Positions 1 to 64,000 of a DNA stretch of 64,000 bases are shown here, piece by piece. The notes under the pieces are model-generated. The model saw only the letters and a list, made by a program, of their open reading frames with translations, did not search any database and was not told where the DNA came from. The stretch comes from Bacillus sp. es.036 (GTDB lineage: Bacteria; Bacillota; Bacilli; Bacillales; Guptibacillaceae): positions 558,001 through 622,000 of the forward strand of contig NZ_PDIZ01000003.1 in NCBI RefSeq assembly GCF_002563635.1. The letters are read 5' to 3'. Position 1 is the first letter of the stretch. Every line of letters begins with the position of its first letter. A program made the position numbers and the translations under genes.

Positions 1-478
1 CGGACATTATGATTAGCGGGAGGATGAGGATGGATACAAATTGATAAAACCTTCCCATCACCTTGATCTTGCCAACTGCAAGGTAAGTCCCGCTTACGGT
101 TAGCAGTAATAAAATAACCAACATCGGAGTACGAAACAAAATCCAAGTTTTAATGGTTGTTTCGAATAGCTCTAATACAATGACGGAAGTTGCTATCGCA
201 AAAGCAACATAAAGAACTGAAATGATCCCTGCTGCATACTTGCCAATAATTTTAGGAGCAAATTCGTATAACGTTAAGGTTGGAAAACGTGCACATAAAA
301 AATATAGAATAAAAATAATGAATTGAATGGCTCCACCGGTGATCAAAAGCGTGATCCATCCATCAGTTCCTGCATCTGCATATAAGGATGAGGGAAGTGA
401 AAGGACCCCAACGCCAACCTGTGTTTGGAAAATAATGAAAAATAGCTGTGCGTTATTAATTGTGCTAGTCGTTTTCAT
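1..478 (-). CDS. GerAB-type spore germination permease, partial
   Basis: This is the N-terminal 159 codons of a membrane permease of the GerAB/YndE (APC superfamily) type; the rest lies outside the window. The reading starts MKTTSTINNAQLFF and runs into alternating hydrophobic segments typical of spore germination permeases, including a QTQVGVGVLSLPS stretch near residue 20. Its ATG lies inside the 3' end of the upstream gerAA-like gene with a 14-base overlap, the usual tight gerA-gerB coupling. The protein would sit in the inner spore membrane as the B subunit of a germinant receptor. Family assignment is from sequence style and context; the germinant is unknown. Confidence 0.85.
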   Translation of the reverse strand, partial: MKTTSTINNAQLFFIIFQTQVGVGVLSLPSSLYADAGTDGWITLLITGGAIQFIIFILYFLCARFPTLTLYEFAPKIIGKYAAGIISVLYVAFAIATSVIVLELFETTIKTWILFRTPMLVILLLLTVSGTYLAVGKIKVMGRFYQFVSILILPLIIMS

Positions 479-1988
479 TCTTTTTCCACCCTCTTGAACG
501 CCACTCTTGCTTATTAAACTGCGGATGTACATCCGTTGGTCGATCCCCGAGTAGCCATCTTGGAAGACGAACAATTGAATCTTTTAGTTCATTCAAGCGC
601 AAAGGTGCAAGTGGCGAGAAGTAAGGAGTGCCGAATGTTTCTAGACTACATAAATGAATGAGGATGATCGCTAGTCCAAAAACAAGCCCTATAAAACCAA
701 AAGACGCAGAGAGTAGCATGAGTGGAAAACCTAGAAGCCTTATGGACATACTCATTTCATAAGATGGAACAGCAAAGGACGAAATTGCCGTGAGGGCTAC
801 AACGATAATCATCATATTTGAGACAAGATTTGCTTCTACGATGGCTGTTCCAATAACTAAACCTCCAACGATACCAATGGTTTGTGCGATAGGACCGGGC
901 AGGCGAATGGCAGCTTCTCTTAATAATTCAAGAATAATCTGCATGATGAGTGCTTCAAGTAATGGAGGGAACGGAACATTTTCAAGCGAACTTTTAATGT
1001 TTAAAATTAGTTCAGCAGGTAGCACCTCAGAGTGAAAAGAAACAGTGGCAATATAAAGAGATGGCAAACCGAGTGCGAATATAAAGCTTGCTACTCTGAT
1101 GAGTCTCAAGATTGAACCAATATACCACCGGCTATTGTAATCTTCCGGAGATTGATAAAATGCAAAGAACGTAACAGGCATGATTAGGGTGGAAGGACTT
1201 CCTTCCATCAACAAGCCGATTCTGCCTTCAATAATATGAGCAGTTAATCGATCTGGTCGTTCTGTACTTAGCATTTGGGGAAATGGTGAAAATGGTGAAT
1301 CTTCAATAAATTCTTCTACATATCCTGGGGTTTGAATGGAGTCGGTTTTGATAGCCGTTATTCTTTTTTCAACCTCTTGAATCAAGTCTGGGTTGACGAG
1401 GTGTTGCAAATATATGATTGCTAATTTTGTATCGGTTGTTTTCCCAACCTTAAAAAACCTTATCACAAGATTTGGGTTCTCAATTCTTCTGCGAAGCATT
1501 TGTAAGTTTTGCATAATGTTTTCAACAAACCCTTCATGTGAACCACGAACAACTTGCTCATTGATTGGTTCTGACACGGGCCTAGAACTTGCTGAAAAAG
1601 CTTCCAGTAGATAAAAGTGTTGATGACCTTCTATAAAGAAGGCTACAAAACCCTTTGTTAATGCAGTGATAGCTTCATTTAAGTTCATTGAACGGCGATA
1701 TTCCTTAGAAGTCACTGTATCTTCAATGTCTAATTTATTCTTTTCCATTAAGGGTTTCATAATGGTTTTTTGAAGTTTATCCTCATCTACGAGAGGGTCT
1801 AGGTACGCAAGTATGCATGCAATATTCTCAATGGTAATGTTTCTAAATTTAATATCTTCTGTATGGTAAAATTTCGAATTGAGATATTCCTTGTTTTGTT
1901 CAATTGAAAAAAACGCCTCATGTGATTCAGTAGCAGTTGGGATTTGATAAGGTTCATTTCGGATAGGTTTTCGTTTACCACGTCTCAC
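465..1988 (-). CDS. GerA-family spore germination protein (A subunit)
   Basis: The 507-residue product has the GerA family architecture: a soluble N-terminal half of about 290 residues, then several membrane helices and a short basic C-terminal tail. Family hallmarks visible are SPFPQMLSTERPDR near residue 240 and PLPGPIAQTIGIVGG-like helices near 370. The start is a GTG with an AGGAGG-type ribosome site about seven bases upstream. It is the A subunit of a germinant receptor and overlaps the permease gene downstream. A second, complete gerA-B-C operon lies at 12.6-16.3 kb, so this cell has at least two receptors. Expression in the forespore is expected from the family; I did not identify a convincing SigG promoter. 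Confidence 0.93.
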   Translation of the reverse strand: MRRGKRKPIRNEPYQIPTATESHEAFFSIEQNKEYLNSKFYHTEDIKFRNITIENIACILAYLDPLVDEDKLQKTIMKPLMEKNKLDIEDTVTSKEYRRSMNLNEAITALTKGFVAFFIEGHQHFYLLEAFSASSRPVSEPINEQVVRGSHEGFVENIMQNLQMLRRRIENPNLVIRFFKVGKTTDTKLAIIYLQHLVNPDLIQEVEKRITAIKTDSIQTPGYVEEFIEDSPFSPFPQMLSTERPDRLTAHIIEGRIGLLMEGSPSTLIMPVTFFAFYQSPEDYNSRWYIGSILRLIRVASFIFALGLPSLYIATVSFHSEVLPAELILNIKSSLENVPFPPLLEALIMQIILELLREAAIRLPGPIAQTIGIVGGLVIGTAIVEANLVSNMMIIVVALTAISSFAVPSYEMSMSIRLLGFPLMLLSASFGFIGLVFGLAIILIHLCSLETFGTPYFSPLAPLRLNELKDSIVRLPRWLLGDRPTDVHPQFNKQEWRSRGWKKNEND

Positions 1989-2244
1989 GCTGCAACCTCC
2001 TCTTAGTGATGATAGATAAGTATAGCTTGTGATGAAATGATAAAGTTATGTATCAAGATTGGAAAGGAATCGTAGAATGAGGTTCTGTTTGCAAAATAAG
2101 TCATTTACGTAATAGAAAACTGTCTTTCTGTATTGATATATAGCACTTCTTATAACATAGTATCGACATTTGTCAAAAGAATGTACACCATTTGTTTAAT
2201 TAATGTATAATAAAGTGAACTTAGATGGAAAGGTGGTTCTTACG

Positions 2245-2445
2245 TTGACGAGTAAAAATATCCAAAAGGAAAAATTAGCGGTTGATCGGTGTATGAAACA
2301 CCTAGAGGTCGTTAACGTGGGGCCGAAAGTAAGACAGCTGATTTCAATGTATTTAACTTCTATTTATCGAGAAGCCTATCAGGAAGGTTATCAGGATGGA
2401 GAGAAAAACGTACAATTGGAGTCAGAACCAAGTATAATCAGATAA
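2245..2445 (+). CDS. Small conserved-looking protein of unknown function
   Basis: A 66-residue, charged, probably soluble protein that I do not recognise. I place the start at TTG 2245 because a GGAAAGGTGG ribosome site precedes it by about nine bases, and because an in-frame ATG at 2203 overlaps a TATAAT element (2206-2211) that looks like the gene's own -10 box. The C-terminal half contains a helix-like stretch with repeated aromatic/Glu spacing (YREAYQEGYQDGEK). The gene ends only a few bases before the promoter of the argS leader, so it is probably monocistronic. No function is assigned. Confidence 0.6.
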   Translation: MTSKNIQKEKLAVDRCMKHLEVVNVGPKVRQLISMYLTSIYREAYQEGYQDGEKNVQLESEPSIIR

Positions 2446-2449
2446 CTAG

Positions 2450-2477
2450 TTGAATTTATAATGAAATAGGCTATAAT
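2450..2477 (+). promoter_or_regulatory. SigA-type promoter of the argS T-box leader
   Basis: TTGAAT (2450-2455) and TATAAT (2472-2477) are separated by 16 bases. The promoter starts right after the stop codon of the small upstream gene and would start transcription near 2484, just before the T-box structure. Confidence 0.75.
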
Positions 2478-2489
2478 GAAAATAATATT

Positions 2490-2727
2490 TGATCGTCAGA
2501 GCGAAAGAGAGTAGTGTCTAATGACGGATAAAGCGATCTAGGGATGGTGAAAGCCTGGAGCCTAATCAGAGATGAACCGGACTTTCAAGACACTGTTTTG
2601 AACTTCAGTAGAAACAGTCGGGCTCGCCGTTATCCGAGTGAAGTTGGCTCAAGTATCTTTGTTGAGCAATCAGAGTGGTACCGCGGAAAAAATCTCCGTC
2701 TCTATAGTAGAGACGGAGATTTTTTTG
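2490..2727 (+). promoter_or_regulatory. T-box leader of argS (tRNA-Arg sensing)
   Basis: The leader carries the hallmarks of a T-box riboswitch. The base of stem I is AGTGTC near 2513 pairing with GACACT near 2590. A distal loop GGGATGGTGAAAGCC follows near 2541-2555. The conserved T-box sequence AGAGTGGTACCGCGG is at 2672-2686. A strong terminator follows (CTCCGTCTCT / AGAGACGGAG plus a T run, about 2688-2726). The specifier is plausibly CGG (Arg) at 2578-2580 followed by A, which fits the downstream arginyl-tRNA synthetase. Uncharged tRNA-Arg should stabilise the antiterminator and allow argS transcription. The specifier choice is inferred from position. Confidence 0.93.
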
Positions 2728-2769
2728 TTTAAGTAAAAAACGTTTAATGACATGAGGAGGAAGATGATG

Positions 2770-4452
2770 ATGTATAAAAAGCTCTTTGCAGACAAACTCT
2801 TTCAAGCATTTGATGGGAAAGTTGAGCGTAGTGACATGATACAACGAATTGAAATTCCGAAACATGAGTCACATGGTGATTACGCTTTTCCATGTTTTCA
2901 ACTTGCTAAGTTGGAAAAAATGTCCCCTAATCAAATTGCGACAAATCTTGCTAGTAAATTGAACGATCCTCTATTCGAGAAAATAGACGCAGTTGGCCCT
3001 TATGTCAATGTGTTTCTTAATAAGAAAATGGTTACGAGTGATGTTATTCATCTGGTCCTTAGTCAAGAAGAAGAGTATGGGAGCTCCAATGTAGGTAAAG
3101 ATGGTGCGGTAACGATCGATTTGTCATCACCTAATATTGCGAAACCTTTTTCAATGGGACACTTACGCTCAACGGTGATTGGGAATGCTCTAGCGTTAAT
3201 TGTTGAAAAAGTTGGCTATCGTCCTATTCGAATTAATCATCTTGGGAATTGGGGTACGCAGTTTGGAAAATTAATAACGGCGTATCGGAAGTGGGGTAAT
3301 GAGCAAAAAGTCCGTGAACAAACAATTAAAGAGCTACTTAAATTATATATTTTGTTTCACGAAGAAGCTGCCGTTGATCCTTTACTTGAAGATGAAGGGA
3401 GAAAGGCATTTAAAGAGTTAGAACAAGGCGATTTGGAAGCTGTGACGCTCTGGAAGTGGTTCCGTGAAGAATCTCTTAAGGAGTTTAATCGTATTTATGA
3501 CCTCATGGGCATTACATTCGATTCGACAAAAGGAGAAGCTTTTTATAACGATAAAATGCAGCGAGTGATTAAGATGCTAGAAGAAAAGGACCTGTTAGTT
3601 GAATCCAATGGTGCCATGGTTGTTGAGCTTGGAGAAGATATACCTCCGTGCTTAATTAGAAAGAAGGATGGAGCCTCTCTTTATGCCACTCGAGATTTAG
3701 CAGCAGCGATTTATCGTTATGAAACATATGGCTTTAGTGAATCCCTTTACGTAGTAGGAAATGAACAAAGCCTTCATTTCAAGCAATTAATTGAAGTTCT
3801 AAAAAAGTTAGGATTCGAATGGGCTGAGCAAATGCACCATATCAACTTTGGGATGATGCTTAAAGATGGAAAGAAAATGTCAACGAGAAAAGGGAAAGTC
3901 GTTTTGCTTGAAGAGGTTATAAGTGAGGCGATTGAACTTGCAAAAGAAAATATTGAATCCAAAAATCCCGATTTAGCAAACAAAAGTGCTATTTCAGAAC
4001 AAATTGGGGTTGGGGCCGTCTTGTTTCATGATTTAAAGAATGATCGTCGAAATGACATCGACTTTTCCCTTGAAGATATGTTACGAGTTGAAGGAGAAAC
4101 TGGTCCATATGTACAGTACACACACGCTCGTGCTTGTTCCATACTACGTAAAGGGAATTATCAAAAAGTAGAAAGTATGGAAATGCTAGAAGGTGAACAA
4201 GCCTGGTCAGTGGTCACAAAACTTCGTCAGTTTCCCCATACGATTGAACGAGCAGCTACTGAATACGATCCTTCTCAAATCGCAAAATTTGTTTTAGAAC
4301 TTTCACGTGCTTTCAACAAATACTATGGACAAGTTCGTATTTTAGAAGAGAACTCATCCAAACAAGCTAGATTACAGCTAGTTATGGCTGTATCAATTGT
4401 TTTGAGAGAGGGATTGCGATTACTTGGTCTTCACGCACCTGAAGAAATGTAA
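2770..4452 (+). CDS. argS: Arginyl-tRNA synthetase
   Basis: Class I arginyl-tRNA synthetase, about 560 residues, which charges tRNA-Arg in the cytosol. The HIGH-type signature appears as SMGHLRS in the run NIAKPFSMGHLRS near residue 125, a form common in Firmicute ArgRS. The KMSKS-like motif is KMSTRKG near residue 370. The N-terminal Add-1 and C-terminal anticodon-binding regions are both present. I choose ATG 2770 (MYKKLF) because the GAGGAGG site at 2754-2760 sits nine bases upstream; the ATGs at 2764 and 2767 are possible, and ATG 2752 overlaps the ribosome site. Expression is under the T-box leader immediately upstream, and a hairpin terminator follows the stop. Confidence 0.97.
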   Translation: MYKKLFADKLFQAFDGKVERSDMIQRIEIPKHESHGDYAFPCFQLAKLEKMSPNQIATNLASKLNDPLFEKIDAVGPYVNVFLNKKMVTSDVIHLVLSQEEEYGSSNVGKDGAVTIDLSSPNIAKPFSMGHLRSTVIGNALALIVEKVGYRPIRINHLGNWGTQFGKLITAYRKWGNEQKVREQTIKELLKLYILFHEEAAVDPLLEDEGRKAFKELEQGDLEAVTLWKWFREESLKEFNRIYDLMGITFDSTKGEAFYNDKMQRVIKMLEEKDLLVESNGAMVVELGEDIPPCLIRKKDGASLYATRDLAAAIYRYETYGFSESLYVVGNEQSLHFKQLIEVLKKLGFEWAEQMHHINFGMMLKDGKKMSTRKGKVVLLEEVISEAIELAKENIESKNPDLANKSAISEQIGVGAVLFHDLKNDRRNDIDFSLEDMLRVEGETGPYVQYTHARACSILRKGNYQKVESMEMLEGEQAWSVVTKLRQFPHTIERAATEYDPSQIAKFVLELSRAFNKYYGQVRILEENSSKQARLQLVMAVSIVLREGLRLLGLHAPEEM

Positions 4453-4482
4453 AGAAGCAGCCCAAATTAATGGGCTGCTTCT
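4453..4482. terminator. Bidirectional terminator argS / yteA-like gene
   Basis: AGAAGCAGCCCA (4453-4464) and TGGGCTGCTTCT (4471-4482) form a 12-bp stem with a six-base loop between two convergent genes. Confidence 0.85.
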
Positions 4483-4483
4483 T

Positions 4484-5218
4484 TCATTTGTTCATATCAG
4501 TATCTTCAATCATTCCTTGCGAAGCCTGTTCTTCATAGTCATCCAATTGATCCTCATATCGTTCGTGACGTTCATTAGGAACGACACCAGTGGGTTTACC
4601 GTCAATATCAGCAGATAGAAAAGTTTCGATTTCTTCAACATACCCATTTAGTTCATTCGAATCGATATACATGCGATCATAGCTCATTTGCTGATCATTG
4701 AAATCAGAAGGGGTTTCAGAAGTTCCGTATCTTGCGGTTCGTTGCCAGGAGTCTTCAGCGTCAAAAAAATTCGATTCTTCTTCATCATTTATATGCTCAC
4801 TGAATGATTGACCAAGTACATCTTCTTCTGCAGGTCTTTGGTTTGACGTTTTTTGTGAGGGGCTATGTTCGACGCAGGTTTTGGCAGTGGGGAGAATGGA
4901 AAGCCTTTCGATGGAGATCTCATTTCCGCACTTGTCACATCTACCATATTTGCCGTTACTTATACGTTCAAGTGCATTGTTAAGTTCAGCTAATTCTTGT
5001 TTCGCATGTTCATTTAATGAAAGATCTTTTTCTCGCTCATAAAGTTCTGTAGCTGTATCGCCAGGGTGATTATCATAATTTGAAAGTTCCCCCGTAGAAT
5101 GTTGGACAAATGATTGAGAAATTCCAAACTCATCATTATCAACCAATTCTTCATTGAGTGCTCTAATACGTTTTTGAATCGTATTTTTAAATGAGCGGAG
5201 TTGACCTGTCGTTAGCAT
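4484..5218 (-). CDS. yteA: DksA/TraR-type zinc-finger protein, YteA-like
   Basis: The 244-residue protein has an N-terminal helical region with two acidic/His patches (NYDNHPGDTATELYEREKD), then a DksA/TraR-type zinc ribbon CDKCGNEI...PTAKTCVEH near residues 95-115. The final Cys position is occupied by the Glu-His of CVEH, as I recall from YteA proteins. An acidic C-terminal tail of about 120 residues follows. Bacillus YteA is associated with sporulation; the molecular role is uncertain. The start at ATG 5218 is supported by AAAGGAGA about eight bases upstream; a longer open frame upstream lacks this support. Confidence 0.85.
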   Translation of the reverse strand: MLTTGQLRSFKNTIQKRIRALNEELVDNDEFGISQSFVQHSTGELSNYDNHPGDTATELYEREKDLSLNEHAKQELAELNNALERISNGKYGRCDKCGNEISIERLSILPTAKTCVEHSPSQKTSNQRPAEEDVLGQSFSEHINDEEESNFFDAEDSWQRTARYGTSETPSDFNDQQMSYDRMYIDSNELNGYVEEIETFLSADIDGKPTGVVPNERHERYEDQLDDYEEQASQGMIEDTDMNK

Positions 5219-5363
5219 TGAAAAATCTCCTTTCGTTTGTTTATGTACGTAGTATGAACTAAAAGACCTTGAGTTACTTCTGAAAATAATTCCATGAGGG
5301 ATGGATGAAATACCATTAATTTGGAAAAAGTAACGGGGTAGTTGATGAGAAGCTGGTGATGAA

Positions 5364-5828
5364 ATGAAGAGAAACGTGTACCCACTTGAAGTTCTTCTTT
5401 GGAGTATTGCCTTTCCCGGATTTGGACAAATCTTAAATAAAATGTATTTAAAAGGTGCTTTTTTTATTGTTTTAGAGTTTGTAATCAATGTAAATGCAAA
5501 TTTAAACATGAATATTCTTTATAGTTTTCAAGGGAAATCCACTCAAGCAATTGAAGTGACAAATTATGAGTGGGCGATGTTTTATCCATGTGTTTATCTA
5601 TTTGCCATTTATGAAAGCTATTTATGTGCTTTAGAAAAGTCCGATCAAGAAGTAAGGAAATACCTGTCACTCCCCTTTGTTTCCGGTGCTTATTTTTCTA
5701 CTGTGGGAGTCATATTTTCAAATGTAGGCGATATTCCTTTTCCACCAACATTTGTGGCTATTTTCGGTATCGTTCTGGGAGTGGGGGTAGGAAGTTTAGT
5801 ACGCACTTTATTAATTCGCTATGTGTAA
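5364..5828 (+). CDS. Small multi-pass membrane protein, unknown function
   Basis: A 154-residue protein with about four to five hydrophobic helices, beginning MKRNVYPLEVLLWSIAFPGF. The N-terminal FPGFGQILNKMYLKG resembles TM2-type or DUF5683-like membrane proteins, in which a glycine-rich turn is followed by a short loop and a second helix; this is a loose resemblance, not an identification. It is a single gene with a weak ribosome site (GGTGAT) and its own terminator. It may be expressed from the region divergent to the yteA-like gene. The function is unknown. Confidence 0.75.
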   Translation: MKRNVYPLEVLLWSIAFPGFGQILNKMYLKGAFFIVLEFVINVNANLNMNILYSFQGKSTQAIEVTNYEWAMFYPCVYLFAIYESYLCALEKSDQEVRKYLSLPFVSGAYFSTVGVIFSNVGDIPFPPTFVAIFGIVLGVGVGSLVRTLLIRYV

Positions 5829-5838
5829 AGGAACAAAA

Positions 5839-5875
5839 AAAAGCCATGAAGGAAACTTGCTTCATGGCTTTTGAG
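5839..5875 (+). terminator. Rho-independent terminator
   Basis: AAAAGCCATGAAG (5839-5851) pairs with CTTCATGGCTTTT (5860-5872), 13 bp with an eight-base loop, directly after the membrane-protein gene. Confidence 0.85.
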
Positions 5876-5892
5876 TGATGAGTTTTAGTGTA

Positions 5893-6299
5893 AGATCTTT
5901 ACTATCTCCGTTTCTAACCGCTCGTCTCCGCTTTTCTTGTGATCCAGCTGCAGTGGGCAGGGTCTCGATCGCTTCACCCTATCAAATGAACACAAAGACC
6001 GTGTTCTTTTGATAGGCCTTCAGCGCTTGTTGACCCTAACCGCCCACTTCCGCTTTTCATGTCTAGCTGCGACTCGCAGAAACTGCGATATTTCGCTCTT
6101 TCACCAGAACACAAAAGGCGTGTTCTAGTTCAAGAACTCCAATATCTCCGTTTCTGACCGCTCGTCTCTGCTTTTCATAGATCCAGCTGCAGTGGGCAGA
6201 CACTCTGTCACTTCACCTTTTCATCCGAACACAAAGACCGTGTTCAAATGAAAAGGCTCCAGTGCCTGCCGTGTCTAACCGCCCACTTCCGCTTTTCAA
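5893..6299. repeat. Alternating array of structured intergenic repeats
   Basis: This 400-base gene-free block contains three and a half related hairpin units that alternate between two types. Type A units (about 5940-6057 and 6183-6298) open with CAGCTGCAGTGGGCAG, have a core GAACACAAAGACCGTGTTC, and close with TAACCGCCCACTTCCGCTTT; GTGGGC/GCCCAC pair at the base. The type B unit (about 6060-6175) has core GAACACAAAAGGCGTGTTC and closes with TTTCTGACCGCTCGTCT. A lone 3' half of type B (about 5897-5937) starts the array. Each unit could fold into a long imperfect stem-loop of over 100 bases. I see no open frame. They resemble intergenic palindromic elements of other Bacillaceae, but I cannot name the family. 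Confidence 0.85.
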
Positions 6300-6300
6300 A

Positions 6301-7206
6301 CTAAATCTCACTCATTCTGAATTCTGGTGATTGTAGTTCTTCGGCGTCTTTTTCGCGTTCTTTTCTTGCCCATTGGAAGAAGATGTAGCCGAGGGCGCTG
6401 CCGTATGATAATTCTTGGATGATTTTCATGATGATTCCGCCTAGCTGTTGGTCTTCCATAATTCCTAGCGGCTTGAATTGGTCAAATAATTCAGGTGATA
6501 CGGTTGTGCCACTAGGGACACAGTATCCCATTGCATTGGCCCATACGGTAGGGTCTGTATAGGTTGCGTAAAGTGGAGTAGTTGCGAAAATGATTAGTGC
6601 ACAAGCTGGTGTTAGTAGAACGCCATCTGCGAAAATATAGCCGAGTTTCTTTACACCTGATAACGTGTCATACTCAGGTACTGGACAAACGAGTGGCCAC
6701 CACATCGCGAAAGCTGTCACAATCAGAGCTGCTTTATAGAAATTCTGAGCTGTGTAATGGACCATTAAGTAATCGAATATTTCTGGTATGTGATAAAAAG
6801 AAAACAATCCATTAAACAAAAGCAGTGAAATAATTGGGAAAGTGAAAAATTGAACGATTTTGCGAATAACTTTGACATTTAGTAATGGTCGAAGCAACCA
6901 TGCGGGTGTCCCAACGAGAATAAGAGGTGGCGCAACTAAATAGACAAGAGCCATTTCAGTCATGTGAATACTGAGTAATAAATGTCCCATTAGTGATAAT
7001 GGTCCACCGAGTCCAATGTAAAATAAGGCAACCCCAATTAAGAAGAAGATCTTTTTATAAAGGGGGAAGGGTGATGCGTCTTTAAAGCTATCTTTCCAGG
7101 GTCCTGTAAGAAGTAAATAGAAGCCAGCGATAACAATCGCAGCTACGAGAATTCCAGGGCTCCAGAGAGCACTAAACGAAAACGTGCTCGTTAATTGTTC
7201 CCACAT
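6301..7206 (-). CDS. ctaG: CtaG-type cytochrome c oxidase assembly factor
   Basis: A 301-residue integral membrane protein with seven or so helices, of the CtaG family that assists copper-site assembly in caa3-type cytochrome c oxidase. Family features visible include HMTEMALVYLVAPPLILVG near residue 90, a MWWPLVCPVPEYD loop near 190, and the C-terminal LGGIIMKIIQELSYGSALG. ATG 7206 (MWEQ) is preceded by GGAGGTG with good spacing, so the upstream in-frame ATG at 7221 is unlikely. Unlike the B. subtilis arrangement as I recall it, it is not next to cta structural genes. A Sco-type protein lies 3 kb away on the other strand, which may belong to the same process. Confidence 0.9.
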   Translation of the reverse strand: MWEQLTSTFSFSALWSPGILVAAIVIAGFYLLLTGPWKDSFKDASPFPLYKKIFFLIGVALFYIGLGGPLSLMGHLLLSIHMTEMALVYLVAPPLILVGTPAWLLRPLLNVKVIRKIVQFFTFPIISLLLFNGLFSFYHIPEIFDYLMVHYTAQNFYKAALIVTAFAMWWPLVCPVPEYDTLSGVKKLGYIFADGVLLTPACALIIFATTPLYATYTDPTVWANAMGYCVPSGTTVSPELFDQFKPLGIMEDQQLGGIIMKIIQELSYGSALGYIFFQWARKEREKDAEELQSPEFRMSEI

Positions 7207-7402
7207 AAGGAACACCTCCATCTATGATCATAATTCTGTTCCGTAAATGTTGACCGTTTTCATCATACCACATCATGAACAGGCATCCTATCTTATGATA
7301 GGAAAGCCTTTACTTTTTCTTCTCTTTCTATTGTAAAAAGGATTGAAGGTGAACTCAAGGGAGGTTCAAGAGTTTCTGTGAAGGAATCGTGACAGCCTGA
7401 TG

Positions 7403-7467
7403 TTGACAATTGACTGATGACTTTCATACAATGTCAACAGAGTGATATATGAATAATTGTTCATATA
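7403..7467 (+). promoter_or_regulatory. Promoter and ArsR/SmtB-type operator of the zinc sensor gene
   Basis: TTGACA (7403-7408) and TACAAT (7427-7432) are spaced 18 bases. Just downstream lies a near-perfect inverted repeat TATATGAA-N6-TTCATATA (7446-7467), closely matching the operators bound by SmtB/CzrA-type repressors. The position over the start of the transcript fits autorepression that is relieved by metal. Confidence 0.8.
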
Positions 7468-7487
7468 ATGAAACGGGGGAGATTCTG

Positions 7488-7814
7488 TTGGATAATCAAG
7501 ATAAGGATGTTACAAATGAAGAAATGGATTTAGATGAAGAAACGCTTTTCATTGTTTCACAAACCTTCAAAGCTCTTGGTGATCCCACAAGGATACGGAT
7601 CTTGAACTTACTAGCTGATCGGGAATGTGCTGTTAGTGAAATAGCAGATGTCCTTCATCTTTCACAGTCGACTGTGTCGCATCAGCTTCGTTTTCTAAAG
7701 AACTTACGATTAGTTAAGTTCAGAAGAGCAGGAACAAGCATCTTTTATTCTCCTGATGACCAACATGTGATGGCATTGCTTCATCAAGCAATTCATCATG
7801 CTTGTCATGATTGA
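7488..7814 (+). CDS. ArsR/SmtB-family metal-sensing repressor, CzrA-like
   Basis: A 108-residue winged-helix repressor. The HTH core is [21 protein letters not shown] and the wing is [12 protein letters not shown]. The C-terminal helix carries a DDQHV...HQAIHHACH pattern, matching the alpha-5 D-x-H ... H-x2-H zinc ligands of CzrA/SmtB. It should therefore release DNA when Zn(II), Co(II) or a similar ion binds. I place the start at TTG 7488 behind GGGGGAG, because the in-frame ATG at 7449 lies within the operator. No czcD or cadA exporter is adjacent; the next genes are three micro-membrane proteins, which are the candidate targets. Confidence 0.88.
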
Positions 7815-7919
7815 ACTTATGTTAGAATAGTACGGAAACGTTCAAGAAAACAGCGAAAAGGTAAGCGAATATCCGATATACTATTGATGTGAATGATAAA
7901 GTGAAAGGAGAATGGCTTC

Positions 7920-8042
7920 GTGTTATCCAAAATAAAACAGCACAAAACGGAATCTGCTGTTATTTTCCTAGCCTTTGTTCTACCTTTTATAACGATGATT
8001 GTCATTGGGGTATTGTCTATTTACTTATCGTACAGCGGATAG
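7920..8042 (+). CDS. Micro membrane protein 1 (40 residues)
   Basis: A GTG-initiated frame with AAAGGAG ten bases upstream encodes a basic N-terminal decapeptide, then one strongly hydrophobic helix (AVIFLAFVLPFITMIVIGVL) and a short polar tail. It is the first of three consecutive tiny single-span membrane proteins behind the zinc sensor gene. Length and topology resemble small subunits of respiratory oxidases, but I see no family signature. The neighbouring ctaG and sco genes make an oxidase-related role conceivable; that is inference only. Confidence 0.6.
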   Translation: MLSKIKQHKTESAVIFLAFVLPFITMIVIGVLSIYLSYSG

Positions 8043-8065
8043 TGCCTAAGAAAGGTGGAGCTAAT

Positions 8066-8206
8066 ATGGATATAGGGTCAATTTTAGTTTATATGTCAAC
8101 GGGACTTTTCTTTGTTGTGTTTGGTATGTTTGGATTTTTCTTATATATGTTAAAGCGGAAAGAAAAATCCGTTGAGCAAGAGGAGATTGATAATAATGAG
8201 AACTAA
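8066..8206 (+). CDS. Micro membrane protein 2 (46 residues)
   Basis: ATG 8066 is preceded by AAAGGTGGAG five bases upstream. The product has a single hydrophobic span (about residues 5-28, rich in Phe, Gly and Met), a basic KRKEK stop-transfer and an acidic tail ending EEIDNNEN. The layout, one helix followed by a charged cytosolic tail, is like CcoQ/FixQ-type accessory subunits, although the sequence itself is not diagnostic. It overlaps the next micro gene by 11 bases, indicating translational coupling. Confidence 0.65.
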   Translation: MDIGSILVYMSTGLFFVVFGMFGFFLYMLKRKEKSVEQEEIDNNEN

Positions 8207-8291
8207 AAATATTCGTCTCCTGATTATTTTATTGGCGTTAAGCGCAGTCTGGGGAGTAGTCTACTGGGTCTGGGCGTTTAGTAATGGGTAG
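8196..8291 (+). CDS. Micro membrane protein 3 (31 residues)
   Basis: A 31-residue frame starting at ATG 8196, within the end of the preceding gene, encodes a basic N-terminus and one helix rich in Leu, Val and Trp (ALSAVWGVVYWVWAF). A terminator follows directly, so the three micro genes end one transcript. Size and topology resemble the subunit IIa type of small oxidase peptides, but I do not claim homology. Its tight overlap with the previous gene and the terminator position are the best evidence that it is real. Confidence 0.6.
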   Translation: MRTKNIRLLIILLALSAVWGVVYWVWAFSNG

Positions 8292-8292
8292 C

Positions 8293-8323
8293 AAGCCTTT
8301 TCGATAGATCGAGAGGCTTTTTT
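8293..8323 (+). terminator. Rho-independent terminator after the micro genes
   Basis: AAGCCTTTTCGAT pairs imperfectly with ATCGAGAGGCTT, followed by a run of Ts. Confidence 0.75.
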
Positions 8324-8361
8324 TCATGAACCGGAACACTATTTATTCTCTAGGAGGAGCT

Positions 8362-8808
8362 ATGGATTACATTCAGGAACTTAGAGCGCTTGTCGGGAGT
8401 CGACCACTTATATTACCAGGTGTAGCAATTCTGCTATTTGATCAATCGAAATCAAATCTTCTTATGCAAAAAAGGACCGATAATAATAGATGGGGATTAA
8501 CAGGCGGATTTATGGAGCCAGGAGAGTCATTCGAAGAAACGGTAGCTCGTGAAACGTTTGAAGAATTGGGAATAACCATTCAAAACTTAACTTTTGAATC
8601 GGTTTTTTCTGGAGAGAATCTTTATTACCAATACCCGAATGGGCATGAAGTTTTTAGTGTAATTGCTGTCTATTCTGGGCAGTGTGCAAGTGATGATTTT
8701 AAATTAGACGAGAAGGAAGTATCTGAAGTGAGGTATTTTCAAATCAATGAATTGCCAGACAACATAAATCCAAATCATCAAATTGTGCTGAAACAGTTAG
8801 GCTATTAG
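8362..8808 (+). CDS. Nudix hydrolase
   Basis: A 148-residue Nudix-family hydrolase. The Nudix box is complete: GFMEPGESFEETVARETFEE followed by LGI, matching G-x5-E-x7-REUxEExGU, near residues 57-79. These enzymes cleave nucleoside diphosphates linked to another group and bind Mg2+ through the box. The preceding YQ/LP-rich N-terminus and the absence of extra domains give no substrate hint. The start at ATG 8362 follows AGGAGG; an upstream ATG at 8326 lies in the preceding terminator tail. No operon partner is evident. Confidence 0.9.
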   Translation: MDYIQELRALVGSRPLILPGVAILLFDQSKSNLLMQKRTDNNRWGLTGGFMEPGESFEETVARETFEELGITIQNLTFESVFSGENLYYQYPNGHEVFSVIAVYSGQCASDDFKLDEKEVSEVRYFQINELPDNINPNHQIVLKQLGY

Positions 8809-8824
8809 CTTAGCGTAAAGTCCA

Positions 8825-8885
8825 TTGACAGATTTGTGACAATCGGATATGCTTAAATCAGGTTAAATGTTTAAACTTTTAAACA
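8825..8885 (+). promoter_or_regulatory. Promoter and palindromic operator of the arsR-like gene
   Basis: TTGACA (8825-8830) with TATGCT 17 bases later forms a plausible promoter. A perfect inverted repeat TGTTTAAA-CT-TTTAAACA follows at 8868-8885, just before the ribosome site. The same half-site recurs upstream of the SDR gene at 9256. Confidence 0.7.
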
Positions 8886-8899
8886 GATAGGGGCTTACT

Positions 8900-9220
8900 G
8901 TGATGAATAAAGAAAATGACCATCATGAAGCGCGTCAGCTTTTTCGTAAAAGTACGCCGATCTTTCAGGCGCTTGGCGATCCCTACAGGCAAGATATTAT
9001 CCTGTTACTTAGTGAACACGATTGTCTAAGCGTGAATGAGATTACCGAGCAATCAACCCTGTCTCGTCCAGCGATTTCACATCATCTTAAAATTTTGCGT
9101 GAAGTTGGCCTTGTTTCAGTCGAACAGAAAGGAACAACACGTTTCTATTCTCTTCAACTTGAAGATGGTGTAGCTATATTGAAAATGCTACTAGATAAAG
9201 TAGAAGAGACTTGCTTTTAA
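8900..9220 (+). CDS. ArsR-family winged-helix transcriptional repressor
   Basis: A 106-residue ArsR-type regulator with the core ALGDPYRQDIILLLSE, the recognition helix region STLSRPAISHHLKILREVGL and wing VEQKGTTRFYSL. No CxC metal site or alpha-5 His/Asp pattern is visible, so the inducer is probably not a metal ion of the SmtB type. The start is GTG 8900 or ATG 8903 behind an AGGGG site. It lies behind a palindromic operator that is partly repeated before the downstream SDR gene, suggesting that it represses both itself and the SDR. Confidence 0.88.
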   Translation: MMNKENDHHEARQLFRKSTPIFQALGDPYRQDIILLLSEHDCLSVNEITEQSTLSRPAISHHLKILREVGLVSVEQKGTTRFYSLQLEDGVAILKMLLDKVEETCF

Positions 9221-9247
9221 GTCTTCTACTTTCTTTATTAAACAATA

Positions 9248-9267
9248 TGTTCAAATGTTTAAACTTT
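9248..9267 (+). promoter_or_regulatory. Second copy of the arsR operator half-site, upstream of the SDR gene
   Basis: TGTTCAAATGTTTAAACTTT contains the same TGTTTAAACTTT string as the operator before the ArsR-type gene, plus a tandem near-copy TGTTCAAA. It sits 28 bases before the SDR start codon. Confidence 0.6.
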
Positions 9268-9295
9268 AAGAAATAAATGAAGGGGTGGACTCGAT

Positions 9296-10069
9296 ATGTC
9301 CGAAACAGCATTAATTACAGGTGCATCTGGAGGTCTAGGGGCAGATATTGCCACGTTATTCGCAAAAGATGGCATACACTTAATTTTAGTGGCGAGAAGT
9401 AAAGAGAAGCTAGAGTTACGAGCACAAGAATTATCAAAATATGGTGTACAAGTTGATATAATCGTTAGTGATCTGGCAAATCCTGGAGCTGCTGGTGAAT
9501 TATTTGAAAAAGTAAAAGGACTTGGAAAGAAAGTAGATTATTTAGTGAACAACGCAGGTGTTGGTCTATTCGGTAAGTTCGTAGAAACCGATTTGCAGAA
9601 GGAATTGGACATGCTGTATTTAAATATTAACTCTCTAACCCATTTGACGAAGTTAGTTTTGGAAGAGATGACAGAACGCGGTAAAGGTAGCATCCTAAAT
9701 GTAGCTTCTACAGCTGCATTTCAACCTGGTCCTTTAATGGCAGTCTATTATGCATCGAAAGCCTATGTACTTTCTTTTTCAGAAGCGATCGAGAATGAGT
9801 TGAAGGGGACAGGGCTCACCGTATCAACTTTGTGCCCTGGGCCGACAAGAACCGATTTTAGTAACCGTGCTAACCTTGGGAAGTCAAAACTTTTTGATGG
9901 AGGTACAATGGATTCCATGGCTGTCGCAAAAGCAGGATATGAAGGAGTAAGAAACGGAAAGAGTATCATTATTCCTGGTACACAGAATAAAATTCTAGCT
10001 AAATCAATCCGCTTCATTCCTAGAAAAGTTGTAACAGGAATCGTGAGGCGTATGCAACAAGAAAAATAG
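9296..10069 (+). CDS. Short-chain dehydrogenase/reductase
   Basis: A 257-residue classical SDR. It has the cofactor motif TGASGGLGADIA near residue 8, NNAGVG near 85, the catalytic Ser of NVASTAAFQ and the YYASK catalytic Tyr/Lys. An Arg-Ser after the second strand (VARSKEK) favours NADP(H). Length and the DltE-like ATKTDF-type segment (CPGPTRTDFS) resemble YqjQ-type reductases. The substrate is unknown. It follows an ArsR-type repressor gene and shares its operator half-site, so expression is probably inducible. Confidence 0.92.
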   Translation: MSETALITGASGGLGADIATLFAKDGIHLILVARSKEKLELRAQELSKYGVQVDIIVSDLANPGAAGELFEKVKGLGKKVDYLVNNAGVGLFGKFVETDLQKELDMLYLNINSLTHLTKLVLEEMTERGKGSILNVASTAAFQPGPLMAVYYASKAYVLSFSEAIENELKGTGLTVSTLCPGPTRTDFSNRANLGKSKLFDGGTMDSMAVAKAGYEGVRNGKSIIIPGTQNKILAKSIRFIPRKVVTGIVRRMQQEK

Positions 10070-10091
10070 ATGATATTTGCTTTAACTAATG

Positions 10092-10123
10092 ATAAGCATG
10101 AATCGTAATAGATTCATGCTTAT
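10092..10123. terminator. Strong intergenic hairpin
   Basis: ATAAGCATGAATC and GATTCATGCTTAT form a perfect 13-bp stem with a six-base loop after the SDR gene. No clear T run follows, so termination is likely but not certain. Confidence 0.6.
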
Positions 10124-10229
10124 GTTCAAGAAATGATCGCATCTATCTTAATCATCATATGGCAACTTTCCTTATTTTGAGATAAGGTAGAGAGAGAATA
10201 TTATTCCAATTTTTATGGGGGTTAATCTA

Positions 10230-10805
10230 ATGAAGAAACGCTTCTTATTCGTTACGGGATTAATGACACTACTGGTTATACTTGCTGCTTGTGGGAAGGA
10301 TGTTCCCGACGACCTTGATTGGGAAGTGCAGGACTTTACATATACGGATCAGACGAATAGCGAGTTTGGTTTAAGTGATTTGAATGGAAAAGTGTGGATT
10401 GCTGATTTGATTTTCACAAATTGTGAGACAGTTTGTCCGCCTATGACAGCAAATATGTCCCAACTCCAGGATAAGCTTGCAGAAGCGGATGTGGATGTAG
10501 AGCTTGTATCTTTTTCTGTTGATCCAAAACGAGATACACCTGAAGAATTAATGAAGTTCTCGGAGAAATTTGATGCCGATTTATCAAACTGGCACTTCTT
10601 AACTGGTTACGATAATGAGGAGATTAAAAGTTTCGCAGAGAGTAGTTTTAAAACAGCTGTAGATGCAGATCCAAATTCAGATCAATTTATTCATGGCACT
10701 GCTTTTTATCTTGTGAATAAAGATGGCGTGGTCGTGAAAAAGTATTCTGGCGTTTCGAATGTCCCTTATGAAGAAATTGTCGATGACGTTAAAGCTTTAC
10801 AATAA
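10230..10805 (+). CDS. Sco1/SenC-family copper chaperone lipoprotein
   Basis: A 191-residue membrane-anchored thioredoxin-fold protein that helps load copper into the CuA site of cytochrome c oxidase. A signal peptide ends in the lipobox LAAC near residue 20. The copper ligands are the CETVC motif (C-x3-C, followed by PP) near residue 73 and the His of FIHGTAF near residue 160. VDPKRDTPEELM is typical of the family. The start is ATG 10230 behind GGGGG; an upstream in-frame ATG at 10215 lacks a site. It is monocistronic, with a terminator right after the stop. ctaG at 6.3 kb is a functional neighbour. Confidence 0.93.
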   Translation: MKKRFLFVTGLMTLLVILAACGKDVPDDLDWEVQDFTYTDQTNSEFGLSDLNGKVWIADLIFTNCETVCPPMTANMSQLQDKLAEADVDVELVSFSVDPKRDTPEELMKFSEKFDADLSNWHFLTGYDNEEIKSFAESSFKTAVDADPNSDQFIHGTAFYLVNKDGVVVKKYSGVSNVPYEEIVDDVKALQ

Positions 10806-10810
10806 GTTAA

Positions 10811-10844
10811 AGCCAGTCCTTCAAGAAAAAGGACTGGTTTTTTT
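10811..10844 (+). terminator. Rho-independent terminator after sco
   Basis: CCAGTCCT (10813-10820) pairs with AGGACTGG (10830-10837), followed by a run of Ts. Confidence 0.85.
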
Positions 10845-11065
10845 ATGGGGAAGTCAAAAACTCTGTAAAATTGACAAAAAAGAACATGATTTCTATAATA
10901 ACCTTGGAAAGCGATAACAAAATGTTGGTTAATTCCATGAATTAGGCAAAGGTTTGAAGAAGCTTGAAGAATGGAAAGTTCACTATATTAGGAAGATTCG
11001 GTATTGTTTATACTAGAGCTTGCCGGTTTTTTCAGTGCTGACAGACCAGAGAAGGAGAGAAGATC

Positions 11066-12508
11066 ATGGCAGAAAAGCGTCCAATTACAGTAGCAACCGG
11101 AGACGGAATCGGTCCGGAAATCATGGAAGCAACACTAAATATCTTAGAACAAGCTGGGGCTGAGATTGAGCCTGAATTTATTGATGTTGGAGAAAAAGTT
11201 TACCTTACGGGTAATTCAACAGGTATTCCTCAAGAAGCATGGGACTCATTGCGTCGAACAAAAGTACTTTTAAAAGCACCAATTACAACACCACAGGGCG
11301 GTGGTTATAAGAGCCTAAACGTAACGATACGTACAGCGATGGGATTATATGCAAACGTTCGCCCTTGCGTATCTTATCATCCTGTCGTTGAAAACAAGCA
11401 TCCAGATATGGATCTTGTTATTGTTCGCGAAAATGAAGAGGATCTCTACTCAGGAATTGAGCATCAGCAAACGCCAGACGTTGTGCAAAGCTTGAAGCTC
11501 ATTTCACGCCCAGGTTCTGAGCGAATTGTTCGTCATGCTTTTGAATATGCTCGCAAAAATAATCGTAAGAAAGTAACTTGTCTTGTAAAAGATAATATCA
11601 TGAAATTGAGTGATGGTCTTTTTCATCAGGTATTTAAAGAAATTGCAGCAGAATATCCTGATATTGAAGCAAATAGTTACATTGTCGATATTGGAATGGC
11701 TCGCCTTGCTGATTCACCAGAAGAATTTGATGTGATCGTAACGTTGAATTTATATGGGGATATTGCGTCTGATATTGCAGCTCAGATTGCAGGAAGCGTT
11801 GGTTTAGCAGGTTCTGCAAATATCGGAGATCAAATTGCGATGTTTGAAGCGATTCATGGAAGCGCTCCTGATATTGCTGGTAAAGGAATTGCAAATCCAT
11901 CTGGTCTTCTTCATGGGGCAATTATGATGCTCGTGCATATTGGACAGCCTGAAGCAGCAGAGAAGATTCATAACGCCTGGTTGAAAACAATTGAGGACGG
12001 TGTCTTAACAGGTGATATCGCAAAAGGAAAAGACGCTGTTGGAACGAAAGAATTCGCTAATGCTGTTGTAGAGCGGCTTGGTCAGTCTCCTTCAGTGCTA
12101 GAACCTGTAGTATATAGTAAAGAAGTGGCCGATGAGCAAGAAGAAACGAATCGTCCAAACTATGTTCCTGAACGTGAACTTGATGGAACAGACGTGTTTT
12201 TATTTAATAATACATTAACGATTAACGAGATTGCTGAGAAGCTTACGCGTGCAGCATCAGCTAGCGATCATGAATTTGTGATGATGACAAATCGTGGCGT
12301 TAAAGTATATCCAAACGGATTCTCTGAAACGTTTTTATCCGATCACTGGCGCTGTAGATTCCAACCAATTGAAGGAAAGAAAGAAACGCACGGCGCAATT
12401 CGTGAGTTATTAACACAAATTGAATCAGAGGATTTAGACTGGATTAAGATTGAGAATTTATACCGCTTTGATGGGAAAATTGCCTATTCATTAGCACAAG
12501 GACAATAA
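11066..12508 (+). CDS. Isocitrate dehydrogenase with C-terminal extension
   Basis: A 480-residue isocitrate dehydrogenase of the isocitrate/isopropylmalate dehydrogenase family, catalysing oxidative decarboxylation of isocitrate to 2-oxoglutarate. Motifs include TGDGIGPEI at residue 11, KDNIMK near 176, NLYGDIASD near 228 and HGSAPDIAGKGIANP near 264. An extra domain of about 130 residues follows residue 350, as in the Thermus/Rickettsia-type enzymes and unlike the roughly 420-residue Icd usual in Bacillus. At the cofactor position it has Asp269-Ile270, where NADP enzymes such as E. coli Icd have Lys-Tyr; this suggests NAD+ use. The start follows GAAGGAGAG. It is a single gene with its own terminator. 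Confidence 0.9.
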   Translation: MAEKRPITVATGDGIGPEIMEATLNILEQAGAEIEPEFIDVGEKVYLTGNSTGIPQEAWDSLRRTKVLLKAPITTPQGGGYKSLNVTIRTAMGLYANVRPCVSYHPVVENKHPDMDLVIVRENEEDLYSGIEHQQTPDVVQSLKLISRPGSERIVRHAFEYARKNNRKKVTCLVKDNIMKLSDGLFHQVFKEIAAEYPDIEANSYIVDIGMARLADSPEEFDVIVTLNLYGDIASDIAAQIAGSVGLAGSANIGDQIAMFEAIHGSAPDIAGKGIANPSGLLHGAIMMLVHIGQPEAAEKIHNAWLKTIEDGVLTGDIAKGKDAVGTKEFANAVVERLGQSPSVLEPVVYSKEVADEQEETNRPNYVPERELDGTDVFLFNNTLTINEIAEKLTRAASASDHEFVMMTNRGVKVYPNGFSETFLSDHWRCRFQPIEGKKETHGAIRELLTQIESEDLDWIKIENLYRFDGKIAYSLAQGQ

Positions 12509-12514
12509 GGAACG

Positions 12515-12545
12515 AAAGCGTGCCAAATCGGCACGCTTTTTTATT
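12515..12545 (+). terminator. Rho-independent terminator after isocitrate dehydrogenase
   Basis: AAAGCGTGCC (12515-12524) pairs with GGCACGCTTT (12530-12539), followed by a T-rich tail. Confidence 0.88.
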
Positions 12546-12617
12546 TTACTGCACATTTTTTAGGAATTGGATAAATTAAACTGAATTGCAAAAACTACAT
12601 GGAGAAACCGTGAATGT

Positions 12618-14120
12618 GTGGTGAATAAAATGTTTCGATGGTTGAAAAAAAGTCCTTCTCCAGAAAAATTAAAAAACCTACCTGAGCTTATTCGCAATCT
12701 CCAGGACTCAGGCGATTTTCTCCATTATGAAAGCAAACAACAGGATAGTTCATTTTTTATTTACTACTTTAAAACGCTTGTTCACGAAACGGAATTAAAT
12801 GACCATATCCTTCCATACCTAGTGGAAAAACCATTTAAGACATTGGAGGATATACCAGAAAGAGTGCCGATTCCAGGTGTTATTCTTTCGAGCGATCTGA
12901 AAGAGATCTGTGAGAAGGTGATGCGAGGCTTCGTCATTATTCGATTAAATGCAAATGCAACAGAATGTGCCCTTATCCCATCACAAGTTAAAAAAGCAAG
13001 GGCTGTTACCCAACCAGAAGTAGAATTTACAGTGGTCGGCTCCAAAGAAGCCTTTGTTGAATCACTTGATACGAACTTGCACTTAATTAGAAAGCGCCTG
13101 CCTGTTCATGAACTAAAAGCCTATGAATTAACGGTTGGCAAGCTGACAAACACAAAAGTTGTCGTTCTCTACCTTGATGGTATTGCAAACGAAGAGAACG
13201 TTAATACGGTTAAACAAAGACTTGAAGATATAAAGGTCGATCAAATTGTGGATAACTCTGTCATTATGCAGCTAATTACTGATAATAAAAATTCTCCTTT
13301 TCCGCAACTGATTGATACTGAGAGGCCAGATCGGGCCACATCTGTTTTATGTGAAGGGAAGGTTGTCATACTCTCAGATGGTTCACCACAGGCATTGATC
13401 GGACCAACAACTCTGGTCGAGTTTTTCTCTGCATTTGAAGACTATTTTGTTAACTGGATCGTAGCATCCAGTGCTCGTTTGATTCGTATTTTTGCTATTT
13501 TGTTCTCCATACTTGTGACGCCTGTTTATGTAGCGACGTTAACCTATCACTATGAGTTAATTCCAAAAGATTTACTCGGTACGTTAGTTAGTTCAAGGCA
13601 GCGCATTCCGCTTCCACCAATACTAGAAGCGATCTTTCTAGAATTATCAATTGAACTATTAAGAGAAGCTGGAGCAAGGTTACCTACAAAAGTTGGACAA
13701 ACCATTGGTATTGTTGGAGGTATTGTGATCGGGACAGCATCGGTTGAAGCTGGATTAACGAGTAACGTATTGCTAATTATTGTCGCCCTGTCAGCACTGG
13801 CTTCTTTTACTACCCCTGTTTATCGAATGAGTAATACAATTCGTTTAACACGCTTTCCGTTTCTTCTATTCGCTCATCTGTGGGGGCTTCTTGGGGTAAC
13901 CATATGCTTTTGCTTCTTAATCGCTCATCTTCTTAAGCTCAAGTCCTTAGGTCGACCTTTTCTTGAGCCGATTTATCCGCTACGTGTTCAGGATTTAAAA
14001 GATGCGATTATCAGATTGCCTTTAAAATTTCAGAATAAGCGTCCGATTCATTTGCAATCAGAAGATACCGTACGATTTAAACCTGTTACTGAAAAAGAGA
14101 AAAATGATTTTCATGAATAA
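12618..14120 (+). CDS. GerA-family spore germination protein (A subunit), second locus
   Basis: A 500-residue GerA-family protein with the same domain order as the copy at 0.5-2 kb: a soluble N-terminal half, SPFPQLIDTERPDR near residue 232, then several helices including KVGQTIGIVGGIVIG. It is the first gene of a complete gerA-gerB-gerC operon encoding an inner-membrane germinant receptor. The start is uncertain: GTG 12618 opens the frame, while ATG 12630 (MFRWLKK) follows a weak GTGGTGA site. The N-terminus is basic (RWLKKSPSPEKLKN), as in many family members. Confidence 0.93.
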   Translation: MVNKMFRWLKKSPSPEKLKNLPELIRNLQDSGDFLHYESKQQDSSFFIYYFKTLVHETELNDHILPYLVEKPFKTLEDIPERVPIPGVILSSDLKEICEKVMRGFVIIRLNANATECALIPSQVKKARAVTQPEVEFTVVGSKEAFVESLDTNLHLIRKRLPVHELKAYELTVGKLTNTKVVVLYLDGIANEENVNTVKQRLEDIKVDQIVDNSVIMQLITDNKNSPFPQLIDTERPDRATSVLCEGKVVILSDGSPQALIGPTTLVEFFSAFEDYFVNWIVASSARLIRIFAILFSILVTPVYVATLTYHYELIPKDLLGTLVSSRQRIPLPPILEAIFLELSIELLREAGARLPTKVGQTIGIVGGIVIGTASVEAGLTSNVLLIIVALSALASFTTPVYRMSNTIRLTRFPFLLFAHLWGLLGVTICFCFLIAHLLKLKSLGRPFLEPIYPLRVQDLKDAIIRLPLKFQNKRPIHLQSEDTVRFKPVTEKEKNDFHE

Positions 14121-14143
14121 GATGAGAAAGGAGATGCTTTTAT

Positions 14144-15238
14144 ATGGCAGGGCCAGAAGTGAAAGATCAATATAAGGTATCTCCATTTCTCGTCTTTTAC
14201 CTCGTCCATTCTGTCCAAGTAGGCGTAGGAGTAATGGGATTTCAACGCATTAGTACCCAATATGCAGGCAATGATGCCTGGATTTCTGTATTGGCAGCGG
14301 GACTGAGTTTGAACCTTATCATTTTTCTAATTTATAAAATTATGATGAAGGAAAAGGGGGATCTCATCTCTTTACACCAAAATCTTTTCGGAAAATGGAT
14401 CGGCGGATTACTAAGCTTAATTGCTATCGCTTATTTTATTGCGATGGGTATAACGGTTCTACGAACGTATATTGAGGTGGTTCAAGTTTGGATGTTTCCA
14501 GATTTAAATAAGTGGATTTTTGGAACAGTGTTTTTACTCCTCGTTTACTATTGTTTATCTGGAGGTTTTCGAGTGGTAGCTGGGATCTCCTTTTTTGGTG
14601 TGGTCATTCCTTTTTACCTGGTTCTTACCATGATATTTCCTTTGTTTTATGGGCATTTTCGTGATCTACTCCCAATCTTCAATCACTCCTTAATGGAGAT
14701 GTATGAGGGAGTCAAAGGAGCGTCTCTTTCCTATTTAGGTTTTACAACTCTTTTCATATATCTGCCGTTTATCAAAGAGCCAGAAAAATCCCATCGCTGG
14801 GCGCAAGGTGGTCATTTATTGACTGTTTTTATTTATACAATTGTCATGATCACGACAATCGCGTTCTTTAGTCCTGAACAACTCCAAAAAACGGTCTGGG
14901 CAACATTAACGACTTGGAAAATTGCTGAAATGCCTTTTGTACAGAGATTTGAATATATCGGAATTGCTTCATGGGCACTTGTGATCTTACCGAATCTTTG
15001 CATTACCATTTGGGCTGCTGGTAGAGGGATTAGAAGGTTGTCAAGAGTTAGTCAGCAAAACGCAACCATTCCAATACTAGTCCTTATCTTAATTAGTAGC
15101 AGTTTGTTTGCACGACGAGAAAGTATCGACCTTTTGAATCAATATACAAGTAAGGTCGGTTTCTATTTTGTCTACATTTATGTTCCATTTGTATTTCTCT
15201 TTCAGTACATCAAAAGTAAGGTGGGAAGATCGGGATGA
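14144..15238 (+). CDS. GerAB/YndE-type spore germination permease
   Basis: A 364-residue membrane protein with about ten helices, the B subunit of the germinant receptor encoded by this operon. The QVGVGVMGFQRISTQYAGND segment near residue 26 and the later LPNLCITIWAAGRGIRRL are typical of the YndE-type branch of GerB permeases. This subunit is thought to determine germinant recognition. A GAGAAAGGAGATG ribosome site precedes the start. The stop overlaps the next gene's start by four bases (ATGA), so translation of A, B and C subunits is coupled. Confidence 0.93.
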   Translation: MAGPEVKDQYKVSPFLVFYLVHSVQVGVGVMGFQRISTQYAGNDAWISVLAAGLSLNLIIFLIYKIMMKEKGDLISLHQNLFGKWIGGLLSLIAIAYFIAMGITVLRTYIEVVQVWMFPDLNKWIFGTVFLLLVYYCLSGGFRVVAGISFFGVVIPFYLVLTMIFPLFYGHFRDLLPIFNHSLMEMYEGVKGASLSYLGFTTLFIYLPFIKEPEKSHRWAQGGHLLTVFIYTIVMITTIAFFSPEQLQKTVWATLTTWKIAEMPFVQRFEYIGIASWALVILPNLCITIWAAGRGIRRLSRVSQQNATIPILVLILISSSLFARRESIDLLNQYTSKVGFYFVYIYVPFVFLFQYIKSKVGRSG

Positions 15239-16317
15239 CTCGACTGTTCATTTTCATTGTGAGTATCTTACTCCTAACAGGATGTGTTCAAAGAAGTATC
15301 CTGGATGATATTCAAATGGTTACGATTATTGGCTATGATCTGCCTGAAGAAGATAGCGAGGAAGGTCTTATCAAAGGGGTTGCGGTAGCCCCTCAATATC
15401 AAGCTGATGGAAGAATTGATAATAGTGTTTTTATTCAAACAGCAGCACTTAGTAAAGAAATACGAAGTCAATACAATTCAGAATCCCCAAAACCGTTCGT
15501 AAGTGGGAAACTGGAAGTCGCGCTATTTAGTAAAGACATTGCGGAGACAGAAGGCATTATTCAATTAGTAGATACGCTTCAAAGAGATCCTTCTATAGGA
15601 TCGAGAGTTTTTTTAGGGATTTCAAGTAGCGATATGGAAACGTTACTAAGGACAAACTATGGCAATGTCGACACAGGTACATTTATTCATGATACCCTGA
15701 ACCACAATAGCAAGCACGGAATGCTCCCAGAAACAAACCTTCATGATTTTTTATACAATTATTATTCTGAAGGAAATGACCCTTTCCTCCCTCTAGTTGA
15801 ACTTGATGAAGATAAGGTGAAAATCATTGGGCTTGCTCTATTTCAAGGAGATCGAATGGTTGGTTCAATTGATGCCAAACATCTTTTCACGTTTAAAGTT
15901 CTTCATCATAAATTTTCGAGTAATGATTCTTTTACTGTCAAAATAAATGAAGAAGAACATGCAGCTATATATAATATTGCTTCAAAGCGAAACCTTAACT
16001 TAAAGAAAGTGGGGAGTAATAAAATTGAAATTTATGGGGAAGTTCTTGGAGTTATTAAAGAATATTCCGGTCAGAAGCTTACGCCTGCTAAGTTAAAAGA
16101 AATTGAAGTGGCGATGGAAGACGATATCGAAAAAAGGGGAATGGAAATGATTGAAGAATTTCAAACCCAAAATATTGATCCACTTGGACTTGGTAATGCT
16201 GTAAGAAGTGTCACGAGAGGAGATTTTACTAAGGAGGATTGGAGACAGCAATATCCTGACATGGATATTACATTTCAAATGAACGTAACGGTCACGGAAT
16301 CTGGAGTGATTGAATAA
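15235..16317 (+). CDS. GerAC-type spore germination lipoprotein
   Basis: A 360-residue Ger(x)C lipoprotein, the C subunit of the receptor. A short signal peptide ends in LLTGC with Cys17 as the predicted lipidation site. Family features include IQMVTIIGYDLPEE shortly after the lipobox, a KPFVSGKLEVALFSKDIAE segment near residue 85, and the C-terminal domain ending in a beta-rich DITFQMNVTVTESG. It overlaps the permease gene by four bases. After export it would sit on the outer face of the inner spore membrane. A long perfect palindrome follows the stop. Confidence 0.93.
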   Translation: MTRLFIFIVSILLLTGCVQRSILDDIQMVTIIGYDLPEEDSEEGLIKGVAVAPQYQADGRIDNSVFIQTAALSKEIRSQYNSESPKPFVSGKLEVALFSKDIAETEGIIQLVDTLQRDPSIGSRVFLGISSSDMETLLRTNYGNVDTGTFIHDTLNHNSKHGMLPETNLHDFLYNYYSEGNDPFLPLVELDEDKVKIIGLALFQGDRMVGSIDAKHLFTFKVLHHKFSSNDSFTVKINEEEHAAIYNIASKRNLNLKKVGSNKIEIYGEVLGVIKEYSGQKLTPAKLKEIEVAMEDDIEKRGMEMIEEFQTQNIDPLGLGNAVRSVTRGDFTKEDWRQQYPDMDITFQMNVTVTESGVIE

Positions 16318-16327
16318 AAAATGAATC

Positions 16328-16357
16328 TTATAGCGTACTTGATCAAGTACGCTATAA
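16328..16357. terminator. Perfect 30-base palindrome between convergent genes
   Basis: Two 15-base arms, the first reading TTATAGCGTACTTGA, are exact reverse complements with no loop. It lies just after the gerC stop and six bases before the convergent reductase stop. It may act as a bidirectional terminator; only a short, interrupted T stretch follows. Confidence 0.6.
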
Positions 16358-16362
16358 AGTGG

Positions 16363-16911
16363 TTATTTTACTTCCATTTTCTTCTCAATTACTGACGTCA
16401 AGGAAACAAGCTCATTCACTACGATTGTAAGGCGTTCCTTTGCTTTTGTTTCAACCATATAGCCTTTCTCATCAAAGCATGTTGGGTCTGCACAAAATTG
16501 ATCTGGAAGGACAAGGGCATAAAGACCTCTCATAACGGTTCTCATATTATTAAGAGCATTAATGCCACCTTTTCCACCGCCACCAACAGACGCTAAAGCG
16601 GTAGGCTTAGATTTGAAATGAGAACCTCCTAAGAAATCAAGGGCGTTTTTTAATGCTCCACTCATCCCGTTATGATACTCAGGTGAACAGATGACAAACG
16701 CATCTGCTTTTGTAGCATTGGTGATGAGTCGCTGGACTTCTGGGTGATCCAGATCTTCTTTTCTCCCTTTAAATAACGGAAGGTCATGGAAGCCAGCATC
16801 GAATGTAAGGACCTCAATTCCTTTCTCATCTAACTGATCAGTCACAGTATTTGTTAAATTTCGTGTCATAGACTTGTCTCTTGGACTGCCGTTCATAACC
16901 ATTACTTTCAT
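16363..16911 (-). CDS. NAD(P)H-dependent FMN reductase
   Basis: A 182-residue flavodoxin-like reductase of the NADPH-dependent FMN reductase family. The FMN phosphate loop is NGSPRDKSMTRNL near residue 8 and the isoalloxazine-side motif is SPEYHNGMSGALKNALD near residue 75; GGGGKGG near 105 completes the site. Such enzymes reduce free flavin, quinones or azo compounds in the cytosol. ATG 16911 follows AGAAAGGAGC; an upstream frame extension is not supported. The physiological substrate cannot be read from sequence. It may be transcribed alone. Confidence 0.9.
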   Translation of the reverse strand: MKVMVMNGSPRDKSMTRNLTNTVTDQLDEKGIEVLTFDAGFHDLPLFKGRKEDLDHPEVQRLITNATKADAFVICSPEYHNGMSGALKNALDFLGGSHFKSKPTALASVGGGGKGGINALNNMRTVMRGLYALVLPDQFCADPTCFDEKGYMVETKAKERLTIVVNELVSLTSVIEKKMEVK

Positions 16912-17045
16912 TGTGAAGCTCCTTTCTACTACCTCTATATTCTTTTCATACCTCAATTGTGAGTAAATCAATCTCCTATTAGCGTATTAAAAATCTGTGA
17001 AACTTGCATCGGAAATAAGGAGGGTGAAATTCTCGTACTTTAGTC

Positions 17046-17703
17046 TTAGGAATCTTTAAACCAGTTGACTTTTGTTGCATAGAGAGCTGCTTGAGTCCGG
17101 TCGTGAAAATTGAGTTTTGATAGTATGCTACTCACATGTGTTTTAACGGTTTTTTCCGTAATATATAAAGCCGATGCGATTTCTTTATTGCTTTTTCCTA
17201 ACGTGATCTCTTTTAATACATCTCTTTCCCTAGGGGTAAGCATGGAGAGTTTTCGCTCTTCTTCTGTCGGGCTTTTCTCAGTCAGGTGTGACATAAGCTG
17301 ATTTGTAGCAAGAGGGTGGAGGTGGCGATTACCACGATTGGCTTCACGAATCGTGTGAATTAATTCATCAGGATCAATATCTTTTAATTGATAGCCTTCT
17401 GCGCCAGCCCTTATGGCTGGAAGAACATGATCTTGATCTGAAAAGCTTGTTAAGATAATAATTTTGATATGAGGAAGACTTTTTTTTTAATTGTTTTGTT
17501 GCTTCAATGCCATCCATTTCTGGCATAACTAAATCCATTAAAATGATATCAGGGTTTAATTCTTTAGCTAGTCTGACTGCGTCCGTTCCGTTTGCTGCTT
17601 CACCGATAATCTCAATATCCTGCTGTGTTTCAAGAAAAAAGCGCAATCCTTTTCTTACCATAAGGTGATCATCAGCTAGTAGTAGTTTTATTTTTCTCTC
17701 CAT
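17046..17703 (-). pseudogene. Frameshifted NarL/LuxR-type response regulator
   Basis: The receiver domain starts at ATG 17703 with KLLLADDH and phospho-acceptor [14 protein letters not shown]. The frame is then lost at a run of nine A residues in the coding strand (17480-17488). One A fewer restores the normal receiver continuation ([19 protein letters not shown], then EGYQLKDI) and a C-terminal LuxR helix-turn-helix (LTPRERDVLKEITLG, then NKEIASALYITEKTVKTHV). Intact it would be about 218 residues. It directly follows the sensor kinase gene and matches the YhcZ/AirR type. The break may be a true mutation, a homopolymer sequencing error, or a slippage site. Confidence 0.88.
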
Positions 17704-17716
17704 GTTAATCCCTCTT

Positions 17717-19291
17717 TCATATTGGCAGTCTAACTTGAACTTTTGTTCCATTCTTTCGGTTACTAACAATCGAAAAGGTACCTCCAAGTAGTGAGGCTCT
17801 TTCCTTCATTCCTCTAAGCCCAAGTTTGAAATCTCCAACCGCTTCTTGATTAAAACCGCTACCCTTATCAAAAACTGTAAGACAGACCTCTTGTTCAGTA
17901 ATTTGAAGGTAAAGGGTAACCTCACCTACCCCTGCATGCTTATGTATGTTGTTAAGTGATTCTTGTCCGATTCGAAAAAGCGCTTCTTCAATTGGTCGAG
18001 GAAGAAGTTTAAAGCCCGAGACGTCACAAGTGGGTGATAGACCTAACCCAATCGCGTAGGTTTTAAGTGATGTCATGAGACCGGCTTCAATCCCTACAGG
18101 TCGAAGTTGCCAAATTAATGTTCTCATTTCTTGCATGGCTTCTTGAGAAAGCTGTTGAATATCTTGTAATGCATCACTTAGTACATGGGGCATATTAAGA
18201 ATATTTCGTGCACCACGTGCTGTCATAGATAATGAAAAAAGTTTTTGGCTCACTGAATCATGCAAATCTCTTGCAAGTCTATTTCGTTCTTCTGAGAGGA
18301 TAAGTTCCTGTCTTTTCTCATTAACACGTGATTGCTCGATGGCCAGAGCCATATGGTCGGCAACTGCTCGTAAGATTTCCCTATCACTTTTAGAAAAGGA
18401 TTCCTCAAACACAAATAATATACCGATATGCTCGTCTCGAACCTTCACTTCTATTGCATGAATGATAGAAGGTTTTGGGTGAAGGGGGAAAGTGTTCTTT
18501 TTGAGCGCAACTGGTTTTTCGTTTTGAACAGCTTCGTTCATTTCTTGCATGGTTTCTGCAGAATAAGCTTCGTTCACCACGCTTAGTTTTCCATCTTTAT
18601 AGATCGAATGGAGAACATCATTCGGTTTGCTTTTCAGAAAGTAGCCGACTAAAGGCCAGTTGAATGACTCTCCAGTACGGTGCACAATAGCACTAATGAG
18701 ATCATCAGCACATTCGTGACGCCATAATTCTCTCGTTAATGTTTCTAATTTTAAATAGTTTTCCGCTCGCTTCTGTTCATTTTGATAAAGTTGTATTCGT
18801 TTAATAGCAGTACCAATTTGAAAAGCAACGGATTGAAGAAGTGTCAATTCATCGTTAGAAAACGACTCTTTACCTGGGGAACCAACGTTTAATACTCCAA
18901 ATGATTCACCGGCAGCTGTTAATGGGACGGTCGCATGGTGCGTCAGTCCTCCAGTATCACCCGTTTTAAAATGCACAGCATCTTCTAGACGTTTACATTC
19001 TATAATATTGACGGCCTGATTTAATCGTCCGTCCCAGTATTTATTTAAGCACCAACACGTGCCTTTGCACATCGGTTCTTTATCGTTTTGAGCAAGAGCA
19101 GCGGGTAGTCTGACATCAGCTTCACACGTAAATTTGTTTTTATCAGTTGATAAGAAAATCCAACCAGTGTTTAATCCTGTAACACTCAATAATTCTTCAA
19201 GAACAGCTAGAAGCATAGGCTTCAAATCTGTTGAACGATTTAATGTTTCTGCAATCGTTTTTAACGTATATAATTCTCGTTCATCACCCAT
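17717..19291 (-). CDS. GAF-domain sensor histidine kinase, YhcY/AirS-like
   Basis: A 524-residue cytoplasmic sensor kinase. The order is GAF domain (about 5-170), a second GAF-like region (about 190-325), HisKA_3 dimerisation helix with the phospho-acceptor His in [12 protein letters not shown] near residue 344, then a HATPase domain with [12 protein letters not shown] and GLRGMKERA. The first GAF holds a cysteine set C75-x3-C79-x-C81-x17-C99, reminiscent of the [2Fe-2S] redox-sensing AirS of staphylococci; that link is inference. The start at ATG 19291 follows GGGGGA. The partner response regulator gene lies 13 bases downstream and is frameshifted. Confidence 0.9.
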
Positions 19292-19423
19292 CGCTATTCC
19301 CCCAATATTCAAACAATTGACAACGTTTATTATACTATAGACGAGGTTATTCTCTAAAGAGTGGTATTTACAAGAGAGCTTGTTAGCGTCATGATCATGC
19401 TAGAGAACGGGGAGGGAAAGAAT

Positions 19424-20773
19424 ATGAAAATTAAAGAAAAAGCTACAGAGCTTTCTTCAGTTCAACTGATTGTTCTTTTCTATTTATTGGCTGTTGTACT
19501 GTCGACAGTTCTCTTAAGTCTCCCAATTGCCCACCAAGCAAATGTTGAGTGGGGCTTTATCGATGCCTTGTTTACAGCGGTAAGTGCCATTAGCGTGACG
19601 GGATTGACGGTTGTTTCAACCGCTGATACGTTTAGTACGGTCGGAACTTACATACTCGCGTTTGTTCTTCAATTCGGTGGAATTGGCATTATGACTCTTG
19701 GAACGTTTGTTTGGTTGTTAATGGGAAAAAAAATCGGAATGAAAGAACGCCAGTTGATTAGTACAGACCAGAATCGCGGGACATTAGCTGGACTAGTAAA
19801 ATTAATGAGACAAATTCTTGGACTTATTCTCTTATTTGAGGCGATTGGAACAATAATTCTTGGCATCTACTTATTAAAGTATTATGATTCGTGGCAAGAT
19901 TCATTTCTGCAAGGTTTTTTTGCTGCAGTAAGTGCTACAACTAATGCAGGATTTGATATTACGGGAAGTTCACTTGTGCCATATGCAAATGATTATTTTG
20001 TTCAAACGATCAACATGATCTTACTTATTTTGGGTGCGATCGGATTCCCGGTTCTAATTGAATTGAAAGATTATTTATTTCAAAAGAGAGAAACAGTAGC
20101 TTATCGATTTACTTTGTTTACCAAGGTTACAACCGTGACATTCTTTGCACTTATTATAATAGGAACTGTACTCATATGGATTTTAGAAGCCGGAAATTTT
20201 ATGGCGGATAAATCTTGGGATCAAGCACTATTCTATTCCCTGTTTCAATCCGTTACAACGAGAAACGGCGGGCTTGTTACGATGGATGTAAGTGAATTTA
20301 CTCTCTCAACTCAAATGGTATTAAGTTTGCTCATGTTTATCGGAGCATCTCCTAGTAGTGTTGGAGGAGGAATTCGAACAACTACGTTTGCTGTTGCTGT
20401 TTTAACAGTCATTCATTTTGCAAGAGGCAAAAAGAGTGTTAAAGTTTTTGGAAGAGAGCTTCTTCATGATGATATTATTAAATCGTTTATCGTGATTTTT
20501 ACGGCGACAGGTCTTTGTGGTCTAGCAGTCGTTATTCTTTCAGCAACAGAACCGTTTTCGTTGGCTGAGATTGTGTTTGAAGTAACCTCAGCTTTTGGAA
20601 CGACTGGTTTATCACTTGGCATTACTTCTGAGCTCAGTACTGCTGGAAAATGTGTGATTATCTTTCTAATGTTTGTAGGAAGAATCGGTATTATTTCCTT
20701 TTTGCTAATGATGCGTGGGAATGCTCCTGTTGAACATTATCACTATCCAAAAGAACCAATTATTACCGGATAA
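19424..20773 (+). CDS. Ktr/Trk-type potassium channel subunit (KtrB/KtrD-like)
   Basis: A 449-residue membrane protein of the TrkH/KtrB superfamily that conducts K+ with a cytosolic gating ring. The four pore loops are recognisable: SVTGLTVV near residue 70, ATTNAGFD near 190, VTTRNGGLV near 300 and FGTTGLSLG near 405. The start at ATG 19424 is supported by GGGGAGGG; the longer upstream frame is not. No ktrA/ktrC gating gene is adjacent, so the ring subunit must be encoded elsewhere, as for KtrCD in B. subtilis. It lies divergent from the sensor kinase operon. Confidence 0.93.
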   Translation: MKIKEKATELSSVQLIVLFYLLAVVLSTVLLSLPIAHQANVEWGFIDALFTAVSAISVTGLTVVSTADTFSTVGTYILAFVLQFGGIGIMTLGTFVWLLMGKKIGMKERQLISTDQNRGTLAGLVKLMRQILGLILLFEAIGTIILGIYLLKYYDSWQDSFLQGFFAAVSATTNAGFDITGSSLVPYANDYFVQTINMILLILGAIGFPVLIELKDYLFQKRETVAYRFTLFTKVTTVTFFALIIIGTVLIWILEAGNFMADKSWDQALFYSLFQSVTTRNGGLVTMDVSEFTLSTQMVLSLLMFIGASPSSVGGGIRTTTFAVAVLTVIHFARGKKSVKVFGRELLHDDIIKSFIVIFTATGLCGLAVVILSATEPFSLAEIVFEVTSAFGTTGLSLGITSELSTAGKCVIIFLMFVGRIGIISFLLMMRGNAPVEHYHYPKEPIITG

Positions 20774-20823
20774 TGAGACTTGTGTGACAAATGTATCGTT
20801 AGGAATACGCTTTCATTAGAGCT

Positions 20824-20848
20824 GTTATATTCTTCTAGGCAGGGGTAT
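20824..20848 (+). promoter_or_regulatory. SigB-type promoter of the usp gene
   Basis: GTTATA (20824-20829), 13 bases, then GGGTAT (20843-20848) closely matches the general-stress SigB consensus GTTTAA-N12-15-GGGWAW. It lies 38 bases before the start codon. Confidence 0.65.
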
Positions 20849-20885
20849 ATGTATACTACTTCTAATTCCTAAGGAGGAAGGTATC

Positions 20886-21377
20886 ATGTATTCAAAAATA
20901 GTAGTCGCTTATGATCGTTCTGAAGATAGTGAAAAAGCTTTACATCAAGCGGTTAAATTAGCAGAACTAAGCAAAGCTTCTATTCATTTAGTGCATGTAG
21001 CAAAAGAATCAAATAAACTCTCGGCTCAACCAGCGACAAGAATACCCTATGGGACAGGCAGTATTGGCAATGAAGGACATGCTGGTGTTCCATCTCCAGT
21101 TCCTGAGGAGCAGAACGGCGTTATGATTGAAAGAAGCGAAGGAGAAGCCATACTTCGTGAAGTAAAGGAAACGCTTCATCACATGGGAGTGAATGTTCAC
21201 TCTGAAGTAAGAGGCGGTGATCCTGCTAAAGAGATTGTGGACCTAGCTGTAATGATAGAGGCAGATTTAATTGTAATAGGAAGTAGGGGATTGAGTGGGA
21301 TAAAAAAATGGATGCTTGGAAGCGTTAGTGAAAAAGTTGCCCAGCATTCTCCCTGTCCAGTATTAATCGTAAAATAG
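20886..21377 (+). CDS. Universal stress protein, UspA family
   Basis: A 163-residue single UspA domain. It opens KIVVAYDRSEDSEKAL, with the conserved Asp of the nucleotide site, and ends with the ATP-binding signature GSRGLSGIKKWMLGSVSEKV, matching G-x2-G-x9-G-S. It is therefore expected to bind ATP. A middle insert of about 30 residues, rich in Pro and Gly, is less usual. The ribosome site AAGGAGG is strong. The SigB-type promoter upstream fits a role in general stress; the exact function is unknown. A terminator follows directly. Confidence 0.93.
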   Translation: MYSKIVVAYDRSEDSEKALHQAVKLAELSKASIHLVHVAKESNKLSAQPATRIPYGTGSIGNEGHAGVPSPVPEEQNGVMIERSEGEAILREVKETLHHMGVNVHSEVRGGDPAKEIVDLAVMIEADLIVIGSRGLSGIKKWMLGSVSEKVAQHSPCPVLIVK

Positions 21378-21385
21378 GAATTTCT

Positions 21386-21410
21386 AGCCTGGGAAACCGG
21401 GCTTTTTTTT
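21386..21410 (+). terminator. Rho-independent terminator after usp
   Basis: AGCCTGG-GAAA-CCGGGCT followed by a run of Ts. Confidence 0.88.
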
Positions 21411-21441
21411 GTGAAAGAATGTTAAATAAAAATAACTAAAA

Positions 21442-21457
21442 GTTAAGTTTACTTAAC
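21442..21457 (+). promoter_or_regulatory. Palindromic operator upstream of the XRE gene
   Basis: GTTAAGT-TT-ACTTAAC is a perfect inverted repeat about 55 bases before the XRE-family start codon and just upstream of a TAGAAT -10-like box. Its place over the -35 region fits autorepression by the encoded regulator. Confidence 0.55.
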
Positions 21458-21511
21458 ATTATGTTTGGTATAGAATAGATTTATAAGACAGGAGATATGT
21501 GAGGAGTTAAG

Positions 21512-21721
21512 ATGATGTTGAACAATCGAATTAGAGAATTAAGGGCACGTTTCCGCTTCACACAACAGGAGCTGGCTTCAAAAGTTGGAGTGACAAGACA
21601 AACGATTGCCGCTGTGGAAAAGGGAGAGTATGTCCCATCTTTACTACTAGCAATGAAGATTTGTCGTGAATTTGACATGTCTATGGAAGAAGTATTTCAA
21701 TTACAGGAGGAATCAGAATGA
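21512..21721 (+). CDS. Small XRE-family helix-turn-helix regulator
   Basis: A 69-residue Cro/CI-type DNA-binding protein consisting of only the helix-turn-helix domain: RIRELRARFRFTQQELASKV followed by GVTRQTIAAVEKGEYVPSL. This is the YozG/YgzD type of minimal regulator common in Bacillus, usually paired with a small membrane protein gene. Here the stop overlaps the start of such a gene by four bases (ATGA). The start is ATG 21512 or 21515 behind AGGAG. A perfect palindrome upstream is the likely operator. Confidence 0.92.
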   Translation: MMLNNRIRELRARFRFTQQELASKVGVTRQTIAAVEKGEYVPSLLLAMKICREFDMSMEEVFQLQEESE

Positions 21722-22185
21722 AGTTATCTGTGATTTACATGATGAATGTCATTGTTCTTGGACTTTTTGGATGGGCAATGGTTACGTACTACGATGCAGC
21801 GTCTCAATTCCAACGTTTAATGAGTGGAAGTGGAGATGATGTCATCATTAATATTACGCCTATTATCATTACTCTCCTGATTGTTAGCATCATCGGATTC
21901 ATGATTACTCGTAATAAGAGAAGAAATAACAAAGGATGGAAAGAAGCCCTCCTGCTTCCTTCCGAACTGTGTGAAGATGATGAAAGGGAAAAAACGTTAA
22001 CAGCTCACGCTTGTCGAAATGCATATATTGCCATGATGTTTACTTCACCACTTTTAATTGCAGCAATGACTTTGCAACCGGTAGTGTCAAAGCAATTTCC
22101 GGCTTATCCCATTCTTGTCTTACTATTCTTACCATTTGTTCAAATTAGCGTGTTCTATTTTTCTCTTCGTAGGAAGTTGAAATGA
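21718..22185 (+). CDS. Membrane protein paired with the XRE regulator
   Basis: A 155-residue membrane protein with two N-terminal helices separated by a short polar loop, a cytosolic charged middle (RNKRRNNKGWKEALLLPSEL) and two C-terminal helices. The Trp-Lys-Glu...Leu-Pro-Ser middle resembles DUF3169/DUF2178-like partners of small XRE regulators, without certainty. It is translationally coupled to the regulator. In such pairs the membrane protein may modulate the regulator's activity; here that is inference from the arrangement only. Confidence 0.8.
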   Translation: MKLSVIYMMNVIVLGLFGWAMVTYYDAASQFQRLMSGSGDDVIINITPIIITLLIVSIIGFMITRNKRRNNKGWKEALLLPSELCEDDEREKTLTAHACRNAYIAMMFTSPLLIAAMTLQPVVSKQFPAYPILVLLFLPFVQISVFYFSLRRKLK

Positions 22186-22189
22186 TCGG

Positions 22190-22546
22190 TTACCAGCAAA
22201 GCTTCACAGTTAGCTCGCTACAACTATCTTCGTTTCCAGTGTTAAGGTCGACACGAATGGCATCTGGTGTATAGGCAATGTGGAAGGGAGAAGTGATACC
22301 GGCACGCTGAATCAAGGAATGAACATGAGATTGATCATTTTTTTGAGCGGCATCTTTTAATTCATGAGCAAATTGAGCATCCTGATTCACTTTATCCAGA
22401 AGTTTTTGTCCTTCCTTCATAAGATTCGTACACGCTACAGCTGAATGCTGGAAACGGGTAACTTCAATAGGAGGAAAGTTGCGGTAATAAGGATAAGTAT
22501 AGGGAGAATAAGCCCATTTGCTATAACGATCGTCTTTATATGCCAT
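22190..22546 (-). CDS. Hypothetical Tyr-rich N-terminus protein
   Basis: A 118-residue soluble protein that I do not recognise. The first 25 residues are rich in Tyr and Pro (YSPYTYPYYRNFPP). The middle is helical and charged, and the end reads CSELTVKLCW, a beta-like strand with two Cys. A clear AGGAGG site precedes ATG 22546. It converges with the XRE-pair membrane gene, with only four bases between stops. The Tyr-rich head is reminiscent of spore-associated proteins of Bacillus, but nothing else supports that. Confidence 0.75.
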   Translation of the reverse strand: MAYKDDRYSKWAYSPYTYPYYRNFPPIEVTRFQHSAVACTNLMKEGQKLLDKVNQDAQFAHELKDAAQKNDQSHVHSLIQRAGITSPFHIAYTPDAIRVDLNTGNEDSCSELTVKLCW

Positions 22547-22682
22547 TATCGTCCTCCTGCATACGTGATACTGTTACTGTATGGCGTTCCTTAAAAAGGT
22601 GTGCGTCTACTCTGAATTTGTGAAATCTGTTTCGAACAGGTTACAATAATCCAGAAGACGTTTTGAGAAGGAGCATGATGTT

Positions 22683-22922
22683 TTGAAGAAATATATTATT
22701 TTTACGATTAGCCTTGTTTGCCTTTATTTCATCTTAAACTTAATTATTGGTTCGATTGTAAATGCAGTCTTTCAACCAGAGTGGTTAACTGCTTGGAGTA
22801 AGGGGCAGGAATTAACTGGCACAGTGACATTCGGTCTTTTATATAATCCTATTGATCTTATAAGTTTGGTGTTATCATTTGTCATCAGTGCGGTCATCAC
22901 ATCAAAAATCAAGTACACCTAA
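22683..22922 (+). CDS. Small membrane protein, unknown function
   Basis: A 79-residue protein with an N-terminal helix (YIIFTISLVCLYFILNLIIG), a short polar loop containing EWLTAWSKGQELTG, and a C-terminal helix. The start is TTG 22683 behind GAAGGAG; ATGs just upstream in other frames stop at once. A terminator follows the stop immediately, so it is a monocistronic transcript. I see no family signature. Confidence 0.7.
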   Translation: MKKYIIFTISLVCLYFILNLIIGSIVNAVFQPEWLTAWSKGQELTGTVTFGLLYNPIDLISLVLSFVISAVITSKIKYT

Positions 22923-22946
22923 ATCGTGCCAAGGCACGATTTTTTG
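22922..22946 (+). terminator. Rho-independent terminator
   Basis: AATCGTGCC-AA-GGCACGATT followed by Ts, overlapping the last base of the small membrane protein gene. Confidence 0.88.
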
Positions 22947-23007
22947 TTTTTATAAATGTAGAACGTATGATAAGCCTATAATCGGAAACTAGCAAGGAGA
23001 ATCCATA

Positions 23008-23454
23008 ATGATGATAAAGCAAATAACGAAGGCATTTCCTTATGCGCTTCTACTTGAAGCTGATCCATTTCTCGCTCATATCGAACATTATTTGAAAGAA
23101 GGATACTGTTACGTTGCAGTGGAAGAGAAGGAAGTAATTGGCGTCTATGTTTTAGTAATAAAAGAGGAGAAAAAAGTGGAGATTATGAATATTGCAGTGA
23201 GGGAAGATAGAAGGGGAGAGGGAATAGGGAAGCTTCTTATTCATGATGCAATTAATAGGTCTGCGGATCATGGAGCAAGGAAGGTTTTGATCGGGACTGG
23301 GAATTCGAGTCTCGATCAATTAGCGCTCTACCAAAAATGTCAATTTCGTATAACAGAAATTATTGAAGGATTTTTTGATCACTACCCTGAACCGATTATT
23401 GAAAACGGAATTCCTTGTCGGGATATGATTCGATTAAGTTACGAGATAGAGTAA
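23008..23454 (+). CDS. GNAT-family N-acetyltransferase, YvbK-like
   Basis: A 148-residue acetyltransferase of the GNAT fold. The acetyl-CoA loop is REDRRGEGIGKLL near residue 72 (R/Q-x-x-G-x-G/A). The C-terminal GTGNSSLDQLALYQKCQFR and ENGIPCRDMIRL match Bacillus YvbK closely as I remember it. YvbK-type proteins are uncharacterised to antibiotic-acetyltransferase-like; the substrate is unknown. The start is ATG 23008 behind CAAGGAG. Two hairpins follow the gene. Confidence 0.88.
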   Translation: MMIKQITKAFPYALLLEADPFLAHIEHYLKEGYCYVAVEEKEVIGVYVLVIKEEKKVEIMNIAVREDRRGEGIGKLLIHDAINRSADHGARKVLIGTGNSSLDQLALYQKCQFRITEIIEGFFDHYPEPIIENGIPCRDMIRLSYEIE

Positions 23455-23456
23455 GC

Positions 23457-23538
23457 AAGATCCATTTTGAATGTGAGGAAATGGATCTTTTGTAAGATTA
23501 CATGTGGAAGGCCGTCTAAAAAAGATGGTCTTTTTTTG
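23457..23538 (+). terminator. Two consecutive terminator hairpins
   Basis: The first is AAGATCCAT (23457-23465) pairing with ATGGATCTT (23481-23489). The second is GGCCGTCT near 23510 pairing with AGATGGTC near 23523, with a wobble pair, followed by seven Ts. Confidence 0.75.
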
Positions 23539-23637
23539 CTGAAACAAAGATGAATGGAGTTAATTTATTTCCTGTTAAAAGAGCAATAGGATTTCAATGT
23601 TACAATGGTTAGTAGAAGAGATAAAGGAGTGGCTAAC

Positions 23638-25005
23638 GTGAATCCCGGTGAGCTTACGAAGAAGTGCAGTATGTTAGAGACAATAATTGATAACGCTTAC
23701 GAATGGCTTGTCGTTGTAGATAAGGAAGGCACTATTGATTTCATGAACAAAACGTATTGTGAATTTCTAGAAGTGGATAGCTCAGAAGTTATTGGTAAGC
23801 ACGTAACGGATGTCATTGAGAACACACGCATGCATATTGTTGCAAGAAGCGGAAATGTAGAAATAGCGGACTTGCAGTATATTCGTGGAAACTACATGAT
23901 TGCCAATCGTGTTCCCATTTATTACAACAAAGAACTAGTCGGAGCTGTTGGTACAGTTATTTTTCGCGATACTGAACAGTGGAAGCAAATGAATACCCAT
24001 ATTAAGGAACTATTATCCGAACTGGAATATTATCGTAGCGGGTCAGCGAGGGAAAACGGCGCGAATTATTCCTTATATGACATTGTGGGTGTGACAGATT
24101 CGATTCAGAGTTTAAAAGAGAAGGTGAAACAAGTAGCAAGCGGAAATGTTTCGGTTCTCATTCGTGGTGAAAGTGGAACAGGCAAAGAACTTTTTGCGCA
24201 TAGCATTCATCAACTTAGTGAGCGTAGCAACAGACCTTTTATTAAAGTGAACTGCGGTGCCATACCGGATCAACTTCTTGAATCTGAACTTTTTGGATAT
24301 GAGGAAGGTGCTTTTACTGGAGCGAAAAAAGGAGGGAAGCCTGGAAAGTTTGAGCTTGCTAATACGGGTACTATTTTTCTTGATGAAATTGGAGACATGC
24401 CGCCTAACATGCAAGTGAAATTATTACGTGTTCTGCAGGATAGAGAAGTAGAGCGTGTTGGCGGAGTATCATCGAAAAAAGTTGATGTAAGAGTGATCGC
24501 AGCTACAAACCGACCTTTAGAAGCGATGGTAGAGGAACGTCGCTTTCGTGAAGACTTATTCTATCGAATCAATGTGATGCAATTGCATATTCCACCATTA
24601 AGAGAAAGAATTCAAGATGTAAAACCGCTTGCAGAATCTTTTGTAAATAAAATTTCCATGAAAGCTGGGAAGCGCGTCATAGGAATTGGAGAGGAAGCCT
24701 TTCAATTATTAAAAAAGCATAATTGGCCTGGTAACGCTCGGGAGCTTGAGAATGCACTTGAAGCTGCTGTTCATTTAACACGTAGTGAAACAATAGAAGT
24801 CACGTCGCTTCCCGATTACTTAAAAGATAAGGCGGGTATCGTAGCGGGAAACAGAAAGTTAAAAGATATTTTAGAAGAAGCTGAAATAGAAGCCATCCGG
24901 AAAACGCTCGTTCAATGTGAGAATGATAAAATGATTGCGGCTCAAATACTTGGTATAGGGAAAACAAGCTTATATGACAAAATCAAGAAGTATAATCTTA
25001 AATAA
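23638..25005 (+). CDS. Sigma-54-dependent transcriptional activator (PAS-AAA-Fis)
   Basis: A 455-residue bacterial enhancer-binding protein. It has an N-terminal PAS domain (about 10-120), then a AAA+ domain with Walker A GESGTGKE near residue 175, the sigma-54 contact motif GAFTGA near 225, Walker B IFLDEIGDMP near 250 and the arginine-finger region RFREDLFYRINV. A C-terminal Fis-type HTH (AAQILGIGKTSLYDKIKKYN) ends the protein. The PAS domain should sense a small ligand. GTG 23638 follows AAAGGAG; the upstream ATG 23605 overlaps a TACAAT -10-like box. It sits directly before a -24/-12 promoter and the CoA-transferase operon, its evident target. Confidence 0.95.
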   Translation: MNPGELTKKCSMLETIIDNAYEWLVVVDKEGTIDFMNKTYCEFLEVDSSEVIGKHVTDVIENTRMHIVARSGNVEIADLQYIRGNYMIANRVPIYYNKELVGAVGTVIFRDTEQWKQMNTHIKELLSELEYYRSGSARENGANYSLYDIVGVTDSIQSLKEKVKQVASGNVSVLIRGESGTGKELFAHSIHQLSERSNRPFIKVNCGAIPDQLLESELFGYEEGAFTGAKKGGKPGKFELANTGTIFLDEIGDMPPNMQVKLLRVLQDREVERVGGVSSKKVDVRVIAATNRPLEAMVEERRFREDLFYRINVMQLHIPPLRERIQDVKPLAESFVNKISMKAGKRVIGIGEEAFQLLKKHNWPGNARELENALEAAVHLTRSETIEVTSLPDYLKDKAGIVAGNRKLKDILEEAEIEAIRKTLVQCENDKMIAAQILGIGKTSLYDKIKKYNLK

Positions 25006-25045
25006 ATTCCAGAAATCCGGAAATCGTTCCGGATTTCTGGAATTT
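25004..25045. terminator. 19-bp perfect hairpin, terminator and possible activator site
   Basis: Two 19-base arms (first arm begins AAATTCCAGAAATCCGG) flank an ATCG loop and start at the stop codon of the activator gene; a T-rich stretch follows. It can terminate the activator transcript. Its inner TCCGGA dyads lie about 150 bases before the sigma-54 promoter, a normal distance for an upstream activator site, so it could also serve as one. Confidence 0.75.
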
Positions 25046-25105
25046 ATTATTTTTCTAGAAAATGATGATGTTATGACGATTAAATGAAGACTAATATGTC
25101 TCTTT

Positions 25106-25121
25106 TTCCGAAAAAACGGAA
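25106..25121. promoter_or_regulatory. Dyad TTCCG-N6-CGGAA, candidate activator site
   Basis: TTCCG (25106-25110) and CGGAA (25117-25121) flank six As. It lies about 80 bases before the -24 element and shares the TTCCG/CGGAA halves found in the hairpin at 25004-25045. Confidence 0.4.
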
Positions 25122-25187
25122 TTTAGGAAAAGGAAATAAATCACGCAAATGTTGAATGCGCTTACATTTCTGTGAACAATCCCACTA

Positions 25188-25203
25188 TGGCATGATTCTT
25201 GCA
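25188..25203 (+). promoter_or_regulatory. Sigma-54 (-24/-12) promoter
   Basis: TGGCATGATTCTTGCA has the GG and GC doublets exactly ten bases apart, matching TGGCAC-N5-TTGCA almost perfectly. It is 53 bases before the first CoA-transferase start codon and downstream of a sigma-54 activator gene. Confidence 0.93.
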
Positions 25204-25240
25204 GTTAATCTTATGAAGAAGACAAAAAGGAGTTGTGATG

Positions 25241-25933
25241 ATGAAGAAACATTATATGAGTGGTTATGATGCAGTAAGCGATATTGCTGATGGGTCAACT
25301 TTGATGGTTGGAGGCTTTGGATTAGTAGGAATTCCTGAGCAAATGATTTTAGGGTTAGTAGAATCAGAAGTTAAAAACCTGACGATTATTTCAAACAACT
25401 GTGGTGTAGATGATTGGGGGCTTGGTCTTCTACTAAAAAACCACCAAATTAAAAAGATGATTGGATCCTACGTGGGAGAAAACAAAGAGTTTGAAAGGCA
25501 GGTGCTTTCGGGTGAACTTGAAGTTGAGTTAATTCCACAGGGAACGCTCGCTGAAAGAATTCGAGCTGGCGGAGCTGGTATTCCCGCTTTTTATACACCT
25601 GCAGGGGTTGGTACTAAGGTAGCTGAAGGAAAAGAAACACGCACCTTTCACGGAAAAGAATATGTCTTAGAGCATGCTTTGTATGCAGACTACAGTCTGA
25701 TTAGAGCTTATCAGGCGGATGAGGGCGGGAATCTTGTTTATAACAAGACAGCACGTAATTTTAATCCAATGATTGCAGCTGCAGGAAAAATCACTTTAGC
25801 TGAAGTTGAGAACATAGTAGCTACAGGTGAACTGAATGCAGATCAGGTTCATACCCCAGGAATTTATGTTCAGGGTCTTCTTGAAGCAAAGCAGGAGAAA
25901 CGGATCGAACGAAAAACCATTCGTAACAGATAG
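25241..25933 (+). CDS. scoA: 3-oxoacid CoA-transferase subunit A
   Basis: A 230-residue alpha subunit of succinyl-CoA:3-oxoacid (or acetoacetate) CoA-transferase. The family signature GGFGLVGIPEQMI is near residue 27, followed by the SNNCGVDDWGLGLLL and GTLAERIRAGGAGIPAF segments almost identical to B. subtilis ScoA as I recall it. With subunit B it activates acetoacetate to acetoacetyl-CoA. Start choices are GTG 25235, ATG 25238 and ATG 25241; the last is eight bases after AAGGAG. It is the first gene of the sigma-54 operon. Confidence 0.95.
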   Translation: MKKHYMSGYDAVSDIADGSTLMVGGFGLVGIPEQMILGLVESEVKNLTIISNNCGVDDWGLGLLLKNHQIKKMIGSYVGENKEFERQVLSGELEVELIPQGTLAERIRAGGAGIPAFYTPAGVGTKVAEGKETRTFHGKEYVLEHALYADYSLIRAYQADEGGNLVYNKTARNFNPMIAAAGKITLAEVENIVATGELNADQVHTPGIYVQGLLEAKQEKRIERKTIRNR

Positions 25934-25941
25934 GAGAGATA

Positions 25942-26613
25942 ATGATGAAGGCTACAAAAAGTAATGTACGAGAACGAATCGCTAGAAGAGCGGAAAAAGA
26001 AATTAAAAACGGTTATTATGTGAATCTTGGTATCGGGATTCCCACTCTTGTTGCTAACTACATATCAGATGATAAAGTGATTGTCCTTCAGTCTGAAAAT
26101 GGTCTTCTTGGAATTGGAGAATATCCACAAGAGAATGAAGTGGACCCGGATCTCATCAATGCTGGAAAAGAGACCGTAACAGAAATGAAAGGCGCTTCTT
26201 ATTTTGATAGCGCAGAATCGTTCGGGATGATTCGAGGGGGGCACATTGACCTCGCGATACTCGGAGGGATGGAAGTATCTGAAGAAGGTGACCTCGCAAA
26301 TTGGATGATACCAGGAAAAATGATTAAAGGGATGGGCGGGGCAATGGATCTTGTTCATGGAGCAAAGAAAATCACGGTTATTATGGACCATGTAAATAAA
26401 GACGGTGCTCCTAAAATCGTGAAGAGCTGTTCGCTCCCATTGACAGGGAAAAGCGTCGTCAACCGCATTATTACTGATCGCGCGATGCTAGACGTAACAG
26501 ATAGTGGGTTAGTGGTGCAAGAAATTGCCTCGGGATACACTTTGGAAGATATTAAACAATCAACAGAACCTGTCATCAAAGTATCACCAACACTGAAATA
26601 TAATGCGTATTAA
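25942..26613 (+). CDS. scoB: 3-oxoacid CoA-transferase subunit B
   Basis: A 223-residue beta subunit of the CoA-transferase. The catalytic Glu is in the SENGLLGIG motif near residue 52, where a glutamyl-CoA intermediate forms. GIGIPTLVANYI and GGHIDLAILGGMEV are family landmarks. It follows subunit A by eight bases, with AGGAGA before its ATG pair (25942 or 25945). Together the subunits would convert acetoacetate plus succinyl-CoA into acetoacetyl-CoA and succinate. Confidence 0.95.
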   Translation: MMKATKSNVRERIARRAEKEIKNGYYVNLGIGIPTLVANYISDDKVIVLQSENGLLGIGEYPQENEVDPDLINAGKETVTEMKGASYFDSAESFGMIRGGHIDLAILGGMEVSEEGDLANWMIPGKMIKGMGGAMDLVHGAKKITVIMDHVNKDGAPKIVKSCSLPLTGKSVVNRIITDRAMLDVTDSGLVVQEIASGYTLEDIKQSTEPVIKVSPTLKYNAY

Positions 26614-26627
26614 GAAGGAGGGCTAGT

Positions 26628-27947
26628 ATGTTAAGTATGATCGGTTTAATTGGTGGGTTATTACTTCTCATTTACCTTACGATGAAAGGAATGAATCTAC
26701 TAGTTGCGGGACCTCTCTGTGCGATCGTTGTTGCAGTACTGAGTGGATTGCCGCTTTTCCCACAGCTTGTGAAAGAAGGAGCTCCGAATTTCGTTGGAAG
26801 TTACATGGGTGGATTTTCAGGGTTTGTTGCTTCTTGGTTTCCTATGTTTTTACTTGGAGCAATCTTTGGGAAAGTGATGGAAGATAGCGGTGCGGCAGAT
26901 AGCGTCTCTAAATGGGTTGTAGAAAAGCTTGGATTAAAACAGGCGGTGCTCGCTATCGTTCTAGCCTGTGCGATTTTAACGTACGGCGGTGTCAGTCTTT
27001 TTGTTGTCGCATTCTCAGTTTATCCGATGGCTGTTGGTCTATTTAAGCAAGCCGATTTACCACGTCGGTTTATACCAGCGACGCTTGCGTTTGGCTCGGT
27101 TACCTTCACTATGACATCTGCTGGATCTCCAGAAATTCAAAACTGGATTCCGATCGAATATTTAAATACGAGTCCTTATGCAGGTTGGCAAGTCAGTTTA
27201 ATAGTAGCGTTATTCATGGCACTATTTGGTTACTGGTGGCTGAAACGTATGATATCGAAAGCTGTAGCAAAAGGAGAACGATTTGAATCGAGAAAGGAAG
27301 ATCCTGAAGTAGAGAATCGTCCACTTCCAAATCCATTACTTGGACTTGTACCACTTGTTATCGTATTAATTATCTCCTTCATTTTCCATGATAGCTTAAA
27401 GCAATCAGCACTCATCATTGCTTTACTCGGAGGGGTTGTAGCGACTTATTTGTTAAATCGCAAATACTTTGAGAACTTTGGACGTGCCGTTTCTGATGGT
27501 ACGCTTGGAGCATTGATTGCAATCGGAAATACAGCGGCTGTAGTTGGTTTTGGGGGTGTAGCACAGTCTGTTCCAGCATTTGAAACGGCAGTGGATTTCA
27601 TGACGGGTATTCCTGGGAGTCCTCTTATTGGGGGTGCAATTGCAGTAAGTGTGATTGCTGGATTAACAGGATCAGCATCTGGTGGTCAAGTAATCGCTCT
27701 TCCAATCCTTGCTCCTCACTATATTGATGCTGGTGTGAATCCAGAAGCCCTTCATCGTACAATTGCCATCTCTTCTGGTGCCCTTGATTCATTGCCTCAT
27801 AATGGTTATGTTGTAACAACGATTCGGGCTATATGTGGTGAATCTCACCAGGATGCATACGGTGCAGTAGGAGCGCTTACAGTCATCGTCCCTCTTATAG
27901 GACTTGCTCTTGCTATTCTATTATTCAGTCTCGGACTTGGAATTTAG
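26628..27947 (+). CDS. GntP-family permease, YxjC-like (probable 3-hydroxybutyrate importer)
   Basis: A 439-residue permease with about 12 helices of the GntP family, whose members move gluconate or hydroxy-acids with protons. GNTAAVVGFGGVAQS near residue 300 and the LTGSASGGQVIALPILAPHY run near 345 are typical. B. subtilis has the same neighbourhood (yxjC-scoA-scoB-yxjF, from memory). Placement between CoA-transferase and hydroxybutyrate dehydrogenase genes points to 3-hydroxybutyrate or acetoacetate as substrate, which is inference. AAGGAGG precedes the start 15 bases after subunit B. Confidence 0.9.
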   Translation: MLSMIGLIGGLLLLIYLTMKGMNLLVAGPLCAIVVAVLSGLPLFPQLVKEGAPNFVGSYMGGFSGFVASWFPMFLLGAIFGKVMEDSGAADSVSKWVVEKLGLKQAVLAIVLACAILTYGGVSLFVVAFSVYPMAVGLFKQADLPRRFIPATLAFGSVTFTMTSAGSPEIQNWIPIEYLNTSPYAGWQVSLIVALFMALFGYWWLKRMISKAVAKGERFESRKEDPEVENRPLPNPLLGLVPLVIVLIISFIFHDSLKQSALIIALLGGVVATYLLNRKYFENFGRAVSDGTLGALIAIGNTAAVVGFGGVAQSVPAFETAVDFMTGIPGSPLIGGAIAVSVIAGLTGSASGGQVIALPILAPHYIDAGVNPEALHRTIAISSGALDSLPHNGYVVTTIRAICGESHQDAYGAVGALTVIVPLIGLALAILLFSLGLGI

Positions 27948-27968
27948 TATGAAAAAGGAGGGAGTTTG

Positions 27969-28748
27969 TTGTTAGTAAATAAAAAAGTAGTCGTAATCAC
28001 TGGAGCAGCGAGCGGGATCGGAAAGGAACTAGCGCGAGTGTTTGCAGAGAACGGTGCAAAGGTTGTCCTTAGTGATTTGGATGAGGATAAGGTCAAAAGG
28101 GCTGCAGCTGAATTAAAAGAAAATGGTATGGATACGATTGGAATTCGCTGTAATGTAACGAAAGAAAACGAAGTAGAGGCATTATTTTTTCAAACCCTAA
28201 AAAAGTTTGATCGGATAGACGTTTTGATAAATAATGCAGGTCTTCAACACGTTTCAACTATTGAAACATTCCCAACGGAAAAGTTTGAACTGTTAACGAA
28301 AGTAATGCTTGTTGCACCGTTTATTGCAACTAAGCTAGCTTTTCCCATTATGAAGAAACAGAAGTGTGGTCGAATTATTAACATGTCTTCTATTAACGGA
28401 CTTGTGGGCTTCTCAGGAAAAGCCGCTTACAATAGTGCAAAGCATGGTGTGATTGGACTTACTAAAGTAGCTGCGCTTGAAGGAGCTGAAGATGGTATTA
28501 CAGTAAATGCTGTTTGCCCAGGATATGTGGATACTCCGTTAGTAAGGGGGCAGCTTGAGGATTTAGCTAAAAGTAGAGAAGTAGCATTAGAGAGAGTACT
28601 TGAAGAAGTGATTTATCCGCTCGTTCCACAAAAGCGTCTGCTCACAGTGCAGGAAATTGCAGATTACACAATGTTTCTCGCAAGCGATAAGGCAAAAGGG
28701 ATTACAGGTCAGGCCGTTGTGATTGATGGGGGTTACACAGCACAATAA
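27969..28748 (+). CDS. 3-hydroxybutyrate dehydrogenase-like SDR, YxjF-like
   Basis: A 259-residue classical SDR. It has TGAASGIGKELA near residue 12, NNAGLQHVSTIE near 88, catalytic Ser of SSINGLVG, and the YNSAKHG Tyr/Lys pair near 155. NNAGLQHV and the C-terminal VPQKRLLT and IDGGYTAQ segments are characteristic of (R)-3-hydroxybutyrate dehydrogenases. An Asp after the second strand (LSDLDED) fits NAD+. It would oxidise 3-hydroxybutyrate to acetoacetate for the CoA-transferase. Initiation is at TTG 27969 (or TTG 27966), six bases after AGGAGG. Confidence 0.9.
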   Translation: MLVNKKVVVITGAASGIGKELARVFAENGAKVVLSDLDEDKVKRAAAELKENGMDTIGIRCNVTKENEVEALFFQTLKKFDRIDVLINNAGLQHVSTIETFPTEKFELLTKVMLVAPFIATKLAFPIMKKQKCGRIINMSSINGLVGFSGKAAYNSAKHGVIGLTKVAALEGAEDGITVNAVCPGYVDTPLVRGQLEDLAKSREVALERVLEEVIYPLVPQKRLLTVQEIADYTMFLASDKAKGITGQAVVIDGGYTAQ

Positions 28749-28794
28749 TAAATCCCTTCAGTGAAAAAAGCTAAATCTCTTCCCTCACAAGCAC

Positions 28795-28824
28795 TTGTAA
28801 ACGCTTTCCTTTTATTTGTAAAAT
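28795..28824 (+). promoter_or_regulatory. Promoter with overlapping cre-like site before the thiolase gene
   Basis: TTGTAA (28795-28800) and TAAAAT (28819-28824) are 18 bases apart. TGTAAACGCTTTCC (28796-28809) matches the CcpA cre consensus except the last base. This suggests a separate, glucose-repressed start for the thiolase gene in addition to sigma-54 read-through. Confidence 0.6.
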
Positions 28825-28846
28825 AGAGAAGAATGGAGGGGAAAAC

Positions 28847-30025
28847 ATGAAAGACGTTTTTATATTGGAAGGTGCAAGAACACCATTTGGTTCATTTGGT
28901 GGTTCACTTAAAGATAGTAATCCAACAGCCTTGGGGATTTCAGCAAGTAAAGAAGCTCTAAGAAAAAGTGGAATAGAGGCTAGTGAAATTGATCTTTCTG
29001 TTATTGGGAATGTGATTCATTCTACATCAAATGCTTCTTATTTAGCGCGTCACATTGCACTTGGGAGTGGAATACCTATTGAAAGTCCAGCACTAACAGT
29101 AAATCGACTTTGTGGTTCTGGTATGCAAGCTGTCATCTCAGCAGCGCAATCCATTATGATGGGGGACGGTCAAACGGCCCTTGCCGGAGGAGCGGAGAAT
29201 ATGAGCTTATCTCCGTATACGTTAAGAGGAAGTCGTTTTGGAGCAAAAATGGGTGCTCCGAAAATGGATGATATGCTTTTGGCTACGTTAACTGATGAGT
29301 ATACTGGAACTGGAATGGGGATAACGGGAGAGAATCTGGCAGTAAAGTATGGGATTTCTAGAGAAGATCAGGATGAATATGCAACTCAAAGTCAGCAAAA
29401 AGCTGCTGATGCAAGAGAAAAAGGTATTTTCATAGAAGAAATTGTACCTGTTGAAGTAAAAGGGAGAAAGGGGATTGAAACCTTTTCAACTGACGAACAT
29501 ATTCGAGAAGGTACAACAGCAGAAAAGCTAGCTGGGCTTAAACCTGCTTTCAAAAAAGATGGAACTGTCACTGGTGGGAATGCAAGTGGCATAAATGATG
29601 GAGCCGCTTCTGTCGTATTGGGAGGAGCAGATTATGTCTCTTCAAAGAATCTTAAGCCACTTGCTCGAATTGTCTCCTGGGGTATAGCGGGAGTAGATCC
29701 TTCGATTATGGGAATTGGACCAGTGCCTGCTATACGGCAAGCATTAGATAAAGCAGGTATGACACTTCAGCAGATGGACTTGATTGAAGTGAATGAAGCC
29801 TTTGCCGCTCAGTATCTAGCCGTTGAAAAAGAGCTAGAGCTTGATCGCTCACGAGTGAATGTGAACGGTGGTGCAATTGCTTTAGGGCATCCAGTAGGTG
29901 CGAGTGGCACGCGTATTCTTTATACACTTATAAAAGAATTAAAGCGTAGAAATGGAAAGTATGGTGTTGCTTCACTCTGCATTGGTGGCGGACAAGGAAT
30001 TGCTATGGTGGTTGAAATCAATTAA
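28847..30025 (+). CDS. Acetyl-CoA C-acyltransferase (thiolase)
   Basis: A 392-residue thiolase. The acyl-accepting Cys is in [11 protein letters not shown] near residue 87, the His of [16 protein letters not shown] near 348, and the second Cys in SLCIGGGQG near 377. It would cleave acetoacetyl-CoA with CoA into two acetyl-CoA, the last step of 3-hydroxybutyrate use in this locus. Biosynthetic direction is also possible for this family. A GAATGGAGGGG site precedes ATG 28847. It lies 98 bases after the SDR and may have its own cre-controlled promoter. Confidence 0.95.
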
Positions 30026-30039
30026 TTTGTCAGAAAAGA

Positions 30040-30068
30040 TTGCCAATTAAATAAATATTGCGTATACT
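30040..30068 (+). promoter_or_regulatory. SigA-type promoter of the rsgA leader
   Basis: TTGCCA (30040-30045), 17 bases, TATACT (30063-30068). It drives a leader of about 270 bases holding a 20-codon frame and two terminators. Confidence 0.78.
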
Positions 30069-30099
30069 AATGGTACTAACATACGGAAAGGGGTTGTGC

Positions 30100-30162
30100 A
30101 TGATGGTAAATAACAAAATGAATTCATTGTTAATTGCATATTGTGCACAGTCCAATTGGTAA
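30100..30162 (+). CDS. Leader peptide (20 residues) upstream of rsgA
   Basis: ATG 30100 (or 30103) follows GAAAGGGG with good spacing and opens a 20-codon frame, read as MMVNNKMNSLLIAYCAQSNW. The last codons (GCA CAG TCC A, 30145-30154) are complementary over ten bases, with one G-U pair, to 30207-30216 in the arm region of the downstream terminator. That pairing would compete with the terminator. This is the layout of translation-attenuation leaders of antibiotic-response genes. The peptide itself probably has no other function. Confidence 0.65.
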   Translation: MMVNNKMNSLLIAYCAQSNW

Positions 30163-30198
30163 GGTAGGAGTCTTTTCTTACTTCTGATTAATAAGATC

Positions 30199-30245
30199 AA
30201 AAACCATGGGCTGTGCGACTGTGTCGCTATGTCTATGGTTTTTTT
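30199..30245 (+). terminator. Attenuator terminator 1 of the rsgA leader
   Basis: AAAAACCAT (30199-30207) pairs with ATGGTTTTT (30235-30243), with an inner GCGAC-TGT-GTCGC stem (30215-30227) and a T run. Its left side overlaps the stretch complementary to the leader-peptide codons, so antiterminator and terminator are mutually exclusive. Confidence 0.8.
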
Positions 30246-30283
30246 ATACTCGATCAGCTAATCATCTACGCTGATTGTAGGAT

Positions 30284-30312
30284 AAGAGCCGACACCACTG
30301 TACGGCTTTTTG
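30284..30312 (+). terminator. Attenuator terminator 2 of the rsgA leader
   Basis: AAGAGCCG (30284-30291) pairs with CGGCTTTT (30303-30310) followed by Ts, 35 bases before the rsgA start codon. A smaller hairpin ATCAGC/GCTGAT (30253-30275) lies between the two terminators. Confidence 0.7.
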
Positions 30313-30346
30313 TCATATTTACACTTATTAATCAGGAGGCTTTCAA

Positions 30347-31396
30347 TTGAATCGAATAACATTAGGTTGGAATTCATACTTTGAAGACAATTATCAAGCT
30401 ATAGCAAATGGATTTATACCAGCTCGAGTTATAGTAGAACATCGTGGAGGTTATAACGTCTCTACAGGAGAAAGTTCTTATGCAGCAGAACTTTCAGGTA
30501 AGTTCCGATTTGAAGTAACACGGCGTGATGCTTTGCCAGCAGTTGGTGACTGGGTCCTTATTGCTCCTAAAACGGATAACAAAGCAATTATTCATGATCT
30601 GCTACCGAGGAGAAGTAAGTTTTCAAGAAAAATTGCAGGGACGACAACTGAGGAACAAATTATTGTAGCTAATGTTGATACGGTTTTTCTTGTCAATGCA
30701 TTAAATCAGGACTTTAACCCAAGTCGTATTGAAAGATACCTTGTCATGGCGTGGGAAAGCGGTGCAAAGCCGGTTATTGTACTCAGTAAAGCTGATCTTT
30801 GTACTGATGTGGAACAGAAAGTAAGTGCTCTTTATAGTATTGCTGTAGGTGTACCGATCCACGTAGTGAGTTCGGCGACCAAAAAAGGGATTGATGAGTT
30901 AAAAGTGTATTTAACAGAGGGAACTACCACAGCTTTGTTAGGTTCATCAGGTGCTGGTAAGTCTACGCTCATAAACAAATTATATGGCAAAGAAATTCAA
31001 GTTGTACAAGATATTCGCCAAGATGACGGCAAAGGAAAGCATACCACGACTAGTCGAGAACTGATAACGCTTCAAACAGGTGGCGTACTAATTGATACGC
31101 CTGGAATGAGAGAACTTCAGCTCTGGGAAACCGATCATCTTTCTCAAAGCTTCCCTGATATTGACGCATTTGCAGAGAAATGTCGTTTTAGAGATTGCCA
31201 ACATGAAGGTGAACCTAAATGTGCAGTGAGAAATGCAATAGAGGAAGGAATGTTAGAAGAAAGAAGGCTTGAGAATTATAAGAAATTCCATCGTGAGCTA
31301 GCTTTTCTTGAGCGACAAACAAATAAGAAGGCTCATCTCGAAGAGAAGAAAAAGTGGAAAAAAATCGCTGGAGATCGAACTAGAAAGAATCGCTAG
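30347..31396 (+). CDS. rsgA: Ribosome small-subunit GTPase RsgA (paralogue type)
   Basis: A 349-residue circularly permuted GTPase of the RsgA/YjeQ family, which acts in late 30S subunit maturation. The order is an N-terminal OB-like domain, G4 LSKADL near residue 145, G1 GSSGAGKSTLIN near 200, G3 DTPGMREL near 245, and a C-terminal zinc site CRFRDCQHEGEPKC. A basic tail rich in Lys ends the protein. It is longer than B. subtilis YloQ (about 300 residues, from memory) and stands alone, not in the prpC-prkC cluster, so it is probably a second copy. It starts at TTG 30347 after AGGAGG. Control appears to be by the leader attenuator upstream. Confidence 0.93.
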   Translation: MNRITLGWNSYFEDNYQAIANGFIPARVIVEHRGGYNVSTGESSYAAELSGKFRFEVTRRDALPAVGDWVLIAPKTDNKAIIHDLLPRRSKFSRKIAGTTTEEQIIVANVDTVFLVNALNQDFNPSRIERYLVMAWESGAKPVIVLSKADLCTDVEQKVSALYSIAVGVPIHVVSSATKKGIDELKVYLTEGTTTALLGSSGAGKSTLINKLYGKEIQVVQDIRQDDGKGKHTTTSRELITLQTGGVLIDTPGMRELQLWETDHLSQSFPDIDAFAEKCRFRDCQHEGEPKCAVRNAIEEGMLEERRLENYKKFHRELAFLERQTNKKAHLEEKKKWKKIAGDRTRKNR

Positions 31397-31425
31397 GATC
31401 TTTAATTTAGGAAGGAGACGACCAA

Positions 31426-31923
31426 ATGACGGATGAGCGCTCTGTGTTAAACGATTATGCTTCGCTAATTAATTGGTTAGAATCGACTGCGATGGAGATG
31501 AGCGAAACCATCTTCTTTCAGCCTATCAAGCAAGGCAAGTGGTCTCCAGCTGAAATCCTGTCCCATATCATGATGTGGGACAATTATCTTCTTAAAGAAA
31601 GAATTCCTTTTATTGAAATGGAAGCTAATTTGCCTAAACTTGATAACGTTGAAGAAGTAAATCAGCGCGCAGCAGAGTATGCGTTATCTGGTCTAAATAA
31701 AGAAAATTTAGTTGCTGAAACCATACAAGCACGAAGACAAGTGGTGGCCCGCCTTCAGCAATTTGAACCGATTCAGTGGAGCAACACGTTTTATATTGAG
31801 AAGTATCCAATCTGTCTTACAGGTTATATAAAAGGTCTTATTGAGCACGATGATCACCATAAGTTGCAAGTAGAAGTTTTTATGAACGAGCAAGGATTTT
31901 CCCAGTCCCACTTTACCTTATAG
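31426..31923 (+). CDS. DinB-like four-helix protein
   Basis: A 165-residue member of the DinB/YfiT-like putative metalloenzyme superfamily. The conserved KWSPAEILSHIMMWDNYLL lies near residue 38 and the metal-site HDDHHKLQ near residue 143; the three His of SHI and DDHH fit the usual metal triad. Many relatives are thiol-dependent transferases or of unknown role. It begins 30 bases after rsgA with GGAAGGAG, so it may be co-transcribed with it. The biochemical function cannot be told. Confidence 0.85.
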   Translation: MTDERSVLNDYASLINWLESTAMEMSETIFFQPIKQGKWSPAEILSHIMMWDNYLLKERIPFIEMEANLPKLDNVEEVNQRAAEYALSGLNKENLVAETIQARRQVVARLQQFEPIQWSNTFYIEKYPICLTGYIKGLIEHDDHHKLQVEVFMNEQGFSQSHFTL

Positions 31924-32007
31924 CTTAACTTCCTCATCTCTCCGACTTCTGAATCAGCGGATAAGAAAGAGAGGCTGGGGTTAGGCTATAAGGTGGAGGT
32001 GAGAAGA

Positions 32008-32130
32008 ATGGCAAAACATAAAGCAAACCCTACAACCAATGGCCTGGCTTCATCCCAACCAGAAGGACAGGGAACAGGAGTTGAAGTAGGGATAACGTAC
32101 GACTCTAAACGAAAAAAGAAAAAGAAATAA
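32008..32130 (+). CDS. Small basic protein of 40 residues
   Basis: ATG 32008 follows AGGTGGAGGTGAG and encodes a hydrophilic peptide starting MAKHKANPTTNG, with a Gly/Val-rich middle and a C-terminal run of Arg and Lys (KRKKKKK). A terminator follows seven bases later. The look is that of small Bacillus proteins made in sporulating cells, but I do not recognise it and assign no function. Ribosome site and terminator are the evidence that it is expressed. Confidence 0.65.
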   Translation: MAKHKANPTTNGLASSQPEGQGTGVEVGITYDSKRKKKKK

Positions 32131-32136
32131 CAACGA

Positions 32137-32161
32137 AGCGCTGCTATGAGCAGCGCTTTTT
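32137..32161 (+). terminator. Rho-independent terminator
   Basis: AGCGCTGCT (32137-32145) pairs with AGCAGCGCT (32149-32157), followed by Ts. Confidence 0.88.
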
Positions 32162-32215
32162 AGATTGTTTTAAGCTCTTTTTCTTCCATTTTAAATCGTT
32201 TATTATTACGATCCA

Positions 32216-33634
32216 TTAGTAAATTTCTGCAAACTGCCTGATGTGCAAAGTATTTAGCGCGCTAACGAGACGGCTTGTGGCTTCAAAGAGGTTGTCCTTT
32301 GATACAGTTGTAAGAGGTAATTTGAATCTTACAGCACCTTCATAGAGTGAAGGTGACAGCAATACATGAGCTTCTAGAAGTATATCCCTCAATTCTTGAA
32401 GGTTTAACGCTGGTTTAAAATCAAACCAGATGGAAGTAGAGTCACCTTTTTCTAAAATTGTTATTTGGTCTTTTAATGCATCTAATTTATTTAGTACTTG
32501 TTTTTTCCTTGCACGTAATTCCTCTTTCACCTCTTCAAAATGCTCATGAATTTCAACTGAATATAAAATGTTATGAACAATTTCAAGAAAAACGGGAGGA
32601 GGGGTCATGCTAAGTTGAATTTGAAGCGCCGATAAACGCTTTATAACATGCTCTGGTCCTAAAACCCACCCCATACTTAAACCGGGGGAAATACCAGTAA
32701 TGTGTCCTACTTGTACAACGAGTTTTTGGTCGGTACCAAGTTCATAATATGAGCAGCTATCATTATCGTAAGACCCTGTAAGCAAAGACGTTTTCACTAT
32801 TTCTAGTATTGGAATACCGATTTTTTCATATTGTGTTAATAATTTTTTTCTTTGTTGGATTGTTGATGATTGTGTTAGGGAAAAATGGTGCTCCATCATT
32901 GAATTTGCAATAATTAGTTTGATTCCTTCCCTTTGGAAATGATGATTTGTTAAAGGGCGATCAGCTGAATAGCGAATAACGTGAATGCCAGAAGCTAGAA
33001 ATAAATTTAATTGGGAAGGGTTTATTGGTTCTTCGACGGCAATTACGTCACCAGGATTTAGAAAGCATTTCACTGATAAAAGTATCGCTTGTTCGAGACT
33101 AGAGGTCAGAACGATGTTTTCAGTAGATACTGATTGATTGATAAAGCGGTTAATCATATGTTTGGTTTGAAACATAGTTGAAGAAAATTGTTCTTTACTA
33201 GTAGTGTAAGCAGTTAAATCATAAGCATTTCGTGCAAGACATAAATCTGGTGCAACCTCTCCTGCGTTCAAGTTAATGAACGAGGGATCATTCATATAGT
33301 TAGAAGAATGGGTAAATAGTGTCGTATTTTCCGATAAATGCTGATTTCGAAGTTTATTCCACGTTGTAGAATGACTGGGAATGAAATCTGCTGCATCTGA
33401 ACTGACTCGTGTCCCGCTTCCTTGCCTGGACGTAATGAGTCCGCTAGCCCTCAATTCAGCGTAAGCTGTCGTAACAGTGCTTCGATTGACACCTAGTTGG
33501 ACGGCTAGATCGCGTTCAGCAGGAAGAGGATTCCCCGTTTGGAGAGAGCCATTTATAATGGAATCCTCATAGTAATCAACGATTTGTTTGTACAACGGTT
33601 TGCTGCTCTCTGGATTGAGTATAAATCTCGCCAT
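32216..33634 (-). CDS. MocR/GabR-type GntR regulator with degenerate aminotransferase domain
   Basis: A 472-residue MocR-family regulator. An N-terminal GntR winged helix (PLYKQIVDYYEDSIINGSLQ, then LPAERDLAVQLGVNRSTV) is followed by a class-I aminotransferase-like domain. The PLP-binding Lys expected in the G-S/T-F-S-K segment is missing: the equivalent region reads GHITGISPGLSMGW near residue 310, with Gly at the Lys position. Other PLP contacts also look eroded. It may therefore bind a ligand other than PLP, or act without an internal aldimine. ATG 33634 follows GAGGTGG. It faces the oppA-type gene, and direct repeats lie between them. Confidence 0.9.
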   Translation of the reverse strand: MARFILNPESSKPLYKQIVDYYEDSIINGSLQTGNPLPAERDLAVQLGVNRSTVTTAYAELRASGLITSRQGSGTRVSSDAADFIPSHSTTWNKLRNQHLSENTTLFTHSSNYMNDPSFINLNAGEVAPDLCLARNAYDLTAYTTSKEQFSSTMFQTKHMINRFINQSVSTENIVLTSSLEQAILLSVKCFLNPGDVIAVEEPINPSQLNLFLASGIHVIRYSADRPLTNHHFQREGIKLIIANSMMEHHFSLTQSSTIQQRKKLLTQYEKIGIPILEIVKTSLLTGSYDNDSCSYYELGTDQKLVVQVGHITGISPGLSMGWVLGPEHVIKRLSALQIQLSMTPPPVFLEIVHNILYSVEIHEHFEEVKEELRARKKQVLNKLDALKDQITILEKGDSTSIWFDFKPALNLQELRDILLEAHVLLSPSLYEGAVRFKLPLTTVSKDNLFEATSRLVSALNTLHIRQFAEIY

Positions 33635-33766
33635 TGTCCACCACCTCACTACTATTATAGAGAAAAATAGAGAAAATTGTATAAAATTTTCAAAAAATTA
33701 GAGTGGAGAAATTCACGATATACACAGGTTTTAAGCCGTTTGACGGATATTTTTGTAGAAAAAAAC

Positions 33767-33803
33767 AAATTGGATGGTATACTTTTGGCTAAATTGGATG
33801 GTT
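33767..33803. promoter_or_regulatory. Direct repeats between the MocR regulator and oppA-like gene
   Basis: AAATTGGATGGT occurs at 33767-33778 and again at 33791-33802, start to start 24 bases. MocR/GabR proteins bind direct repeats of this kind; the reverse complement ATACCATCC resembles the GabR half-site ATACCA. The rest of the 390-base divergent region shows only an inverted repeat AAGGTCTA-N8-TAGACCTT near 33968-33991. Confidence 0.6.
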
Positions 33804-34025
33804 ACAGAAAGTTTTTTGAAATTTAAAATAAGTTTAATCATTCAGTTAATTGTTAATATTCAAACGATAATCGATGATGGTTTACATAAGTTGAGTGATA
33901 TGACCTCCCTGTTATAGATCTCGCAATGGTTTCCCAATCGAAGAACTTCGTTTGAATTTATAACACAAAGGTCTACGTAAAGCTAGACCTTAACTGAATG
34001 GTACAAACAAATAGGGGGTAACACA

Positions 34026-35726
34026 ATGAAGAAAAAGTTTTCGCTTTTGCTTTCGGTCATCTTGTTGTTAAGCCTTTTCCTTGCAGCGTGTTCCGGTAAT
34101 TCGAACACTTCAAGCAACACAAACAGTGAAGGAGAAGCGACAAGCGGAGATAGCGATAGCTCAGAAGGATCAGCGGAACAGGTTCTAAACTTAACAGATA
34201 CACAGGATATCCCGACTATGGACTCAACGCAGGCAACAGATACTGTTGCATTTAATGCAATGAACCAGGTATTTGAAGGTCTTTATCGTCTTGATAAAGA
34301 TAACAAGCCTGTCCTAGGTATGGCAGCGGAAGAGCCAGAAGTTGAAGAAAAAGACGGCGAAACTGTTTATACATTTAAAATTCGTGAAGATGCGAATTGG
34401 TCTGATGGCACACCAGTGAAAGCAGACGATTTCGTATATGCATGGCACAAAATTATTCACCCAGATACGATGGGCGGATATGCATCAATGATGGGTGCTG
34501 CAGGTATTAAAAATGGTAATGAAATTATTACTGAAGGCGATCCACTATACGGTAAAGTAGAAGAACTTGGTGTGAAAGCAGTAGATGAGAAAACACTTGA
34601 AGTTGTGGTTACGCAACAAGTTCCTTATTTCTTTGATCTATTAACATTTGCATCATTCTATCCACAACCTTCGGAATTTGCTGAAGAGCAAGGCGAGAAC
34701 TATTCACTTGAAGCAGATACAATGCTTTACAACGGTCCATTTACGCTAGCTGAATGGAATCACGGTGAAGGTTGGAAGCTTGCTAAAAATGATGGATACT
34801 GGGATGCTGACACAGTACAGTTGAAAGAAGCAAATTACAAAATTGTAAAAGACGAAGCAACTCGTGTTAATCTTTATGAGACTGGAAGCATTGATCGTGC
34901 TAGTCTTAGTGCAGATTTCGTTGATCAGTTTAAAGATCGCGAAGACTTTACAACAATCCTTGATACAACAATTTATTTCCTACGTATGAACCAGAAGAAC
35001 GAAGCACTTGCTAACAATGATATTCGTAAAGCTCTTTATTTATCGTATGACCGTGATGGTCTAGTAAATGTACTACTAAACAACGGTTCAGTAGCAGCTC
35101 GTTACCTTGTACCAAAAGAATTCTTGTTCCTTAACGACGAAGATTTCCGTGCGCCAGCTCCAGACGGCTATCTTGCAGATCAAACTGCTGATGACGCTGC
35201 TGAGTACTGGAAGAAGGGGCTAGAAGCTCTAGGTACTGATAAAGTTGAACTTGAATTCCTTACAACGGATAGTGACCTTGCATCTAAAATCGCAGAGTAT
35301 GCGAAAGATCAGTTTGAGTCTAAGTTAGACGGTCTTACAATCACAATTAACAAACAGCCTTGGAAGCAGTTCCTTGACCTTGAAGATGCTGGAGACTTTG
35401 ATATCTCAACTGGTGGTTGGGGACCAGACTATCCAGATCCAATGACTTATATCTATATGTTTGAAACAGATGGCGCCTATAACCGCATGGATTACTCTAA
35501 TGAAGAGTATGACAAGCTGGTTACTGATGCTAAAACTGAGACGGACGAGCAGAAGCGCTGGGAAATGATGCAAGAAGCAGAGCGCATTCTAATCGAAGAA
35601 GATACGGCGATCCTACCTACTTATCAGGGTGGCGGAGCGATTATCATGAAAGATTACGTGAAGAACTATCATATCCACAAGTTTGGTGCTGATTCTTCTC
35701 TTAAATGGGTAACGATCGAAAAGTAA
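34026..35726 (+). CDS. Oligopeptide-binding lipoprotein, OppA family
   Basis: A 566-residue extracellular solute-binding lipoprotein of family 5 (OppA/DppE). The signal peptide ends in the lipobox LAAC near residue 22, followed by a Ser/Asn/Glu-rich linker of about 35 residues. The conserved DANWSDGTPVKADDFVYAW lies near residue 125, and GDFDISTGGWGPDYPDPMTY near 460. It would capture peptides for an Opp-type ABC importer, but no permease or ATPase gene is adjacent. It is divergent from a degenerate MocR regulator with direct repeats between. A terminator shared with the amidase gene follows. Confidence 0.95.
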   Translation: MKKKFSLLLSVILLLSLFLAACSGNSNTSSNTNSEGEATSGDSDSSEGSAEQVLNLTDTQDIPTMDSTQATDTVAFNAMNQVFEGLYRLDKDNKPVLGMAAEEPEVEEKDGETVYTFKIREDANWSDGTPVKADDFVYAWHKIIHPDTMGGYASMMGAAGIKNGNEIITEGDPLYGKVEELGVKAVDEKTLEVVVTQQVPYFFDLLTFASFYPQPSEFAEEQGENYSLEADTMLYNGPFTLAEWNHGEGWKLAKNDGYWDADTVQLKEANYKIVKDEATRVNLYETGSIDRASLSADFVDQFKDREDFTTILDTTIYFLRMNQKNEALANNDIRKALYLSYDRDGLVNVLLNNGSVAARYLVPKEFLFLNDEDFRAPAPDGYLADQTADDAAEYWKKGLEALGTDKVELEFLTTDSDLASKIAEYAKDQFESKLDGLTITINKQPWKQFLDLEDAGDFDISTGGWGPDYPDPMTYIYMFETDGAYNRMDYSNEEYDKLVTDAKTETDEQKRWEMMQEAERILIEEDTAILPTYQGGGAIIMKDYVKNYHIHKFGADSSLKWVTIEK

Positions 35727-35736
35727 AAGCTTCACT

Positions 35737-35770
35737 AGAAAAGCGCGAGCCATTAGGCTCGCGCTTTTCT
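35737..35770. terminator. Bidirectional terminator with a stop codon in its loop
   Basis: AGAAAAGCGCGAGCC (35737-35751) and GGCTCGCGCTTTTCT (35756-35770) form a perfect 15-bp stem with loop ATTA. The loop contains the amidase stop codon (35753-35755, minus strand), so the right arm encodes the last five amidase residues. Confidence 0.92.
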
Positions 35771-37225
35771 TAAGGTTGAAGTGCTGTCTAACCAATCTGG
35801 AAGCTTTCGTTGATGAGAAAGCTGTTCATAGGCATAAGCGAGCTTAATTAGTTGCGGTTCGCTGAACGGCTTCCCAGTGAAGGTAATACCAAGAGGTTTT
35901 TTGTTTGAAGTAAAGCCACCAGGGACGGTTATAGACGGATAGCCTGCTTTTGCAGGAAGTGTTGAGCCGTAAGCTCCTACAAATAGCAATGCATCTAGTT
36001 TCTCGGTTTGCATGAGTTTGTCTAAACCATTTTCTTTTGCATTAGATAAATCCTGGAGGCGACTTTGCAAATATTGTGCTTCGGTTAAAGATCCGGTCGT
36101 TTCGTTTGCTTCGATTAAAAGGGATTGTCCGTACGGAAGAGCTAATGGGTTTTGATGATAGTAATTAATAATTGATTGAAGGTCACTTAAAGAAGATGTT
36201 GTGTTTTTTGCTAGATAGCTATTAACGCCGGATTTAAATTCATATCGTAAGACCTGGTAGTCTTGCTCAAGCATTTCTTGATCAGAACATAGTTGATCAA
36301 CCTTTAAGATTGAGCAACCAATCTTCTTTAGGTCTTCGGTTGCTCTATTTAAAATCTCTTGTTCTTCAGCATGCATGGAATCATAATAGCCGTTCTGGAC
36401 AATTCCAATTCTCAATTCTTCATATAAAACAGGGAGTAGATAAGGTGTATAATCTTGATAATTAGGTATGGTATTTGTTGCATGATCCAAAGGGTCTTCC
36501 CCTGATAAATGACTGAGTAGAATGGCTGCATCGGTAACATTTCGGGTCATTGGACCAGCGGTATCTTGTGAAAAAGAGATTGGAATGATTCCTGAACGAC
36601 TAATTGCGCCAACTGTGGGCTTAAGGCCAACGCCAGCATTCGAACTTGATGGGCTTAGAATGGATCCATTTGTTTCTGTTCCAATCGCAGCTGTAGCAAA
36701 ATGACAAGCTACTGCAACAGCTGACCCAGAACTGGATCCTCCAACATCAAGAGTACCTGGTCCATAAGGATTAAGTACTTGACCACCTCTTGAACTGTAG
36801 CCATTCGGCATTTTATCACTCATAAAGTTCGCCCATTCCGTCATATTGGTTTTGCCTAACATAACAGCTCCAGCGTGTCTCAGCTTTGTCACTAAAAAGG
36901 CGTCATCTTTCCCGTAGGAAGTAGCTAGAGCTTGTGAGCCGGCGCTTGTATGCATATGATCACCTGTATTGATATTGTCTTTAAGTAGAATTGGAATTCC
37001 GTGTAATGAGCTTCTTGCTCCTTTCATTTTGCGCTCTCGATCAAGTGAGTCTGCAATCATTAATGCATCCGGGTTAATTTCTAGAATGGCGTTAACTCTG
37101 TGATTATGATGTGCGATTTGATTAAGGTAAAATTGAACAAGCTGTTTTGAAGTAAACTTATGAGCAAGCATAGCCTGTTGGATATCGAGGATTGTGGACT
37201 TTTCTAACCAATCGATAGATAGCAT
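35753..37225 (-). CDS. Amidase signature family enzyme
   Basis: A 490-residue amidase of the amidase-signature family, hydrolysing amide bonds with a Ser-Ser-Lys triad. The Lys lies in GIPILLKDNI near residue 82; the signature is DVGGSSSGSAVAVA near 160-175 with the cis-Ser; the nucleophile lies in GTETNGSILSPSS near 185. The closest familiar type is the stand-alone YerM-like amidase rather than GatA, because no gatB/gatC is near. The substrate is unknown; its convergence with a peptide-binding protein gene suggests peptide or amide scavenging. ATG 37225 follows AGGAGG. Confidence 0.92.
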   Translation of the reverse strand: MLSIDWLEKSTILDIQQAMLAHKFTSKQLVQFYLNQIAHHNHRVNAILEINPDALMIADSLDRERKMKGARSSLHGIPILLKDNINTGDHMHTSAGSQALATSYGKDDAFLVTKLRHAGAVMLGKTNMTEWANFMSDKMPNGYSSRGGQVLNPYGPGTLDVGGSSSGSAVAVACHFATAAIGTETNGSILSPSSSNAGVGLKPTVGAISRSGIIPISFSQDTAGPMTRNVTDAAILLSHLSGEDPLDHATNTIPNYQDYTPYLLPVLYEELRIGIVQNGYYDSMHAEEQEILNRATEDLKKIGCSILKVDQLCSDQEMLEQDYQVLRYEFKSGVNSYLAKNTTSSLSDLQSIINYYHQNPLALPYGQSLLIEANETTGSLTEAQYLQSRLQDLSNAKENGLDKLMQTEKLDALLFVGAYGSTLPAKAGYPSITVPGGFTSNKKPLGITFTGKPFSEPQLIKLAYAYEQLSHQRKLPDWLDSTSTLRKARA

Positions 37226-37329
37226 TTTTAATTCCTCCTAGCGCTTTTTAAACCTATTTCGACAATAAATGGAAAAATCCCTTTTGGACATTCTATTCTT
37301 TCATGCTAATGATGGCTGAAAAAACAAAA

Positions 37330-37360
37330 AAACCGAACCAAGATAAGGTTCGGTTTTTGA
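37330..37360. terminator. Terminator after ribU
   Basis: AAACCGAACC (37330-37339) pairs with GGTTCGGTTT (37347-37356), with T runs on both strands. Confidence 0.88.
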
Positions 37361-37363
37361 TCG

Positions 37364-37945
37364 TTAAGCAACTCTCGTTTGACGAGCAAACCAGGGTTTT
37401 AATTTTATGAAAAAGGCAACAAAAATACTAGCTACGATTGCACCTTTTAGTAGATTAAATGGTGTAATACCGGTTAATACAAGTGCCTGACGGGCAGAAG
37501 CAGACATTTCTTCAAAGCCCATAAACCATGTGTATGCCGGAAGAATAATTAAATAGTTCAACAATCCCATCATCGCTGACATTAGAATCGTTCCGAGCGT
37601 CAATCCCAGTGCTAATCCTTTCTGAGTTTGATTAAATTTACGGAAGATTAAAGAAGTTGGTACGATCAAGAAAACTCCAGCAATGAAGTTTGATATTTGG
37701 CCAATCGGTACACCGGTGAAGCTTCCCTGTATCCCAAAGTGAATGAAATTCTTAATCGCTTCTACAAGTATCCCTGCAACTGGCCCGTATAGTATGGCAA
37801 CAAATAGCGCTGGAATTTCACTGAAATCGATTTGAAGAAAGACGGGAAATCCAGGCAGTGGGAAATCTAAAAGCATTAATAAATATGAGATACTGCTGAA
37901 CATCGCAACTACAATCATGCGTTGCGTTTTTGAGACACTTTTCAT
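37364..37945 (-). CDS. ribU: Riboflavin ECF transporter S component
   Basis: A 193-residue membrane protein with six helices, the substrate-binding S component of an energy-coupling-factor transporter for riboflavin (RibU/YpaA). LDFPLPGFPVFLQIDFSEIP near residue 25 and GPVAGILVEAIKNFIHFGIQ near 55 are characteristic. The shared ECF ATPases and T component are encoded elsewhere. ATG 37945 lies about ten bases after a GGGAG site. Transcription is under an FMN riboswitch at 38.1-38.2 kb with a terminator just before the gene, so the importer is made when FMN is low. Confidence 0.95.
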   Translation of the reverse strand: MKSVSKTQRMIVVAMFSSISYLLMLLDFPLPGFPVFLQIDFSEIPALFVAILYGPVAGILVEAIKNFIHFGIQGSFTGVPIGQISNFIAGVFLIVPTSLIFRKFNQTQKGLALGLTLGTILMSAMMGLLNYLIILPAYTWFMGFEEMSASARQALVLTGITPFNLLKGAIVASIFVAFFIKLKPWFARQTRVA

Positions 37946-38004
37946 TTTGACATTGCTCCCTTTTTTTCGAACCACCGAAAAAGGAGATGTGGTCCCAATG
38001 CACA

Positions 38005-38034
38005 CAAAAAACCATGAGTATGGGGCTCATGGTT
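38005..38034 (-). terminator. Terminator of the FMN riboswitch expression platform
   Basis: On the minus strand AACCATGAG pairs with CTCATGGTT (plus-strand 38010-38018 and 38026-38034), followed by a run of Ts before ribU. Confidence 0.85.
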
Positions 38035-38093
38035 ACGGCATGGGGAAATAAGCAAGCTTCTATTAAATTTCAAAGAAAGCTTACTACTCCACC

Positions 38094-38225
38094 ATCTTCT
38101 CCCATCCAGACTATACTGTCGGCTCTGGAATCACACCAGATCCTGCCCAAAAAACAGGCTCGCGGGCTTGAGGAATTGCATATCCTTCACCGCCGGTCGG
38201 GAATTACACCCTGCCCCGAAGATAG
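38094..38225 (-). promoter_or_regulatory. FMN riboswitch (RFN element)
   Basis: Read on the minus strand, the conserved RFN blocks are all present in order: GGGGCAGGGTGTAATTCCCG, ACCGGCGGTGAAGGA, a variable arm, GATCTGGTGTGATTCCAGAG and CCGACAGTATAGTCTGGATG, then GGAGAAGAT. FMN binding should favour the terminator downstream and switch off ribU. Confidence 0.97.
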
Positions 38226-38248
38226 TTCGTTATAATGATTACAGCTTT

Positions 38249-38277
38249 ATTATACAGTGGAATGATGGATATCTCAA
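38249..38277 (-). promoter_or_regulatory. SigA-type promoter of the FMN riboswitch / ribU
   Basis: On the minus strand TTGAGA (38277-38272), 17 bases, TATAAT (38254-38249). Transcription would start just before the RFN element. Confidence 0.85.
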
Positions 38278-38306
38278 TCATAACATCTTGAAACTAAGCT
38301 ATTTTA

Positions 38307-38320
38307 TGATAACGCTTTCA
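38307..38320. promoter_or_regulatory. cre-like site
   Basis: TGATAACGCTTTCA matches the CcpA cre consensus with one mismatch. It lies about 30 bases upstream of the ribU -35 box and 60 bases after the cytochrome c gene. Either gene could be affected; this may be chance. Confidence 0.35.
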
Positions 38321-38330
38321 AAAAGTATTG

Positions 38331-38363
38331 AAAAAACTCTCTACCTTTTTAGATAGAGAGTTT
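38331..38363 (-). terminator. Terminator after the cytochrome c gene
   Basis: On the minus strand AACTCTCTATCT pairs with AGGTAGAGAGTT, followed by six Ts. Confidence 0.85.
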
Positions 38364-38376
38364 CAAGAAAGCGTTC

Positions 38377-38766
38377 TTATTTTTTCTCAGCAAGCCAAGC
38401 AGCGACCATTTCAGCTTCTTCACCTTGAATCAAACCAGCGGGCATGCCGCCACCTTTACCATTCTTGATAATATCGAGAATTTCATCTTTCGAATATTTA
38501 CCACCAACGGCTTCTAGTGCTGGTCCAGCACCGCCTCCCAGGTTCTCACCGTGGCAAGACGCGCAGTTTTGTGCAAATACTTTTTCGGCTTCTCCACCTC
38601 CAGCGGAATCGCCGCCTTCTTCACCGCCGCCTTCTTCGGCCTGTTCACCATGACTGGCTTCGTTTCCACCAGCGTGTTCTTCGGTTGTGGAAAGCCAGTA
38701 TGTAAAGCCTACAACCATAACTAGGAACAAAATTATTGCAGTAATATAAGCGGATGATTTACCCAT
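38377..38766 (-). CDS. Membrane-anchored cytochrome c (CccA/CccB type)
   Basis: A 129-residue small cytochrome c. An N-terminal helix ([20 protein letters not shown]) is an uncleaved anchor, as in Bacillus c550. A flexible linker of about 35 Glu/Gly residues follows, then a compact haem domain with CASCH near residue 72 and the distal Met ligand in GGGMPAG near residue 107. It would shuttle electrons between the bc complex and terminal oxidase on the outer face of the membrane. ATG 38766 follows AGGAGGTG. There is no lipobox, which favours the CccA-like over the CccB-like type. Confidence 0.9.
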
Positions 38767-38943
38767 TCTGTTCACCTCCTGTATCCTCATCTTTATCATA
38801 CTTTTCTAACATTCAATTATCAAATATATTTTGCTTATTTCTTCCTGAATTATGTATCTATGAGAACTAGTAAAAAAATCTTCTATTTCAATGTGCGAAT
38901 TCATAGACATAGAGTGTGAAGTGAATGAAAGGGAGGAGATAAA

Positions 38944-40116
38944 ATGAAAAGCAGCTCTCCAAGGCTGTTTGGTGATACAAGCAGTAGACAAATTCGTTTG
39001 ATTTCTTTTTTTACAGTATCAGGACTTATTTTTTTGTTTATTGTAGCAGGTGTGATTTCATCGTCAGAAACGAAATACCAGCTCTCCTCTTCTATGCTAC
39101 ATGATTGGATCACAAGCTTTTCAACAGAAGCGATGGTATATGGAATGGGGACTGAGAATCATTATTTAACTCAGGTATTACCTGAAGAGAGTGAGCCGCC
39201 AGCATTTTCTCTAGTCATGTTTCAATTTATTACGAGCGTTAAGCCAGGCGATATCAGGAGTCTTCTAGGGGGGGAACTCCCTGGTTTTGCGTTATATGAT
39301 GCTAAAATCCACGTTGCTGGGGAGGGAACGAATTTTACCAACCTTCCCGTCGAATCCGCTCCACCTTTGGATGATTTACTTAAAGAAAGAGAGGTACCTA
39401 CGGAGAAATTAGAAATTCAAGATTCAAAAGATCAGGTTACACCGCCGCTTCAAACAACGAATGGGAAGAAAGTGGCCTTTATTTATCATTCACATAGCTA
39501 TGAGTCTTACTTGCCGTTATTAGGTCTTGAAGGGGAAAAAAATGCTGATTTAGCGAACGATGGGAAAACCAACATTACGCTAGTTGGAAAATTGTTAGGT
39601 GAAGAACTAGAGGATCGGGGGATAGGCGCACAAGTTGACGATTCAAACATGGGAGCCCTATTAAATGAAAAGGGCCTTGAGCATGGAAGTGCTTATGATG
39701 TATCGAGAACGATCGTACAGTCTGCGGTAGCAAGCAATGATGATTTTAACTTATTCATTGATATTCATCGTGATTCATTAAGAGCGAAGGATACAACGGT
39801 TACAATTAACAATGAGGAATACGCTCGAACAGTTTTTGTTATTGGAGAAGAAAATCCCAATTACGAGAAGAATCTCGCGCTTGCAAAAGAATTACATGCT
39901 GCGCTAAAAGCAGAATTTCCAGGGCTAAGCAGGGGGGTAATTAGTAAAAAAGGAAAAGGAGTAGATGGCATTTATAATCAAGACTTATCTCCTAATGCTA
40001 TGTTGATTGAAATGGGTGGAGTGGACAATAACCTTGAGCAACTTAGTCGAACGGTTAAAGCCATTGCAGATGTCATTAGCGAACATTACTGGGGAACGGA
40101 GAAAGTAAATAAGTAA
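38944..40116 (+). CDS. spoIIP: Stage II sporulation protein P (SpoIIP)
   Basis: A 390-residue SpoIIP, the amidase/endopeptidase that with SpoIID and SpoIIM degrades septal peptidoglycan during engulfment. One N-terminal helix (about residues 20-40) anchors it. The zinc-amidase core shows FIYHSHSYESYLP near residue 180, LFIDIHRDS near 275 and the catalytic Glu in AMLIEMGGVDN near 360. GGAGGAG precedes the ATG. In B. subtilis it sits between gpr and lepA; here it stands alone, so it is either relocated or a second copy. SigE control is expected from the family; I did not define the promoter. Confidence 0.95.
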   Translation: MKSSSPRLFGDTSSRQIRLISFFTVSGLIFLFIVAGVISSSETKYQLSSSMLHDWITSFSTEAMVYGMGTENHYLTQVLPEESEPPAFSLVMFQFITSVKPGDIRSLLGGELPGFALYDAKIHVAGEGTNFTNLPVESAPPLDDLLKEREVPTEKLEIQDSKDQVTPPLQTTNGKKVAFIYHSHSYESYLPLLGLEGEKNADLANDGKTNITLVGKLLGEELEDRGIGAQVDDSNMGALLNEKGLEHGSAYDVSRTIVQSAVASNDDFNLFIDIHRDSLRAKDTTVTINNEEYARTVFVIGEENPNYEKNLALAKELHAALKAEFPGLSRGVISKKGKGVDGIYNQDLSPNAMLIEMGGVDNNLEQLSRTVKAIADVISEHYWGTEKVNK

Positions 40117-40122
40117 AAAAGT

Positions 40123-40150
40123 GAAGCGCTGTGTCAGTTCACAGCGCTTC
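40123..40150. terminator. Bidirectional terminator spoIIP / YitT-like gene
   Basis: GAAGCGCTGTG (40123-40133) pairs with CACAGCGCTTC (40140-40150) between convergent genes. Confidence 0.85.
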
Positions 40151-40722
40151 TATAAGGCTTCTTTCTTAATAGTTAATAAGCTAGTAGCAATACCAACTGC
40201 AAAAATAGTAACAGCAGAATAGAGCGAAGCATTTAATCCAATGGTTTTGGATCCAATAAGGATGACAAGACCATCTATTAGAAAGATGATGATTCCAACA
40301 TTTAACGTAACGATGCGGGAGATAAATTGAGCGAGCAAATCTGTTCCACCTGTACTTGTCTCGTATTTCAACATAATTCCAATCCCTGTACCTACGAAAA
40401 AGCCTCCTAATATGGAACTGATCAGAATAGGAAAAGAAAAGGCGTATCGAAGGGGAGAAAGAAGATCAATAAAAAAAGAAGATAGTAATAATCCATGGAG
40501 GCTATTATAAAAGTAAGGGCGAAAGTAGAGGAACGCAATAATATAAAGAGGAATACTTAAACAAATGATGGTAAGACCGGTTTGATAACCCCATATGTAT
40601 TTTACAATTAAGCCGATTCCAATCATTCCACCATCAATAAGGTGGTTGGGAACTAGAAAGGCATTGATACCTGAGCCAACTAAGATACTTCCTATAACAA
40701 CAGCAACTATTTTTTTATACAT
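40150..40722 (-). CDS. YitT/DUF161-family membrane protein, short form
   Basis: A 190-residue membrane protein with five or six helices. The opening GSGINAFLVPNHLIDGGMIG and the later KYETSTGGTDLLAQFISR are hallmarks of the YitT family. It ends after the membrane domain and lacks the C-terminal DUF2179 domain of about 90 residues found in full-length relatives, so it is like the short YpjC-type members. The family's function is not established. ATG 40722 follows a weak AGGTGAACC site. Confidence 0.88.
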   Translation of the reverse strand: MYKKIVAVVIGSILVGSGINAFLVPNHLIDGGMIGIGLIVKYIWGYQTGLTIICLSIPLYIIAFLYFRPYFYNSLHGLLLSSFFIDLLSPLRYAFSFPILISSILGGFFVGTGIGIMLKYETSTGGTDLLAQFISRIVTLNVGIIIFLIDGLVILIGSKTIGLNASLYSAVTIFAVGIATSLLTIKKEAL

Positions 40723-41279
40723 AAGAGGTTCACCTGCTTGTTCATAGTTGTATCAAGTTTATGTAAAAGGATTTCATTTCATTACGATCACATGAAATAA
40801 CGATTGTTTATATTGAATTGATAACGAAGAGGGTTGAGAAATTACATGGATGAAGTCATTTCCTTATGTGACATTTATTTCATTTTTAAGAAAGGGAGTA
40901 AGATTAGAAGAAGGTGTGGACTGGATAAGGCGCCTGTTTTATTGAAAAAACAAAGGGAGAAAAGCTTACACGTTTAAAAAATGGAGTATATGGAACGTAG
41001 TACATTAGAATGAGAACTTGTTATGATTCGTTGATAGGGCAGGCCATTAGCCTGTCTTATTTTCATTTTTCCACCTATAAAAGTAATATTTTTACAATTA
41101 ATTCCTTTCAAAAAGATTATACCATGACGTTCCGTAAGATGTTATTGGGAAATTGAATCTCTAAAAACAGCGAATAAACTCACGTTTTCCTACATATTTC
41201 CCAATACAAATCCTTAAAATACTGTGATAATCTACAAATGTACCAAAAATTCTAATTATTCCGAAATGGAGGAAAAGAA
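40723..41279. other. Intergenic region before the neutral protease gene
   Basis: This 557-base stretch has no convincing gene. A 43-codon frame at 40846-40977 lacks a well-spaced ribosome site. A hairpin GGCAGGC-CATTA-GCCTGTC followed by a T-rich tail (41039-41060) looks like a terminator with no gene before it. An extended -10 (TGTGATAAT, 41223-41231) about 50 bases before the protease start is its likely promoter. Confidence 0.5.
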
Positions 41280-42914
41280 ATGAAAAAAGGAATTGCTGTT
41301 GTTCTAGCAACTGGCTTAGCATTTGGATCTGCCCTTCCTTCTGCTTCAGCCGCTTCTACTAAAGATTTAAATGCGGAGCAGAAACAAGCTCTTGAAAAAA
41401 TGGAGATCGTGAAACAAGATTGGGAAAAAGAGCGTAAGGTACCATCATTTTTATCTGGTAATCTATCCGAAAAAAGCGTGAAAACAGAAAAGGCAGTGAA
41501 ATCATACCTTAAGTCGAATGAATCTCTTTTTAAAGTAAAGACACAAGATCTAAAGCTAGTAAATGAAACAACCGATGAATTAGGGATGACACACTATGAG
41601 TACGTTCAAACAGTTAAGGGTGTTGAAATCGACAGCGCAAAATTCATCGTACATACGGATGAAAACGGCGAAGTAACAGCAGTGAATGGTAACCTTCATC
41701 CAGAAGCTGCTCAGAATTATAAAGGAAGTTCAGAAGCAAAGCTTTCAGAAAAAGATGCAGTTAAAAAAGCATGGGAACATATTGATGTAAAACCTCAAAA
41801 CGTCGTTACAGATGAGCCGAGCTTTGTTCGAAAGTCCGATGTCTCTGATATGGTAGAGAAAAGTGAACAGGTCGTTTATGAGAAAGATAACGAATATTAT
41901 CTTACTTATAAAGTGCAGCTTCAGTTCATTGATCCGTATCCAGCAAACTGGCAGGTCTATGTTGACGCTCGGGATGGCTCGGTTGTAGATGCTTATAATG
42001 CAGTTGCTGACGGTGCAGAAACAGGATATGGGTATGGCATTCTCGGAAACTATAAGTCTCTCAATACTTACTACTCAAATGGCACGTATTATCTTTATGA
42101 CACAACAAAGCCAATGAGCGGCGTTATTGAAACGAGAACGGCTAATAATGGAACGTCACTTCCGGGAAGCTATGCGGTAGATAGTAACAATGCGTTTACC
42201 TCTAGCTCTCAAGGTGCTGAAGTTGATGCCCATTATAATGCCGGAGTCGTGTATGACTATTATAAGAATACTCATAATCGCAATAGCTTTAATAATAATG
42301 GAGCAACAATTCGATCAACCGTACATTATGGCTCGAATTATAACAACGCCTTCTGGAATGGTTCACAAATGGTATATGGCGATGGTGATGGGTCAGTTTT
42401 CGCACCACTGTCAGGAGCCCTTGATGTTGTCGCACACGAAATTACTCATGCGGTGACTGAAAGAACTGCAGGTCTTCGATATCAAAATCAATCAGGGGCA
42501 CTTAACGAATCAATGTCGGATGTTTTTGGTTATTTCGTTGAACCTGGAGATTTCCTTATGGGTGAAGATGTCTACACACCTAACAAGTCAGGGGATGCGC
42601 TAAGAAGCTTATCAAATCCAGAAGCATATGGACAACCGTCACATATGGATGACTACTATTATACTTCCTCAGATAATGGTGGTGTGCATACAAATAGTGG
42701 GATTCCAAATAAAGCAGCTTATTTAACGATTCAAAGTATCGGGAAAACAAAAGCCGAGAAAATTTACTACCGCGCATTAAGTCTTTATATGACACCTACA
42801 ACGAACTTTAGTGCAGCACGTTCGGCGTTACTTCAAGCGACTACTGATCTTTATGGAACAGGTTCGACATATAATTCAGTCGCAAACGCATGGAATCAAG
42901 TTGGCGTCAATTAA
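41280..42914 (+). CDS. Secreted neutral metalloprotease (thermolysin/bacillolysin family M4)
   Basis: A 544-residue prepro-metalloprotease. A signal peptide of about 26 residues is followed by an FTP/PepSY propeptide of about 200 residues and a mature domain with the zinc motif VAHEITHAVTE near residue 385, the third ligand in GALNESMSDVFG about 20 residues later, and the substrate-binding His in GGVHTNSGIPN. The C-terminal helical domain ends with NAWNQVGVN. It would digest proteins outside the cell after autoprocessing. GGAGGAAAAG precedes the ATG, and a terminator follows. Confidence 0.96.
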   Translation: MKKGIAVVLATGLAFGSALPSASAASTKDLNAEQKQALEKMEIVKQDWEKERKVPSFLSGNLSEKSVKTEKAVKSYLKSNESLFKVKTQDLKLVNETTDELGMTHYEYVQTVKGVEIDSAKFIVHTDENGEVTAVNGNLHPEAAQNYKGSSEAKLSEKDAVKKAWEHIDVKPQNVVTDEPSFVRKSDVSDMVEKSEQVVYEKDNEYYLTYKVQLQFIDPYPANWQVYVDARDGSVVDAYNAVADGAETGYGYGILGNYKSLNTYYSNGTYYLYDTTKPMSGVIETRTANNGTSLPGSYAVDSNNAFTSSSQGAEVDAHYNAGVVYDYYKNTHNRNSFNNNGATIRSTVHYGSNYNNAFWNGSQMVYGDGDGSVFAPLSGALDVVAHEITHAVTERTAGLRYQNQSGALNESMSDVFGYFVEPGDFLMGEDVYTPNKSGDALRSLSNPEAYGQPSHMDDYYYTSSDNGGVHTNSGIPNKAAYLTIQSIGKTKAEKIYYRALSLYMTPTTNFSAARSALLQATTDLYGTGSTYNSVANAWNQVGVN

Positions 42915-42921
42915 ACGATTG

Positions 42922-42955
42922 AAAGAAGAGTTCAAGCAGAACTCTTCTTTTTTTT
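42922..42955 (+). terminator. Rho-independent terminator after the protease gene
   Basis: AAAGAAGAGTTC (42922-42933) pairs with GAACTCTTCTTT (42939-42950), followed by Ts. Confidence 0.88.
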
Positions 42956-43144
42956 TGCTTTGTTCTAAAGGAAAGAGGGTAGGGGAAGGAGGATGAATGA
43001 TCGAATGATGGAAATAGTAAGAAGGAAAAAGAAGAGAGTGTTGTAGGGGGAAAAACTATTGTTGCTTAATAAGTGATTGAGTTATTTCCCAATTTTGTTT
43101 GATAATGGTTATAATGAAAGCAGATTAAGGATCGGAGGCGCAAA

Positions 43145-44749
43145 ATGGAACATTTAGATATGCATCACATATTTGAACTCGGACTTATTCTTACGATGAT
43201 TGCGGCTGGTATTACGGCTATTGCAAAAAAACTAAAGCAACCATATCCCATTGCCCTCGTCATCATTGGAACATTAATTGGATTATTTAACATTCCGGTA
43301 CTTGAGCCGCTTAAAATGTTTATTACTGAGGGAGACGTTTTTAATTTCGTTATTTTAACGATTTTCCTTCCAGCGCTTCTAGGCGAGGCCGCTTTGAAAT
43401 TACCTTTTGAGCATTTAAATCAAAACAAAAAGCCGATCCTCGCTCTGGCTTTTGGGGGAACCTTTCTTTCTTTTCTAGTGATTGGGTTTTCTACCCATTT
43501 TCTACTAGGGTTATCAATTCCAGTAGCATTTGTATTTGCGGCATTAATGAGTGCGACTGATCCTGTTAGTGTATTATCGATTTTTAAAAGTATGGGGGTA
43601 AATCACAAGCTTTCAACAGTTATAGAAGGAGAAAGTTTGTTTAATGATGGGCTTGCGGTTGTACTGTTTAAAATATCTGCTTTTTCTCTTCTAGCCTATC
43701 TCGATATGGGCTGGGGAGGACTAACGAGCGGTGCTTTTGAATTTGTAAAAGTTGTAGCGGGTGGATTACTGGTCGGTGGTGGTTTAGGCTATGCCATTTC
43801 CATCCTTACGAAGTACTTTGATGACTATCCACTTGAAATTATTTTTAGTATCCTTCTTTTCTACGGTTCTTATTTAACTGCAGAAAGCATTCATGTTTCC
43901 GGTGTTATTGCCGTCGTTGTAGCAGCATTAACGTTTGGTAACTTTGGCTCAAGAGTAGGTATGAGTCCAACTACCCGATTAAATATTAATAACTTTTGGG
44001 ACGTAGCTGCATTGCTAGCGAATTCAATTGTGTTTCTCATGGTTGGTCTAGAGATTACACGTATCAACTTTTCTGATCAGTGGGGAACAATTGGTCTTGC
44101 GCTCCTAATCGTGCTTATTGGAAGAAGTATTGCGGTTTATGGCAGTACGCTATTCGTCAAAGGCCTTCCATGGTCATGGAGACATGTTCTTAACTGGGGA
44201 GGTTTAAAAGGTTCTTTATCGATAGCTCTTGTTCTTAGCTTACCAGGCGATTTTGACGGACGAGATACGGTGTTAATTCTTACCTTCAGTATTGTTTTAT
44301 TCTCTTTAGTGATACAAGGATTAACCATTAAGCCACTCATTAGTTATTTTGGTCTAAGAGCAAAGCACAGCGGTTCAAAAGAGTATGAACATATCGTTGC
44401 TAATTTGCATCGTTATGAAGCGGGAGTAGCAGAGATTAAGAAAGTAAAGACGCAGCTTTTCGTACCTGAACCAGTTTATTCTGAATTGCTAAATCGTTAC
44501 CAGGATGAAATTGATAAAAGTCACCGAGAACTTGAGGTCTTGTTAAAGGAGTATCCGGAGCTTAAGAAAAGTCAGCTCATAACGTTAAGAAAGCACTCAC
44601 TTTACGCTCAGTATGATAAGATCAACCAACTAGAACAAGAAGAAATCATTTCGGGAGAAATAGCTGGAAAGTATAAAGAGCTATTGAATAATGGTCTTGC
44701 TGAATTTGAAGAAGAGGAAGTTGTGAAAGATTCAAAAAGAACACATTAA
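43145..44749 (+). CDS. CPA1-family cation:proton antiporter (NhaP type)
   Basis: A 534-residue Na+(K+)/H+ antiporter with about 12 to 13 helices and a cytosolic tail of about 120 residues. Ion-binding motifs are SATDPVSVLSIF near residue 138 and EGESLFNDGLAVVLF near 160, the latter holding the Asn-Asp pair of electroneutral CPA1 members. The charged tail has heptad-like Leu spacing and may regulate activity. It is a single gene behind GGATCGGAGG. It supports sodium and pH homeostasis, in keeping with a salt- or alkali-tolerant Bacillaceae. Confidence 0.93.
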   Translation: MEHLDMHHIFELGLILTMIAAGITAIAKKLKQPYPIALVIIGTLIGLFNIPVLEPLKMFITEGDVFNFVILTIFLPALLGEAALKLPFEHLNQNKKPILALAFGGTFLSFLVIGFSTHFLLGLSIPVAFVFAALMSATDPVSVLSIFKSMGVNHKLSTVIEGESLFNDGLAVVLFKISAFSLLAYLDMGWGGLTSGAFEFVKVVAGGLLVGGGLGYAISILTKYFDDYPLEIIFSILLFYGSYLTAESIHVSGVIAVVVAALTFGNFGSRVGMSPTTRLNINNFWDVAALLANSIVFLMVGLEITRINFSDQWGTIGLALLIVLIGRSIAVYGSTLFVKGLPWSWRHVLNWGGLKGSLSIALVLSLPGDFDGRDTVLILTFSIVLFSLVIQGLTIKPLISYFGLRAKHSGSKEYEHIVANLHRYEAGVAEIKKVKTQLFVPEPVYSELLNRYQDEIDKSHRELEVLLKEYPELKKSQLITLRKHSLYAQYDKINQLEQEEIISGEIAGKYKELLNNGLAEFEEEEVVKDSKRTH

Positions 44750-44774
44750 GCTGTTACATTTGTAGCAGCTTTTT
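44748..44774 (+). terminator. Terminator after the antiporter gene
   Basis: AAGCTG (44748-44753) pairs with CAGCTT (44766-44771) around an imperfect TTAC/GTAG extension, followed by Ts. Confidence 0.75.
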
Positions 44775-44951
44775 CTTATGAAGTGCATATCCTATTATTA
44801 AGCTGGACAAAGCAAGCGTAATAATGAGAAGATTTCGTTTATTATTGATTGTACGGGGTATGGTTTACAGTAAGTAAAGCAATAAGGTATAGTGTAAAAA
44901 GTCATTTTCAACCACATGAAATAAACTCACAAGGAGGACTTTTGAGAGAAA

Positions 44952-45449
44952 ATGCCTTATCTTCAGACCGATCGTCTGACCATCATTCCTTTCTCTTTTG
45001 ATTTGATCAAAGCAATGACAAATAAGAAGGAACTAGAAAAGCTTTTGCATGTCGAAGTACCGGAAGAATTTAATAACGTTCAGTTTGAACAATTTTTACC
45101 TTTTCATCTAACTGATGGCACTATTTCAAGCCATAGATGGGAAGGAATATTAATTCATACTTCAGATGAAAAAGTCATTGGTACGATGGGATATAACAAT
45201 TTAGAAGCGACAAACAATCTTGAAGTTGGGTATCATTTAATTCCTGACTATCGCAATAAAGGATACGCCATTGAAATGGCTAGTGCTCTCGTTAGCTGGG
45301 CTTTTCCAGATAAGGAAAGTAATGAGGGTAAAGAAGAGATGAACAACGTGATGGACCGCATTGGTTTATCTAAATTAACAGTAGAACCGCATCTCCTAAA
45401 AAACAAAATTGATGAAGAAAAGTTTATAAAAGAAAATGAATATATGTAA
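44952..45449 (+). CDS. GNAT-type acetyltransferase with unusual C-terminus
   Basis: A 165-residue protein whose first 115 residues follow the GNAT/RimJ pattern: LQTDRLTIIPFSFDLIKA at the start, VIGTMGYNNLEATNNLEVGY near residue 78, and an acetyl-CoA loop YRNKGYAIEMASALVSWAF near 100. After this the usual alpha4-beta6 segment (ending in N-x-x-S-x-x-V-L-E-K-x-G-F) is absent; the tail is charged and unlike the family. It may be a variant, a chimera or a decayed gene. The best ribosome site AAGGAGG lies about 14 bases upstream, longer than ideal. A terminator overlaps the stop. Confidence 0.7.
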   Translation: MPYLQTDRLTIIPFSFDLIKAMTNKKELEKLLHVEVPEEFNNVQFEQFLPFHLTDGTISSHRWEGILIHTSDEKVIGTMGYNNLEATNNLEVGYHLIPDYRNKGYAIEMASALVSWAFPDKESNEGKEEMNNVMDRIGLSKLTVEPHLLKNKIDEEKFIKENEYM

Positions 45450-45475
45450 AACCCTGCCGATGCAGGGTTTTTTTT
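45448..45475 (+). terminator. Rho-independent terminator
   Basis: AAACCCTGC (45449-45457) pairs with GCAGGGTTT (45462-45470), followed by Ts. Confidence 0.88.
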
Positions 45476-45689
45476 GTAGTTGATAAAAAATCTGCCCACC
45501 CTATTCTAAAATTTCCTCTTCACTCAGCAGACTCAGGTGTTAATGGATCAACTAATCAGGGTAATTACATTATGAAATGACGTGAAATATCAAACAATAT
45601 CAAAACTATCACATATTTGCGAAATCACCGTCACCTCTCGTTAAAATAAGACTATAAACAAATCAAAGGGGAGAAAGGGTGACCGATTC

Positions 45690-46892
45690 ATGGGTTACTA
45701 TGATAATAATGAAACAAGAATGAAACAAACAAAAAGTGGAAGGAACTGGTTTCTTTCAAGTACGTTTGGCGCCATTGTAGGAGCATCCATCATGCTTGTT
45801 GCTGCGCCTTATGTCTCTAACACAGACCAGCCATCAACGAATCAAGACGCGGTAACAGCTAGCGGAAATGTAGAAACCTCGAATGTGGCATATAACGTGT
45901 CCTCAGATATTACTTCAGCTGTACAAAAGGCACAGGATGCAGTAGTTAGTATAACAAGCTATCAGAGCGGTGGTTTTTCTTTAGAAGATCCTTCGGGTCA
46001 ATCAGGTCAAGCAGCATCGTCTGGGTCTGGAGTGATTTATAAGAATGAAGGTGGTAAGGCCTATGTTGTGACAAATAATCACGTAGTCGAAGGCGCCTCT
46101 TCGGTAGAAGTAACGTTAAGTAATGAAAAAAAGGCTGAAGCAAAGGTACTTGGAACAGATGCATTAATGGATTTAGCTGTTTTAGAAATTTATGCAAAAG
46201 ATGTCGAGGCCGTCGCAGAACTTGGTTCCTCATCAAATCTTCAAACTGGAGAACCAGCCATTGCAGTCGGTAATCCATTAGGTTTCCTCGAAGGGTCTGT
46301 AACACAGGGAATTATTAGTAACCCAAGTCGTACCATTCCCGTGGATCTTGACCAAAATGGACAGCCTGATTACGAAGCAGATGTGATTCAAACGGATGCC
46401 TCAATTAATCCCGGCAATAGCGGTGGTGCATTAATTAATATAAAAGGGCAGTTGATCGGGATTAACTCTTCAAAAATTGCCGAAGAAACAGTAGAAGGTA
46501 TTGGATTTGCGATTCCAATTGAGGATGCACAGCCAATCATTGAGCAGCTTGAAATGACTGGGGAAGTGAAACGTCCCGTAATGGGTGTAACGCCTGCTTC
46601 ATTAGCAGAAGTGCCAACGCAATATTGGACTGGCACGCTTAATCTTCCGGAAGATGTAGAAAGTGGAGTCGTATTAATGGGAATTGCACCTAACTCACCT
46701 GCTTCGGAAGCGGGTTTAAAAGAAGGGGACGTAGTTATTAAGCTGGATGATACAGAAGTAAAAGATTCAGCTTCTCTACGGAAGTATTTATACTCGAATA
46801 AAGAAGTTGGGGACAAAATGGAAGTAACGTTCTATCGTGATGGACAACAGCAAACCGTAACAATGACATTAGCGAATCAAAATGGATTGTAA
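45690..46892 (+). CDS. HtrA/DegP-like membrane-anchored serine protease
   Basis: A 400-residue HtrA-family protease. A short cytosolic N-terminus, one membrane helix (about residues 20-40) and a linker precede the trypsin-like domain with His in YVVTNNHVV near residue 130, Asp in ALMDLAVLEI near 160 and Ser in INPGNSGGALI near 243. A single PDZ domain (about 300-395) ends the protein. It degrades or refolds damaged exported proteins at the outer membrane surface. In Bacillus such genes respond to CssRS; I see no clear CssR site. The start follows AAAGGGTGA. A terminator shared with the convergent gene follows. Confidence 0.95.
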   Translation: MGYYDNNETRMKQTKSGRNWFLSSTFGAIVGASIMLVAAPYVSNTDQPSTNQDAVTASGNVETSNVAYNVSSDITSAVQKAQDAVVSITSYQSGGFSLEDPSGQSGQAASSGSGVIYKNEGGKAYVVTNNHVVEGASSVEVTLSNEKKAEAKVLGTDALMDLAVLEIYAKDVEAVAELGSSSNLQTGEPAIAVGNPLGFLEGSVTQGIISNPSRTIPVDLDQNGQPDYEADVIQTDASINPGNSGGALINIKGQLIGINSSKIAEETVEGIGFAIPIEDAQPIIEQLEMTGEVKRPVMGVTPASLAEVPTQYWTGTLNLPEDVESGVVLMGIAPNSPASEAGLKEGDVVIKLDDTEVKDSASLRKYLYSNKEVGDKMEVTFYRDGQQQTVTMTLANQNGL

Positions 46893-46896
46893 ACGA

Positions 46897-46929
46897 AAAA
46901 CCCTCTGGATTATGCATCCAGGGGGTTTT
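46897..46929. terminator. Bidirectional terminator with a stop codon in its loop
   Basis: AAAACCCTCTGGA (46897-46909) pairs with TCCAGGGGGTTTT (46917-46929), 13 bp with one wobble. The loop contains the stop codon of the convergent transporter gene (46910-46912), whose last residues are encoded by the right arm. Confidence 0.88.
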
Positions 46930-47563
46930 GGTTGTTAACTTGCTGTTTTGTATCAGTCAATCTTGTAAGAAGATAAAAAACTGGCGTGTCTAAAAGAGCC
47001 AGAGCCATTTTAATGACAAATTGAGAGAGAACCATCACCCATAGGTTAGGAACAGTCCCTGCAAAGGCAATTGTAATGAAAATCGTTGTATCTAAAAGCT
47101 GAGAAGTAAATGTACTTACATTATTACGTAGCCATTTATGCCTGTCAGAAGTTCGCTTCTTTAACAGAGAAAAGACGTAGACATCAACGTGTTGAGACAC
47201 GAGGTACGCAGCAAGACTTGCTAGAACAAACCGGTAGTTTTGACCTAGTAATATTTCATAAGCAGCCTGGGTATCGGCTGCGAATGGTGCTACTGGAAGA
47301 AGCATACCAAGGTAGATCATGATACTTGCGAAAATCTGAGCGATAAAGCCGTACTGAACCGTTCGTTTCGCTTCTTCTTTACCGTATTTTTCGTGAATAA
47401 TATCTGTGAAAAGAAACGAAAAGGCATACATCACAACGGCCGCTGGGATGACAAAGCTTCCGATCATCACCACTTTTCCTGCTAGGACGTTTGCGATCAC
47501 TATCGAGGTCGCAAACAGAACATTAAACAGGACAAGATTTCGGTCGATGAATTGATTTTTCAT
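46910..47563 (-). CDS. Queuosine precursor transporter (YhhQ/QPTR family)
   Basis: A 217-residue membrane protein with six or seven helices of the YhhQ/QPTR family, which imports the queuosine precursors preQ0 and preQ1. Family segments visible are ANVLAGKVVMIGSFVIPAAV near residue 27, FTDIIHEKYGKEEA near 52 and SLAAYLVSQHVDVYVF near 118. It starts one base after the queF stop, so both share the preQ1-riboswitch transcript and are translated together. That context strongly supports the substrate assignment. Confidence 0.93.
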   Translation of the reverse strand: MKNQFIDRNLVLFNVLFATSIVIANVLAGKVVMIGSFVIPAAVVMYAFSFLFTDIIHEKYGKEEAKRTVQYGFIAQIFASIMIYLGMLLPVAPFAADTQAAYEILLGQNYRFVLASLAAYLVSQHVDVYVFSLLKKRTSDRHKWLRNNVSTFTSQLLDTTIFITIAFAGTVPNLWVMVLSQFVIKMALALLDTPVFYLLTRLTDTKQQVNNQNPLDA

Positions 47564-47564
47564 T

Positions 47565-47981
47565 TTATTGCGTTGCTTTCTCACGAATGGCTGTCGTTTT
47601 AAGTTCGATACCGCCACGTGCTGATTGATAAACCGTAATGGTTACTTTTAAAGGGTCAATTGCGTATACAACATCGTCTGCAATACGTGCAGCGAGCGTC
47701 TCGCAGAAGCTTCCTTCGTCACGATAAGACCAGAGATAAAATTTCAGAGATTTAGACTCGATGCATTTCTCATCAGGTACGTAAGAAATCTCAACTCGAC
47801 CAAAGTCAGGTTGTCCTGTTTTAGGGCAAACCGCTGTAAATTCAAGTGCATTAAACGTAATTTCTTGTACGTTCGGTGCATCGAATGATTCGTTTTTTAT
47901 CACTTCTCTTGCTTGCTCCACACTCTCTGGGCGAGGCATCGGACCAGAAGAGGGTAGCCAAGCTTTATCCATACTATTCAT
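47565..47981 (-). CDS. queF: NADPH-dependent preQ0 reductase QueF-like, active-site variant
   Basis: A 138-residue unimodular QueF-type protein of the tunnelling fold, which reduces 7-cyano-7-deazaguanine (preQ0) to preQ1. The nucleophilic Cys52 is in TAVCPKTGQPDFG and Asp59 follows; ESKSLKFYLWSYRDEGSF is the usual substrate segment. At the position of the conserved His (His96 of B. subtilis QueF) the sequence reads GSFCETL, that is Cys93-Glu94, with identical 41-residue spacing from the nucleophile. The reductase activity is therefore likely but not certain. The start is ATG 47981 after GGAGG, inside a preQ1 riboswitch; MDKAW at 47972 is an alternative. Confidence 0.88.
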   Translation of the reverse strand: MNSMDKAWLPSSGPMPRPESVEQAREVIKNESFDAPNVQEITFNALEFTAVCPKTGQPDFGRVEISYVPDEKCIESKSLKFYLWSYRDEGSFCETLAARIADDVVYAIDPLKVTITVYQSARGGIELKTTAIREKATQ

Positions 47982-47988
47982 TAATAAT

Positions 47989-48030
47989 CCTCCTTTAGTT
48001 TTGATGAAGCAGGAAGGTTACGAACTGCTG
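47989..48030 (-). promoter_or_regulatory. preQ1-I riboswitch
   Basis: On the minus strand a P1 stem AGCAG/CTGCT encloses the loop TTCGTAACCTTC and is followed by TTCATCAAAACTAAAGGAGG. The loop and the A-rich tail ending in ACTA match the preQ1-I aptamer. The 3' end includes the queF ribosome site, so preQ1 binding should block translation of queF. An upstream promoter reads TTCGCA-N17-TATAAT, with the -10 at 48047-48052. Confidence 0.8.
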
Positions 48031-48101
48031 TCATTCAACGTTGTCTATTATAACAGAGGAACTTTCCAATGCGAAGTTGGAAGTTCAGGCCAAATTTATT
48101 A

Positions 48102-48126
48102 GTTTAGCTTTTAACATAAAGGGAAA
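48102..48126 (+). promoter_or_regulatory. SigB-type promoter of the YtxH-like gene
   Basis: GTTTAG (48102-48107), 13 bases, GGGAAA (48121-48126) fits GTTTAA-N12-15-GGGWAW, about 50 bases before the start codon. Confidence 0.65.
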
Positions 48127-48174
48127 GTAAAAAAATAGCTAAGCAAACTAAGAAAGATAATAGGAGGAATCATC

Positions 48175-48699
48175 ATGCAAACAACGACTACGACTGTAAA
48201 TAATGAAAAGAATGGTAAGCTTGTAAAAGGTATTTTGGTAGGTGCTATTGTAGGTGGCGCGGTAGCGATGCTTGATTCAACTACTAGAAATAAAGTGAGA
48301 TCATCAGCAGGCACGTTCAAGGACTCTTCAAAAGGATTTTATACTCGTGTGAAAGAAAATCCGAGCGAAGTGAAAGACGACTGGATGGATCGGATTCAAT
48401 CAGCTTCTTCTGTTTTAAAAGAAGCAATGAATGATGCTCAAGCCCTCTATGAAAAGGTGAATGATGATGTGGTAGACCAGGTGAATCAAGTGAAAGAAGA
48501 TTCAACTGAAGTCCTTTCTTCAGCAAGAGAAGCAAGTGAAGATCTCAAGGATATTGGAAGTAAAGTGAAGGATGCTGGTCAGGAAGTAACAGATTCGAAT
48601 GAAAATGAATATGAGCCAACAAACATTCCTGGCAGTGAAACGCGTACACCTGGTAGCACAACAGTGAACCCGAAGACATCTCCAAATACTACACTTTAA
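48175..48699 (+). CDS. YtxH-like general stress protein
   Basis: A 174-residue protein of the YtxH type. A Thr-rich N-terminus is followed by one glycine-rich hydrophobic segment (LVKGILVGAIVGGAVAMLDS), then a long amphipathic helical region with regular Val/Asp/Lys spacing (about residues 45-140), and a Ser/Thr/Pro-rich tail. Such proteins are membrane-attached coiled-coil-like factors induced by general stress; the precise role is unknown. The SigB-type promoter upstream fits this. ATAGGAGGAA precedes the ATG and a strong terminator follows. Confidence 0.8.
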   Translation: MQTTTTTVNNEKNGKLVKGILVGAIVGGAVAMLDSTTRNKVRSSAGTFKDSSKGFYTRVKENPSEVKDDWMDRIQSASSVLKEAMNDAQALYEKVNDDVVDQVNQVKEDSTEVLSSAREASEDLKDIGSKVKDAGQEVTDSNENEYEPTNIPGSETRTPGSTTVNPKTSPNTTL

Positions 48700-48731
48700 T
48701 TTAGTGAGATTGTTAATTCCCCCAAATATGA

Positions 48732-48765
48732 AAAAGACTTCCGCTTATTATTGCGGAAGTCTTTT
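48732..48765. terminator. Terminator between the YtxH-like and YjcZ-type genes
   Basis: AAAAGACTTCCGC (48732-48744) pairs with GCGGAAGTCTTTT (48753-48765), with T runs on both strands. Confidence 0.9.
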
Positions 48766-48769
48766 TTTT

Positions 48770-48859
48770 TTAATAAATGTAAGATGCACCAATGATAATC
48801 AAAAGAATAAACAAAACTACGATTAACGCGAAACCTTGACCGTATCCATATCCACTCAT
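48770..48859 (-). CDS. YjcZ/SscA-type micro protein (29 residues)
   Basis: ATG 48859 follows GGGAGGAACG and encodes [10 protein letters not shown], then a single hydrophobic helix of Leu, Ile and Val ending in SYIY. The Gly/Tyr head followed by one helix is the signature of the YjcZ family of sporulation micro-proteins, which includes spore-assembly factor-like peptides. It would be a membrane-inserted spore component. It ends against the terminator shared with the convergent stress gene. Confidence 0.88.
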
Positions 48860-48957
48860 CGTCTCGTTCCTCCCGTCAATATGTGTCGCTTCCTTACTAA
48901 CCTATGTGGAAGAGTAAGATTGGGGACATAGGCAAACGCCCTTTTTAAAGAAGGGAG

Positions 48958-49680
48958 TTATATGGACCGCATCGCAACTGCAGGAAAATCAGTAAATATT
49001 GCGGAACATCCCGTTTTTTTGAGCGCAGCTATTTGATGAGGATCATTGACAGTAAAAGCACGAACAGGGATACCGCGCTTATGTGTATTAGTTATAAAAT
49101 ACTCATCAATCGCACCATACTCAATGTGGATACTATTGGCACCAACTCGTTGAAGATAATCCCACGGCTCAACTAACTTTTCCATGAGGAGAATAGCGGT
49201 TTCAACTTTGCAGCCTTTTTGAGTGAGCCGCTGAATACTATAGTGATTAAAGGAAGAGATAATGGTTCGATCATAAAGCTGATAATGTGTCAGCAATTCA
49301 AGTACCTTTGTTTCTAAGTGGTCATAAGGAAATTGACCATTTTTTAGCTCTATATTCAACATAAGGGAGGTGGAAGTAATCCATTCTAAAACGCTTTTTA
49401 GAGAAGGTATAGAGTTTCCCTGGAAGCGACTTGAGAAAGCTTGACCGGCGTCTAGTCGAACTAAATCTTCGTATAGGAAGTCTTTTACAAAACCAATGCC
49501 ATTTGTCGTACGCTCTAGTCGTTCATCATGAATTACAACAGGTACAAGGTCTTTCGTTAATTGAACATCGAGCTCGATTCCTTGAGCACCAGCTTTATGA
49601 GCCGCTTGAAAAGAAATGAGTGTATTTTCAGGGTGTGTACCTGACGAACCTCTATGTCCATAAATATGGAAAGAAGACAT
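48958..49680 (-). CDS. Glycerophosphodiester phosphodiesterase
   Basis: A 240-residue cytosolic GDPD of the UgpQ/YqiK type, hydrolysing glycerophosphodiesters to glycerol-3-phosphate and an alcohol. The catalytic sites are YGHRGSSGTHPENT near residue 7 (His-Arg), GIELDVQLTKD near 34 and VVIHDERLERTT near 48; LNIELKNG near 108 adds the metal-binding Glu. There is no signal peptide, so it acts inside the cell. The start follows AGAGAGGTGA. The gene stands alone. Confidence 0.93.
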   Translation of the reverse strand: MSSFHIYGHRGSSGTHPENTLISFQAAHKAGAQGIELDVQLTKDLVPVVIHDERLERTTNGIGFVKDFLYEDLVRLDAGQAFSSRFQGNSIPSLKSVLEWITSTSLMLNIELKNGQFPYDHLETKVLELLTHYQLYDRTIISSFNHYSIQRLTQKGCKVETAILLMEKLVEPWDYLQRVGANSIHIEYGAIDEYFITNTHKRGIPVRAFTVNDPHQIAALKKTGCSAIFTDFPAVAMRSI

Positions 49681-49843
49681 ATGTCACCTCTCTTTAGCTA
49701 AGGTTAATTGATCTATGTATGGTATTCGTGCTTTCACATGGATCTCCTTGTCATTTCTACTTCTAAGCTTTTCTCCTATTCGAATAAACGAGTTAAGCGT
49801 TTGAGTTGCATACATGCTAGATGGGAAGAAAGGAGGAGAAATT

Positions 49844-50179
49844 TTGTTTAAGGGATTTGAATTACCAGAAGCTCACGCTCATTATTTTAAAGGGAATTTA
49901 GAAAAGCGGTTTAATCATCAGCATTTTCAGATTTTAGGATTCAGTTTTCCTATAAACGGCAGCTCTTTTGATCAGCATGTTCATCGAATTGAAGGGATAA
50001 CGATAGAAGAGGAAGGCCATCAACATCGCTATAGCGTAGAATCTGGACCACCCATTTTATTAGCAAAGGGTGGTCATTATCATAAGTTTAGCGGGGAAAC
50101 GGTGTCAAAAGAAAACCACGAACATTATTTTTCAGGAGAAACGAGTCTTCCTATAGGGAATTATCCCTTGAATTGGTAA
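49844..50179 (+). CDS. YmaF-family His-rich protein
   Basis: A 111-residue protein with regularly spaced His pairs: HAHYF, NHQHF, DQHVHRI, GHQHRY, GGHYHKF and NHEHYF. These repeats, each followed by a turn, match the YmaF family, whose function is unknown; the His pairs suggest metal binding. I place the start at TTG 49844 because AAAGGAGGAG ends five bases upstream; the open frame upstream has no site. A short hairpin follows the stop. Confidence 0.85.
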   Translation: MFKGFELPEAHAHYFKGNLEKRFNHQHFQILGFSFPINGSSFDQHVHRIEGITIEEEGHQHRYSVESGPPILLAKGGHYHKFSGETVSKENHEHYFSGETSLPIGNYPLNW

Positions 50180-50180
50180 A

Positions 50181-50207
50181 AGGCGATGCAGTGCATCGCT
50201 TCTTTTA
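50181..50207. terminator. Terminator between the YmaF gene and the ABC operon
   Basis: GCGATG (50183-50188) pairs with CATCGC (50194-50199), with T-rich sequence after it, between convergent genes. Confidence 0.7.
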
Positions 50208-51251
50208 CATTTTAATTTCGCGCTTGTTTTGATAGAACGTAAAGGCAAGTGCCCCTATTAAAATGGTCCCTTTAATAATATCCTGAGCATAGTAAGGAAC
50301 ATTTAACATCGTTAATCCATTGAGAAGAATGCCGATCAAGACAGCCCCTACAAAAGTACCGAGTGCGTTTGGTTTACCAGCACCGAGTACAGAATAGCCA
50401 ATTAATGCTGCAGCCACACCGTCCATTAGAAGTGGGGCGCCAGCAGAAACCTGGCCTGTACCAATACGAGATGCGAGTACAATGCCAGCAATACTAGCAA
50501 ATAGTCCGCTTAACACATAAGCGAGAGTACGGTATCGCTGCACAGCAACTCCTGAAAGCCTTGCTGCTTCGCGATTACTTCCTGTCATATAAAGCAATCG
50601 ACCAGCACGCGTATACGTAAGGAAAAGGTGAACCAATATGACACAAAAAATCATAAAAATAGCGGGGAACGGGACGCCTGCTATTTCCCCTTGTCCAATA
50701 AAGAGAAATGAGGGGATAAACTTGCCTGGTGCCGTTGTACCGTCATCCATTGGCATATTATTGTAGATTGAAAAGCCTTTTGTGTAAGTTAATTGAATAC
50801 CATTTACAATATACATGACAGCAAGTGTTGCAAGAAGATCAGGGATTCTGATTTTGATTGTAATGAATGCGTTGATCAAACCAATGACTATTCCTAAAAG
50901 AATCGGGATAAGAAGGGCTATAAGAAGCTCCTGTCTATACCATACGAGGGAGGCAGCACTTGCAATGGTTGCTAAACTAACTGTCGATCCAACTGAAAGG
51001 TCAAATCCTCCTACAATAAGTGTAAACGTTACCCCGAGTGCAACAAGCGTAACAATCGAGATGGACCGAAGTATATCAGCGAAATTACTATAGGTTAGAA
51101 ACCGATCGTTCAACAAGGTGAAACTTACAATAAGCGCTAATATGACGAGCAGTGTGCCGTATTTCACAAAAAAATGAACTATTTTATTTTTAAAAGGTGT
51201 GACGAGAGCATTTTGTTTCTGTGTATGTGCTAATTCAGCTGCTGATTTCAA
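50205..51251 (-). CDS. ABC transporter permease, RbsC type (predicted methylthioribose importer)
   Basis: A 348-residue inner-membrane permease of the ribose/AI-2 class with about ten helices. The typical GGFDLSVGSTVSLATI segment is near residue 85 and RLSGVAVQRYRTLAYVLSGL near 222. It begins at TTG 51251 behind GGAGGTAC and overlaps the ATPase gene by 17 bases. It is the last gene of a SAM-I riboswitch operon mtnK-mtnA-binding protein-ATPase-permease. The co-transcription with methylthioribose kinase and methylthioribose-phosphate isomerase points to methylthioribose as substrate; this is inference. Confidence 0.88.
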   Translation of the reverse strand: MKSAAELAHTQKQNALVTPFKNKIVHFFVKYGTLLVILALIVSFTLLNDRFLTYSNFADILRSISIVTLVALGVTFTLIVGGFDLSVGSTVSLATIASAASLVWYRQELLIALLIPILLGIVIGLINAFITIKIRIPDLLATLAVMYIVNGIQLTYTKGFSIYNNMPMDDGTTAPGKFIPSFLFIGQGEIAGVPFPAIFMIFCVILVHLFLTYTRAGRLLYMTGSNREAARLSGVAVQRYRTLAYVLSGLFASIAGIVLASRIGTGQVSAGAPLLMDGVAAALIGYSVLGAGKPNALGTFVGAVLIGILLNGLTMLNVPYYAQDIIKGTILIGALAFTFYQNKREIKM

Positions 51252-52743
51252 TTGTTGTACCTCCTGTTGCTGCTTGCATAATGGCTGATTGATTCATGTT
51301 ATCACCAGTTAAGGTCGCTGTGATTTCTCCGTCGTACATAACAAGAATTTTATCGGAAATCTCCAAAAGCTCATCGATTTCACTTGAAAAATAGAGAATC
51401 CCTTTTCCTTCATCAGCGAGTTGCTTTATGAGAGACAATACCTCAGATTTAGCTTTAACGTCGATGCCTTTAGTAGGTTCATCAAATAGAAATACGTTTC
51501 GATTTGCATCTAACCACTTTCCGATCGCCGCCTTTTGTTGATTTCCTCCACTCAGGTGATGAATCGGTTGCCGAGTGGAAGAAGCTTTTATACCAAGCTG
51601 ATTGATTTGGTTGGACGCATAATTTTCTTCTTTCTTACGGTTGAGTAGGCCATTTTTTGAGTGACGGCGTAATGAAGGAAGCGTCAAATTATCTGATAAC
51701 GAAAAATCCAGTAAAATCCCTGTTTTTCTTCTTTCTTCAGGTATAAGGCAAACACCCGCATTAATGGCGTCACTAGGAGAGCGAAAACGATACGTACGAT
51801 TATGAAGGTGAATCTTCCCTTTTTGAGGCTTTGAGGCGCCAAATAAGGATAAGGCGGTTTCGGATTTACCCGCACCTACAAGTCCTGCGACGCCAATGAT
51901 TTCTCCATGATTTAATTCCAAATTGATATTTTTTTCGGTTTCTGGAACATGAACATTCTCAGCTCGAAATAACGTGTGGTTTGATACTTGTCTTTTTCGT
52001 TCTTTCTTATTTCCAATCGCTGAACCAAGCATATTGGTAATAATCTCATCGGCTGATACCGCCTTTGTTTCAGCTGTGAGATGAACTTTACCATCACGTA
52101 AAATCGTAAATCGATCGCTTATTTCTTCGATTTCAGGCATACGGTGAGAAATATAGATAATACCGACACCTTTCTTTTTTAAGCTGTTAATCAGGTGGAA
52201 TAAAAGTTGTGTTTCTTCTATGCTAAGTGGCGCGGTAGGTTCATCAAGGATTAAGTATTGAACATCATGAGCCATTGCACGAGCGATCAGAATCAGTTGT
52301 TTTTCCGAGAGTGTGCAATCGGAAGCAAGCTTATCTGGATTCAAAGGGATCCCCAGTGTCGCTAGTAATTGCTTTGTTTTTTTGCGCTCTTTTTTAGATG
52401 AGTAAAGTTTAAAAGGAGATTGATTAACGGAATCAGCCCAAATATTTTCTGCTACCGAAAGGGCAGGAAAGAGAGCCGTATCCACTTCTTGTACAACAAT
52501 GCCAATGCCTGCTTTTTTGGCATCAGAAGGAGTTCGAATTGATAAGGGTTGCCCGTTATATGAAATTGAACCGCTGTCCCGTTCATAGTCCCCACAGACA
52601 ATTTTCATTAGCGTGCTTTTTCCTGCTCCGTTTGTACCTAATAAGGCGTGCACTTCACCGGCATGAATCGTGAATGAGACGTTTTTTAATACAGTCGTAC
52701 TGCCAAATGATTTAGATATATTATGAATCGTTAATTGGTTCAT
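51235..52743 (-). CDS. ABC transporter ATP-binding protein, RbsA type (predicted methylthioribose importer)
   Basis: A 502-residue sugar-type ATPase with two fused nucleotide-binding domains. The first has Walker A GTNGAGKST near residue 36, a divergent signature CTLSEKQL near 142 and Walker B YLILDEPTA near 160. The second has VGAGKSE near 285, LSGGNQQKA near 398 and VFLFDEPTKG near 418. Duplicated ATPases of this kind power ribose, galactose and autoinducer-2 importers. Its start overlaps the binding-protein stop by four bases. Position in the mtn operon suggests methylthioribose uptake. Confidence 0.93.
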   Translation of the reverse strand: MNQLTIHNISKSFGSTTVLKNVSFTIHAGEVHALLGTNGAGKSTLMKIVCGDYERDSGSISYNGQPLSIRTPSDAKKAGIGIVVQEVDTALFPALSVAENIWADSVNQSPFKLYSSKKERKKTKQLLATLGIPLNPDKLASDCTLSEKQLILIARAMAHDVQYLILDEPTAPLSIEETQLLFHLINSLKKKGVGIIYISHRMPEIEEISDRFTILRDGKVHLTAETKAVSADEIITNMLGSAIGNKKERKRQVSNHTLFRAENVHVPETEKNINLELNHGEIIGVAGLVGAGKSETALSLFGASKPQKGKIHLHNRTYRFRSPSDAINAGVCLIPEERRKTGILLDFSLSDNLTLPSLRRHSKNGLLNRKKEENYASNQINQLGIKASSTRQPIHHLSGGNQQKAAIGKWLDANRNVFLFDEPTKGIDVKAKSEVLSLIKQLADEGKGILYFSSEIDELLEISDKILVMYDGEITATLTGDNMNQSAIMQAATGGTTIEISS

Positions 52744-53873
52744 TTAGTGTCTGCCTCTTCAACGCGTTTTTCCATCCATGGTGATGTGGCAGCGTCAGAT
52801 GAACCCCATCCGTCAACGTATTCCCCAAGCTTATCCATGGAGATCGTTTCTTCAGGTAAATCGGACTGCTTTACAAGATGAGGATCAAGTGAAAAGATGT
52901 CAGGTGCATCTTCTCCAGCGATTTTTTGATAAGCAAAACGAACTTGAACACGTCCAACTTCAGCTGGATCAGTTGCAGCTGATGATAGCCACGGGCTATT
53001 TTCCTTCTGCATCATTTGGAGGTCTTCATCACTCATATCAATGCCATAAACCTTGATTTCGTCTCTGCCTGCTTGCTCGATCGCTCGAGTCGCGCCTTTA
53101 GCAAATTCATCCCATGGAGCAAATACAGCGTCAATGTCTCCTTTGTTTGGGTATTGCTTTAGAATCGTTTCCATTTGTGTCTGGGTATCAAGAGCTGTAT
53201 TAGCGCTTGCCGTTCCGAATTTAGCGATTTCCTTAATTCCTGGATAGCGCTCCTGGAATGCCTCGTAGATGACATTTCGTCGTTCCATCGGTGCAAATCC
53301 TCCAACCCAAACGTATACAATATTGCCTTCGCCGTTAAGGTCTTGAGCAAGTTTTTTCAGCGTGTCCCACGCGAGGCTATAATCATCCTGATCGATGACG
53401 GTAACGCCTGGGACATTAATATCACTATCAAAAACGACAACAGGAATCCCTTTCTCTACTGCTTTTTTCACTCCTGGTTCCAGTGCGTCTGCTCGTCCGT
53501 GATCGATTAAGATGGCATCGACATTCTGATTGATCGCTGTATCAAGATGTGTCGCCATCTTTGAAAGATCATTATCAGCATTATAAACCTGGACACTTCC
53601 TCCAAACTTTTCAACCTGATCTTCAACCCCTTTGACATATTGGGAAGAGAATGTTCCAAGAGAAGCTTGCATAATCGCAGCAATCTTTATCGGTTTTTGC
53701 ACCTCTTTTGGAATGTCAGATGAAGTTTGCGATGTTTCGTCTTGCGTTTTTGAGGCAGTCTCATTTGTTTCATTATTGCTTGCTTCAGGTTCACTTACAG
53801 CATCTTGCTCACTTGTGCATGCGGCAAGAACGAAGAGAAGAAGAATGGATAACATAAGTCCTAAACGTTTCAT
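52740..53873 (-). CDS. Sugar-type substrate-binding lipoprotein, RbsB-like (predicted methylthioribose binder)
   Basis: A 377-residue lipoprotein of the periplasmic-binding-protein type 1 (ribose/galactose) fold. The signal peptide ends in LAAC near residue 19, followed by a Glu/Thr/Ser-rich linker of about 35 residues. The domain opens KIAAIMQASLGTFSSQYVKG, and DAILIDHGRADALEPGVKKA near 140 is typical of the sugar-binding group. It would capture the substrate outside the cell for the permease and ATPase encoded downstream. ATGA overlaps join it to mtnA and the ATPase gene. Confidence 0.92.
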   Translation of the reverse strand: MKRLGLMLSILLLFVLAACTSEQDAVSEPEASNNETNETASKTQDETSQTSSDIPKEVQKPIKIAAIMQASLGTFSSQYVKGVEDQVEKFGGSVQVYNADNDLSKMATHLDTAINQNVDAILIDHGRADALEPGVKKAVEKGIPVVVFDSDINVPGVTVIDQDDYSLAWDTLKKLAQDLNGEGNIVYVWVGGFAPMERRNVIYEAFQERYPGIKEIAKFGTASANTALDTQTQMETILKQYPNKGDIDAVFAPWDEFAKGATRAIEQAGRDEIKVYGIDMSDEDLQMMQKENSPWLSSAATDPAEVGRVQVRFAYQKIAGEDAPDIFSLDPHLVKQSDLPEETISMDKLGEYVDGWGSSDAATSPWMEKRVEEADTK

Positions 53874-54931
53874 GAATGTACCTCCGTGTTTTCAATATCT
53901 GGTAAAGTAAGATGAGCAAGGTTTTCTTCGAATGGTGTTCGAATGATGCCGTGTTCTGTAATGATTCCTTTGATTAAGCGATGTGGCGTTACGTCAAATG
54001 CAGGATTGAAAATCTCAATATTTTCAGCCGCGACGCGCTCTCCTTGATAGTGTGTGATTTCTTTTGAATCACGCTCCTCAATCGGAATGGCATCTCCATT
54101 AGGAATCGAATAGTCAATCGTTGAAATGGGTGCTGCAATATAAAAGGGAACATTGTAAGCCTGAGCGATATGAGCAAGGCCGAGCGTGCCGATTTTGTTA
54201 GCTGTGTCTCCGTTGGCTGCAATTCGATCCGCACCGACTATTACCGCTGCGATTTTCTTTGTTTTTAAGACGTGCGCCGCCATGCTATCCGTAATAAGCG
54301 TTACGTCGATACCGGCACGTTCAAGTTCCCATGCGGTTAGTCGAGCACCCTGGAGAACGGGTCTCGTTTCCGTTGCAATCGCGGAAATCGTGAGGCCGTT
54401 TTGCTTAGCCAAGTGGAGCGGAGCAAGGGCAGTTCCATATTTCGCTGTTGCAATTCCGCCTGCGTTGCAGTGGGTGAGAATGGTATCGCCATCCTTCAAT
54501 AGTTTAAGTCCGTGTTCTCCGATACGTTGACAGACAAGTTCATCTTCTTTATGGATAAGTAACGCTTCGTGAAGAATCGCGTCTTTCATTTTTTCGACAG
54601 TTGATAAAGGAAGAGTCACACGAACAATGCGATCGATCGCCCATGAGAGATTCACGGCAGTTGGGCGAGAAGATGAGAGGTATTCTCCTTGCTTAAGTAA
54701 CTCTGCTTTAAAAGTTGATGGTTCGGTTGTTTCTGCGTGTTGACTCCAGAGAACAAGACCATACGAAGCCGCAATTCCAATCGCTGGTGCACCGCGCACG
54801 ACGAGGGAAGATATGCTATTCCAAACATCTTCGATCGCCGTCTGTTTGAGATAGCTTTCTTGATGTGGTAATTTACGCTGATCAAGCAGTAAAAGGTGAT
54901 CTCCTTTCCACTGAAGAGATGGGATAGTCAT
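53870..54931 (-). CDS. mtnA: S-methyl-5-thioribose-1-phosphate isomerase
   Basis: A 353-residue isomerase of the methionine salvage pathway, related to eIF2B subunits, converting methylthioribose-1-phosphate to methylthioribulose-1-phosphate. Landmarks are VRGAPAIGIAASYG near residue 45, catalytic Cys in LTHCNAGGIATAKYGTA near 160, and the catalytic Asp in VIVGADRIAANGDTANKIGT near 240. It starts immediately after the mtnK stop and overlaps the binding-protein gene by four bases. It is under the SAM-I riboswitch upstream of mtnK. Confidence 0.96.
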   Translation of the reverse strand: MTIPSLQWKGDHLLLLDQRKLPHQESYLKQTAIEDVWNSISSLVVRGAPAIGIAASYGLVLWSQHAETTEPSTFKAELLKQGEYLSSSRPTAVNLSWAIDRIVRVTLPLSTVEKMKDAILHEALLIHKEDELVCQRIGEHGLKLLKDGDTILTHCNAGGIATAKYGTALAPLHLAKQNGLTISAIATETRPVLQGARLTAWELERAGIDVTLITDSMAAHVLKTKKIAAVIVGADRIAANGDTANKIGTLGLAHIAQAYNVPFYIAAPISTIDYSIPNGDAIPIEERDSKEITHYQGERVAAENIEIFNPAFDVTPHRLIKGIITEHGIIRTPFEENLAHLTLPDIENTEVHS

Positions 54932-56143
54932 TTAAACGCCCTCCTTAATCGTATCGATGTAATATTTAATCGAATCGATGTTCTTTCGATTTAAAATGAG
55001 TTTTTTTCCAAGTGTTAAAGCTCTTCTTTCCACTGCTAGTTTTACTTCTGGATCAGTAATCGTCTCAATTTCTTCTACATGAGCAAGTCCAATCGTTCTT
55101 CGGATGATTTTACAACCAGCAAAACCAATACTATCGACAAAAATAGACTGAAGATGAGTATTGAGATAACCTCTGGAATAGCGGTTATCTTCTGAAAGGT
55201 GGGTGTCCCAAAGGGAGCGGAACGTAGAGTCAAATACGGTCCAAACTTCAGTGATAACACCAAAGAGATAGGCTAGATATCCGTCTTTTTCTTCCTCGGT
55301 TCGATGGGCTTCCTGGGAGAGAATGCTAAGCGTAATATTGGCAATAAAAGCCCCAACATCAAATCCCGCTGGGCCATAGAAAGCAAATTCCGGATCGATT
55401 ACTTTTGTTGAACCCTCCGTTACGAAGAGGCTACCTGTATGTAAATCCCCGTGTATTAACGCTTCTCCTTTTGTTAAAAAGGAATGTTTAAGCGAAGCAA
55501 CTTCATTTAGGAAGTCTTGATCTTCCCACAAAATTTCAACATCTGGTCGAATTTCGTCTGAAAATGCGTTGCTTTCAGCATTATAAAAGGGGTCTGAAAA
55601 GACGAGACTCTCCGTGATCCCGCATAAATCTGGATTACTAAACCGTTTAGCAAGCTCTTTCTTTTTTGCAGAACCAAGACCGTAGTCAGAGGTGAAAAAG
55701 AGCGTGTGAGCGAGGTAAGTCCCGACATTTCTTGCGAGCTCAGGGTAGACACGTCCTTCAATAAGTCCTTTGCGCAAAATCGTATGCGATGATAAATCTT
55801 CCATCACTGTTGCTGCTTTTTCTGAGTCATGCAAATAAACAACTGGGGAAAATTCAGGAACAAGCGAATGAGCTTGTATGAGGGCCTCGCTTTCAATTCT
55901 CGACCGGTCAAGTGTCAGTGGCCAGGATTCACCAACAACCTTGGCATAAGGCAAAGCTTGTTTGACGATCCACGATTCCTCTGTTGCTTTGTTTTGAACA
56001 TGGAAAACATAGTTTAAATTGCCATCCCCGATTTCCTTTACGAGAAGGGGGGAAGAGGGATCGATAAAATTGTGATGCACTAAAAAGTGAACAACGCTTT
56101 CTTGTGTAAATGGTGTATATCCCGACTTAACTTGAAAAGACAT
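54932..56143 (-). CDS. mtnK: Methylthioribose kinase
   Basis: A 403-residue kinase of the aminoglycoside-phosphotransferase-like fold that phosphorylates 5-methylthioribose with ATP. Motifs include EIGDGNLNYVFHV near residue 40, the catalytic loop LIHGDLHTGSLFV near 233 and the metal-binding VIDPEFAFYGPAGFD near 250. It is the first gene of the mtnKA-ABC operon, preceded by AAAGGGGA and a SAM-I riboswitch. Having a kinase rather than a phosphorylase means the cell first makes or imports free methylthioribose. Confidence 0.96.
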   Translation of the reverse strand: MSFQVKSGYTPFTQESVVHFLVHHNFIDPSSPLLVKEIGDGNLNYVFHVQNKATEESWIVKQALPYAKVVGESWPLTLDRSRIESEALIQAHSLVPEFSPVVYLHDSEKAATVMEDLSSHTILRKGLIEGRVYPELARNVGTYLAHTLFFTSDYGLGSAKKKELAKRFSNPDLCGITESLVFSDPFYNAESNAFSDEIRPDVEILWEDQDFLNEVASLKHSFLTKGEALIHGDLHTGSLFVTEGSTKVIDPEFAFYGPAGFDVGAFIANITLSILSQEAHRTEEEKDGYLAYLFGVITEVWTVFDSTFRSLWDTHLSEDNRYSRGYLNTHLQSIFVDSIGFAGCKIIRRTIGLAHVEEIETITDPEVKLAVERRALTLGKKLILNRKNIDSIKYYIDTIKEGV

Positions 56144-56200
56144 GTGTAAGTCCCCTTTCTAATGGATGATGTATAGAAGCATTCGTGATTAAAAGACATA

Positions 56201-56231
56201 AAAAAAGCCTCTTTCCGAAGAAAGAGGCTTG
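56201..56231 (-). terminator. Terminator of the mtnK SAM-I riboswitch
   Basis: On the minus strand AAGCCTCTTTC pairs with GAAAGAGGCTT around a short loop, followed by seven Ts (plus-strand 56201-56231). Confidence 0.9.
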
Positions 56232-56251
56232 AAGACAGATATCCTTCACAC

Positions 56252-56389
56252 CTCTTATCTTCCAGGATGAATAACATCCTGTTGGAAGTAGCACCGTGCC
56301 ATCTAAGCCATCCTGAAAAGATGTACTTAAGAATAGGTCGGTTGCTGGGCGTCATAGGGCCAAATCCCTCAGCCTGCTCTTGATAAGAG
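56252..56389 (-). promoter_or_regulatory. SAM-I riboswitch (S-box) of mtnK-mtnA-ABC operon
   Basis: On the minus strand P1 is CTCTTATC / GATAAGAG. Between lie AGAGCAGGCTGAGGGATTTG, GCCCTATGACGCCCAGCAAC, a variable P3, and CACGGTGCTACTTCCAACAG, all S-box hallmarks. High SAM should favour the downstream terminator and turn the salvage and transport operon off. Confidence 0.97.
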
Positions 56390-56475
56390 AAAGTTTATGA
56401 AATTATTTTACAATTTTTTCGCTTGAAATGTATGTTACAGAGAAACAGATGCATTTGTCAATAATATTTTGAATT

Positions 56476-57258
56476 TTATTTATATATATCTGGACGTCGA
56501 TCTTCAAAGATGGGGATACGACTTCGGATTGATGGTATTTCTTCCTCATCAATCAAGCCTGTTAAGATCGTTTCCTCTTCGCCTGCTTCTGCGATAATCG
56601 TTCCCCACGGATCAATGATTAAAGAATGTCCGCCAAACGCATTGTCTGGATCTGCTCCTACACGATTACAAGCAATCACGTAACATTGGTTTTCAATAGC
56701 GCGGCTAATAAGTAATGCTCGCCAATGATCCGTACGCTGTTTCGGCCATTCGGCTGGAACGAACAAAACTTGTGCACCTTCAATGGCATGAAGGCGAAGC
56801 CACTCAGGAAAGCGAATATCATAACAGATGAATCCGGCACTTGGGAGTTCTTCAAGTGTGAAGTGGCTTTTCTCATTTCCTGAAACAAGGTATTTCTCTT
56901 CATTCATCAGGCGAAATAGATGAGCTTTGCTATACTCATGGATAAGCTGCCCATCTCGATTGAAAACGAGCATCGTATTCGTTACATGATCATTGTGTTG
57001 CTTTGCAATTGAGCCACCTACTATACTCACCTTATTCTTTTTGGCTAGGTCTGAAAGAAATGCAATGGACTTTTCTGCATTTGTATCCCCAATTTCGTCT
57101 AGTCTCGATAAGTCATAACCAGTCGACCACAGTTCTGGTAAAACAATAATATCTGGTTTGTCATGAACAGCCTTAGCAACAAGCTCTTTCACTTTCGAGA
57201 AATTTTCTTCCGGGTTTCCAAACGCAATATCAAATTGCAACAGAGCGATTTTTTTCAT
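56476..57258 (-). CDS. mtnU: Carbon-nitrogen hydrolase MtnU-like (omega-amidase type)
   Basis: A 260-residue nitrilase-superfamily hydrolase. The Glu-Lys-Cys triad is visible: VLPELWSTGYDL (Glu near residue 42), EYSKAHLFRL (Lys near 112) and FICYDIRFPEWLR (Cys near 145). Similar MtnU/YkrU proteins lie next to the salvage aminotransferase and are thought to deamidate the alpha-ketoglutaramate left when glutamine is the amino donor. That fits its divergent position to mtnE here. ATG 57258 follows GAGGAGGAG. Confidence 0.92.
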   Translation of the reverse strand: MKKIALLQFDIAFGNPEENFSKVKELVAKAVHDKPDIIVLPELWSTGYDLSRLDEIGDTNAEKSIAFLSDLAKKNKVSIVGGSIAKQHNDHVTNTMLVFNRDGQLIHEYSKAHLFRLMNEEKYLVSGNEKSHFTLEELPSAGFICYDIRFPEWLRLHAIEGAQVLFVPAEWPKQRTDHWRALLISRAIENQCYVIACNRVGADPDNAFGGHSLIIDPWGTIIAEAGEEETILTGLIDEEEIPSIRSRIPIFEDRRPDIYK

Positions 57259-57360
57259 TGTTTTCTCCTCCTCGCTTACAAAATAAGCTTTACATGATTG
57301 TGTATCCAAGATAACATAATTTACTAGAATTTCACGAAAATTTTAACAGGATGTGATTCT

Positions 57361-58533
57361 TTGAAACAATTTCAAACTTCGGATGCGCTTAAACGATTAC
57401 CGGAACAATTTTTTGCGAAGCTTGCTGGAAAAGTGAACCGCTATGTAGAAGCGGGTTATGACATGATTAATCTTGGACAGGGAAATCCTGATCAGCCAAC
57501 ACCTGATCATATTATCAAGTCCTTGCAGAAGGCAGCTGAAAATCCCACCTATCACAAATATCCGCCATTTCGAGGACAGCCTTTTTTGAAGCAGGCGGCT
57601 GCTGATTTCTATGAGCGAGAATTTGGAGTGAAGCTTGATCCAGAGAAGGAAGTTGCCGTTCTTTTCGGTGGAAAAGCAGGCCTTGTCGAGGTCAGTCAAT
57701 GTTTACTAAATAAAGGTGATGTGGCACTCGTTCCAGACCCTGGATATCCCGATTATTGGTCAGGTGTCGCGATGGCTGAAGCGGATATGCAAATGATGCC
57801 GTTGCTTGAGGAGAATCATTTCTTACCAGACTATGATGCGATTCCAGAGGATTCATTAAAAAAAGCGAAAATGATGTTTTTAAATTATCCAAACAACCCA
57901 ACTGCAGCTGTTGCAACGAAGCGCTTTTTTGAGGAAACAGTCAGTTTTGCAGAGACGAATGATATTTGTGTTGTGCATGATTTCGCTTACGGTGCGATCG
58001 GGTTTGATGGCGAGCGACCGATTAGCTTTTTGGAAACAGGGGGTGCAAAAGACAATGGAATTGAAATCTATACCCTTTCAAAAACATATAATATGGCGGG
58101 ATGGCGTGTAGGATTTGCAGTCGGAAATCAATCTGTTGTTGAGAGCATCAATCTCCTTCAGGATCATTTTTACGTTAGTCTATTTAGTGCGGTGCAAGAA
58201 GCCGCAGCTGAAGCTTTGCTTGGATCGCAGCAGTGTGTAGAAGACCTTCGCGATACGTATGAGTCGAGACGAAATGTTCTCATTCAAGGACTCCATGACA
58301 TTGGCTGGAATGTCACTTCTCCTGCGGGATCGTTTTTCGCCTGGTTAAAAGTACCTGAATCCTTTACTTCAGAAAGCTTTGCAGATTACTTACTTGAAAG
58401 CGTCCAAATTGTTGTCGCACCTGGCAACGGGTTTGGTGAATATGGTGAGGGCTATGTACGAGTGGGGCTATTAACGTCTGAAGATAAGCTAAGAGAAGCG
58501 GTGGAACGAATTAAGTCTCTTAATCTCTTTTGA
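57361..58533 (+). CDS. mtnE: Methionine-salvage aminotransferase MtnE (YkrV-like)
   Basis: A 390-residue class-I PLP aminotransferase that converts 4-methylthio-2-oxobutyrate to methionine. NLGQGNPDQPTPDHI near residue 37, the Asn of NYPNNPTAA near 178, the Asp of VHDFAYGAIGFDG and the PLP Lys in YTLSKTYNMAGWRVG near 240 are all present. It starts at TTG 57361 with a weak AGGATGTGA site. Context, between mtnU and the mtnW operon, supports the salvage role over a general aminotransferase. Confidence 0.94.
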   Translation: MKQFQTSDALKRLPEQFFAKLAGKVNRYVEAGYDMINLGQGNPDQPTPDHIIKSLQKAAENPTYHKYPPFRGQPFLKQAAADFYEREFGVKLDPEKEVAVLFGGKAGLVEVSQCLLNKGDVALVPDPGYPDYWSGVAMAEADMQMMPLLEENHFLPDYDAIPEDSLKKAKMMFLNYPNNPTAAVATKRFFEETVSFAETNDICVVHDFAYGAIGFDGERPISFLETGGAKDNGIEIYTLSKTYNMAGWRVGFAVGNQSVVESINLLQDHFYVSLFSAVQEAAAEALLGSQQCVEDLRDTYESRRNVLIQGLHDIGWNVTSPAGSFFAWLKVPESFTSESFADYLLESVQIVVAPGNGFGEYGEGYVRVGLLTSEDKLREAVERIKSLNLF

Positions 58534-58555
58534 TTCAGAAAAATTAAAAAACAGT

Positions 58556-58584
58556 TTGACAGAATTTCTTGCGTCTGGCATAAT
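58556..58584 (+). promoter_or_regulatory. SigA-type promoter of the mtnW SAM-I leader
   Basis: TTGACA (58556-58561), 17 bases, CATAAT (58579-58584), with an extended -10 TG at 58576-58577. Confidence 0.88.
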
Positions 58585-58617
58585 TCAAATCAATTACTAA
58601 AAACGAATAATTGCAAA

Positions 58618-58727
58618 CTCTTATCCAGAGAGGTGGAGGGACGAGCCCTTTGAAGCCCGGCAACCGATTTTTAAGTTTTCTTAAAGACACGGTGCTAATT
58701 CTCGCAGCAAAAGCTGGAAGATAAGAG
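58618..58727 (+). promoter_or_regulatory. SAM-I riboswitch (S-box) of mtnWXBD operon
   Basis: P1 is CTCTTATC (58618-58625) / GATAAGAG (58720-58727). AGAGAGGTGGAGGGACGAG, GCCCTTTGAAGCCCGGCAAC and CACGGTGCTAATTC are the conserved S-box blocks. SAM binding should release the terminator that follows. Confidence 0.97.
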
Positions 58728-58743
58728 GAAGAGCATGGTGATA

Positions 58744-58774
58744 AAGACCTCTTCCTCGTGAAGGGGTCTTTTTT
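58744..58774 (+). terminator. Terminator of the mtnW SAM-I riboswitch
   Basis: AAGACCTCTTCC (58744-58755) pairs with GAAGGGGTCTT near 58760-58770, followed by Ts. CTCTTCCTC within it can pair with the GAGGAAGAG after P1, giving the antiterminator. Confidence 0.9.
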
Positions 58775-58822
58775 GTGTGATGAGCGAAAATTGAAAGGTA
58801 AAGACTGAAAGGAATGAACGTG

Positions 58823-60022
58823 ATGAGCCGTCTTATAGCTACCTATCTTGTAAATAATGATCATCAATTAGCCCAGCGTGCCGAATCGATCGCTCTCGGA
58901 TTAACCGTTGGCACATGGACGAATCTACCGTTATTAGAAAAAGAACAGTTACAAAAACATAAAGGAGAAGTCGTTAGGGTGGAGGAGAGAGAAGGTAAAG
59001 GGATCATTGTTATCTCCTATCCAGCGATTAATTTCAGTGCTGATATACCGGCGATTTTAACAACCGTTTTCGGCAAACTTTCTCTTGATGGAGAAATAAA
59101 ACTCATTGATTTAGAGTTTTCGGATGAGTTGCTTCAAGCCTTTCCGGGGCCGGGGCATGGGATAGAAGGCATCCGCAAACTTGCAGATGTGCATGATCGA
59201 CCACTTGTCATGAGTATTTTTAAAGGGGTGATTGGAAAGCCATTGCATGAGTTAGAACAACAAATGCAGGCACAAGCCCTTGGTAAAGTTGATTTCGTAA
59301 AAGATGATGAAATTCTTTTTGAAAATGAGTTATCTCCTCTTGAAAAGCGCGTCCCTGTTTTAAAAAAAGTGCTGGATCAGACGTCAGAAGTGACAGGGAA
59401 ACGCACACGATATGCGGTTAACTTAACCGGAAGAACGGACATTCTGAAAGATCGAGCAAAACGCGCGATTGAATTAGGGGCTGATGCCCTGTTGTTTAAC
59501 GTTTTTACATATGGTTTAGATGTCCTTCAGTCTCTTGCTGAGGATAAGGATATCTCGGTTCCGATCATGGCTCATCCTTCTTTTTCAGGGGCTATGGCTG
59601 CATCGAGCACTTATGGCATAAGTTATTCCCTGTTACTTGGAAAATTACTTCGAACCGCTGGTGCTGATTTCTCTCTTTTTCCTTCCCCTTACGGAAGCGT
59701 GGCGTTAGATCGAAACGAAGCGCTCGCAACAGCCTTAGCTCTGACGGAAGAGAATCAACTGAATAAGACATTTCCGGTTCCTTCAGCAGGCATCCATCCA
59801 GGATTGGTCCCACTTTTACTTCAGGACTTTGGAAAGGATAGCGTTATTAATGCAGGAGGAGGCGTGCACGGTCATCCAGGAGGAGCCGCTTCTGGAGGAA
59901 AAGCATTCCGAGCTGCGATTGAAGCTGTTCTAACAAATCAAACTCTCGAAGAGGCATCGCTTAATAGTGAGGCACTTCACCAGGCACTTACAAAGTGGGG
60001 GAGCACAGAGGTGGTTCGATGA
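58823..60022 (+). CDS. mtnW: 2,3-diketo-5-methylthiopentyl-1-phosphate enolase (RuBisCO-like)
   Basis: A 399-residue RuBisCO-like protein (form IV) that enolises the diketo intermediate of methionine salvage. The carbamylated-Lys region reads KVDFVKDDE near residue 155 (catalytic Lys, Asp, Glu), with [13 protein letters not shown] near 108 and the phosphate-binding [20 protein letters not shown] near 345. It is the first gene of mtnWXBD. ATG 58823 lies nine bases after AAAGGA; ATG 58814 is too close to that site. A four-base overlap links it to mtnX. Confidence 0.96.
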
Positions 60023-60717
60023 AAAAGCCGATTATATTTTGTGATTTTGATGGCACGATTACAAATAGTGATAATATCGTTTCCTTAATGAAACGTTTTG
60101 CTCCGAAAGAATGGGAGCAAATAAAAGACAATATTTTAGCGCAGAACCTATCCATTCGGGAAGGAGTGGGGCAGATGTTTCATTTGATTCCTTCCAGTCG
60201 AAAGAAGGATTTGCTTGATTATTTATTAGCTACAACCGAGATTAGACAGGGATTTGCCGAGTTTGTTCATTATACAAAACGAGAAGGAATCCAGCTTTAC
60301 GTTGTAAGCGGAGGAATTGATTTTTTTGTCTATCCGCTTCTAAACCCATTTGAAATACCAGAAGAGAACATTTTCTGCAATGGGAGCGATTTTACGAACG
60401 AAACGATCACGATTACTTGGCCATACTCTTGTGATGATGATTGTACAAACGATTGCGGATGCTGCAAGCCAGGCATCTTAAAAAAGTTTGATGGAGATAC
60501 ATACCGAAAAATTGTGATCGGTGACTCTATAACGGATCTAGAGGCAGCTAAACGGGCAGATCAAGTCTTTGCAAGAGATTACTTAGCAAAGAAGTGTAAA
60601 GAACTATCCATTCCTGCAGTTCCGTTTGAGTCGTTCCATGATATCGTTCGAAAATTGAGGGAAGAAAAGGAGGGGTATGATGAGTCTCGTACAGAAACGT
60701 TGGAACGAACTCGCTGA
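60019..60717 (+). CDS. mtnX: 2-hydroxy-3-keto-5-methylthiopentenyl-1-phosphate phosphatase
   Basis: A 232-residue HAD-family phosphatase. The nucleophile Asp is in [15 protein letters not shown] at residue 8, motif II in VVSGGIDFF and motif III/IV in [12 protein letters not shown] near 175. A Cys cluster [14 protein letters not shown] near residue 145 may bind a metal; I recall similar clusters in MtnX. It removes phosphate from the enol made by MtnW, giving acireductone. The start overlaps mtnW by four bases (ATGA) and its end overlaps mtnB by about 38 bases. Confidence 0.95.
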
Positions 60718-61303
60718 TATCAAAGATGAGTTAGCAGCTCGTGATTGGTTTCCAGGAACAAGCGGCAATCTCTCAATCAAAGTAAGTGAGGAGCCGCTAC
60801 AGTTTCTTGTTACCACAAGTGGTAAAGATAAAAGAAAACGAACGGAAGAAGATTTCATATTGGTCGACCGTGATGGACAGGCAATCGAAAAAACTTCTTT
60901 AAAACCATCTGCTGAAACAATTGTTCATCAGGCCATCTATCAAAAAACAAATGCAGGATGTTGTTTGCACGTCCACACAGTAGATAACAATGTGATTTCT
61001 GAACTTTTTCGTACAGAGGGTGAGGTTACTTTTCAGGGTGTTGAATTAATAAAAGCATTTGGGCTCTGGGGACAAAATGATCGAATATCCGTTCCAATCA
61101 TTGATAACTCCAGTGACCTTTCTTTACTTGCTCAGGATGTTGTTCATGTTATCACTAAAGAAACGAAAGCTGTATTAATGAAAAATCATGGTATTACGGT
61201 ATGGGGACGCGATGGTTTTGAAGCCAAAAAGTATCTCGAAGCATTTGAGTTTTTATTTAGTTATCATCTTAAATTAAGAAACTTTCAATCTGTAGTAAGC
61301 TAA
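60680..61303 (+). CDS. mtnB: Methylthioribulose-1-phosphate dehydratase
   Basis: A 207-residue class II aldolase-fold zinc enzyme that dehydrates methylthioribulose-1-phosphate. [12 protein letters not shown] near residue 27, the zinc ligands in [11 protein letters not shown] near 94 and KNHGITVWG near 172 are present. ATG 60680 lies six bases after AGGAGG; ATG 60677 is also possible. The start lies inside mtnX, so translation is probably coupled. In pathway order it acts before MtnW. Confidence 0.95.
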
Positions 61304-61321
61304 GCGAGGGAGGAAGAAAAA

Positions 61322-61855
61322 ATGGCGGTTATTAAAGTGAGAAATACAGGTGAAGTAATTGAAGGAAGGGATGCTGTAAGTGCATTTCTACAACAAGAAG
61401 GTGTTCTTTATGAACAGTGGCAGGTAGAAAAGCTCCCTGAACAATTAAGAGGTAATTGCACTGTAACAGAAGAACAAAAAAATGAAATTTTAACTGTATT
61501 TAATGAAGAAATTCGTTCGCTAGCTGAACGCAATGGATACGGAAACTGGGATGTGGTGGCTCTTTCTGAAGAAACGCCAGACCTAGATGTCATTCTGAAG
61601 AAATTCGAACAAGTGCACGTCCATACGGAGGATGAAGTAAGAGCAATTACCGCTGGCCATGGGATTTTTGTGATCAAAGGAAGCGTCGGATATTTTGATG
61701 TTGAATTAGATCCAGGCGATGTGATTTCTGTTCCAGTGGATACACCGCATTTCTTTACATTAATGGATGATCGTCAGGTTGTAGCTGTTCGTCTATTTAT
61801 TGACCCATCAGGCTGGGTTGCCCACCCTTATGAAGAGAAAGAAAGTGTAAACTAA
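61322..61855 (+). CDS. mtnD: Acireductone dioxygenase
   Basis: A 177-residue cupin dioxygenase that oxidises acireductone, with Fe2+ giving the keto-acid precursor of methionine, or with Ni2+ an off-pathway product. Metal ligands are in QVHVHTEDEVRAITAGHGIF near residues 98-117 (two His, Glu) and DTPHFFTLMD near 140 (His). It is the last gene of mtnWXBD, 18 bases after mtnB with GGGAGGAAG. An imperfect terminator hairpin follows. Confidence 0.96.
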   Translation: MAVIKVRNTGEVIEGRDAVSAFLQQEGVLYEQWQVEKLPEQLRGNCTVTEEQKNEILTVFNEEIRSLAERNGYGNWDVVALSEETPDLDVILKKFEQVHVHTEDEVRAITAGHGIFVIKGSVGYFDVELDPGDVISVPVDTPHFFTLMDDRQVVAVRLFIDPSGWVAHPYEEKESVN

Positions 61856-61857
61856 AA

Positions 61858-61893
61858 GAAAGCGACCGTGAGTGTTCGTCGGGCGCTTTTCTA
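61858..61893 (+). terminator. Terminator after mtnD
   Basis: AAGCG (61860-61864) pairs with CGCTT (61884-61888), extended by imperfect pairs, followed by Ts. Confidence 0.7.
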
Positions 61894-61902
61894 TATCGAT
61901 AT

Positions 61903-62421
61903 TTAGGTGCAAATCGTAATCAAATCTTCTAGATCTGGCCAACCAAAAGCCGTTTCTAGAAGTTTTTTTTCTGCAATTTCGGTCTCTTTCTCAGCAACTT
62001 TAAGTGGATGAAAGCTTTGATAAAAGTGAGCGGCTGGATTTCCGTTCAGAACCCACACAAGCATCGATTGGTATGATTCGTTTTTGAGCTCTTTCGCAAC
62101 AGAACATAATAGCTTTTTTCCTGCCCCTTTTCGCTGTGCTTCTTCAAGAAGATAAATCGCATACAGCTCTCCATCATAGTGATAAGGTGTTGATCTATTT
62201 TTCCCACCGTTTGCAAACCCGATAATTTCTCCTTGATCGACGGCTACAAAAATAGTGCTGCCAGCTTGAATAAACTTTTTCCAACGGGCTTCCCGTATTT
62301 GAATATCAAGTGCATTAAGATAATCTTCTGGAATGAGCTGCTGATAGGTCGATTTCCAGCTATTCACATGAACAGTTGCTATCGCTAGAGCATCATCTAC
62401 TGTCGCATTTCTAATTTTCAT
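61903..62421 (-). CDS. GNAT-family N-acetyltransferase
   Basis: A 172-residue acetyltransferase of the GNAT fold, beginning MKIRNATVDDALAIATVHVN, the usual first strand and helix. The acetyl-CoA loop is EEAQRKGAGKKLLCSVAKEL near residue 95, and NGNPAAHFYQSF near 130 is the conserved beta5-alpha4 element. It resembles YkkB/YjcK-like acetyltransferases of unknown substrate. ATG 62421 follows GAGGAG; an in-frame ATG 15 bases upstream overlaps that site. It stands alone between the mtn operon and a hydrolase gene. Confidence 0.9.
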   Translation of the reverse strand: MKIRNATVDDALAIATVHVNSWKSTYQQLIPEDYLNALDIQIREARWKKFIQAGSTIFVAVDQGEIIGFANGGKNRSTPYHYDGELYAIYLLEEAQRKGAGKKLLCSVAKELKNESYQSMLVWVLNGNPAAHFYQSFHPLKVAEKETEIAEKKLLETAFGWPDLEDLITICT

Positions 62422-62535
62422 GGGAGCTCTCCTCATTACCTATGATTTCTTACTCCACTCACTTCTAGAAAAAGGGAATGAATCCTGCTAGTCGAATAAA
62501 TGAAGTAGCCATACATAATGGAAGGACTGAGTTCT

Positions 62536-63417
62536 ATGAAAAAAATGAAGGTGAACATAGAAGGTCTCGACGTCTGCATTTATGAATGGGGAAGTCAGCG
62601 TAACCCCACCGTTCTCCTACTTCATGGTTTGACGAACAATGCGCTTGGGTTTAACGAGATCGCTGATCGTTTGCAGGATCATTTTCATTTGTTTGCGATT
62701 GATTTACCTGGCCACGGTGAGACTCAGCCTTTTAATGAAGAAAAAAATTATTCCTTTCAATTTCTAACCGAATGGCTCGAAAAGGTACGTTTTGAACTAA
62801 GCAATCAGCCAGTTTATTTGATTGGCCATTCTTGGGGAGCGGCTCTAGCTCTCCACTTTAGTAGTCGGTTTTCTGAAATGGTGAATGGCGTTGTGATGAT
62901 TGATGGAGGTTATCTCCTTTTTGAAGAAGATCCTTCTATAACGTTAGAGGAATTCCTGAAGCAAATGTCACAGTGGATCACAGAAAGTTATTATTCAACT
63001 ATAGAAGAGTATGAGAAAAAGAAGAAAGAGGAAATTGGTAGATGGAGCCATGAATTGGAGCAAATGGTTCACAGGGATATGAAGGAAGTGGTGGGCGGCG
63101 TAGCAATGAAGGTAAGCGGAAATACGGTAAGAGCGATTGGAAAGTCACTCTATCTTGAGTCGTGCCGCGACGTTTTCCATCAGGTGCAGGCGCCAATCTT
63201 TCTTATAAGAGCAACCCTTCCTGAGGATGGAGAAACGATAAGACGTCAGGCAGCAGCTAGAATGCAGGAGGAGCTGGGAACTCATTGTAAGGTAAGTGCT
63301 ATTCCTGAAACGGGACATGTCCTACACTGGCAAAGACCTGAAGAAACGATAAAAAAGATTAAACAGTGGTTAGAAGAAAAGGTTAACGAAAAGATCTATA
63401 CACAAGCCCCTGAATAA
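62536..63417 (+). CDS. Alpha/beta hydrolase
   Basis: A 293-residue alpha/beta-hydrolase-fold enzyme. The oxyanion segment is LLLHGLTNNALGF near residue 28, the nucleophile elbow GHSWGA near 99, and the catalytic His in PETGHVLHWQRPEE near 265. A helical lid of about 70 charged residues (EEYEKKKKEEIGRWSHELEQ) lies between. Substrate is unknown; relatives include haloperoxidase-like esterases. ATG 62536 lies about ten bases after GGAAGGA. It converges with a sensor kinase gene. Confidence 0.9.
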   Translation: MKKMKVNIEGLDVCIYEWGSQRNPTVLLLHGLTNNALGFNEIADRLQDHFHLFAIDLPGHGETQPFNEEKNYSFQFLTEWLEKVRFELSNQPVYLIGHSWGAALALHFSSRFSEMVNGVVMIDGGYLLFEEDPSITLEEFLKQMSQWITESYYSTIEEYEKKKKEEIGRWSHELEQMVHRDMKEVVGGVAMKVSGNTVRAIGKSLYLESCRDVFHQVQAPIFLIRATLPEDGETIRRQAAARMQEELGTHCKVSAIPETGHVLHWQRPEETIKKIKQWLEEKVNEKIYTQAPE

Positions 63418-63423
63418 AAGGGG

Positions 63424-64000
63424 TTAGGTGCGATAGATCTTTGGGAAGTTTAATGTAACGATTGTTCCTTTGCCTTCGTTACTTTCAATAGTAAAAGTGC
63501 CTTTATGTTTTTTGACAATTCTCTTGCAAATTGTCAGTCCAAGTCCTGTTCCGTTCTTTTTCGTAGTGAAAAAAGGTGAGCCAAGTTTTTCAAGTTCTTC
63601 ATCAGCGATGCCACTACCATTATCAATTACTTGAATCTGTATGTGTTCCTTTCGTTCCATAGCTTTGATAGTAATTTCTCCTTCTTCACCAATTGCGTCC
63701 ATCGCATTTTTAAGCAGGTTAATAAAAACCTGTTTTAGTTGGTTACTTTCACTATAAATAGGAGAGAGAGAAGAAGCATATTCCTTTTGTAAAATAATGC
63801 TTTTCATGTTAGCTTGACCGCTTAGTAATTCAATAACTTCATCTAATATAAGATCAATACGGTTGTTTTGAAAATTGGTTTTTGTTGGTTTTGCTAGAAT
63901 AAGAAATTCATCAATGATTTGCTCAATCCGATGAAATTCTGAATCCATCACTTGTACATAGCGATCAATGTCTTTATCCGTATTTCTGAATTGAATTAAT
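63424..64000 (-). CDS. Sensor histidine kinase, sporulation-kinase type, partial
   Basis: The C-terminal part of a histidine kinase; the N-terminus lies beyond the window and the frame stays open to its end. Just before the in-frame GTG at 63951 the reading is DKDIDRYVQVMDSE, then RIEQIIDEFLILAKP, the region right after the H-box in KinA/KinC/KinE-type kinases. The N box is QLKQVFINLLKNAMDAI, G1 IDNGSGI, and G2 GTGLGLTICKRIVKKHKG. It probably feeds phosphate to the Spo0 phosphorelay, by family analogy. The sensor domain cannot be seen. Confidence 0.92.
   Translation of the reverse strand, partial: LIQFRNTDKDIDRYVQVMDSEFHRIEQIIDEFLILAKPTKTNFQNNRIDLILDEVIELLSGQANMKSIILQKEYASSLSPIYSESNQLKQVFINLLKNAMDAIGEEGEITIKAMERKEHIQIQVIDNGSGIADEELEKLGSPFFTTKKNGTGLGLTICKRIVKKHKGTFTIESNEGKGTIVTLNFPKIYRT

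Follow-up and report, generated by a model that had tools for sequence, protein, structure and literature searches.

Why do so many genomes of the order Bacillales carry a second RsgA? An rsgA paralogue is detected at E<=1e-50 in 169 of 299 genomes of the order, and in the literature searched we found no account of what it is for. The question is posed here by Bacillus sp. es.036, a Pseudalkalibacillus-like species with a genome of 4.34 Mb (its relatives are called "this genus" below), in which a 64,000-nucleotide stretch of DNA (the window, whose forward-strand coordinates are used throughout) holds an rsgA paralogue, rsgA2, separated from an upstream thiolase gene by an intergenic leader. 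The gene (30347..31396) has a TTG start and encodes 349 amino acids, which match TIGR00157 with a score of 184 (cut-off, 100) and, over the GTPase domain, PF03193 with 190.6 bits (cut-off, 30), the N-terminal domain PF16745 staying below threshold (21 for a cut-off of 27). By eye, the protein displays the motifs GSSGAGKST and DTPGM and a C-x4-C-x-H-x5-C finger. Judged by sequence, RsgA2 is a member of the RsgA (YjeQ/YloQ) family of circularly permuted GTPases and would, by prediction, act in the assembly of the 30S subunit. That it is a paralogue, as an earlier sequence-only reading of this DNA had stated, is borne out by the other RsgA of the same genome, 33% identical to it, and both copies are present in 14 of the 14 genomes searched of this genus. 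YloQ mutants are drug-sensitive, a phenotype of which we found no report in the open-licence literature searched and on which no argument here relies. The nearest named locus among the relatives is that of P. hwajinpoensis (94% for the RsgA2 protein). The RsgA2 matches G112, G260, G165, G216 and G039, from several species of one genus, each hold one in-frame TAA, which may mark either a shorter C-terminus or a broken gene. A DinB-superfamily gene (31426-31923) lies directly 3' of rsgA2, and by eye a similar start adjoins rsgA2 in other loci of this genus.

Upstream of rsgA2, the sequence-only reading had placed a promoter, a ribosome site, a 20-codon frame and two terminators, and each was found where it had been put. 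The sigma-A type promoter (30040..30068; 10 of 12 consensus matches) joins the -35 hexamer TTGCCA (30040-30045) to the directly read -10 hexamer TATACT (30063-30068) through a 17-nt spacer. The leader Shine-Dalgarno (SD) sequence GGGG (30090-30093), also read directly, is followed by a leader open reading frame (ORF) of 20 codons (MMVNNKMNSLLIAYCAQSNW, 30100..30162; ATG at 30100, TAA at 30160-30162); relatives devoid of the first ATG start at the second, here at 30103, which would give 19 codons. Four strands are named after their positions, strand 1 in the SD region, strand 2 at the leader end, strand 3 in the left part of terminator T1 and strand 4 as its right arm. Strand 1 (GGGTTGTGCA, 30091..30100), in the leader SD and spacer, pairs with strand 2 and is a probable anti-antiterminator; strand 2 (TGCACAGTCCA, 30144..30154) is, from pairing and covariation, the left strand of an antiterminator, of which strand 3 (TGGGCTGTGCG, 30207..30217), contained in the left arm and loop of T1, is the right strand. 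T1 (30201..30245) has arms at 30201-30211 and 30231-30241 and seven T at 30239-30245, and T2 (30287..30311) has AGCCG/CGGCT arms at 30287-30291 and 30303-30307 followed by a T run (30307-30311). Segment 5 (CTTCTGATTAATAAG, 30181..30195) is complementary to the rsgA2 ribosome-binding region (30324..30339), the SD of which is AGGAGG (30334-30339). The complementarity around which the sequence-only reading was built, that of GCACAGTCCA (30145-30154) with TGGGCTGTGC (30207-30216), is confirmed over ten bases with one G-U, overlaps the left side of T1 and reaches 11 bases when 30144/30217 is counted.

Simple pattern scans alone give weak support for the promoter and the terminators. One promoter-like site was found for 2.2 expected in shuffles, and a terminator scan that allowed loops of 3-8 only reported neither T1 nor T2. 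The promoter is thereby put at the chance level. It is conservation that carries the case. By eye, members of this genus have similar promoter sites, and a second hairpin with a T run occurs in many other leaders among the matches listed. No Rfam family was found over the leader at gathering score, nor in 29900-30500 at E<=5.

We examined 204 upstream regions, near-duplicates included, from the 14 loci of this genus, from wider relatives and from an order set, 100 further regions having been taken from the order-wide paralogue places. Defined by an SD, a GATGT-like spacer and a short ORF, a leader was recognized in 168 of the 204 regions (169 in a first pass), compared to 11 of the 204 reverse complements and, in five dinucleotide shuffles, 9-13 of 204, a contrast that is inflated because the rule was tuned on the same sequences; even so, the leaders are easily recognized when the sequences are read. 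All 14 loci of this genus have a leader ORF by the rule, and the length of the leader is 16-29 codons among genus representatives. The 35 regions without a leader by the rule in the first pass came from wider relatives (23, among them Paenibacillus and Ignavibacteria) and from the order set (12); four of the former (L094, L099, L104 and L107) have almost no upstream DNA, and 7 of the 12 order-set loci were later assigned a leader by hand. Eleven leader coordinates, four re-picked and seven missed by the rule, were hand-set before the pairing test. The spacer between SD and start often keeps the GATGT motif, which reads TTGT here (window 30086-30105), and by eye this places in many leaders an additional ATG, out of frame, some 7 nt ahead of the start codon of the leader. 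As far as sequence comparison can tell, a switch of the same kind appears to recur in dozens of related bacterial genera.

The pairing of the strands was compared in 59 representatives, one per genus, with one genus counted twice for its second copy. For 2:3, 41 of the 59 ranked within the top 5% of their own shuffles, and for 1:2, 28 did, whereas the control pairing 1:3, of the SD region with the downstream strand, reached this level in 4. When partners were swapped between genera, 95% of the swaps were beaten in 18 (2:3), 13 (1:2) and 3 (1:3) of the 59, counts that are lower because the pairing core is widely shared and swapped partners pair too. Covariation was evaluated in an alignment, A1, of 46 leaders hand-picked from 59 candidates, those dropped being near-duplicates or having a doubtful terminator (L039, L046, L113, L119, L123, L146, L153, L159, L171, L187, L201, L202 and L219); nine others were skipped as too long. 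In A1, 89.2% of the cells of the 2:3 helix are paired, versus at most 45.7% in slid versions of the helix; 8 of its 10 pairs are changed on both sides, and the 39 double-sided cells compare to 8.8 in shuffles, none of 500 being as high. Even the very different strands of some genera, such as those of L147, L200 and L177, are still complementary. The antiterminator 2:3 and the terminator T1 are mutually exclusive through their shared strand 3, according to both covariation and folding. The putative anti-antiterminator 1:2 is supported by folding as well as by the shuffles cited above, but its covariation is not supported in the pooled alignment, for which two registers were tried; in the second, 70.5% of the cells are paired versus 68.5% in shuffles, the double-sided cells number 12 versus 7.2, and 82 of 500 shuffles have a covariation score as high.

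A lack of conservation of the frame or of the pairing in relatives would have refuted the sequence-only reading, which passes this check: frame, pairing and compensatory changes are all conserved across genera. The same evidence bears on the plainest view of the region, that T1 and T2 are the terminators of the thiolase gene, that the ORF arose by chance and that rsgA2 is expressed by constitutive read-through. The thiolase gene does end close by, at 30025, and the promoter does not exceed chance in the pattern scan, yet conservation of the leader before rsgA2 across genera and covariation of 2:3 leave this view next to no probability.

How might the leader switch? We folded 46 leaders up to T1 with a ribosome in place, an assumed footprint from -14 to +16 of the P-site codon being kept single-stranded; such folds depict equilibrium, not kinetics. 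The median probability of T1, P(T1), was 0.90 in the free leaders, 0.06, 0.07 and 0.21 with the ribosome on codons 1, 2 and 4, then 0.51, 0.79 and 0.91 on codons 5, 6 and 7, and 0.95 at the stop codon. With the ribosome on codon 1, P(T1) was below 0.5 in 37 of the 46 leaders and at least 0.5 in 9, whereas at the stop codon it was below 0.5 in 4. Barring strand 1 from pairing lowered the median P(T1) of the free leaders from 0.90 to 0.07, with 38 of the 46 below 0.5 versus 6 when strand 1 was free to pair. Based on the folds with a positioned ribosome and on the block of strand 1, the sensor is predicted to read the start region of the leader, with an ON window at the first four to five codons, and the resting (OFF) state would depend on the 1:2 pairing. 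The claim of the sequence-only reading that a finished leader allows termination and an early stall prevents it is reproduced by the folding model in most leaders, but only in part for the leader of the window, whose own predicted switch is partial: P(T1) is 0.96 in the free form, 0.33-0.55 on codons 1-5, where the probability of 2:3 is 0.34-0.52, and at least 0.88 on later codons. Among 11 leaders listed individually, L161 shows no switch, and in L011, from this genus, T1 has a probability of 0.2 when free and near 0 on codons 9-17.

We propose that the leader is probably a ribosome-mediated attenuator that, as the folding model would have it, restricts the production of RsgA2 to times at which ribosomes have become stuck on its start region. 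At rest, strand 1 would pair with strand 2, leaving strand 3 to enter T1, and transcription would stop; T2 would act as a further lock, as might, in this genus, a helix that covers the ribosome site of rsgA2. When held on the first four to five codons, a ribosome would cover strand 1 and release strand 2, which could then pair with strand 3 in place of T1 and permit read-through. If the ribosome moved on, 1:2 would re-form or strand 2 would itself be covered, and termination would resume. Conservation of the leader, covariation of 2:3 and the folding switch are established computationally. The inducers would be translation inhibitors that arrest ribosomes at initiation or early in elongation, in the manner of lincomycin, pleuromutilins or chloramphenicol, and RsgA2, as a second 30S GTPase made under stress, would help cells to withstand these drugs.

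The leader peptides are loosely conserved and differ widely across genera. Their pN/pS ranges from 0 to 1.63 in six groups, and codons 2-6 of the 59 representatives encode K (14%), I (12%), V (10%), N (10%) and L (10%), with none dominant. Of the 31 genus representatives in which the pairing core was found, 27 have it in the usual frame and 4 in a different one (over all loci, 83, 7 and 5); the RNA core is kept where the frame has changed, which argues against an arrest peptide as well as against a sensor of amino acids. Six Paenibacillus/Cohnella leaders (L079, L083, L087, L091, L097 and L105) have an RSLR stretch in common, which may reflect RNA pairing, of GGTCTCT with AGAGACC. In view of the common frame and of this stretch, the peptide may have a minor role. 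No arrest motif common to the genera was found in the leaders, RSLR being limited to these six, nor did we find a single amino acid encoded by consecutive codons, the criterion of trp-type leaders.

These data weigh on two rival mechanisms. One is a drug-specific arrest peptide of the erm kind, whereby the nascent peptide and a given drug would stall the ribosome deep in the leader. The gene context is the same, with a translation factor behind a leader, and hflXr employs an RLR peptide (excerpt of PMC6310831); the Q-P frame kept in the 27 representatives and the shared RSLR could be taken as traces of such a peptide. We nevertheless judge this mechanism very unlikely, given the divergence of the peptides, a pN/pS that is not consistently low and an ON window at codons 1-5, the RSLR stretch itself perhaps reflecting RNA pairing. 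The other is an amino-acid attenuator of the trp kind, which a short leader with competing hairpins brings to mind; with no dominant amino acid in codons 2-6 and a target that is not a biosynthesis gene, its probability appears minute. The preferred reading remains that of an early-stall sensor whose peptide is little constrained.

To evaluate the specificity of the leader, genomes were searched with a covariance model, R1, that holds no knowledge of the downstream gene. In the genome of Bacillus sp. es.036, a single match below E=0.1 was obtained, the leader described here, and none of the 14 canonical rsgA loci of this genus was matched at E<=1. R1 detected 109 places in 101 of the 299 genomes of the order, 97 of them preceding a listed rsgA2 match by 34-350 nt; two other strong places precede an rsgA-like frame, in genomes with an RsgA2 match. 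Six weak places (L238, L239, L240, L241, L242 and L245; E of 4e-4 to 9e-3 per genome) precede exporters of 583-605 residues that resemble BmrC/YheI, about three chance places being expected at E<=0.01 in 299 genomes. L243, L244, L246 and L247 were read as probable chance matches. One of the BmrC-like exporters, compared with the PDB, gave B. subtilis YheI (BmrC) as its best match (852 bits, the next molecule scoring 450), and for three of the six the best NCBIfam match was a multidrug exporter family, below its cut-off. By analogy, these leaders are the strongest lead to a putative induction by translation inhibitors.

The analogy is with bmrB, the leader of bmrCD in B. subtilis, a proven attenuator that responds to lincomycin, chloramphenicol and erythromycin (PMC4191407; this and the following comparisons draw on excerpts of the papers cited, except where main texts or titles and abstracts are named). 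As proposed for the rsgA2 leader, bmrB is a translated leader with a predicted anti-antiterminator, antiterminator and terminator, and R1 finds leaders, as weak matches, before BmrC-like genes of other genera; unlike it, bmrB controls a multidrug exporter and has its terminator inside the leader gene, and the excerpt leaves the role of the anti-antiterminator open (PMC4191407). In the vmlR leader of B. subtilis, which precedes an ABC-F gene, an upstream ORF (uORF) encoding the tripeptide MIN lies in an anti-antiterminator, and an antiterminator competes with a terminator; the uORF start is needed, its coding sequence is of limited weight, the SD of the main gene is partly sequestered, and cognate drugs stall initiating ribosomes at the uORF start (PMC9226507). 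The rsgA2 leaders would share with vmlR the logic of three alternative structures, the sensing at the start region, the limited weight of the coding sequence and a partial sequestration of the gene SD (PMC9226507), but have 16-29 codons, a strand 2 at the end of the ORF and an RsgA-family GTPase as target. Similar in the nature of the product is rli80-hflXr of Listeria, in which a second copy of a ribosome GTPase stands behind a leader attenuator with an anti-antiterminator and in which the HflXr paralogue confers resistance to lincomycin and erythromycin; its target is HflX, and its peptide of 14 amino acids has an RLR motif (PMC6310831). Likewise, uORFC-6-1, found by comparative genomics before hflX in Bacillales, is a uORF attenuator preceding a ribosome GTPase, with another target gene and a conserved Arg-Leu-Arg peptide (PMC8632094). 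The leader of rsgA2 is most likely an early-stall sensor of the vmlR/bmrB/hflXr kind.

What the stalled ribosome reports deserves a further consideration. The sensor could monitor mainly the state of initiation, its signal being 30S initiation that is slowed or faulty (through immature 30S, cold, 30S drugs or low activity of initiation factors), in which case RsgA2 would close a homeostatic loop of 30S assembly and antibiotics would be one of several causes. An ON window confined to the start region and a product predicted to be a 30S-assembly GTPase are consistent with this idea. However, the bmrB leader of B. subtilis answers 50S drugs and not kanamycin or gentamicin (excerpt of PMC4191407), and a 30S subunit failing to bind the leader would leave strand 1 free, for which the model predicts the OFF state. 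We therefore consider a sensor mainly of the initiation state unlikely and retain the sensing of ribosomes blocked at an early stage.

The sequence-only reading knew of no described case for RsgA. For attenuators this agrees with our searches: none before rsgA was found among the titles and abstracts listed from the open-licence literature searched, in the main texts of a survey of premature terminators (PMC2965389) and of PMC8632094 by term searches, or in the excerpt of PMC6912228. It does not extend to induction as such, since SCO6149, one of the two RsgA copies (an RsgA/EngC paralogue) of Streptomyces coelicolor, is raised in tetracycline-treated cells (PMC7157823). Unlike the mechanism proposed for rsgA2, this increase proceeds via the activator WblC, and the excerpt of PMC7157823 mentions no SCO6149 leader. 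In addition, one table lists rsgA among the translation genes of an organism that produces an inhibitor (excerpt of PMC9290621). The kind of attenuator is thus known, whereas its RsgA target and its breadth appear to be new. An early-stall attenuator would offer a testable answer to our opening question, namely that the second RsgA is made when ribosomes are blocked. If this is true, a protein of 30S assembly is to be added to HflXr and the ABC-F proteins among the factors induced in response to ribosome-targeting drugs, and the leader, which would stay off until ribosomes are blocked at a start codon, might be used to report inhibitors that act at initiation.

Strand 1 is one of three elements that go beyond the sequence-only reading; the others are segment 5, with its complementarity to the rsgA2 ribosome site, and short leaders that seem to act at that site. 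Segment 5 (30181-30195) can pair over 15 bases with 30324-30338. A helix between the spacer and the ribosome-binding region was found at p<=0.05, i.e., beating 95% of shuffles, in 26 of the 42 loci tested (13 of 55 having been set aside for want of a recognized SD), made of different letters in different genera; these are 13 of 14 loci of this genus and 13 of 28 elsewhere. Equilibrium folding of 24 loci does not support the opening of this helix by an early ribosome or by the 2:3 pairing, the median openness of the rsgA2 SD being 0.09 in the free form, 0.13 with the ribosome on codons 1-3 and 0.30 at the stop codon.

The short leaders, 32 hand-picked sequences from other genera that do not have the form seen in the window, carry an anti-SD between leader and gene. 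No terminator is listed for 31 of the 32, and the hits in the remaining one, L153, overlap its ribosome-binding site; another, L219, had been flagged during the selection of candidates for A1. The pairing of anti-SD with SD reached p<=0.05 in 24 of the 32 and that of the leader end with the anti-SD also in 24, the two tests not being independent. In 22 of the 32, a ribosome on codons 1-3 left the SD more open than did one on the last four codons; the SD was less open in 8 and equally open in 2, a mixed outcome for an erm-type translational attenuator, in which a stalled ribosome would let the leader end free the gene SD from the anti-SD. With their anti-SD, and with no terminator listed for 31 of the 32, the short leaders seem to work through the ribosome site of rsgA2, so that a single leader family would have two outputs, termination and a block of the ribosome site. 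Taken further, RsgA2 could be a GTPase devoted to translation stress in Bacillales and relatives, silenced by a largely peptide-independent RNA sensor of ribosomes stuck at initiation, a sensor that would have preserved its logic as its output shifted between termination and ribosome-site block; RsgA2 would then be a drug-tolerance factor on the 30S subunit, as HflXr is on the 70S ribosome. We advance this wider view tentatively, its chances falling slightly short of even. The apparent change of output within one leader family would provide a clean case for the study of attenuator evolution.

Two further observations concern the surroundings of these leaders. In Fictibacillus, the loci L042, L043, L049 and L065 have about 200 bp of extra G+C-rich DNA between the terminators and rsgA2, compared to other Fictibacillus. 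Elsewhere in the window, Rfam families comprise a T-box (2490-2706), an FMN riboswitch (38090-38227) and two SAM riboswitches (56252-56389 and 58618-58727).
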